Origin: a virus
Strand: one strand, 5' to 3'
IMG/VR virus record: IMGVR_UViG_3300034198_002842
Span: 1 to 25,182 of that record
DNA length: 25,182 nucleotides
The notes under the pieces were generated by a model. The model worked only from the letters and a program-made list of their open reading frames with translations. It did not search any database and was not told the origin of the DNA. The position numbers were made by a program, and so were the translations under genes. Positions 1 through 25,182 of this stretch are shown here, piece after piece; the first letter of the stretch is position 1, and every line of letters starts with the position of its first letter.

Positions 1-150
1 AGCATCTTCATCTTCAAATTTTCTTTGCTTATTGTGTTCATCTAGCCATTTTAAAAAATCTTCATAACTTTTTACAATAACTTCTAATTTTTTATTGTTT
101 CCGTTTCCGTATTTGTCGTTGTACCTTACAACATAAAGTGTCTTTGTCAT
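1..150 (-). CDS. Hypothetical protein, 3' end beyond window
   Basis: The leftward reading frame starts at the ATG at 148-150 and runs off the left edge, giving 50 visible residues that begin MTKTLYVVRYNDKYGNGNNK. It is charged, lysine- and glutamate-rich and has no recognisable motif. It lies 8 bases downstream of the stop of the preceding leftward gene, so it is probably the next gene of the same transcript. It is too short a fragment to assign a function. Confidence 0.6.
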   Translation of the reverse strand, partial: MTKTLYVVRYNDKYGNGNNKKLEVIVKSYEDFLKWLDEHNKQRKFEDEDA

Positions 151-158
151 TTTGATTT

Positions 159-710
159 TTATTTAATGATGATTAATGAATTGTCAAAGTCCTCAGGACG
201 AACTACCACAAAGTAATTTGGTTTGTATATTCCTGCTGTATCACTCTCCATCCTGCGCGATTGTATCCCTGCACTCTGTAACTTGAACTCAACCGCATCC
301 AACTCCAACTCTGTATTGGTATGAAATACTGAATACACAGGTTTGCTGTATCTTTCTTTTTTCAACCACTCATTTGTTATGTCGAACTCAACTGCATCCA
401 CCTCTTCCTCGATAGTGTTCCCAACGCTTCGCACATCGTCTACGTTTACCCAACTGCCATCCCATTGAACGTCATTTAGATACCATTCTCCCCTGATACT
501 ACGAACCTGAACTCCTGTAAGTCCGTTCAATCTTTCTTTTGTCGTCTTACTTTTCCATCCCGCATTTGTTACCCAAAGTCCACTACTGTGCCACTGAGCT
601 ATCTTGTTCCCGAATAGCCACAGACTTGTTCCGTCTGTCTCGCTGTTATCAATCTTTAAAGACCTTCTCATCTCGAAGGCATTTGAAATTCTCGCTGTTA
701 TCTTTCTCAT
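159..710 (-). CDS. Hypothetical phage protein with FGNKIA/GW/TTKERLN motif
   Basis: A 183-residue protein starting MRKITARISNAF. The frame is open further upstream to a GTG at 738-740, but the ATG at 708-710 is preceded by AAACCTAAATCT, the leader that precedes other genes of this strand, so I chose it. The middle part (LWLFGNKIAQW, then NAGWKSKTTKERLNGL) matches a pattern I associate with short phage proteins of unknown function, where a HGN/FGN-x-IA segment is followed by GW and TTKxRLN. The C-terminal half, from about residue 100, is an acidic extension. It lies downstream of the amidotransferase/cyclotransferase fusion in the same transcript, separated by a GTGTC/GACAC hairpin. Function unknown. 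Confidence 0.75.
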   Translation of the reverse strand: MRKITARISNAFEMRRSLKIDNSETDGTSLWLFGNKIAQWHSSGLWVTNAGWKSKTTKERLNGLTGVQVRSIRGEWYLNDVQWDGSWVNVDDVRSVGNTIEEEVDAVEFDITNEWLKKERYSKPVYSVFHTNTELELDAVEFKLQSAGIQSRRMESDTAGIYKPNYFVVVRPEDFDNSLIIIK

Positions 711-724
711 AGATTTAGGTTTGT

Positions 725-740
725 GTGTCTTTGAAGACAC
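725..740 (-). repeat. GTGTC-N6-GACAC hairpin, copy 1
   Basis: Near-palindrome with arms GTGTC and GACAC around TTTGAA. It lies in the gap between the stop of the 761-1846 gene and the start of the next leftward gene, so in the RNA it is a 3' hairpin of the upstream gene. No U-tract follows on the minus strand, so it is not a classical terminator. Confidence 0.6.
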
Positions 741-760
741 TTTTGATTTGATTTAGATTG

Positions 761-1846
761 TTACTTAATTATTTCTGATTCATTAAACCATCCATCACAG
801 CTGTTGCAATGGTAGTTTGAAAACATATCGTGCTCTAGGTCGTGAAAACAATTCACACACATTGGCTTCTCGTTCTTTCTGTTGAACTCATCCTCCTCCT
901 CAACGAAGTCATCAATGATGTCCTCGTAGTAGTACTTTCTCTTGTACTCCTTAACAGCAGGAATATTATACTTCGTAGGTTCAAACGAAAAGTAGTTGCG
1001 CACTTGCTGTGTATATGATTTGTGAAGTTGCTTACCCTCGTGGTTCTCTGTCGGATTAAAGTAAACCCAACAGCATATTGTCCTGCCCTTTACGTTCACC
1101 TCGATTTGCTTTCTCCTGTACCAATTGGGATGACCTTCTAGTCTGTCTAGGCTATCCAACACAGCGTCACTTACCTTGAACACATCAACCTCTACATTGT
1201 GACCAACACCTTTTTTGTCAATCAGGTACGGCAACCCCTGAATAATCAAAGGATACTTGTCCTTTGTCTTACCACTACCTAAATGCTTAGACGAACTCAG
1301 GTAGTTGTAGTAGTTGTTAAACCCTTTCTTTAACGTGCCATACACAGCGATTACATTGTCCTCTAGCACATTGTCTTTGCTGTACCATACGCCATCCTTC
1401 TGAGTCCATAACTCTTTGTTATAGATTTCATACGTCTTGGTCTTGGCATTGATGGTAACGAACCTGCAAATGTATTTCTGTAACTCACTTTTCCACTTGT
1501 CTCTAGGCATATTTCCAATTGCGTTAGCCAATACCTTTGAGTCGCAGGTCTTCGCGTCACCCAACCCCTTAATCGTTCCGTTCATCATCAACCACTCCTC
1601 AGTGTTTTTACCGCACTTGAATGGATGTGTATTCTCTATTCCAACAGCACCGACAGTTGCGTACCTGAAATGCGCAATGTATGGTCTTGTTGTGTTTAAT
1701 ACTTTGTAGTTTGATGATTTGTGATAGGTCACTTGAAACGTGTCCAACCACATTACGCCCAACCCGTCAGGATTCAGACGTGCTGATGTTCTTGCAACCT
1801 CTAGGGGAACTTGCTTTCCTTTTTGTTTGATGATAATTACGCACAT
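761..1846 (-). CDS. Class II glutamine amidotransferase / gamma-glutamylcyclotransferase-like / zinc-ribbon fusion
   Basis: A 361-residue, three-domain protein. Residues 1-~150 look like an N-terminal-nucleophile class II glutamine amidotransferase: Cys2 directly after the initiator Met, RYAT at 61-64, THPF at 73-76, NG at 89-90 and CDSK at 101-104, which match the nucleophile, Arg, His, oxyanion Asn-Gly and Asp positions of that family. Residues ~163-270 look like a GGCT/AIG2 (YtfP-type) domain with YGTLKKG at 169-175 and LDRLEG at 233-238, where E237 would be the catalytic acid. The C-terminus has CxxC pairs at 330/333 and 347/350, a zinc ribbon. The domains imply glutamine-derived ammonia release or amide transfer plus cleavage of gamma-glutamyl-type amides. 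An amidoligase is in the same leftward cluster. The ATG at 1844-1846 follows a TAAACTAAAACACA leader and has its own upstream promoter. Substrate unknown. Confidence 0.8.
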   Translation of the reverse strand: MCVIIIKQKGKQVPLEVARTSARLNPDGLGVMWLDTFQVTYHKSSNYKVLNTTRPYIAHFRYATVGAVGIENTHPFKCGKNTEEWLMMNGTIKGLGDAKTCDSKVLANAIGNMPRDKWKSELQKYICRFVTINAKTKTYEIYNKELWTQKDGVWYSKDNVLEDNVIAVYGTLKKGFNNYYNYLSSSKHLGSGKTKDKYPLIIQGLPYLIDKKGVGHNVEVDVFKVSDAVLDSLDRLEGHPNWYRRKQIEVNVKGRTICCWVYFNPTENHEGKQLHKSYTQQVRNYFSFEPTKYNIPAVKEYKRKYYYEDIIDDFVEEEDEFNRKNEKPMCVNCFHDLEHDMFSNYHCNSCDGWFNESEIIK

Positions 1847-1881
1847 TGTGTTTTAGTTTATAGTGTTAGTCAATAATTAGG

Positions 1882-1912
1882 CAAAGATAAGACATAAAAT
1901 AGACAATTCCAA
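1882..1912 (-). promoter_or_regulatory. Bacteroidota-type promoter for the 1846 gene
   Basis: On the minus strand TTG (1910-1912) is separated by 20 bases from TATCTTTG (1882-1889). This matches the -33 TTTG / -7 TAnnTTTG promoter known in Bacteroidota. It lies about 35 bases upstream of the ATG at 1846 and overlaps the end region of the 50-aa gene at 1915-2067. Confidence 0.65.
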
Positions 1913-1914
1913 AT

Positions 1915-2067
1915 TTATTTTTTAGCCTTTAATTTTTTTCTGTCTAGGTTCTCATTAAAAAAATACTTGTAGTACGCTCGGTCAATCGCTTCCCACTTTG
2001 TGTGCGCTGTGATTGTACTGATGAACTTCTTGTCGTAATAGATTTTGAATACGTACGTGTTTTCCAT
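1915..2067 (-). CDS. Small hypothetical protein (50 aa)
   Basis: Leftward frame from the ATG at 2065-2067 to TAA at 1915-1917, encoding 50 residues (MENTYVFKIYYDKKFISTIT at the start, lysine-rich end LKAKK). The ATG follows an A-rich AACAAAATCAGTT leader, as for other genes of this strand. The alternating hydrophobic and charged N-terminal part (YVFKIYYDKKFISTI) looks like a beta-hairpin and is followed by a helix. No known family recognised. It lies between the 60-aa gene, from which it is separated by a hairpin, and the promoter of the fusion gene. Confidence 0.65.
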   Translation of the reverse strand: MENTYVFKIYYDKKFISTITAHTKWEAIDRAYYKYFFNENLDRKKLKAKK

Positions 2068-2085
2068 AACTGATTTTGTTTTGTG

Positions 2086-2113
2086 TTAGCAGTGTCCTTG
2101 AAGACACCGCTAA
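2086..2113 (-). terminator. Intergenic stem-loop with GTGTC/GACAC core, copy 2
   Basis: An 11-bp stem (TTAGC-G/U-GTGTC against its complement, one wobble pair) with a 6-nt loop, downstream of the stop of the 60-aa gene at 2125. The inner part, 2092-2107, is the GTGTC-CTTGAA-GACAC repeat. There is no U-tract, so it may be an RNA 3'-end stabiliser or processing hairpin rather than an intrinsic terminator. Confidence 0.6.
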
Positions 2114-2124
2114 CTGATTAGTGA

Positions 2125-2307
2125 TTAATTTCTTTTTACATTGTAGATTCTTACGCCATCAACAACCTGAACGTCTATTGAATAGACATTGAATAGCGTA
2201 TCAAGGTAGCTGTTGAACTCCTTCAACTTGTCTTCAGGTAGGTATATCAATCTGTCGATTACTTCCTGAACTACTTCGTTCCTTTCTTGAATTGTTAATC
2301 TTTCCAT
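2125..2307 (-). CDS. Small hypothetical protein (60 aa)
   Basis: 60 residues, starting MERLTIQERNEVVQEVIDRL. The first 45 residues look mostly helical with acidic and hydrophobic periodicity, and the end (VQVVDGVRIYNVKRN) looks like a beta-hairpin. The ATG follows AAAATTAAACACA, the typical leader of this strand. It sits 11 bases downstream of the 74-aa gene and is followed by a strong stem-loop. No family recognised. Confidence 0.65.
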   Translation of the reverse strand: MERLTIQERNEVVQEVIDRLIYLPEDKLKEFNSYLDTLFNVYSIDVQVVDGVRIYNVKRN

Positions 2308-2318
2308 TGTGTTTAATT

Positions 2319-2543
2319 TTATTGGTTATTAAATTGGTTTACTATTTCTGATAGGCTTCCGACCTCTATTGCTATGTCTAGTCCGTACTCAATTGCATCG
2401 TTTATCTGTGCATAAGTTTCAACTAGGCTTTCTGATTTGTCATCGTGCAATACATAAAGGTCAAATGTACCTGAAGAGAAAACCTCTTTTGCTTTGTTGG
2501 TTACAACCAACCATACAAAACCATTAACTACTTTTGTTTCCAT
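2319..2543 (-). CDS. Small hypothetical protein (74 aa)
   Basis: 74 residues starting METKVVNGFVWLVVTNKAKE and ending EIVNQFNNQ. The composition is acidic with a predicted alpha/beta pattern: the N-terminal half looks like strands (VWLVVTNKA, FDLYVLHDD) and the rest helical (QINDAIEYGLDIA). The layout, strands followed by a DAIEYGLDI helix, resembles many small phage early proteins, but no specific family is recognised. The ATG at 2541-2543 follows AAAACTTAAACACA. It is the first gene downstream of the tRNA-like element at 2582-2624, which lies in its 5' leader. Confidence 0.65.
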   Translation of the reverse strand: METKVVNGFVWLVVTNKAKEVFSSGTFDLYVLHDDKSESLVETYAQINDAIEYGLDIAIEVGSLSEIVNQFNNQ

Positions 2544-2581
2544 TGTGTTTAAGTTTTAGATGTTTAATAAATGTGTTTCAG

Positions 2582-2624
2582 AAGTACGACAGGGATTCGA
2601 ACCCTGTCTACGACCATCGTACTT
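2582..2624 (-). ncRNA. tRNA-like minihelix (acceptor stem plus T arm, no D or anticodon arm)
   Basis: Read leftwards, a 7-bp stem AAGTACG/CGTACTT encloses a 10-nt single-stranded linker (ATGGTCGTAG) and a T-arm hairpin, CAGGG-TTCGAAT-CCCTG, with a canonical 7-nt T loop (TTC, G-A, A-T) closed by G-C. A complete tRNA would need the 5' acceptor strand about 72 bases before the 3' end; nothing complementary is there, so D and anticodon arms are absent rather than merely unseen. No CCA follows. The layout, coaxial 12-bp acceptor/T stem with a 5'-side bulge, is that of minimal RNase P substrates. It overlaps the stop codon of the 25-aa gene and lies in the leader of the 74-aa gene. It could be an mRNA processing site, a decaying tRNA, or a protein-binding hairpin. 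Confidence 0.6.
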
Positions 2625-2700
2625 AGGATGTCATCGATAGGATGACCAATGATGCTACAAAAATAATGACTAGCATCAGATTGTCTTTTACTTGCTCCAT
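2623..2700 (-). CDS. Very small membrane protein (25 aa)
   Basis: ATG at 2698-2700, TAA at 2623-2625. The 25 residues comprise a short charged head (MEQVKDN) and one hydrophobic stretch (LMLVIIFVASLVILSM), long enough for one membrane span. The start follows AATAAAACTAAAAACA, matching the leader of confirmed neighbours, which is the main reason to believe it is translated. It lies 11 bases downstream of the lipoprotein-like gene. Function unknown. Confidence 0.5.
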   Translation of the reverse strand: MEQVKDNLMLVIIFVASLVILSMTS

Positions 2701-2711
2701 TGTTTTTAGTT

Positions 2712-2987
2712 TTATTGGTTATCGGTTAGTTTTAATGTTTCGTTATACTGCCATACGCCCTCGTTTAATGACAGCGCAATCTCCTCAGGATACATTGAGT
2801 CCATTGCTGTTCCATCGGGTAATAAGACGCTGTATGTAGGTCTTCCATCAACGCTATCTGTAGGTATCAGGATGATGCGTCCGTCCTTTTCCTTTGTTGC
2901 TGTAGGATTACCTTGTCTTCCGACAAGGCATCCTACGTAACTGAATGTTGATGCTGTAACTAGTGTAATGATTAATAGCTTTCTCAT
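2712..2987 (-). CDS. Putative small lipoprotein (91 aa)
   Basis: The N-terminus (MRKLLIITLVTASTFSYVGC) is a classical type II signal sequence: positive start, hydrophobic core, then a V-G-C lipobox with Cys20 as the predicted lipidated residue. The remainder is a ~70-residue hydrophilic domain (GRIILIPTDSVDGRPTYSV and on) with no family recognised. The start codon overlaps the stop of the preceding 55-aa gene (ATGA), so the two are translationally coupled. A phage lipoprotein expressed from this region could act in superinfection exclusion or envelope modification; this is inference only. Confidence 0.65.
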   Translation of the reverse strand: MRKLLIITLVTASTFSYVGCLVGRQGNPTATKEKDGRIILIPTDSVDGRPTYSVLLPDGTAMDSMYPEEIALSLNEGVWQYNETLKLTDNQ

Positions 2988-3151
2988 TTTGTTTTAGATT
3001 TTAGTTTTTCTTCTAGCGTTTTGAAATTCATTTTAGATAATGATGTTGCTTCATCCTGATTAAGATTAAATTCATTCATCAGGAAAATTAATCTTTCAAG
3101 GAATGGCTGTAGGTCCCATTTTTTTTCGATGCTCTTTAGTGTTTGGTTCAT
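2984..3151 (-). CDS. Small hypothetical protein (55 aa)
   Basis: ATG at 3149-3151, TGA at 2984-2986, 55 residues, starting MNQTLKSIEKKWDLQPFLER. It appears all-helical, ending lysine-rich (LEEKLKSKTK). The stop overlaps the ATG of the lipoprotein-like gene by 4 bases, and the start has a TAATCTAAAACAAA leader. No family recognised. Confidence 0.6.
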   Translation of the reverse strand: MNQTLKSIEKKWDLQPFLERLIFLMNEFNLNQDEATSLSKMNFKTLEEKLKSKTK

Positions 3152-3162
3152 TTTGTTTTAGA

Positions 3163-3258
3163 TTAAAAGTTAAAAATGTGGTTAAAGATATAGTCACCTA
3201 GTAATGCAATGACAATGATTGCTGTGATTAAAAGGTAGTTTTTTGTTGATTCTTTCAT
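3163..3258 (-). CDS. Very small membrane protein (31 aa)
   Basis: ATG at 3256-3258, TAA at 3163-3165. The 31 residues have a polar head (MKESTKN) and one hydrophobic span (YLLITAIIVIALLGDYIF), a single-pass membrane peptide. Its leader (AAAAAATCGTAATCGTT) is A-rich but lacks the CTAAAACA pattern. It lies 5 bases downstream of the stop of the 67-aa gene. Probably real from spacing and composition, but short. Confidence 0.45.
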   Translation of the reverse strand: MKESTKNYLLITAIIVIALLGDYIFNHIFNF

Positions 3259-3263
3259 AACGA

Positions 3264-3467
3264 TTACGATTTTTTGATTGTGGTTAATAATGTTCCGCCA
3301 ACTACGATTAGTGCCATAACACATTTGGCGAACTTGTTTTCAATTGGTTTCCTCTCAATACCCTTGCTCAATCTTTGTTGATAAGGACAACCTACGTGTC
3401 TTCTGAATTGTGCTTTTGTCATTACTGAAGACAATAATAACGCTGTGATGATGATTTGCTTTTTCAT
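3264..3467 (-). CDS. Small secreted or membrane protein (67 aa)
   Basis: 67 residues with an N-terminal signal peptide (MKKQIIITALLLSSVMTKAQ, likely cut after TKA) and a second hydrophobic stretch near the end (CVMALIVVGGTLLTTI), so it may be anchored by its C-terminus. The middle is basic (RRHVGCPYQQRLSKGIERK) with two cysteines. The ATG follows AAACCTAAAACAGA, and the 3' end of a hammerhead ribozyme lies 22 bases upstream, so ribozyme cleavage would leave this gene at the 5' end of the cleaved mRNA. Function unknown. Confidence 0.6.
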   Translation of the reverse strand: MKKQIIITALLLSSVMTKAQFRRHVGCPYQQRLSKGIERKPIENKFAKCVMALIVVGGTLLTTIKKS

Positions 3468-3489
3468 TCTGTTTTAGGTTTATGTGTTA

Positions 3490-3540
3490 GCTGTTTCGTC
3501 CTTAAGGACTCATCAGTGTTGAAAATAATCAACAGACAGC
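3490..3540 (-). ncRNA. Hammerhead ribozyme, type III (HHR1)
   Basis: Read leftwards the RNA has all core elements: stem III GCTGT/ACAGC (5 bp, open end), cleavage triplet GTC, stem I TGTTGA/TCAACA with a TTATTT loop, invariant CTGATGA, stem II GTCC-TTAA-GGAC, then GAA before the A of stem III. Cleavage would fall between plus-strand positions 3535 and 3534. It lies just upstream of the leader of the 67-aa gene and 2 bases downstream of a 10-bp hairpin. All conserved core bases are present and all three helices pair fully, so I regard the call as strong although activity is not shown. Confidence 0.92.
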
Positions 3541-3542
3541 AA

Positions 3543-3566
3543 GGTAGTGTCCCTGAGGACACTACC
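3543..3566 (-). terminator. Perfect 10-bp stem-loop upstream of HHR1, repeat copy 3
   Basis: GGTAGTGTCC and its exact complement enclose a 4-nt loop (CTGA on the plus strand). The inner 3547-3562 is the GTGTC-CCTGAG-GACAC repeat. It begins 8 bases past the stop of the amidoligase gene and ends 2 bases before stem III of HHR1. After ribozyme cleavage it would sit within a few bases of the new 3' end of the amidoligase mRNA, where it could protect it. It has no U-tract. Confidence 0.7.
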
Positions 3567-3574
3567 CTCACCAT

Positions 3575-4534
3575 CTACCTAGAAACAAACTTTTTGATAT
3601 CCTCGTGGATTGCTCCTGTAAGGATAAACTTGCGGAAATGCTTTGACAAGTCAACTACATTCTGAACCTTAGCTGTATCACCATTGTACATTGATATCAA
3701 TGTCGGCATCAACTTCTTAATTAGCACATCGTGGCTACCATTAGGATTCGTTACAGCGAAATTTACCACCTCGTAGAATAACTCATAACGTCTCATCATC
3801 TGCTTAACGCTCTCAAATTTGCTCACCAATCTAAATTCAAGGACGTTACCTTTTACCAATGCCATCTGATATTTGCTATGCCATCCGTTACCATAGTTAC
3901 ACATTCCACATCTACCGCAATTGTTGACGGATACAGCACCATTGTCGACCTCATTCTTTGATATCATTCTCAGGTTATGACCGCAATATTTGTTCTTCAA
4001 TCTGTTTCTGAAGATTGCCATAATTATGCCACAATGCTTTCTTATCACCTCTCTTAACTCATCACCCGTTATTCCATCCACAGCGATTGTAATGTGACCG
4101 CCACAGGTATATTGACCATCGTACTTGTCATCACTCCTGCTGTATTTATCGTCTATAATTTTCTCAGCCTTGTGCATCATATCGTACACCTTTGTGCGCC
4201 ATAATCCTGCGGGTAACAAAGGTAAAATATGTGTCACCGCTTCGTATCCGCAGGAGCTGTCGCGCTCGAACCCACAGAATAGCTCGTATTCTTTCACAGC
4301 GCCTCTATGTAGCTCATTTTTCTCGACCTCCATACCAATTGTGTACTTGCTTTTGAATTCATTGTTCAACGCATCAAATGTGATTGCATTGCGCTGTTCA
4401 ATTGGTTTCAGGCAAGCTACATCAACTCTGAATGGCGTTTTGTTAAGCTTTAAAGGATTAGGTTTCTGATGGTAACTAGCAAGTTGACCTCTGCTTCTGT
4501 TACCTGTTTTCTTGTAGATGATTCCTTGTTGCAT
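3575..4534 (-). CDS. Amidoligase-like enzyme (glutamine-synthetase-like fold)
   Basis: A 319-residue protein. Residues 66-71 (IGMEVE) give the paired acidic metal ligands, 89-98 (FERDSSCGYE) a strongly conserved stretch, 144-150 (CGGHITI) the conserved histidine and 232-240 (LEFRLVSKF) a conserved Arg segment. This order matches the putative amidoligase family (COOH-NH2 ligases related to glutamine synthetase, ATP-dependent amide or peptide bond formation). Between them a cysteine cluster (C206, C209, C212) suggests an inserted zinc-binding loop. Family members were described beside glutamine amidotransferase and GGCT/AIG2 genes; here such a fusion is encoded at 761-1846. The gene is flanked on both sides by hammerhead ribozymes, so its mRNA could be cut out as a single-gene RNA. 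Substrate unknown; a cell-envelope or peptide target is inference. Confidence 0.78.
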   Translation of the reverse strand: MQQGIIYKKTGNRSRGQLASYHQKPNPLKLNKTPFRVDVACLKPIEQRNAITFDALNNEFKSKYTIGMEVEKNELHRGAVKEYELFCGFERDSSCGYEAVTHILPLLPAGLWRTKVYDMMHKAEKIIDDKYSRSDDKYDGQYTCGGHITIAVDGITGDELREVIRKHCGIIMAIFRNRLKNKYCGHNLRMISKNEVDNGAVSVNNCGRCGMCNYGNGWHSKYQMALVKGNVLEFRLVSKFESVKQMMRRYELFYEVVNFAVTNPNGSHDVLIKKLMPTLISMYNGDTAKVQNVVDLSKHFRKFILTGAIHEDIKKFVSR

Positions 4535-4554
4535 TGTTTTTGTTTTTAGGTTTT

Positions 4555-4604
4555 GCTGTTTCGTCCTGTTGGACTCATCAGTGAGGATTGCATCCTCAGA
4601 CAGC
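4555..4604 (-). ncRNA. Hammerhead ribozyme, type III (HHR2)
   Basis: Same architecture as HHR1 but different stem sequences: stem III GCTGT/ACAGC, triplet GTC, stem I TGAGGAT/ATCCTCA with a 3-nt loop, CTGATGA, stem II GTCC-AACA-GGAC, GAA. Predicted cleavage lies between plus-strand positions 4599 and 4598. Stem I and the stem II loop differ from HHR1 while pairing is kept, i.e. compensatory change, which supports selection on structure. It lies in the 5' leader of the amidoligase gene; the A-rich AAACCTAAAAACAAAAACA leader directly follows. Confidence 0.92.
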
Positions 4605-4624
4605 TAGTGTCCCTGAGGACACTA
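4605..4624 (-). terminator. Stem-loop abutting HHR2, repeat copy 4
   Basis: TAGTGTCC paired with GGACACTA around a 4-nt loop, directly adjacent (0 bases) to stem III of HHR2 and 5 bases after the stop of the 210-aa gene. The inner 4607-4622 is the GTGTC-CCTGAG-GACAC repeat. As for the copy beside HHR1, cleavage would leave this hairpin at the 3' end of the upstream mRNA. Confidence 0.7.
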
Positions 4625-4629
4625 TCTGA

Positions 4630-5262
4630 TTATGCGTCAGGTAGGTTTGACTGAAGAAATGCAATTGCATCCATAATTTGCTCAGCTGTATTGTTGCTGT
4701 GAATGGCGCCATCACTATCAACTCTTAACGCCACATTACCGCCCTCTCTTTTCCAAGACATTGTGAAGATTGTTTGAGTCCTTACTTCAACTTCGGCGCT
4801 CTCTGTTTCGCTCTCTTCACCTTCACCTTGTCCACCTTCTGATTCATTGTTTTCCACCGCTCTTGAAAATTTCAATAAACCATCTAGTGACCTATTAGGC
4901 TCGTTTCCCTCTCTCTCTACCTCGTCGCATTTAGCATTGAATGTGGTGATAATATCTTCGCTCAATTCACCTGCTTTTACTACCTTGTAGAAGTAGCTTT
5001 TTTGCCATCCGAATACCTTGTTTCCGAATTGCTCGTTTGTCCATCCAATTCCCTCGTTAGCCATTAGCTGTTTGCATTCCTCCGATTTGAAATAGTCGAA
5101 TGCCTTCACCACTAGCTTAGACAATTCTAGTGTTTGTGCAAACTTCTTCTTCTGTGCATTGGTGACATTGCGCTGTAACGTCCTGATAGATGATAGGCTC
5201 AAAGCTTGTTCAACTTGTGGCATTCTTAGGAATGCTGTCTCGATTGTTAGTAACTGACTCAT
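4630..5262 (-). CDS. Hypothetical protein, first gene of the leftward transcript (210 aa)
   Basis: The frame is open to an ATG at 5298, but I start at the ATG at 5260-5262 (MSQLLTIETAFLRMPQ) because it follows AAACCTAAAAACACAAACT, the leader of the neighbouring genes. The N-terminal ~120 residues look helical, with a segment (GWTNEQFGNKVFGWQKSYFY) that resembles a helix-turn-helix, as in proteins that bind DNA. A serine/glutamate/glycine-rich linker follows (about residues 135-160), then a small C-terminal alpha/beta domain ending AIAFLQSNLPDA. As first gene after a promoter with repeated sites it could be a regulator or a replication accessory factor. No family recognised. Confidence 0.7.
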   Translation of the reverse strand: MSQLLTIETAFLRMPQVEQALSLSSIRTLQRNVTNAQKKKFAQTLELSKLVVKAFDYFKSEECKQLMANEGIGWTNEQFGNKVFGWQKSYFYKVVKAGELSEDIITTFNAKCDEVEREGNEPNRSLDGLLKFSRAVENNESEGGQGEGEESETESAEVEVRTQTIFTMSWKREGGNVALRVDSDGAIHSNNTAEQIMDAIAFLQSNLPDA

Positions 5263-5342
5263 AGTTTGTGTTTTTAGGTTTAAAATGTTGATTTTCAATT
5301 AGTTATGCGATTTTCGGTGTTTGCATTACCTCAACCGCAGTT

Positions 5343-5376
5343 CAAAGATAGTCTAATTCCTGTCTAATTAGAACAA
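5343..5376 (-). promoter_or_regulatory. Leftward promoter with GTCTAAT repeats
   Basis: On the minus strand TATCTTTG (5343-5350) matches the Bacteroidota -7 element; a TTG lies 23 bases upstream (5374-5376), slightly longer than usual. Between the two elements the plus-strand sequence GTCTAATT occurs twice (5351-5358, 5362-5369), and a third GTCTAAT is at 5397-5403. Such repeats inside a promoter are typical of repressor sites. This would drive the whole leftward transcript starting with the 210-aa gene. Confidence 0.6.
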
Positions 5377-5398
5377 ATCTTAAAAAAATAGTTTTCGT

Positions 5399-5422
5399 CT
5401 AATGAAACAATTGTTTCGTTAG
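5399..5422. promoter_or_regulatory. 24-bp near-palindrome, candidate operator
   Basis: The core GAAACAATTGTTTC (5404-5417) is a perfect 14-bp palindrome; outer arms CTAA and TTAG extend it to 24 bp with one mismatched pair. It lies about 25 bases upstream of the leftward promoter -33 element and in noncoding DNA. Candidate operator for a dimeric regulator. Confidence 0.5.
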
Positions 5423-5809
5423 AAATTATTCAATGCACTAGTTTACGCGCTGAATGTTCACCACTGAATGTAACGACCATAGCAAAGAGCGGAGGGGATT
5501 ACCCTCTGTCTCCTGTTGCCTTGTGTCCTTGAATACACTACAGCGGGAGGGGAGCGGGAGCGCGGGAGAGGGAGCGGGAGGGAGCGCGGGAGCGGGTAAC
5601 GTCGGGCGCGGCGGTGGTGGTGGTGGTGGTGATAGGATGAGGACGGGTACCCGTCCTGCATCCGTCAGGGAAAACGCCAAAAAATCCGACGGCGCGCACC
5701 AATATGCACCCCCCACCCCTGAAGAAAAAGTCACTTTCGGTCCGGGGCTCTTCGCGTCAAACGGGGGGATAGCCCAAACACTACTAGTATCTCGTATCTA
5801 AAATTTTCT
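5423..5809. other. GC-rich noncoding island with G-tracts, (GGT)n and palindromes
   Basis: This stretch is far richer in G and C than the rest of the window. From 5545 to 5606 it has ten runs of three or more G separated by short spacers, able to form G-quadruplexes, followed by six GGT units (5613-5630). An 18-bp perfect palindrome lies at 5640-5657 and an imperfect copy of the GTGTC repeat at 5523-5538. Several frames are open simply because stop codons are rare in GC-rich DNA, and their translations are low-complexity. I see no supported gene. The position, between divergently transcribed blocks, suits an origin or a regulatory region. Confidence 0.6.
5640..5657. repeat. 18-bp perfect palindrome
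   Basis: AGGACGGG-TA-CCCGTCCT reads identically on both strands. The flanks GATG and GCATC extend the pairing with one bulged base (5636-5662). It could be a protein-binding site or a cruciform/hairpin; no U-tract follows on either strand, so it is not an intrinsic terminator. Confidence 0.6.
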
Positions 5810-5817
5810 TACATTTG
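5810..5817 (+). promoter_or_regulatory. Possible -7 promoter element
   Basis: TACATTTG fits the TAnnTTTG element and lies 18 bases before the ATG at 5836, in an AT-rich stretch. No convincing TTTG is seen about 20 bases upstream, so it is a weak call. Confidence 0.4.
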
Positions 5818-5835
5818 TACTAACTAAAATAATTT

Positions 5836-6147
5836 ATGATGAATAGTTTTATGAAGAATACCAAGATAGGAATGAAGCTTTCCATTGGTAATAGTATTTA
5901 CGCTAAGGGTTTCAATGATGGTTCTAATGGTTTGACTGTTAAGAATGGTATGTTGATTAACAATCGTCCTGATAGCAGAACGGGAATTGCTAAGGCTGCT
6001 GATTTAAACCGCGAGTTAAAGAGAGGTAGAAAGATTGAGGCTCAGACTGAAGCCATCATCAATGCTGATAATATTAAGAAGATGAATGAGAGTTGTCATT
6101 GTGGTGGTGGTATGAGTACCTGTAGTCACTGCGGTGGAATGTATTAA
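5836..6147 (+). CDS. Hypothetical protein with Cys/Gly-rich tail (103 aa)
   Basis: The first rightward gene. It starts MMNSFMKNTKIGMKLSIGNS (the second ATG, at 5839, is an equally possible start). The middle part is basic and helical (ADLNRELKRGRKIEAQ). The end is unusual: ESCHCGGGMSTCSHCGGMY has two CxC/CxxC-like pairs with histidines and could bind a metal. It is a single-gene unit with a likely promoter just upstream and a strong intrinsic terminator downstream, so it is expressed independently of groEL. No family recognised. Confidence 0.65.
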   Translation: MMNSFMKNTKIGMKLSIGNSIYAKGFNDGSNGLTVKNGMLINNRPDSRTGIAKAADLNRELKRGRKIEAQTEAIINADNIKKMNESCHCGGGMSTCSHCGGMY

Positions 6148-6174
6148 ATTGTCTCTATTGTGTGTTAGTTTATC

Positions 6175-6205
6175 GGGGGAACATTTCTATGTTCTCCCTT
6201 TTTTT
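6175..6205 (+). terminator. Rho-independent terminator
   Basis: GGGGGAACAT pairs with ATGTTCTCCC (10 bp with one G-U) around a TTCT loop, directly followed by seven T. It closes the single-gene unit 5836-6147. Confidence 0.9.
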
Positions 6206-6215
6206 ATCTTATTCT

Positions 6216-6416
6216 ATGTCGATTTAATAGTAAATATGTCGATATTATTATTATTTATGTCGTTTTTATGTCGATTTTAAAGAGATAACTAATTGATTAT
6301 TAATACTAATGTCGAAAATGTCGATTTTAAAGAAGGTTTCTAGTGGGAAATAAATTATATAAAGGAGGGAAATATATATATATATAGGGAGGGATAAAAG
6401 ATTGACATTCCGACAT
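6216..6416 (+). repeat. ATGTCG repeat cluster (iteron-like)
   Basis: ATGTCG occurs six times in direct orientation, at 6216, 6236, 6257, 6268, 6309 and 6318. Two of these lie in a longer repeat, ATGTCGATTTTAAAGA (6268 and 6318). Inverted copies follow at 6403 (degenerate) and 6411. The region is noncoding (6206-6482), AT-rich and includes an AT dinucleotide run at about 6372-6386. The arrangement suggests binding sites for a replication initiator or a regulator of groEL. Confidence 0.65.
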
Positions 6417-6430
6417 TCAATAAAATTATT

Positions 6431-6458
6431 TTTGTAATAGTTAAAATTCCTATCTTTG
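6431..6458 (+). promoter_or_regulatory. groEL promoter
   Basis: TTTG (6431-6434) and TATCTTTG (6451-6458) with 16 bases between, matching the Bacteroidota -33/-7 pattern with a slightly short spacer. The groEL ATG is 24 bases downstream, after an A-rich leader. Confidence 0.65.
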
Positions 6459-6482
6459 TGGTATAAATCAAATTAAATTCAA

Positions 6483-8093
6483 ATGATAGACAACACAGGT
6501 TACTCACCAAAGGATTTACATTTCACAGAATCAGCAAGAAAGAAATTAGTTAGTGGTGTTACTAAGATGGCGAACGCTGTCAAGAGTACGCTAGGACCAT
6601 CGGGCAACACGGTGCTTATTGAATCACCGGAACACACGCACGGTATAACCGTGACTAAGGATGGTGTGACGGTAGCTAAGGCTGTTGACTTATTGGACCC
6701 TGTTGAGAACTTGGCTGTCAAGATGATGAAGGAGGCGGCTGATAAGACGGCTACTAGTGCAGGTGATGGAACGACAACTGCGATTGTTTTGACTGAGGCT
6801 TTGGTTAAGGGTGGGTTGCAGTTTATGACTGACGATGTAAATAGAACTGAGGTGTTGAGAAACTTGGTGGACATAAGTGGGATGGTAGTGGACAAGTTGA
6901 AGAAGAAGAGTAAGAAGGTTACGAATGGTATGTTGGCTGATGTGGCTACAATATCTGCGAACAATGACAGGGAGATAGGACGAATTATTGCTGAGGTTTA
7001 CAAGGACGTTGGCAAGACGGGGATAGTTACAGTTGAGAAGAGTCAGACGTCAGAGACGTATGCGGAGACCACTATGGGCTTAAAGTTTGACAGAGGATAT
7101 CTGAGTCCACTTTTCATAAACGACCAAAAGAAAGACGAGTGTGTCTTCGAGGACACTATGGTTTTAGTTGCGGATATGGAGATAGCTAACATCCTTCAGA
7201 TTGAGAATGTTTTGAAACCAATCATTACGGAGGGGAAGAAGTTATTGATAATCTCTCCTTGCAATTCAAACGTGGTGAACACTTTTGCTGCGAATGTTAT
7301 GAAGGGTAGTATTAAAGTTTGTGCGGTTCCGCCTCCAAGCTTTGGATACAAGCAACACGAGTTGATGCAAGATATTGCGGTGAGTGTTGGTGCTACGTAC
7401 TTCAGTGAGAAGACGGGTGACGATTTGAGTTTGATAAACTTTGGTGACCTAGGGCACGCTGCTAAGGTGATAGTAAGCAAGGACAAGACGGTGATAATAA
7501 AGTCGGCTGTTAAGTTAAACCAAGAGAAGATTGACGAGAGGGTTGCTCAGTTGTGGGACGGGCACGCTCAGGCTAAGAGAAAGGCTGACAAAGATTTCTT
7601 GTTGGAGAGAATAGCATCGCTAACAGGTGGGATTGGTGTGATATTCGTTGGTGGTCAGACTGACTTGGAGCAGAAGGAGCTGTATGATAGGGTTGACGAT
7701 GCGGTGTGTGCGGTTAGGTCAGCACTTGAGGAAGGGATACTTGCAGGTGCAGGTAAGGCTTTGTATGAGATGAAGTTGCCTGAGTTGGTGTTAGATACGA
7801 AGGAGAAGGGGATTGCGGCGGCTATTTTGCAGAATGCATTGTTGGCTCCACTAGTTCAGATACTTGACAATGCGGGTTTGAAGGTTGAGGAGATTTATAA
7901 GGACGGAGTTGATGAGGGAGTTGGCTACAATTTGAAGACAGGTGAGATGGGAGATTTGATTAAGATGGGTGTTATTGACCCGTTGAAGGTTACAAGGTCA
8001 GCCTTACAGAACGCTGTGTCTGTGGCAACAACAATACTTAGCACTAATGCAATCATCACAATGGCAAGAGCATATGGAACGGATAGTAAATAA
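6483..8093 (+). CDS. groEL: Chaperonin GroEL (phage-encoded)
   Basis: A 536-residue group I chaperonin, close to the usual 540-550. It has LGPSGNTVLIE at 37-47, TKDGVTVAKAVDL at 58-70 (D60 for the conserved Asp of KDG) and AGDGTTTA at 93-100 (nucleotide-binding Asp95). Near the C-terminal third, DDAVCAVRSALEEGILAGAG matches the segment with the ATPase Asp. The Gly-Gly-Met tail of bacterial GroEL is missing; it ends ARAYGTDSK. A small membrane protein and a GroES follow in the same operon. Phage GroEL proteins are known from a few large phages, where they are thought to fold virion proteins. An interior copy of the GTGTC repeat is at 7141-7156. A clear call; phage-specific client range is unknown. 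Confidence 0.97.
   Translation: MIDNTGYSPKDLHFTESARKKLVSGVTKMANAVKSTLGPSGNTVLIESPEHTHGITVTKDGVTVAKAVDLLDPVENLAVKMMKEAADKTATSAGDGTTTAIVLTEALVKGGLQFMTDDVNRTEVLRNLVDISGMVVDKLKKKSKKVTNGMLADVATISANNDREIGRIIAEVYKDVGKTGIVTVEKSQTSETYAETTMGLKFDRGYLSPLFINDQKKDECVFEDTMVLVADMEIANILQIENVLKPIITEGKKLLIISPCNSNVVNTFAANVMKGSIKVCAVPPPSFGYKQHELMQDIAVSVGATYFSEKTGDDLSLINFGDLGHAAKVIVSKDKTVIIKSAVKLNQEKIDERVAQLWDGHAQAKRKADKDFLLERIASLTGGIGVIFVGGQTDLEQKELYDRVDDAVCAVRSALEEGILAGAGKALYEMKLPELVLDTKEKGIAAAILQNALLAPLVQILDNAGLKVEEIYKDGVDEGVGYNLKTGEMGDLIKMGVIDPLKVTRSALQNAVSVATTILSTNAIITMARAYGTDSK
7141..7156 (+). repeat. GTGTC-N6-GACAC repeat inside groEL, copy 5
   Basis: GTGTC-TTCGAG-GACAC, encoding the residues CVFEDT in the groEL frame. 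The same nucleotide motif is read in other frames or lies in noncoding DNA elsewhere in the window. Confidence 0.55.
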
Positions 8094-8343
8094 ATTCACA
8101 ATAGTTAGTCTGTTTACTGCAGGCGTTTCAATCTACCTGTTTGTACTATCGTTTATGATGTACAAGGCAGAGAGAAGGGACGGTGTAATAATCAGAAGCA
8201 AGATGGCTGACATTCAGCAGAAGGCTTACAATGATTCAACACTAAGGTCTGAGTATATGTTGGCTTTAGATAGCCTGATTAGGTCTGACGTTGGTGCTGC
8301 AAATAAATTCATTTCAATACTTGAGTACGTAAACGAGAACTAA
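8074..8343 (+). CDS. Small membrane protein between groEL and groES (89 aa)
   Basis: The frame is open from an ATG at 8047, but the ATG at 8074 (MERIVNKFTIVSLFTAGVS) gives a smaller overlap with groEL (20 bases) and is preferred. One hydrophobic span (about residues 8-30, FTIVSLFTAGVSIYLFVLSF) follows a short basic head, so the remaining ~60 residues form a charged, helical domain on one side of the membrane. Its stop is one base before the groES start, so the three genes are co-transcribed. The topology would suit a spanin- or holin-related protein or a membrane tether, but I recognise no family. Confidence 0.65.
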   Translation: MERIVNKFTIVSLFTAGVSIYLFVLSFMMYKAERRDGVIIRSKMADIQQKAYNDSTLRSEYMLALDSLIRSDVGAANKFISILEYVNEN

Positions 8344-8344
8344 T

Positions 8345-8602
8345 ATGAAACCAATAGGCAAATACATTGTTGTTAAAAACATTGACGAGGAGATAAAGAC
8401 TGAGTCAGGGCTGATACTATCGGGAGACGATACTAATCAGTTGAGGTATAAGAAGGCTTGTGTTGTTGAACCGGGTACTGACGTTAGTGTTATAAGCAAG
8501 GGAGACGAGTTATACTACGACAAGGGCACGAGCTTCACTATGCTAATTAACGACATTCAGTATACAATCATTCAGGAGCGTGACGTTGTGGTTGTTATCT
8601 AG
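8345..8602 (+). CDS. groES: Co-chaperonin GroES (phage-encoded)
   Basis: 85 residues, slightly short of the usual ~95. It starts MKPIGKYIVVKNIDEEIKTE and contains the mobile-loop region (ESGLILSGDDTNQL), a VISKGDELYYDKG segment corresponding to the GD-x-V/L-Y part of GroES, and ends with IIQERDVVVVI, matching the conserved final strand. It would cap GroEL of the same operon. Its last 4 bases overlap the end of the convergent gene 8599-9039. Confidence 0.85.
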   Translation: MKPIGKYIVVKNIDEEIKTESGLILSGDDTNQLRYKKACVVEPGTDVSVISKGDELYYDKGTSFTMLINDIQYTIIQERDVVVVI

Positions 8603-9039
8603 TCCTCTGTTCTCTTTTCAAGCCTCTTCTTCTTACAGAAGTCGTTCATATCAATAATCATATCTCTGTAGACTTTGTCTAGGTAGCTGACATTCTTATG
8701 GAACAAAGGGTTGTTTGGTCCCGTTGATGGGATTTCTTCTCCGTTTAGCTTTTTATATATTGAGTCTACTAGTCTGATTCCTTTGTACGAAAGTTCGTAC
8801 AATGTCTTTTTGTTTCCCTTACGCTTGCGAAAGATTGATATCCATCCATCGCGTAGCAAGCGGTCGAATCTCTTTACATCCCAACTTAGGAGTGCGTCGA
8901 ATTCCTCAAACTTGTCCTTACCGAAGTATTGTTCTGAATATAGGAACAGGATAATGTCTAGGTCTGCTTGGCTTAATGAGTACTTTGCCTTTACAAAATA
9001 TCGGATGACTCTCCAATATTTCAAATAATCACTCTTCAT
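8599..9039 (-). CDS. Winged-helix DNA-binding protein, likely regulator (146 aa)
   Basis: Sequence begins MKSDYLKYWRVIRYFVKAKY. The stretch from about residue 22 (LSQADLDIILFLYSEQYF), the following helix (WDVKRFDRLLRDGWI) and the KRKGNKKTLYELSYKGIRLV hairpin form the H-T-H-wing order of MarR/PadR-type regulators: a beta-hairpin wing with RKGNKK follows the recognition helix. Residues 85-146 are helical with a basic C-terminal end. It is the only leftward gene in the rightward half, convergent with groES and divergent from the 9104 gene, the usual layout of a local regulator. Ligand and targets unknown. Confidence 0.7.
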   Translation of the reverse strand: MKSDYLKYWRVIRYFVKAKYSLSQADLDIILFLYSEQYFGKDKFEEFDALLSWDVKRFDRLLRDGWISIFRKRKGNKKTLYELSYKGIRLVDSIYKKLNGEEIPSTGPNNPLFHKNVSYLDKVYRDMIIDMNDFCKKKRLEKRTED

Positions 9040-9061
9040 AATTTTATTTAATTAAATTTGT

Positions 9062-9069
9062 TATCTTTG
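9062..9069 (+). promoter_or_regulatory. Rightward -7 promoter element
   Basis: TATCTTTG matches the Bacteroidota -7 element and lies 34 bases before the ATG at 9104. The -33 element is not obvious. It would start the structural gene block. Confidence 0.5.
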
Positions 9070-9074
9070 TTTTT

Positions 9075-9082
9075 CAAAAGTA
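9075..9082 (-). promoter_or_regulatory. Possible leftward -7 promoter element
   Basis: Minus-strand TACTTTTG fits TAnnTTTG and lies 35 bases before the ATG of the regulator gene at 9039. It almost overlaps the rightward element, so the two promoters would be face to face. Weak on its own. Confidence 0.35.
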
Positions 9083-9103
9083 AAACATTTAAAACAAAAA
9101 GTT

Positions 9104-9640
9104 ATGGCAATGGATTTATTTGGCAAGAAAAAAACAAAAACAAAAGAAGTTTCTGCTGATGGTAAAAGAGTAACTATAACCAAAAGCGTTTCAAAAGACT
9201 TAGGTAACGGTACTACAATGACTAAGGATAAGACTGTCGACAGAAGAAGAGTTGGTAGTGTTTTAGCAGGTGGTAACATTATTGCTGAGAAACCTGAGGA
9301 TAAAAGAAAGGTTGAGAAGAGTGTTACCATTTCAAAAAGCAAGGATGCTGTAGGTGATAAAGCAAACAAGCTTTCTAAATTTTATAGTGAGTTGGCAATG
9401 AAAACTGCACCTGCTCAAGGACCTGAGGGACCTCAAGGTATAAAAGCAAAAGCTGCTGCACCTGCTGCTCAAAGACAAAGAGCTAAAATGGATTGGGATA
9501 TTCCTAAACATGAACGTCAAGACATAAAAGCTAAACTTCAAGAAATAAAAGCTGAACCTCGAGGCATAAAAGCAAAAGCTGCTGAATATGGAAAGAATGC
9601 TGCTAGTGAGTTATTCAAGAAAAAACAAATGGGATACTAA
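9104..9640 (+). CDS. Lysine-rich hypothetical protein, possible virion component (178 aa)
   Basis: Starts MAMDLFGKKKTKTKEVSADG; a second ATG at 9110 is also possible. The N-terminal ~85 residues are beta-rich and basic (RVTITKSVSK, TTMTKDKTVDRRR). The C-terminal part has a short collagen-like GPEGPQG stretch and a repeated IKAKA element (QGIKAKAAAP, QDIKAKLQEI, RGIKAKAAEY). It is followed by a series of small basic proteins. The strong positive charge suits DNA or capsid binding, but no family is recognised. Confidence 0.65.
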   Translation: MAMDLFGKKKTKTKEVSADGKRVTITKSVSKDLGNGTTMTKDKTVDRRRVGSVLAGGNIIAEKPEDKRKVEKSVTISKSKDAVGDKANKLSKFYSELAMKTAPAQGPEGPQGIKAKAAAPAAQRQRAKMDWDIPKHERQDIKAKLQEIKAEPRGIKAKAAEYGKNAASELFKKKQMGY

Positions 9641-9665
9641 TTAATAAACAATTAAAAACAAAAAA

Positions 9666-9854
9666 ATGAAAGGACCAAAAGCAATTCCAACATTACCAAA
9701 GTCATCAAGAATGCAAATGCCAAGTGGTGGTGGTGCTGCCATTAAAAAAGGCGGAGCAATGAATGGCAAGGCTACTAGCAATGTAAAATCAATGGGAAAA
9801 TCAAAAGGCGTTTTGGGTGCAACCAAAAAAGTAATGCCTAAAAAACCTTATTAA
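9666..9854 (+). CDS. Small basic protein (62 aa)
   Basis: Begins MKGPKAIPTLPKSSRMQMPS and ends ATKKVMPKKPY; rich in K, G, S, M and P, no aromatic core, probably disordered. ATG follows an A-rich leader (AATTAAAAACAAAAAA). Member of the run of short lysine-rich genes 9104-11150. Function unknown. Confidence 0.6.
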   Translation: MKGPKAIPTLPKSSRMQMPSGGGAAIKKGGAMNGKATSNVKSMGKSKGVLGATKKVMPKKPY

Positions 9855-9857
9855 TCT

Positions 9858-10028
9858 ATGGCAATTAAAAAAGCAGCCGCAAAGAAAGGAATGATTTCCG
9901 AATACGGTGGTATGGAAAAGTATCCATCTAAGAAAGCAATGAAAGCTCACGAGAAGATGGAGCCTAAAAAGGTAGAGTCTTCTGAAAAGAAGGCTTTCAA
10001 ATTAATGATGTCTAAAAAGAAAAAGTAA
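9858..10028 (+). CDS. Small lysine/methionine-rich protein (56 aa)
   Basis: ATG at 9858-9860, TAA at 10026-10028. Begins MAIKKAAAKKGMISEYGGME, has KYPSKKAMKAHEKMEPKK in the middle and ends MMSKKKK. Very basic, likely helical or disordered. Its stop overlaps the next ATG (TAATG), which supports translation. Resembles small basic phage proteins seen near head genes; no family recognised. Confidence 0.65.
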   Translation: MAIKKAAAKKGMISEYGGMEKYPSKKAMKAHEKMEPKKVESSEKKAFKLMMSKKKK

Positions 10029-10216
10029 TGGCAAAGAAGAAATTACAAGAAGAAGATGCTCAAGCAATTGCTGAAGCAGTTATTGAGGCGATAAATGATG
10101 CTATTGAGGTTGAGGTTGCTGATGTTAAACCTTCTGAGGAAGTTGTTTTTGAGAAGAAGGTTGTTAGTACTTCAAAGTTAGGTGGTCATTCAAGTAGAGA
10201 TTTTTATTCAAACTAG
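10028..10216 (+). CDS. Small hypothetical protein (62 aa)
   Basis: Starts MAKKKLQEEDAQAIAEAVIE: a basic head, then an acidic alanine-rich helix (AQAIAEAVIEAINDAIEVEV), then a tail with KLGGHSSRDFYSN. The first codon overlaps the stop of the previous gene and the next gene starts 2 bases later, so it belongs to the same operon. No family recognised. Confidence 0.65.
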   Translation: MAKKKLQEEDAQAIAEAVIEAINDAIEVEVADVKPSEEVVFEKKVVSTSKLGGHSSRDFYSN

Positions 10217-10218
10217 TT

Positions 10219-10509
10219 ATGGCTATCAAGTCAAAAATGAAATGCAATCGTCCTGTCCCATCTGACCGCCCCGGCAAGAAGATGATGGTTAAGGCTTGTG
10301 CAAATGGAGAAGAAAAACTTCTTCACTTTGGAGCAAAGGGTTACGGAAATAACTATTCAGCCGCTGCGCGTAAGAGTTTTAGAGCAAGACACGGCTGTGA
10401 TGGTGCAACTAACAAACTTACTCCTAAGCATTGGGCTTGTAGCTACCTGTGGGGTGGACCGGGGAAAGCCACCACATCTAACCCTAAAGGAAGAAAAGGA
10501 AAGTATTAA
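10219..10509 (+). CDS. Conserved-looking small phage protein (96 aa)
   Basis: Starts MAIKSKMKCNRPVPSDRPGK. Contains MVKACANGEEKLLHFGAKGYG, SAAARKSFRARHGC and PKHWACSYLWGG. The order VKAC..G..K.L.FG..G, then RKSFRARH and a tryptophan-rich W-A..YLW end matches a small-protein pattern I have seen in phage structural regions; I do not recall its domain name. Three cysteines and many basic residues could bind a metal or nucleic acid. Its stop overlaps the next ATG. Confidence 0.75.
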   Translation: MAIKSKMKCNRPVPSDRPGKKMMVKACANGEEKLLHFGAKGYGNNYSAAARKSFRARHGCDGATNKLTPKHWACSYLWGGPGKATTSNPKGRKGKY

Positions 10510-10844
10510 TGAAAGATGCTTGTTATAAAAAAGTAAAAGCTCAATACGATGTGTTTCCTTCTGCAAGGGCTTCTCAAGCGATAGCTAAATGTAGGAAGGA
10601 TAGTGGGGTTGTTAGGAAAGGTTCTGAGGGTTCATTATTAAAAAGATGGCAAGCTGAAAAATGGATTGATACAAGGACAGGTAAAGCTTGTGGTGCGGGT
10701 GGTAAGAATGAATACTGTAGACCATCTGTTAGAGTGTCTTCAAAGACACCAAAAACAAAGAGTGAGATTTCTCCTTCAAAGTTATCCGCTAAGAAGTCTG
10801 AGAAGTCAAGAGTGGGTATGGGTAAAAGAGTCTCAAAAATTTAA
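10509..10844 (+). CDS. DUF5872-like small protein (111 aa)
   Basis: Begins MKDACYKKVKAQYDVFPSAR; then SQAIAKCRK, LLKRWQAEKWIDTRTGKACG, NEYCRPSVRVSSKTPKT. The combination of a DxCYxKVKxxYxVFPSA start, LLKRWxxEKW and a CRPxxRVSxxTP motif is that of a small family of unknown function found in phages and large eukaryotic viruses; I think this is DUF5872 but cannot confirm the name. Four cysteines suggest metal binding. The C-terminal third (about 80-111) is a lysine/serine tail. A copy of the GTGTC repeat is at 10734-10749, inside the CRP-R-V-S-S-K-T-P coding region. Confidence 0.75.
   Translation: MKDACYKKVKAQYDVFPSARASQAIAKCRKDSGVVRKGSEGSLLKRWQAEKWIDTRTGKACGAGGKNEYCRPSVRVSSKTPKTKSEISPSKLSAKKSEKSRVGMGKRVSKI
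10734..10749 (+). repeat. GTGTC-N6-GACAC repeat inside a coding gene, copy 6
   Basis: GTGTC-TTCAAA-GACAC, read as VSSKT in its gene. Identical to the copy at 21146-21161, where it is read in another frame as CLQRH. Confidence 0.55.
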
Positions 10845-10852
10845 TACATTTG
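10845..10852 (+). promoter_or_regulatory. Possible -7 element directly before a small gene
   Basis: TACATTTG starts one base after the stop of the previous gene and lies only 4 bases before the ATG at 10857. If functional, transcription would begin at or near the start codon, i.e. a leaderless mRNA; a chance match is equally possible. Confidence 0.25.
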
Positions 10853-10856
10853 CATT

Positions 10857-10967
10857 ATGAAAAAGTTTTTTGCATCAATAGCGATTAGTTTTGTGTTATT
10901 AAAGCAGCGTGCTGTTTCCACGTGGAACAAGTGTGTTACTGCAATTAGTGACTTTATAAATAACTAA
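10857..10967 (+). CDS. Very small hypothetical protein (36 aa)
   Basis: ATG at 10857-10859, TAA at 10965-10967. Begins MKKFFASIAISFVLLKQRAV, a hydrophobic N-terminus that could be a membrane span or signal, then a basic/neutral tail (STWNKCVTAISDFINN). It fills the gap between two close genes, which supports it, but the length makes it uncertain. An unusual CACGTG-centred palindrome lies inside it. Confidence 0.45.
   Translation: MKKFFASIAISFVLLKQRAVSTWNKCVTAISDFINN
10916..10927. repeat. TTCCACGTGGAA palindrome (parS-like)
   Basis: A perfect 12-bp palindrome centred on CACGTG, with flanking G..C extending it imperfectly. It resembles the chromosome-partition parS site in its core, but the spacing differs by one base from the usual 16-bp form. 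Single copy in the window. Confidence 0.35.
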
Positions 10968-10973
10968 AATACA

Positions 10974-11150
10974 ATGGAATTAAATCAAAAAAGTAAAGGC
11001 TTTGGTGATACAATTGAAAAGATTACCACGGCTACAGGAATTAAAAAGATAGTCAACACTGTTTCAAAGATAACAGGAAAAGACTGCGGATGTAACAAAA
11101 GAAAAGAGGCTTTAAATAAAGCCTTTCCTTATAACCAAGAAAAAAAATAA
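10974..11150 (+). CDS. Small hypothetical phage protein (58 aa)
   Basis: ATG at 10974-10976, TAA at 11148-11150. Begins MELNQKSKGFGDTIEKITTA; then ATGIKKIVNTVSK, followed by CGCNKRKEALNKAFPY. The GDTIEKIT..TGIKK....DCGC.KRKE.LN..FPY order is one I recognise as recurrent in phages of Bacteroidota, always just before virion proteins; no function is known. The paired cysteines could bind a metal. It is followed 3 bases later by the 11154 gene. Confidence 0.7.
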   Translation: MELNQKSKGFGDTIEKITTATGIKKIVNTVSKITGKDCGCNKRKEALNKAFPYNQEKK

Positions 11151-11153
11151 AAG

Positions 11154-11633
11154 ATGGCAGTTTTTAAATCACAATTTACAAGGGCGTTAACTGTAATTCC
11201 TTCAAACTATTGCAACATTCCATTCCCTGCTCCTATTGTATCTAGCTTTACTACAGGTAGTTGTATTGATACTCTAATGACAGATACTACTGTTGACTTT
11301 ATAGAACTTAATGTAAAAACAGGAGATATAATTTATTGTTATCCATCTGATTTTGCAGCAACTGTAGTTAGTGTTATAGATGCCAACACACTTGAATTAA
11401 ATATTTGTGGAATTGCAGATGGTGACCCATACACTATTTATCAAGCTTCACCTCAGACAGGACTAGGAAATACGGGTTGTTATTTAATGTCAAGTGCTGA
11501 AGTTACAGCAAGTGTTACTACAGTTGGTGGGGATGAGGTTGTTATTAACTTAAATCAATTTGTACACTATGGATTGCAGGTTATAAAGCTTCGTTCAATT
11601 TCAGGAGAAGCAACTTTAACAGCACTTTGGTAA
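11154..11633 (+). CDS. Probable virion structural protein (159 aa)
   Basis: Starts MAVFKSQFTRALTVIPSNYC. Length, high content of T, S, V and I, and the strand-rich pattern (DFIELNVKTGDIIYC, TVVSVIDANTLELNI) with a C-terminal ATLTALW are typical of small beta-rich phage head decoration or neck proteins. The motif NLKTGD..Y is reminiscent of jelly-roll/tube domain proteins, but no family is secure. It follows a run of short basic genes and precedes the lysis cassette. Confidence 0.65.
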   Translation: MAVFKSQFTRALTVIPSNYCNIPFPAPIVSSFTTGSCIDTLMTDTTVDFIELNVKTGDIIYCYPSDFAATVVSVIDANTLELNICGIADGDPYTIYQASPQTGLGNTGCYLMSSAEVTASVTTVGGDEVVINLNQFVHYGLQVIKLRSISGEATLTALW

Positions 11634-11634
11634 T

Positions 11635-11937
11635 ATGAAAGAGATATTAATTGATAACAATAACAGCAGGCTTGAGCATATGGCTGAAGAATTAGAGTCT
11701 TTAAAGATGGAGGTAGCTGAGATGAAAGCTATGCTCAAAGATGTTTACACATTGCTAGCAGGAAATCCAATTGACAAAGATTCAAATGGTTTGATTGCTA
11801 ACTTCAAAGAAATGAAAACAGAGTTGGATGACATTAAGGACCAACTTAGAAAATATAAAGCTTATTTCTATGCACTTGCTACGCTTATAAGTATGGGTGC
11901 ACTAAAGGTTATTGTTGATTTCTTTATTAAAAAGTAA
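11635..11937 (+). CDS. Coiled-coil membrane protein, holin-like (100 aa)
   Basis: A long charged coiled coil (about residues 10-75: RLEHMAEELESLKMEVAEMK, then EMKTELDDIKDQLRKYK) followed by one C-terminal membrane span (FYALATLISMGALKVIVDFF) and a short KK end. This matches XhlA-type or coiled-coil holin accessory proteins in layout, and the endolysin gene is 122 bases further on. Its stop overlaps the next ATG (TAATG). Confidence 0.65.
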   Translation: MKEILIDNNNSRLEHMAEELESLKMEVAEMKAMLKDVYTLLAGNPIDKDSNGLIANFKEMKTELDDIKDQLRKYKAYFYALATLISMGALKVIVDFFIKK

Positions 11938-12062
11938 TGGCTAAAGCAAAAGGTTTAGAAGTAAAAAAGCTTACATTTGGTAAGCGTAAGGGAGGTAAAC
12001 CATCTAAGTCTATGGGTCCCAAGTGTAAAAAAGTTTCTAAATATAAAGGTCAAGGACGATGA
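11937..12062 (+). CDS. Very small basic protein (41 aa)
   Basis: ATG at 11937-11939, TGA at 12060-12062. Begins MAKAKGLEVKKLTFGKRKGG and ends KKVSKYKGQGR; nearly a third lysine or arginine. Overlaps both neighbours by 1-4 bases (TAATG and ATGA), which strongly supports translation. Function unknown; similar basic peptides occur in the 9666-10028 genes. Confidence 0.6.
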   Translation: MAKAKGLEVKKLTFGKRKGGKPSKSMGPKCKKVSKYKGQGR

Positions 12063-12526
12063 TATTAACTCCACAAGAAGCATCAAAAAGATACGGCAAA
12101 CCAAATGAGACAGGTGCAGGGTACTTGGTAAAGATTGACTTGCCATATAAGATGCGTATAGCTTGGGATAAGGACCATACAGTTTCAAGTATGATGTGCC
12201 ACAAGGATGTTGCTGATAATTTCAAAGCTGTATTTAAGGACTTGCTTGAGCATTATGGATACGATAAGATTGTTGAGTTAGGTATTGACCTTTATGGTGG
12301 ATGCTTTAATTTTAGGAAGATGAGGGGTGGCACACAGATGTCTATGCACTCTTGGGGTATAGCCATTGACTTGGACCCTGATAGGAATCAATTGAAGGAG
12401 ACTAGCAAGACTGCTAGGTTTGCTCGTCCTGAGTACAAGCCTATGATTGATATATTCTACAAACACGGATTTCAATCGTTAGGAGTAGAGAAGAACTACG
12501 ATTGGATGCACTTCCAAATAAAATAA
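12059..12526 (+). CDS. Endolysin, M15-type (VanY-like) peptidase
   Basis: 155 residues. SMHSWGIAIDLDPDRN at 95-110 supplies the first zinc ligand H97 and Asp104 of the SxHxxGxAxD motif, and DWMHFQI at 148-154 the third ligand H151. This is the D-alanyl-D-alanine carboxypeptidase/M15 fold, used by many phages to cut peptidoglycan cross-links. No signal peptide is present, so export would depend on the neighbouring holin-like proteins. It lies between two holin-like membrane genes, forming a lysis cassette. Confidence 0.85.
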   Translation: MILTPQEASKRYGKPNETGAGYLVKIDLPYKMRIAWDKDHTVSSMMCHKDVADNFKAVFKDLLEHYGYDKIVELGIDLYGGCFNFRKMRGGTQMSMHSWGIAIDLDPDRNQLKETSKTARFARPEYKPMIDIFYKHGFQSLGVEKNYDWMHFQIK

Positions 12527-12531
12527 TAATT

Positions 12532-12990
12532 ATGCCGGATAGGAAAAAATTCAAAGACACTAAGGTTGGAAAATTCCTTAGTGATAAAGCACCTAAGATT
12601 GTTGAAGCCGTTGGGGATGTTCTTCCTGATAGGGGCGTACTAGGTATTGTAAAGAATCTGATATCGTCATCAGAGGATATGAGTCCTGAGGATAAGCAAA
12701 TTGCATTTGACCAATTGAAGGAGATATATGACATTGAGGTTAGGGATAGGGAATCTGCTAGGGTAAGGGAGATTGAGATTGCAAAGGTTAAAAACTTTGA
12801 CTTGTTGTTTTTACTTACAGGACTTATAGGTCTTGGAGTGTTTGTATTTATAGTGTATGCTATAGTTTACTTGCAGATACCTGCTGAGAATAAGGAGGTA
12901 TGGATACACCTGATAGGAATATGTGAGGGTGTTGTGCTTTCAATATTTGGTTATTACTTTGGGAGTGCGGTCAAGAGAAATATTCATTAA
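12532..12990 (+). CDS. Putative holin (152 aa)
   Basis: The frame is open from 12502, but the ATG at 12532 (MPDRKKFKDTKVGKFLSDKA) lies 5 bases after the endolysin stop and I choose it. The first ~90 residues are amphipathic and charged (SPEDKQIAFDQLKEIYDIEV); two membrane spans follow, LLFLLTGLIGLGVFVFIVYA and HLIGICEGVVLSIFGYYFG, ending FGSAVKRNIH. The end FG-SA-K is similar to that of some three-span phage holins. Position after the endolysin supports this. Confidence 0.7.
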   Translation: MPDRKKFKDTKVGKFLSDKAPKIVEAVGDVLPDRGVLGIVKNLISSSEDMSPEDKQIAFDQLKEIYDIEVRDRESARVREIEIAKVKNFDLLFLLTGLIGLGVFVFIVYAIVYLQIPAENKEVWIHLIGICEGVVLSIFGYYFGSAVKRNIH

Positions 12991-12997
12991 AAAAGTT

Positions 12998-13005
12998 TAC
13001 CTTTG
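12998..13005 (+). promoter_or_regulatory. -7 promoter element
   Basis: TACCTTTG, 28 bases before the ATG at 13034, after the holin stop. It fits the TAnnTTTG element; the -33 site is not clear. Confidence 0.45.
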
Positions 13006-13033
13006 CTTAATTAATAATTAAAACTTAAATCAA

Positions 13034-13276
13034 ATGTCAGAAGAAAAAAAATTAGTAACTCAGGAAGAGTTAACCGTTATTCAGAATATGAATTCTGATT
13101 TCAGTAAAGCTAAGGCTAGCCTTGGTGACTTAGAGTTACAAAAACACGGATTATTAAAGTATATTGATGACTTGAAAGCGTCATTTACAGCTCACGAAAA
13201 AGAGTTAATTGCTAAGTACGGAGAAGATGCAGTAATCAATATTCAAACAGGAGAAATAACTAAAAAAGAAAAATAA
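13034..13276 (+). CDS. Small coiled-coil protein (80 aa)
   Basis: Begins MSEEKKLVTQEELTVIQNMN. Helical and charged for about 65 residues (SDFSKAKASLGDLELQKHGL), ending with a YGEDAVINIQTGEITKKEK hairpin. It lies 1 base before the next start and 28 bases after a promoter element. This shape is common in phages of Bacteroidota, next to structural genes; a chaperone-like or assembly role is possible but not known. Confidence 0.65.
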   Translation: MSEEKKLVTQEELTVIQNMNSDFSKAKASLGDLELQKHGLLKYIDDLKASFTAHEKELIAKYGEDAVINIQTGEITKKEK

Positions 13277-13277
13277 T

Positions 13278-13619
13278 ATGACACCGGGAAAATTTATCGG
13301 AACATTGTTTCAATCTAGAGATGCAATGCACATTGCTCACTTACAAACAACTTCTTTTGCTGAGCATAAGGCGTTGAATGGTTATTACGATGATATCCTT
13401 GACTTGACAGACAAGTTTACTGAGGCTTACTTTGGTAAATTTAAAAGAGTTGAGATTGTTATCCCTGAATCTAAGGTATTGGATGCTATTTCTCATTTAA
13501 AGGAATTGCAATCTATTCTTGAGACAGAAAGAGATAACTATCCTTCTGAACTTCAGAATATCATTGACGAGATGTTAGGCTTGGTTGACAAGACCTTATA
13601 TCTGTTAACTTTAAACTAA
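13278..13619 (+). CDS. DUF5856-like helical protein (113 aa)
   Basis: Starts MTPGKFIGTLFQSRDAMHIA. The stretch AHLQTTSFAEHKALNGYYDD followed by helices looks like a four-helix bundle of the ferritin/Dps-like type, with H and E spaced along helix one. The pattern SRxxxHxxHLQTxSxAEHKALxxYY is what I recall of a small family of unknown function (DUF5856, name not certain) in phages. Directly follows the coiled-coil gene. Confidence 0.7.
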   Translation: MTPGKFIGTLFQSRDAMHIAHLQTTSFAEHKALNGYYDDILDLTDKFTEAYFGKFKRVEIVIPESKVLDAISHLKELQSILETERDNYPSELQNIIDEMLGLVDKTLYLLTLN

Positions 13620-13628
13620 GCAGTATAA

Positions 13629-16142
13629 ATGGCTAAAATAAGCACATATGTCATCGATGGTACAATTGTCGATGGAGATAAGGTTATAGGCAGTGATGCC
13701 AATAATGATATGGTCACCAAGAACTACACGGTTGGTGACCTTACTGCTTATATGGCTAATTCTATTGGTAATGACTTCTTAGTTCCTTATGTAAACGCCA
13801 ATGATGACGTAGACTTAGGGTTGTTTAGCTTATCTGCTTTAAATTTAAAGATAACAAGTAGCCTTTATGCAAATGGTAGTAAAGGTCTCCCCGGTCAAGT
13901 TCTTATGAGTCAGGGTGACTATCCTGCTATGTGGGGGTACAATGTTGGTAGTCAGAACTTACAGAATGTTTTAGACCAAGGCAATCAAGCTGACTTGTCT
14001 ATTATATTAAACAATGCTAGTAGTGAGATTCTATTAGATACAACAGGTATCAACTATCCAACGTCATCTATTCTTATAAAGAACAATACTGCTAATAATC
14101 AAACATTATTAAGCACAGATTCTTTAAATATAGTAAAGAACAGTGGAGTTGAGTCTGTATATTCTAGCAATAATATAGTATACACTGCAGGTGGGAACGA
14201 TATAACTTTAGCAATATCGGCTTACAATAATCAGACGTTATATCTGCCATCACAAACAGGAGCGTTGGTGCTATCTGTTAACGGTGTATTTGCTGATATG
14301 TCGGGAAGTATTATACTTCCTTCATCAGGAGGTAGTGTTACTAGCATAAATACATCTGCTCCATTAACAGGCGGTCCTATTACTACTGCGGGTACAATAG
14401 GTATAACTCAATCGGGAGTATCTACAGATGGTTATTTATCTAGTACTGATTGGAATTTATTTAATAATAAGGTTCCATCTAGTAGAACATTAACTATAAA
14501 TGGTACATCGTACGACTTGAGTGCTGACAGGAGTTGGACAGTTACAGGGCTACCTAGTCAGGCTACTCACGCGGGGGAGTATTTAACTACAGATGGCGTA
14601 AATGCTAGTTGGGTTCCTATATCTTTGAGCACACCAACACTGCAAGAAGTAACTGATGCAGGAAATATCACTACTAATGATATATCTGTAAACTCAATAT
14701 TCTTATATGATGCTGACAATGATGACTATGCTAATTTAGTTGCAGCTGACTCTCATTGGGAATTTATTTCATCTCCACTTTCTACTAGGTATAATTTTTC
14801 TTTGTACAATAGTAATCTGACTTCAAATAAAAGTTTTTATTTACCAAACGTAACAGCTAAGACATTAGCCTTGTCTGTAAATGGTAACTATGCTAATGCA
14901 AATGGAGATATAACAATTACCATACCTACACCTGCTACTCCAACTTTGCAAGAGGTTACAACTGCGGGTAATACTACAGATAAGAGCATATATTCAACTA
15001 AGAATACAGGTGCTACTAATATTGGAGTATATGGAGCTTATGGAGCAGCGGGAATATATCAATCTACCGGAGCTTCATATTTATATGTTTCAAAGGGTGC
15101 TGTTAATGCCGGTACAATAAATGCAGATAACTTAACTGCTGCTAGAGCATATCAATTACCTAATGCTAGTGGAACTATTCCATTGTCAGTAAATGGCGTT
15201 ACTGCTAATTCAAGTGGAGATATAACAATAACTACAGGAGCATCTCCCCTTACAACAAAAGGAGATTTATATACATATAGTACAGTTGATACAAGACTTC
15301 CTGTAGGATTAGATACACAGGTTTTATTAGCAGATAGTACTACAGCTACAGGATTAAAATGGGGAAGTAATACCGCTGCTACACCAACGGGATATTATGC
15401 ACAATATCAAGATGACATAACGCAAACTATTTCAGTAATTAATACAGGATATCCAATTAAATTTAGAACATTGGATATAAATAATGGTGTTACAGTAGTT
15501 AGTGATTCTCGTATTACATTTGCTAATACAGGAATATACAACTTGCAATTTAGTGTTCAACTTGAAAATAGCGATACTCAAGAGCACGACGTAACAATAT
15601 GGCTTAGAAAAAATGGTGTGGATGTAGCAGGTTCGGCAGGATTTGTTGCAGTAGTTTCAAAACACGGTGGTATAAATGGACACGTATTACCTTCTTGGAA
15701 TTATTTGTTAGATGTTGTTGGAGGCGAATACTATGAGTTGGTATGGAGTGCGACAAGTACTCAGGTAACTATGCCATTCATTGCAGCAGGTAATCCGCCT
15801 CCATCTACTGCTTCTGCAATATTTACTGTAACACAACAAGCGGGTATAATGGCAGGAACAGGTATAAGCAGGGGTATATACTCAGTTTCTACAAATACAT
15901 CTGCAGGTTCAGGTGCAAATGTTGACTACGTTTACCTTGTGTCAGCGGCAGCAACAATAACTCTTCCTACAGCTGTAGGTAATACAAATACATATACAAT
16001 AAAGAGGACAAATGCAGGCACTGTTAATATTGCAACTACGTCTTCTCAAACAATAGATGGTAGTGCTTCTCCTATAAGTTTAAATGTACAGTATGCATCG
16101 TTAACATTAGTTAGTGATGGTGCAAATTGGAATATAATTTAA
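13629..16142 (+). CDS. Tail fibre / adhesin-like structural protein (837 aa)
   Basis: The N-terminal ~45 residues (MAKISTYVIDGTIVDGDKVI...) closely resemble the start of the 18358 gene, so the two share an anchoring domain. The middle has three imperfect copies of L-SVNG-x-x-A-(N/D)-x-x-GDIT (around 14265, 14865 and 15180) and repeats of the LQEVTxAGN type. The C-terminus, from about residue 590, has the layout of a C1q/TNF-like jelly roll (RITFANTGIYNLQFSVQLEN, HDVTIWLRKNGVDVAGS), followed by a low-complexity beta-rich tail ending DGANWNII, which could fold into a beta-helix. Expected role: virion-attached receptor-binding fibre. Ends by overlapping the HNH gene (TAATG). Confidence 0.75.
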   Translation: MAKISTYVIDGTIVDGDKVIGSDANNDMVTKNYTVGDLTAYMANSIGNDFLVPYVNANDDVDLGLFSLSALNLKITSSLYANGSKGLPGQVLMSQGDYPAMWGYNVGSQNLQNVLDQGNQADLSIILNNASSEILLDTTGINYPTSSILIKNNTANNQTLLSTDSLNIVKNSGVESVYSSNNIVYTAGGNDITLAISAYNNQTLYLPSQTGALVLSVNGVFADMSGSIILPSSGGSVTSINTSAPLTGGPITTAGTIGITQSGVSTDGYLSSTDWNLFNNKVPSSRTLTINGTSYDLSADRSWTVTGLPSQATHAGEYLTTDGVNASWVPISLSTPTLQEVTDAGNITTNDISVNSIFLYDADNDDYANLVAADSHWEFISSPLSTRYNFSLYNSNLTSNKSFYLPNVTAKTLALSVNGNYANANGDITITIPTPATPTLQEVTTAGNTTDKSIYSTKNTGATNIGVYGAYGAAGIYQSTGASYLYVSKGAVNAGTINADNLTAARAYQLPNASGTIPLSVNGVTANSSGDITITTGASPLTTKGDLYTYSTVDTRLPVGLDTQVLLADSTTATGLKWGSNTAATPTGYYAQYQDDITQTISVINTGYPIKFRTLDINNGVTVVSDSRITFANTGIYNLQFSVQLENSDTQEHDVTIWLRKNGVDVAGSAGFVAVVSKHGGINGHVLPSWNYLLDVVGGEYYELVWSATSTQVTMPFIAAGNPPPSTASAIFTVTQQAGIMAGTGISRGIYSVSTNTSAGSGANVDYVYLVSAAATITLPTAVGNTNTYTIKRTNAGTVNIATTSSQTIDGSASPISLNVQYASLTLVSDGANWNII

Positions 16143-16699
16143 TGAGAAAAAAAGAATTAGTTGTATGCGGTATGTGCAAGACTGAATATCTAAAGCGTTT
16201 GGATACGATGAAGAATTGGTCAGGTTTTTGTAGGACCTGTTGCTCAAAAAAAAAGTTAGAAGATGTTCTGAGCAAAAAGGCAAAGAGACAATATAAGTCT
16301 TGCGCATTGTGTTCAAAGTCAACAAAGAGTATAGGCAAGTCTAACTACTGCGGTGATTGTTATAATAAAAATAAACCTAAAGGAGATAAACATTGGAGAT
16401 GGTTTGAGGATAGGTCTAAATTAAAAAAGGACAATAAAAGGAATGACTCTGCATATGGTGAATGGAGGAAATTGGTTTGGATAAGGGATGGGTTTGAGTG
16501 TCAATTAAAAGATGAAACGTGTTTGGGTAGGATTGAAGTGCACCATATACACGAATGGGCAACTCACAAGGAGCTAAGATATTGTGTTAAAAATGGTATA
16601 ACTTTGTGCAAAAAACACCATCCTAGAAAGAAGAAAGATGTTCTAGATATGGTTGATACCTTAAAAAAAATTGTTAACGATAAAAATATTTTAAATTGA
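16142..16699 (+). CDS. HNH endonuclease (free-standing)
   Basis: I use the ATG at 16142 (MRKKELVVCGMCKTEYLK), which overlaps the stop of the fibre gene; the frame extends a few codons further upstream. Two N-terminal zinc-binding regions are visible: CGMC (9/12) with CRTC (30/33), and CALC (54/57) with CGDC (70/73). The HNH motif follows at 111-160: LVWIRDGFEC, IEVHHIHEW (H134, H135), NGITLCKKHH (N151, H159). HNH genes between tail-fibre genes are typical mobile homing-type elements. A site that it cuts may lie at the junction. Confidence 0.85.
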   Translation: MRKKELVVCGMCKTEYLKRLDTMKNWSGFCRTCCSKKKLEDVLSKKAKRQYKSCALCSKSTKSIGKSNYCGDCYNKNKPKGDKHWRWFEDRSKLKKDNKRNDSAYGEWRKLVWIRDGFECQLKDETCLGRIEVHHIHEWATHKELRYCVKNGITLCKKHHPRKKKDVLDMVDTLKKIVNDKNILN

Positions 16700-17220
16700 G
16701 TTATAATCCTTTAAATCCAAATGGACAGGCAACGATGACGAATTCGTCACCCGTTGTAATTGCTAGTAATCAATCTGCAGTTCCTGTAAGTGGAACCTTT
16801 TACCAAACTACACAACCTGTAAGTGGAACAGTTACCGCAAATGCAGGTACAGGTACAATGAATGTATCAATATTAGCATCTGCTTCAGGTGGTGATACTG
16901 TTTATCATTTAGTATCAGCAGCATCAACTAATGCTACAAATATTAAGGCTAGTGCAGGTAAGGTTACGGGATGGTACATTTATAACTCAAATGCCTCAGC
17001 TAGAAAGGTTGTATTCCATAATACTGCGGGCACGCCAACAGCGGGCGCAAGTGTATACTATGCTCTTATGATTCCGGGTCTAGCTGCTGCAAACGTAAGT
17101 TTCCCTGATGGATTAGACTTTTCAACAGGGATTGCAATTACTACCGTAACAGGTCTTGCTGATAGTGATGCAACAGCAGTAGCTTTAAATGACCTTATAA
17201 TAAATATCTTTTACAAATAA
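16696..17220 (+). CDS. Virion adhesin-like protein, TTG start (174 aa)
   Basis: No ATG fits the start: TTG at 16696-16698 overlaps the HNH stop (TTGA) and gives MSYNPLNPNGQATMTNSSPV; the first ATG would be at 16735 inside the conserved-looking NGQATM-S-PVVIAS segment. I prefer TTG. The sequence is small-residue-rich (PVSGTVTANAGTGT) and beta-rich, ending VALNDLIINIFYK. Such PVVIASxQSAVPVSG proteins occur in phage tail modules. Translational coupling to the HNH gene would be unusual, as an insertion element would have to provide it. Confidence 0.65.
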   Translation: MSYNPLNPNGQATMTNSSPVVIASNQSAVPVSGTFYQTTQPVSGTVTANAGTGTMNVSILASASGGDTVYHLVSAASTNATNIKASAGKVTGWYIYNSNASARKVVFHNTAGTPTAGASVYYALMIPGLAAANVSFPDGLDFSTGIAITTVTGLADSDATAVALNDLIINIFYK

Positions 17221-17230
17221 AATATAAGAA

Positions 17231-17479
17231 ATGCAAATTACACCTACTGATTTTGTGCAGGTTCCTTTAGATGGAACTGCTACTGAACTTGAGATAATAG
17301 TTCAACCGTTCCCTTTATTTCCAACATCAATAAGTGTGTTTTGGAAAGTTAGTGGCATTAATGTTGGAAAGGAAGGAACACTAGTTCTTCCAAAGTCAAT
17401 TATTGACCAATGGGGGATTGATGACAATGTAGTAAAAAATTACGTTCTTCAACAATTAAACTTAACTGAGGCTATATAA
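17231..17479 (+). CDS. Hypothetical tail-module protein (82 aa)
   Basis: Starts MQITPTDFVQVPLDGTATEL, ends YVLQQLNLTEAI. Beta-rich with a tryptophan-containing core (ISVFWKVSGINVGKEGTLVL). It lies between two adhesin-like genes with 1- and 10-base gaps. It might be a short head-tail or fibre accessory protein; no family recognised. Confidence 0.65.
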   Translation: MQITPTDFVQVPLDGTATELEIIVQPFPLFPTSISVFWKVSGINVGKEGTLVLPKSIIDQWGIDDNVVKNYVLQQLNLTEAI

Positions 17480-17480
17480 T

Positions 17481-18311
17481 ATGGCTAATAGATTTTGGGT
17501 AGGAGGAACAGGTACTTGGAATGCTGCTAATACAGCAAATTGGGCTGCAACAACAGGTGGTGCAGGGGGGCAAAGTGTTCCTGTGGCAGCAGATGTTGTT
17601 ACTTTTGATGCATCTTCAGGTGGAGGTGTGGTTACTGTTAATACTAATTTTAATATAACTTCTCTTACTATTGGTGCGTTTAATGGCACACTTGATTTTA
17701 GTGCAAATAATAATAGTCCTACAATGGGAAGTTTTAGTGGGACAGGAACAGGAACTAGAACTCTTAATATGGGGAGTGGCACTTGGACTATATCAGGAGC
17801 AGGTGGACCTTGGAATATTTCTACATCTACAAATATGACACTTAATGCTCAACAGAGTAGAATATTATTAACAAATACAGGAGGTTTAAATATAACTTTT
17901 AATGGAGGTAATTTAACATATTATATAGTTGAATATTCAAGAGTGGGTGGCGGAAATTTAACAATTAGTGGAAGTAATACATTCGCTAATTTTATAGACA
18001 ATACAATAAATACAGCTCACTCTATACTATTCCCAAGTGGTGCTACAAATAACTTTTATAGATTTAATGTAAGGGGTTCTGCAGGAGCTTTAATTACACT
18101 TTCAAGGTCTTCAACTGTAGGTGCTCAACTTGTAAAACTTGGACAGGGAACTGTTTGCAATTGTGATTATATAACCTTATCAACAAACCAAGTACAAGTA
18201 AATCCTGCAAATACTTGGTATAGGGGAGCTAATGGAACGGGAACATCAACAGGATGGGGAAACTCTCCAACTAGTTCGCAGTCATTAGGGGGCGTTGGAG
18301 GCGTGGGATAA
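17481..18311 (+). CDS. Beta-rich adhesin-like virion protein (276 aa)
   Basis: Begins MANRFWVGGTGTWNAANTAN; the WVGGTGTWNAxNTANWA.TSGGAGG pattern is common in phage structural proteins and in secreted beta-helical adhesins. Most of the protein is short repeating strands rich in N, T, S and G (FNITSLTIGAFNGTLDFSAN), consistent with a beta-helix or beta-solenoid. The C-terminus is glycine-rich (SLGGVGGVG). It probably forms a receptor-binding or host-surface-binding part of the tail. Confidence 0.7.
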   Translation: MANRFWVGGTGTWNAANTANWAATTGGAGGQSVPVAADVVTFDASSGGGVVTVNTNFNITSLTIGAFNGTLDFSANNNSPTMGSFSGTGTGTRTLNMGSGTWTISGAGGPWNISTSTNMTLNAQQSRILLTNTGGLNITFNGGNLTYYIVEYSRVGGGNLTISGSNTFANFIDNTINTAHSILFPSGATNNFYRFNVRGSAGALITLSRSSTVGAQLVKLGQGTVCNCDYITLSTNQVQVNPANTWYRGANGTGTSTGWGNSPTSSQSLGGVGGVG

Positions 18312-18328
18312 AAATAAAAAATAAAACA

Positions 18329-18336
18329 TACCTTTG
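18329..18336 (+). promoter_or_regulatory. -7 promoter element
   Basis: TACCTTTG, 21 bases before the ATG at 18358, in the only intergenic gap of the tail module (18312-18357). It fits the Bacteroidota -7 element. Confidence 0.45.
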
Positions 18337-18357
18337 TAAGTAAAATAAAGAAAAGAA

Positions 18358-19887
18358 ATGGGAAAAATTGAAACATATCCGGTGGCAGACTCGCCGATAT
18401 CAGGCAGTGATAAATTAATTGGTACTGATAGTGTAAATGATAATGCTACCAAAAACTTTACGGTATCTGAGCTAGCCGACTTTATAGGTGGTGGTGGAAC
18501 GGGTTCTACGGGACCACAAGGTGCTCAAGGACCTGCGGGACCTCAGGGTCCTCCCGGACCTGTTGGACCTGCCGGACTTAGATGGAGAGGCTCTTGGGTT
18601 GCGGGTACATCATATCTTGTAAACGATGCAGTAGGATTTAATGGGGCTTCTTGGTTTTGTATTGTTGCAACATCAGGCACAACTCTTCCTAACTTAGATA
18701 CAACGCATTGGGCTTTACTAGCTTCTCAAGGGGCTACGGGTGCTACAGGTCCTACGGGTGCTCAGGGACCTACAGGTGCTCAGGGTCCTCAGGGACCTGC
18801 AGGTGGAGCGGGGTCAACTTGGTCATTATCAGGTAATTTAGGAACTATAGCGGGTACAAATTTTGTTGGAACGCTAGATGCTAATGACCTTGTATTTAAA
18901 GTTGATAGTACGGAAAGAATGAGAATTAGAAATAGTGACGGATATGTTTTAGCTATAAATGGATTTCTTGCTCAAAGTGTAGTAGATACTTCTATTACTG
19001 CTAGCTCATCTACTAGTTCTAATGGATATGCTACAATTGGTCAGAACACTACAGATAAAGGATTTTTAACTTTATCAAATGGAACTAGAGCGGTTAAGTT
19101 AAAGGCTACTAATATAACAACAGCAGATAAGGCTATTGAATTTCCTAATGCAAGTGGTACATTAGCTTTGACTAGTGATTTATCAGGAATAAACTTGCAG
19201 ACTGTTACTACTGCAGGAAATACAACTAGTAATAATATTACTATTATTAATGGATTTAGTACAGAATTTATAGCGACTTCAAGTGCAGGTGATGGCACAG
19301 CTACAATTGGGCAAACATATGGAGAAGGACCATATCTTAAATTATATAATGGTGTTAAAACAGTTAAATTAAGTGCTACAAACATAGCAACTTCCGATAA
19401 GTTTATTGAATTCCCTAATGCAAGTGGAACATTAGCATTAACAAATAATACTTGGTCGTTGTCAGGAAATGCAGGAACAACTGCAGGTACTAACTTTATT
19501 GGAACTACTGATGCTCAAGATGTTATTTTTAAAGCGAATGGTGTAGAATTAATGAGAATTGATAATGTATATGGTGATGTATATGCTACTAATTCATTTA
19601 AAGCTTATTCTACAGGAGATACAAGTATTCAAGCGGTATCGGGATTGGGTAACGGTATTGCTATGTTGGCTCAAGATGCTACTGATAAAGCGTATTTATT
19701 TTTATCTGATGGTGGAGTTGGTTCCGGTCAAATGAAATGTACTACATTAACTAATAATAGAGTTTATCAACTTCCCGATGCAAGTGGGACATTCGCAGTA
19801 TCAACAACAGTCGGATACAGTGGGTCTAAAACTATAGGAGGTGAAGTTTATACTTGGCAAAACGGAGTATTAATATCAGTAGTATAA
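18358..19887 (+). CDS. Collagen-like tail fibre with carbohydrate-binding-like segment (509 aa)
   Basis: The N-terminus (MGKIETYPVADSPISGSDKL) is paralogous to that of the 13629 fibre. Two collagen-like Gly-X-Y blocks follow (GPQGAQGPAGPQGPPGPVG at ~52-75; GATGPTGAQGPTGAQGPQG at ~128-150). Between them RWRGSWVAGTSYLVNDAVGF, then WFCIVAT, matches the aromatic pattern of CBM5/12-type carbohydrate-binding domains. Two repeats of a WSLSGN-GTxAGTNF-GT block follow (about 18820 and 19450), then beta-rich sequence, ending TWQNGVLISVV. A receptor-binding fibre is likely. Overlaps the next ATG (TAATG). Confidence 0.78.
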   Translation: MGKIETYPVADSPISGSDKLIGTDSVNDNATKNFTVSELADFIGGGGTGSTGPQGAQGPAGPQGPPGPVGPAGLRWRGSWVAGTSYLVNDAVGFNGASWFCIVATSGTTLPNLDTTHWALLASQGATGATGPTGAQGPTGAQGPQGPAGGAGSTWSLSGNLGTIAGTNFVGTLDANDLVFKVDSTERMRIRNSDGYVLAINGFLAQSVVDTSITASSSTSSNGYATIGQNTTDKGFLTLSNGTRAVKLKATNITTADKAIEFPNASGTLALTSDLSGINLQTVTTAGNTTSNNITIINGFSTEFIATSSAGDGTATIGQTYGEGPYLKLYNGVKTVKLSATNIATSDKFIEFPNASGTLALTNNTWSLSGNAGTTAGTNFIGTTDAQDVIFKANGVELMRIDNVYGDVYATNSFKAYSTGDTSIQAVSGLGNGIAMLAQDATDKAYLFLSDGGVGSGQMKCTTLTNNRVYQLPDASGTFAVSTTVGYSGSKTIGGEVYTWQNGVLISVV

Positions 19888-20114
19888 TGGACATTAGAAA
19901 AATATCAGTTGGTCCCGATTATAAGGGAGGTGCAATGCATTATATCGTAGGACAAAAAGTTCTAGGCGATAGCAATGAGATATGCCATATTAAGTATGAT
20001 AATGATAAACAATCAATAAAAATTTACATAATAAATGTAAAAGAAGAGGTTGTTTTGTGGAAAGAGTTTAACTTTACAATGCCAATTTCAATCGAATATA
20101 ATATAAATTTTTAA
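19887..20114 (+). CDS. Hypothetical phage protein (75 aa)
   Basis: The frame is open from 19854, but the ATG at 19887 overlaps the stop of the fibre gene (TAATG), so I start there (MDIRKISVGPDYKGGAMHYI). The sequence is strand-rich (YIVGQKVLGDSNEICHIKYD, IKIYIINVKEEVVLWKEF). VGPDYKGGAMHYxVGQ is a motif I recall from phages of Bacteroidota upstream of terminase genes; no function known. Confidence 0.65.
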   Translation: MDIRKISVGPDYKGGAMHYIVGQKVLGDSNEICHIKYDNDKQSIKIYIINVKEEVVLWKEFNFTMPISIEYNINF

Positions 20115-20678
20115 ATGCGTTCACCATTCTACTTCATTGTTAAACCATTGAAGGGGAAAAGATACGACAACACAAAGGACATAGCGGGTATTGAGTTTAT
20201 TGTTAGCACGTCTGAAGAAGACCATAAGTTTGCAAACAGGTACGCTATAGTTGTTGAACTCCCCTTGGGATATAAAGGTCCCGTATCAGTAGGAGACACC
20301 CTACTTGTGCATCACAATGCATTCAAATTCTATAACGACATAAAGGGAAGACAAAAGAGCGGAAAGAGTTTTTTCAGGGATGATATATTCCTGATTGAGG
20401 CTGAGCAGTTCTTTATGTATAAGCATAATGACGAGTGGAAGAGTTATGATAGATATTGTTTTGTAAAGCCTATGCCTGTTATTGAGTCGTATATCAAGAA
20501 GCCATTTTCAGAGGAGCCGCTTATGGGTATTATGAAGTATCCAAATGATTACTTAGTAAGCAAAGGCGTTAAAGCAGGAGATGCTATTTGTTATGTTCCT
20601 GATAGTGAGTATGAGTTTGATGTGGATGGAGAAAAGCTATATAGAATGTATGACCACCAAATAACAATTAAGTTATGA
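20115..20678 (+). CDS. Conserved phage protein, possibly a tandem GroES-like fold (187 aa)
   Basis: Starts MRSPFYFIVKPLKGKRYDNT. Two similarly organised halves are visible: first half FYFIVKPL ... AIVVELPLGYKGPVSVGDTL ... LVHHN, second half YCFVKPM ... MGIMKYPNDYLVSKGVKAGD ... DGEKLYRMYDHQITIKL. Each has a V-K-P strand, a G-V...G..GD turn and a closing I/V strand, the general order of a GroES (Cpn10) barrel. This is inference from pattern, not a certain homology. It lies just before the terminase genes and 11.5 kb from the real GroES, so it could be a second, structural co-chaperonin. Confidence 0.6.
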   Translation: MRSPFYFIVKPLKGKRYDNTKDIAGIEFIVSTSEEDHKFANRYAIVVELPLGYKGPVSVGDTLLVHHNAFKFYNDIKGRQKSGKSFFRDDIFLIEAEQFFMYKHNDEWKSYDRYCFVKPMPVIESYIKKPFSEEPLMGIMKYPNDYLVSKGVKAGDAICYVPDSEYEFDVDGEKLYRMYDHQITIKL

Positions 20679-20959
20679 CAAGCAAGGATATAAAGCTAAG
20701 AATAATAGATGCAGGTCACAAAGCTGTGCAAGAACTTATAAAGGTTGCAGAGGAATCCATATTAAAACCTAATGAGGATGGGGATGACTTGGCTGCTGAT
20801 AAGTTAAAGAATGCTGCCGCTACTAAAAAATTGGCAATATTTGATGCATTTGAAATACTTAGTAGGATAGAATCTGAAAAGGAAAGCATTGAGGCTATTG
20901 ATAAAGGAATTAATAAAACAGATACAAAACAAGGATTTGCAGAAAGAAGGTCTAAATAA
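20675..20959 (+). CDS. Candidate terminase small subunit (94 aa)
   Basis: Starts MTSKDIKLRIIDAGHKAVQE. Mostly helical (LIKVAEESILKPNEDGDDLA, AIFDAFEILSRIESEKESIE) with a lysine/glutamate-rich end (FAERRSK). It overlaps the previous stop by 4 bases and is immediately followed by the large terminase. A short, helical, nucleic-acid-binding protein directly before terL is the usual place of TerS, so TerS is the best guess; no HTH motif is definitive. Confidence 0.6.
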   Translation: MTSKDIKLRIIDAGHKAVQELIKVAEESILKPNEDGDDLAADKLKNAAATKKLAIFDAFEILSRIESEKESIEAIDKGINKTDTKQGFAERRSK

Positions 20960-20963
20960 TGAT

Positions 20964-23186
20964 TTGTATAAAGTCTTAAATGACTTCGTACCTCCTGTTG
21001 CTTTAGCTAAAAAAAATAAAGCTAATAGTTGGGCGTATGGGTACAATGAGGACTACGATATGGTTGTGATATCTAAGACGGGTCAGATTGGAGATATTAT
21101 AAGTATATCAGGGTTAACTATTGCACTACCTCCAACTCCTAAGAAGTGTCTTCAAAGACACAATAGTACATCTGAACAGTATTGGGAAAGAGAAGAGTTA
21201 CCTAAAGAGTTAACTAAGATACAGTCTATATTCCATTGGAACGAGATGCCATCTGAGTTTAAGGATAGGTGGGTTGAATATATTGAGCAGCAGTTTGATT
21301 ATAGGGAAGAAGGTTTTTGGTTTATGAACAATGGGAAGCCTACTTATATTACGGGGTCTCATTGGATGTACTTGCAATGGGCTAGTATTGATATAGGGTA
21401 TCCTGATTATCGTGAAGCTAACAGAATCTATTGGATATTTTGGGAAGCGTGCAAGGCTGACCGCAGGTCATTTGGAATGGTGTATTTAAAAATACGTCGT
21501 TCGGGATTTTCATTTATGGCATCGTCCGAGTGTATAAATGTAGGTACACTTGCAAGGGATTCGCGCGTAGGTATATTGTCTAAGACAGGTAGCGATGCTA
21601 AGAAGATGTTTACAGATAAGGTTGTTCCAATTAATTTAAGGCTTCCCTTCTTCTTTAAACCAATTATGGATGGTATGGATAAACCTAAGACAGAGTTAGC
21701 GTTTAGATTGCCTGCATCTAAGATTACTAAAAAGAATATGTACGATGTAAATGACGAAGAGATTGATGGATTGGATACAACAATAGATTGGAAAAATACA
21801 GAAGACAACTCATACGATGGAGAAAAGTTATTATTCTTAGCCCACGACGAGAGTGGTAAATGGGTTAAACCAAATAATATTAAGGAGAATTGGCGCGTAA
21901 CTAAAACCTGTTTGCGTCTTGGTAGTAAGATTATTGGTAAGTGTATGATGGGGTCTACCTCAAATGCATTAAGCAAAGGAGGTCAAAACTTCAAGGATAT
22001 TTATGAGGACTCTCGGTTATCTCCTAGGAATGCAAATGGACAAACTAAGAGTGGACTATATGCATTATTTATTCCTATGGAATGGAATATGGAGGGCTTC
22101 ATAGATATATATGGGATGCCTGTATTGTATAAGCCTAGTGAAAAAGTAAGGGGTGTTGATGGTGAGTGGATAACAAATGGAGCTGTTAACTATTGGGAGG
22201 CAGAGGTTGACTCATTGAAAAATGATGCTGATGCTTTAAATGAATTTTATCGTCAGTTTCCTAGGACAGAATCTCACGCATTTAGGGATGAAAGTAAGGA
22301 GTCGTTATTTAATTTGACAAAGATATATCAGCAGATAGATTACAACGACTCAATGATTAAGGAGCACTATATTACTAGGGGCTCATTCCAATGGAAGGAT
22401 GGGATAAAGGATACCGAGGTTATTTGGTCTCCCGACCAAAGGGGTAGATTTACAGTTAGTTGGACTCCTCCTAAGCATTTACAGAATAGGATATATGAAA
22501 GGAATGGGATTAAGCATCCCGGCAATGAACACCTTGGGTCTTTTGGATGTGACTCCTATGATATATCAGCAGTAGTAGGAGGACGTGGTTCTAATGGAGC
22601 ACTTCACGGAATGACAAAGTTCCATATGGACGAGGCTCCAACTAACGAGTTTTTTTTAGAATATATTGCACGTCCTCAAACAGCAGAGATATTTTTTGAA
22701 GAGGTGCTTATGGCTTGTGTATTTTATGGTATGCCAATACTGATAGAGAACAATAAACCTAGATTGCTATATCATTTTAAGAATAGGGGATATAGAGGTT
22801 TTTGTTTAAATAGACCCGATAAGCAATACAACAAGTTGACAAAAACAGAAAGAGAACTTGGGGGGATACCAAATACATCTGAAGACGTAAAGCAGGCTCA
22901 CGCATCTGCTATTGAGTCTTATATAGAAAAGTATATAGGTATGGACTTTGAGGGTAAGCATAGGGATACCGATGAGATGGGTACAATGCCATTTACTAGA
23001 ACACTTGAAGATTGGGCTAAGTTTAATATAAATGATAGAACTAAGTTTGATGCTTGTATAAGTTCAGGGTTAGCTATTATGGCTAATCAGAAGCACTTAT
23101 ATATGCCCGAAAAAAAAGAATCAAAAATTAATCTTAACTTCGCAAGATATAGAAACGATGGAAACAAAAGTCAATTAATTAGATGA
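20964..23186 (+). CDS. terL: Terminase large subunit (TerL)
   Basis: The frame is open back to an ATG at 20889, which would overlap the previous gene by 71 bases; a TTG at 20964, 4 bases after its stop, gives a 740-residue protein starting at YKVLNDFVPPVALAKKN, in line with the tight packing here. The start is uncertain. The ATPase part has RRSGFSFMASS at 178-188 in place of the usual G-x-x-x-x-G-K-T/S Walker A, with a Walker B LLFLAHDE (D295, E296). The nuclease part has FGCDSYD (D530), ILIENN (E595) and TKFDAC (D696), the three acidic positions of the RNase H-like nuclease. Motor for DNA packaging; neighbours are TerS candidate and portal. Confidence 0.88.
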   Translation: MYKVLNDFVPPVALAKKNKANSWAYGYNEDYDMVVISKTGQIGDIISISGLTIALPPTPKKCLQRHNSTSEQYWEREELPKELTKIQSIFHWNEMPSEFKDRWVEYIEQQFDYREEGFWFMNNGKPTYITGSHWMYLQWASIDIGYPDYREANRIYWIFWEACKADRRSFGMVYLKIRRSGFSFMASSECINVGTLARDSRVGILSKTGSDAKKMFTDKVVPINLRLPFFFKPIMDGMDKPKTELAFRLPASKITKKNMYDVNDEEIDGLDTTIDWKNTEDNSYDGEKLLFLAHDESGKWVKPNNIKENWRVTKTCLRLGSKIIGKCMMGSTSNALSKGGQNFKDIYEDSRLSPRNANGQTKSGLYALFIPMEWNMEGFIDIYGMPVLYKPSEKVRGVDGEWITNGAVNYWEAEVDSLKNDADALNEFYRQFPRTESHAFRDESKESLFNLTKIYQQIDYNDSMIKEHYITRGSFQWKDGIKDTEVIWSPDQRGRFTVSWTPPKHLQNRIYERNGIKHPGNEHLGSFGCDSYDISAVVGGRGSNGALHGMTKFHMDEAPTNEFFLEYIARPQTAEIFFEEVLMACVFYGMPILIENNKPRLLYHFKNRGYRGFCLNRPDKQYNKLTKTERELGGIPNTSEDVKQAHASAIESYIEKYIGMDFEGKHRDTDEMGTMPFTRTLEDWAKFNINDRTKFDACISSGLAIMANQKHLYMPEKKESKINLNFARYRNDGNKSQLIR
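21146..21161 (+). repeat. GTGTC-N6-GACAC repeat inside terL, copy 7
   Basis: GTGTC-TTCAAA-GACAC, identical to 10734-10749 but translated in a different frame (CLQRH in the TerL frame). Confidence 0.55.
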
Positions 23187-25182
23187 AAGATGTATTAGTA
23201 GACATAACATCCACTGTATTCCCAAGTCAATTAGCAACTGATGCTGAGAAGGCATCGGATTCATTTGGATTACAAGTAGGGCAAGCCATTCAATACGAGT
23301 GGTTTAGAAAAGACGGCAATAGCTGTAGATACTATAATCGTTGGAGGGATTACCATAGACTAAGGTTATATGCAAGGGGAGAGCAGTCTATTCAAAAATA
23401 TAAGGATGAGTTGGCTATTGATGGTGACTTATCTTATTTGAATTTAGATTGGACTCCTGTACCTATCCTTCCAAAGTTTGTAGATATCGTTGTTAACGGT
23501 ATGTCTGACAGACTATTTAAGGTTAAAGCGTATTCTCAAGATGCCTTGTCTCAATCTAAAAGGAATGAGTTTCAGGATATGTTAGAAGCTCAGATGGTTA
23601 GTAAGGATTTATTGATGAATATAAAAGAGAAGTCAGGAGCTGACCCTTTTGTAATGCCTCCTGAAGAACTTCCTGAAACAGATGAAGAGTTGAATTTATA
23701 TATGCAGCTTAAATATAAGCCTGCTATTGAGATTGCTGAAGAAGAAGCTATTAATACAATATTTGACGAGAATAAGTATGATGATATAAGAAAGAGATTA
23801 GATTATGATAGCACTGTAATTGGTATTGCTATTGCTAAGCACGAATTCTTATTAGGAGCAGGAGTTAAGATTTCATATGTAGACCCTGCGAATGTTGTGT
23901 ATAGTTATACTGAGGACCCATTCTTTAAGGATTGCTTTTATTGGGGTGAGATTAAAACGCTTCCAATGACTGAGTTGTTAAAGATTGACCCTACACTAAC
24001 TCACGAACAATTGCAGGAGATATCTCAAAGTAGTCAGGGTTGGTATGATTACTATAACGTATCAAGATTCTATGAGAATAGTATGTTCTATAGGGATACC
24101 TGTACTTTGATGTACTTTAACTATAAGACAACAAAGAAGTTTGTATATAAAAAGAAAATTCTAGAAAGTGGTGGCACAAGGGTAATTGAGAAGGATGATA
24201 CATTTAATCCCCCTACAGAAATGATGGAGGAGGGTAACTTTGAGAAACTAGAGAAGACCATTGACGTGTGGTATGAAGGCGTTATGGTTATGGGAACAAA
24301 TATGTTGTTGCAGTGGAAGATGTCTGAGAATATGGTAAGACCAAAGTCAGCATCGCAACACGCTATACCTAATTATGTTGCTTGTGCACCAAGGATGTAT
24401 AAAGGGAACATTGAGTCTTTGGTTAGAAGAATGATTCCTTTTGCAGATTTAATTCAAACAACTCACTTAAAGATACAGCAGGTTGTAAATAGAGTTGTAC
24501 CTGATGGTGTATTTATTGATGCTGATGGATTAAACGAAGTTGATTTAGGAACAGGAAACGCTTATAATCCTGAGGATGCTTTAAGATTATACTTCCAAAC
24601 AGGTAGTGTAATTGGTAGAAGCTTTACGCAAGATGGCGACTTTAATAATGCTAGAGTACCTATTACTCAGTTAACATCTAACTCAGGGGCTAGTAAACTT
24701 CAAATGTTATTAGCTAACTATAACCATTACTTAGATATGATAAGAGCCGTTACGGGTCTTAACGAAGCAAGAGATGGTTCTACACCTGACCCTAATTCAT
24801 TGGTAGGTTTACAGAAGTTAGCTGCACTTAATTCAAACACTGCCACTAGGCATATACTTGAAAGCGGATTATTCTTATATAGGTCATTAGCTGAGGCTTT
24901 GACTTATAGGGTTGCTGATATTTTAGAGTATTCTGACTTTAAGGATGATTTTGTTAATAAGATTGGAAAGTATAACGTATCAATCTTAAACGATATTTCT
25001 GATTTGTATATTTATGACTTTGGTATTTTTATTGAAATATCTCCTGACGAAGAACAAAAATCTCAACTTGAAGCTAATATTCAAATGGCATTGTCTAAGG
25101 GCGATATTAATCTTGAGGATGCAATTGACATTCGTGAGATTAAGAATATTAAGTTAGCTAATCAGTTGCTTAAACTTAAGCG
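23183..25182 (+). CDS. Portal protein, 3' end beyond window
   Basis: ATG at 23183-23185 overlaps the terL stop (ATGA). At least 666 codons are present and the frame runs off the right edge. Begins MKDVLVDITSTVFPSQLATD. Features of a phage portal: position right after terL; a stretch of helix-rich DNA-channel-type sequence (VNGMSDRLFKVKAY, IPFADLIQTTHLKIQQVVNR); RAVTGLNEARDGSTPDPNSL, and a long helical C-terminal part (LQMLLANYNHYLDMIRAVTG). The PxxxxGLNEARDGS motif matches portals of Bacteroidota phages as I recall them. No family certified, but synteny is strong. Confidence 0.8.
   Translation, partial: MKDVLVDITSTVFPSQLATDAEKASDSFGLQVGQAIQYEWFRKDGNSCRYYNRWRDYHRLRLYARGEQSIQKYKDELAIDGDLSYLNLDWTPVPILPKFVDIVVNGMSDRLFKVKAYSQDALSQSKRNEFQDMLEAQMVSKDLLMNIKEKSGADPFVMPPEELPETDEELNLYMQLKYKPAIEIAEEEAINTIFDENKYDDIRKRLDYDSTVIGIAIAKHEFLLGAGVKISYVDPANVVYSYTEDPFFKDCFYWGEIKTLPMTELLKIDPTLTHEQLQEISQSSQGWYDYYNVSRFYENSMFYRDTCTLMYFNYKTTKKFVYKKKILESGGTRVIEKDDTFNPPTEMMEEGNFEKLEKTIDVWYEGVMVMGTNMLLQWKMSENMVRPKSASQHAIPNYVACAPRMYKGNIESLVRRMIPFADLIQTTHLKIQQVVNRVVPDGVFIDADGLNEVDLGTGNAYNPEDALRLYFQTGSVIGRSFTQDGDFNNARVPITQLTSNSGASKLQMLLANYNHYLDMIRAVTGLNEARDGSTPDPNSLVGLQKLAALNSNTATRHILESGLFLYRSLAEALTYRVADILEYSDFKDDFVNKIGKYNVSILNDISDLYIYDFGIFIEISPDEEQKSQLEANIQMALSKGDINLEDAIDIREIKNIKLANQLLKLK

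Follow-up and report, generated by a model that had tools for sequence, protein, structure and literature searches.

The window, which is the whole stretch of DNA analyzed here (a 25,182-base IMG/VR virus record), contains two hammerheads, HHR1 and HHR2, which by their sequence are genuine type III hammerheads and enclose a single gene of the same strand. Both are preceded by a hairpin lying flush against stem III, and it appears probable that they are copies of a punctuation module, composed of hairpin and hammerhead, by which the RNA of an operon would be divided into messages with structured ends. This module was recognized by its sequence, structure, covariation, flush geometry and placement between genes. 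Cleavage of the two window ribozymes is expected by analogy with other members of the hammerhead family. The two hammerheads are:

3488..3542, minus strand: HHR1, type III hammerhead; RF00008 score 50.1 bits, E 1.8e-8; the MFE fold consists of hairpin and hammerhead
4553..4606, minus strand: HHR2, type III hammerhead; RF00008 score 49.5 bits, E 2.8e-8; also obtained by motif search

The Rfam model Hammerhead_3 (RF00008), with a gathering score of 48.5 bits, matched both sites over its full length and above that score. Two leftward type III hammerheads had been proposed in an earlier note on this DNA, together with a covariance-model check of the minus strand, and the scores bear this out. No further hammerhead or other RNA family credible at E <= 5 was detected in the window with Rfam. 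A motif search independent of Rfam, in which all three helices were required, returned HHR1 and HHR2 as sole matches in the window and none in 2.7 Mb of shuffled sequence. Both have three helices, the segments CUGAUGA and GAAA and the GUC triplet, and in both the core of CUGANGA, GAAA and UH at the cut site is found. With stems I and II closed and stem III open, both belong to type III. The predicted cut sites, 3535/3534 in HHR1 and 4599/4598 in HHR2, agree with those given in the earlier note, which had also recognized the invariant segments and the retention of pairing in stem I despite different sequences (UGUUGA..UCAACA versus UGAGGAU..AUCCUCA). Positions 10.1-11.1 form a G-C pair, and the triplet is the ordinary GUC in both copies. 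For HHR1 plus hairpin, the predicted fold is exactly the expected one (z -4.8); for HHR2 a competing fold is given by the nearest-neighbour model. Core, three helices and open stem III are as in RF00008; the added flush hairpin lies outside that model, and the stem I loops are atypical for the clade. A UGWGU-like stem I loop is kept in relatives. Since it is missing from the window copies, their loop-loop contact and speed are uncertain.

The genes around the two ribozymes are all encoded on the minus strand:

3575..4534, minus strand: amidoligase-like gene, 319 aa; open reading frame with a predicted fold and 26 viral relatives
3264..3467, minus strand: 67-aa open reading frame downstream of HHR1; its start codon comes 22 nt after that ribozyme
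4630..5263, minus strand: F06-family gene upstream of HHR2, encoding about 210 aa when counted from an internal ATG

As had been stated before, 3575-4534 is the only open reading frame between HHR1 and HHR2. Its start codon is located 20 nt after HHR2, and the F06 gene stops 7 nt before the HHR2 hairpin core. The name amidoligase had been given to the middle gene from its sequence. No Pfam or PHROG match was obtained for the product, and none of 17 members of the family matched Pfam at cut-off. Matches to NADH_4Fe-4S and HI0933 scored far below their own Pfam cut-offs and were discarded. A structure model built on 17 relatives (mean pLDDT 70, pTM 0.72) most closely resembled, among the top group of PDB folds considered, carboxylate-amine ligases of the YbdK type (Z 10.0), followed by glutamine synthetases at Z about 9. 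By its predicted fold, therefore, amidoligase is a fair name and a plausible assignment. A gamma-glutamyl cyclotransferase/amidotransferase gene follows downstream in the operon at 761-1846. Elsewhere in the window, a phage-encoded GroEL gene and a GroES-like open reading frame are found at 6483-8602, an arrangement also seen in the elemo phages. Between the divergent operons lies a GC-rich low-complexity stretch (5530-5770; GGGAGCGGGAGCGCGGGAG..., GGTGGTGGT), unlike the rest of the phage and without a match in the phage collection.

Phage hammerheads had been regarded in the earlier note as known singly, and a pair around one gene as unreported. The former is not supported and the latter is wrong. 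According to the main text of Perreault et al. 2011 (PMC3088659), clusters of several hammerheads on one strand flank single prophage genes, the examples being Clostridium scindens, Azorhizobium caulinodans and Agrobacterium tumefaciens ardA. Processing into gene-length mRNAs is proposed there for such clusters, whose cleavage was demonstrated in vitro, with one set also active in E. coli. The window pair shares their arrangement, in which single genes or short blocks lie between two or more hammerheads of the same strand, and differs in the phages and genes involved. HHR1 and HHR2 are real hammerheads, and neither their type nor their arrangement is new. The Pseudomonas phage PaP3 resembles the window phage in having a hammerhead just upstream of a gene and genes for an amidoligase and a gamma-glutamyl cyclotransferase. 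It differs in that one hammerhead was found, which is not beside the amidoligase gene and has a U10.1-U11.1 mismatch and a GUA triplet.

The more unusual feature is the hairpin immediately upstream of each ribozyme, which is absent from the earlier note:

3541..3568, minus strand: HHR1 hairpin, 12 bp, AGGGUAGUGUCC-UCAG-GGACACUACCUU; core at 3547-3562
4605..4624, minus strand: HHR2 hairpin, UAGUGUCC-UCAG-GGACACUA, from sequence and folds; core at 4607-4622, which is the repeat described below

No unpaired nucleotide separates either hairpin from the first base pair of stem III, and the same zero gap was observed in 67 of 92 nonredundant hammerheads. In this set the 36 nt preceding stem III had a median folding energy of -13.8 kcal/mol; in regions lying farther upstream it was -4.3, and on the 3' side -0.5. 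As half of the 92 loci had been obtained by searching for the clade or its hairpin, the test was repeated with hammerheads selected solely by core pattern, reduced to 60% identity and freed of the clade hairpin sequence (n=32). A hairpin both flush and stable was present in 50% of these, compared with 12% of same-base shuffles and 0% and 3% of control windows. In bacterial contigs, many of them Patescibacteria (n=69), a flush and strong hairpin was found in 35% versus 5% after shuffling. Since the flush hairpins elsewhere have unrelated sequences (GGGGCUUCGGCCCC, GGAGCGGGAAACCGCUCC and others), it is the geometry that is conserved and not the sequence. The main text of Perreault et al. (PMC3088659) contains no mention of a hairpin abutting stem III, and no description of a flush hairpin beside hammerheads was found among the open-access main texts searched. 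We believe that the ribozyme is one half of a hairpin-ribozyme module and that the flush hairpin is a new architectural feature. In the Patescibacteria contigs (L296-L375 and further loci) type III hammerheads are numerous, often 2-3 within a few kb, and are accompanied by hairpins with larger loops and a downstream 'guucuuu' motif.

Several other roles of the hairpin were considered. Intrinsic terminators are not indicated, as there is no true U run and just GCUGUC and stem I follow. An interaction of the hairpin 5' strand with stem I, possible by eye in HHR2 (UCCUCA/UGAGGA), is absent in HHR1. Branch migration, in which the hairpin would zip up the 5' strand of stem III and act as a product trap, is unlikely, because pairing ends at the stem III border: extension past it amounts to 0.77 bases, with 0.64 +/- 0.09 expected by chance. 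The hairpin could also serve as a folding clamp: by keeping upstream mRNA away from the short, open stem III and stacking coaxially on that stem, it would let the hammerhead fold while transcription is still under way. The gap of 0 unpaired bases in most cases, the stop of pairing at the border, and a sequence that varies freely while the geometry is kept would all fit such a clamp. In partition-function calculations, however, pairing of stem III was not raised by the hairpin (0.14 native versus 0.17 shuffled), in a nearest-neighbour model that treats stacking crudely and does not include tertiary contacts, and the short tail expected after cleavage is also favoured by protection of 3' ends. 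We consider the clamp rather unlikely as an explanation. It predicts the same cleavage outcome and is compatible with a capping function, so that the two are not exclusive.

The center of the clade hairpin is a 16-nt core (consensus GUGUCUUYAAAGACAC) which also occurs as a free-standing repeat in this clade. Eight copies of GTGTCTTYAAAGACAC with <=2 mismatches were found in the window versus 0.08 expected, among them two at gene boundaries without a following ribozyme, obtained by motif and copy search:

2092..2107, minus strand: lone core copy at a gene boundary, not followed by a ribozyme
725..740, minus strand: lone core copy at a gene boundary, not followed by a ribozyme

Core copies are located at 725, 2092, 7141, 10734 and 21146, the core being a genome-wide repeat in relatives of this phage group too, and some lie inside coding sequence, for example groEL, or before tRNAs. 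As some boundaries carry the core without a ribozyme, the core must have some other role too. The near-palindromic core could be a DNA promoter or operator from which transcription starts just upstream, the hammerhead merely trimming 5' ends. The genome-wide repetition of the core is in accordance with this reading, as is the position of lone cores 9-29 nt before start codons, in mixed orientation relative to the genes. To distinguish a DNA element from an RNA structure, the outer stem flanking the core is indicative. Next to ribozymes (46 sequences), the frequency of pairing at the four outer positions is 87-96%; position -2 is occupied by five pair types and paired in 96%, with 47% expected. 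At 79 lone core copies, the same positions are paired in 30-46%, which is chance level, and none of 500 shuffles attained the outer-stem covariation score. An outer stem which covaries beside ribozymes and is missing from lone copies, together with hairpins of unrelated sequence occupying this position in other phages and in part of the clade sites, argues for RNA structure at the ribozyme sites and makes the DNA element improbable there. Judged by this covariation, the hairpin is selected as an RNA structure where a ribozyme comes next.

The terminase of the window phage is closest to that of MW202828 (82%), followed by those of the Flavobacterium phages elemo (45%) and Cellulophaga phages. 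In total, 26 viral contigs were found to encode relatives of the amidoligase-like protein. RF00008 matches, one to four each, were obtained in 22 of 26 related phage records, on the strand of the amidoligase gene wherever mapped. A hammerhead was detected neither in the other four nor in MW202828, the nearest named record. Scores in the relatives ranged from 16 to 48 bits, all below the gathering score of 48.5. Across 31 sequences, 94.6% of the helix cells are paired versus 36-50% in slid controls, stem I is paired in 100%, and 140 double-sided compensatory changes were counted; this pairing and these changes indicate, at the level of sequence, that the relatives' sequences are hammerheads under selection. 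The gathering score rejects every one of them despite strong covariation, and annotation pipelines will miss all. One region following a hairpin (L023:1917) is hammerhead-like with an A-A mismatch at 10.1-11.1 and a GUU triplet, and is possibly decaying. Decay into inactive relics has also to be considered for the window copies, given their atypical stem I loops and the competing fold of HHR2. It appears very improbable, since their core is intact, all helices are paired, the Rfam matches are full-length and above the gathering score, and all three helices are under selection across the clade.

A ribozyme pair around the amidoligase gene is found, among relatives, in the window and the near-duplicates L021/L022 only. 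Most other relatives have a ribozyme at the downstream boundary of this gene only. In the cultured Flavobacterium phages elemoA-F (grown on strain BAL314), one hammerhead is present (NC_055852, 19083-19139, minus strand; L294) with a CUGAAGA core, a GUA triplet and a score of 36.3 bits. The region is at least 99% identical across 68 records, and the hammerhead is absent from the feature list of the record viewed.

With respect to the genes, the modules are placed rather uniformly. In 35 of 48 cases, 18-24 nt lie between the ribozyme end and the start codon, and the stop codon precedes the hairpin core by mostly 9-19 nt; the window values are 20 and 22 nt for the former and 7 and 12 nt for the latter. 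The module fills the gap between a terminating and an initiating ribosome. In some longer ribozyme-to-start leaders (L004:10946, L009:11880, L027:10956 and 11972) a further inverted repeat (TTTAAACCGAAGGTTTAAA-like) is contained.

From these features the following course of events is proposed, which we hold to be probable. The leftward operon would be transcribed into one RNA. In each module, the hairpin would fold first and the hammerhead second, and the RNA would be cut after GUC during transcription. The upstream message would then end with the hairpin and a 6-nt tail, GCUGUC, carrying a 2',3'-cyclic phosphate, while the downstream message would begin with a 5'-OH at stem I, followed by stem II, the leader and a start codon about 20 nt past the ribozyme. 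The predicted tail after the hairpin is 5-9 nt long with a mode of 6, the length in both window copies. A short tail offers 3' exonucleases little room to bind, and 5'-end-dependent decay starts poorly from a hairpin with a 5'-OH. With a module on either side, the amidoligase message would be set free on its own, an RNA of one gene and about 1.06 kb (4598-3535) that is structured at both ends; it may be less exonuclease-prone, and its amount could be separated from that of its neighbours. In phage T7, polycistronic RNA is cut between genes by RNase III, leaving hairpins at the new 3' ends. There a host protein performs the cut, whereas self-cleavage is predicted for the window RNA; a search of 22 phage records gave no match to the RNase III family. 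Theta ribozymes of tailed gut phages are likewise self-cleaving and have been proposed to process phage transcripts, but they have an HDV-like fold and cut at tRNA 3' ends (PMC10879173).

Cuts on both sides of the amidoligase gene might also allow a host RtcB-type ligase to join the ends into a circular message. The end chemistry of the family (5'-OH and cyclic phosphate) and the flanking pair would be suitable. An RtcB family match is absent from 22 phage records, some of which are fragments, circular or spliced products were sought by Perreault et al. and, according to the main text, not obtained in their own cases (PMC3088659), and ribozyme pairs around this gene are rare in relatives, so that circularization is extremely improbable.

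Instead of being cut constitutively, boundaries could be served by slow or regulated ribozymes setting the ratio of cut to uncut message. The stem I loops of the window copies, which depart from the conserved type, would be compatible with this, as would a core variant found at certain boundaries in relatives, in which a U10.1-U11.1 mismatch is coupled to the base at the cut site. For the window copies it has little probability, considering their ordinary GUC triplet and G-C 10.1-11.1 pair, and a conserved extra sensing domain was not seen. Among 18 hammerheads with U10.1-U11.1, the cut-site base is never C (16 A and 2 U), and after thinning to 60% identity it is A in 10 of 10. Those with G-C at this position have C in 120 of 162 cases, or 67 of 90 after thinning (Fisher p 4e-10 for the coupling; 5e-6 thinned). 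The variant occurs at L005:15015, L009:13673, L011:13369, L013:14527, L017:13828 and 16609, L027:14005, L252, L371, PaP3 (L412) and others. Perreault et al. noted the U-U mismatch, with PaP3 among the active variants; its coupling to A17 was not found in the main text of that paper (PMC3088659).

A wider generalization is more tentative. The flush hairpin may possibly be general in type III hammerheads of phages and phage-like elements and constitute a two-ended capping module, a protein-free counterpart of RNase III processing, in which core variants (U10.1-U11.1 with A17) would tune the speed of cutting at individual boundaries. The reason for the genomic associations of phage self-cleaving ribozymes was called unknown in a 2023 paper (PMC10085705). 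The fixed order of stop codon, hairpin, hammerhead, leader and start codon across unrelated phages offers a concrete function that can be tested, and as the cultured phages elemoA-F carry one such ribozyme, this is feasible now. The geometry of the module also provides a handle for thousands of weak hammerheads under the Rfam cut-off, and the module itself is a ready part for gene separation in synthetic operons. For the phages, hairpin and ribozyme together suggest a compact means, requiring no protein, by which long messages could be split into protected pieces of one gene each.
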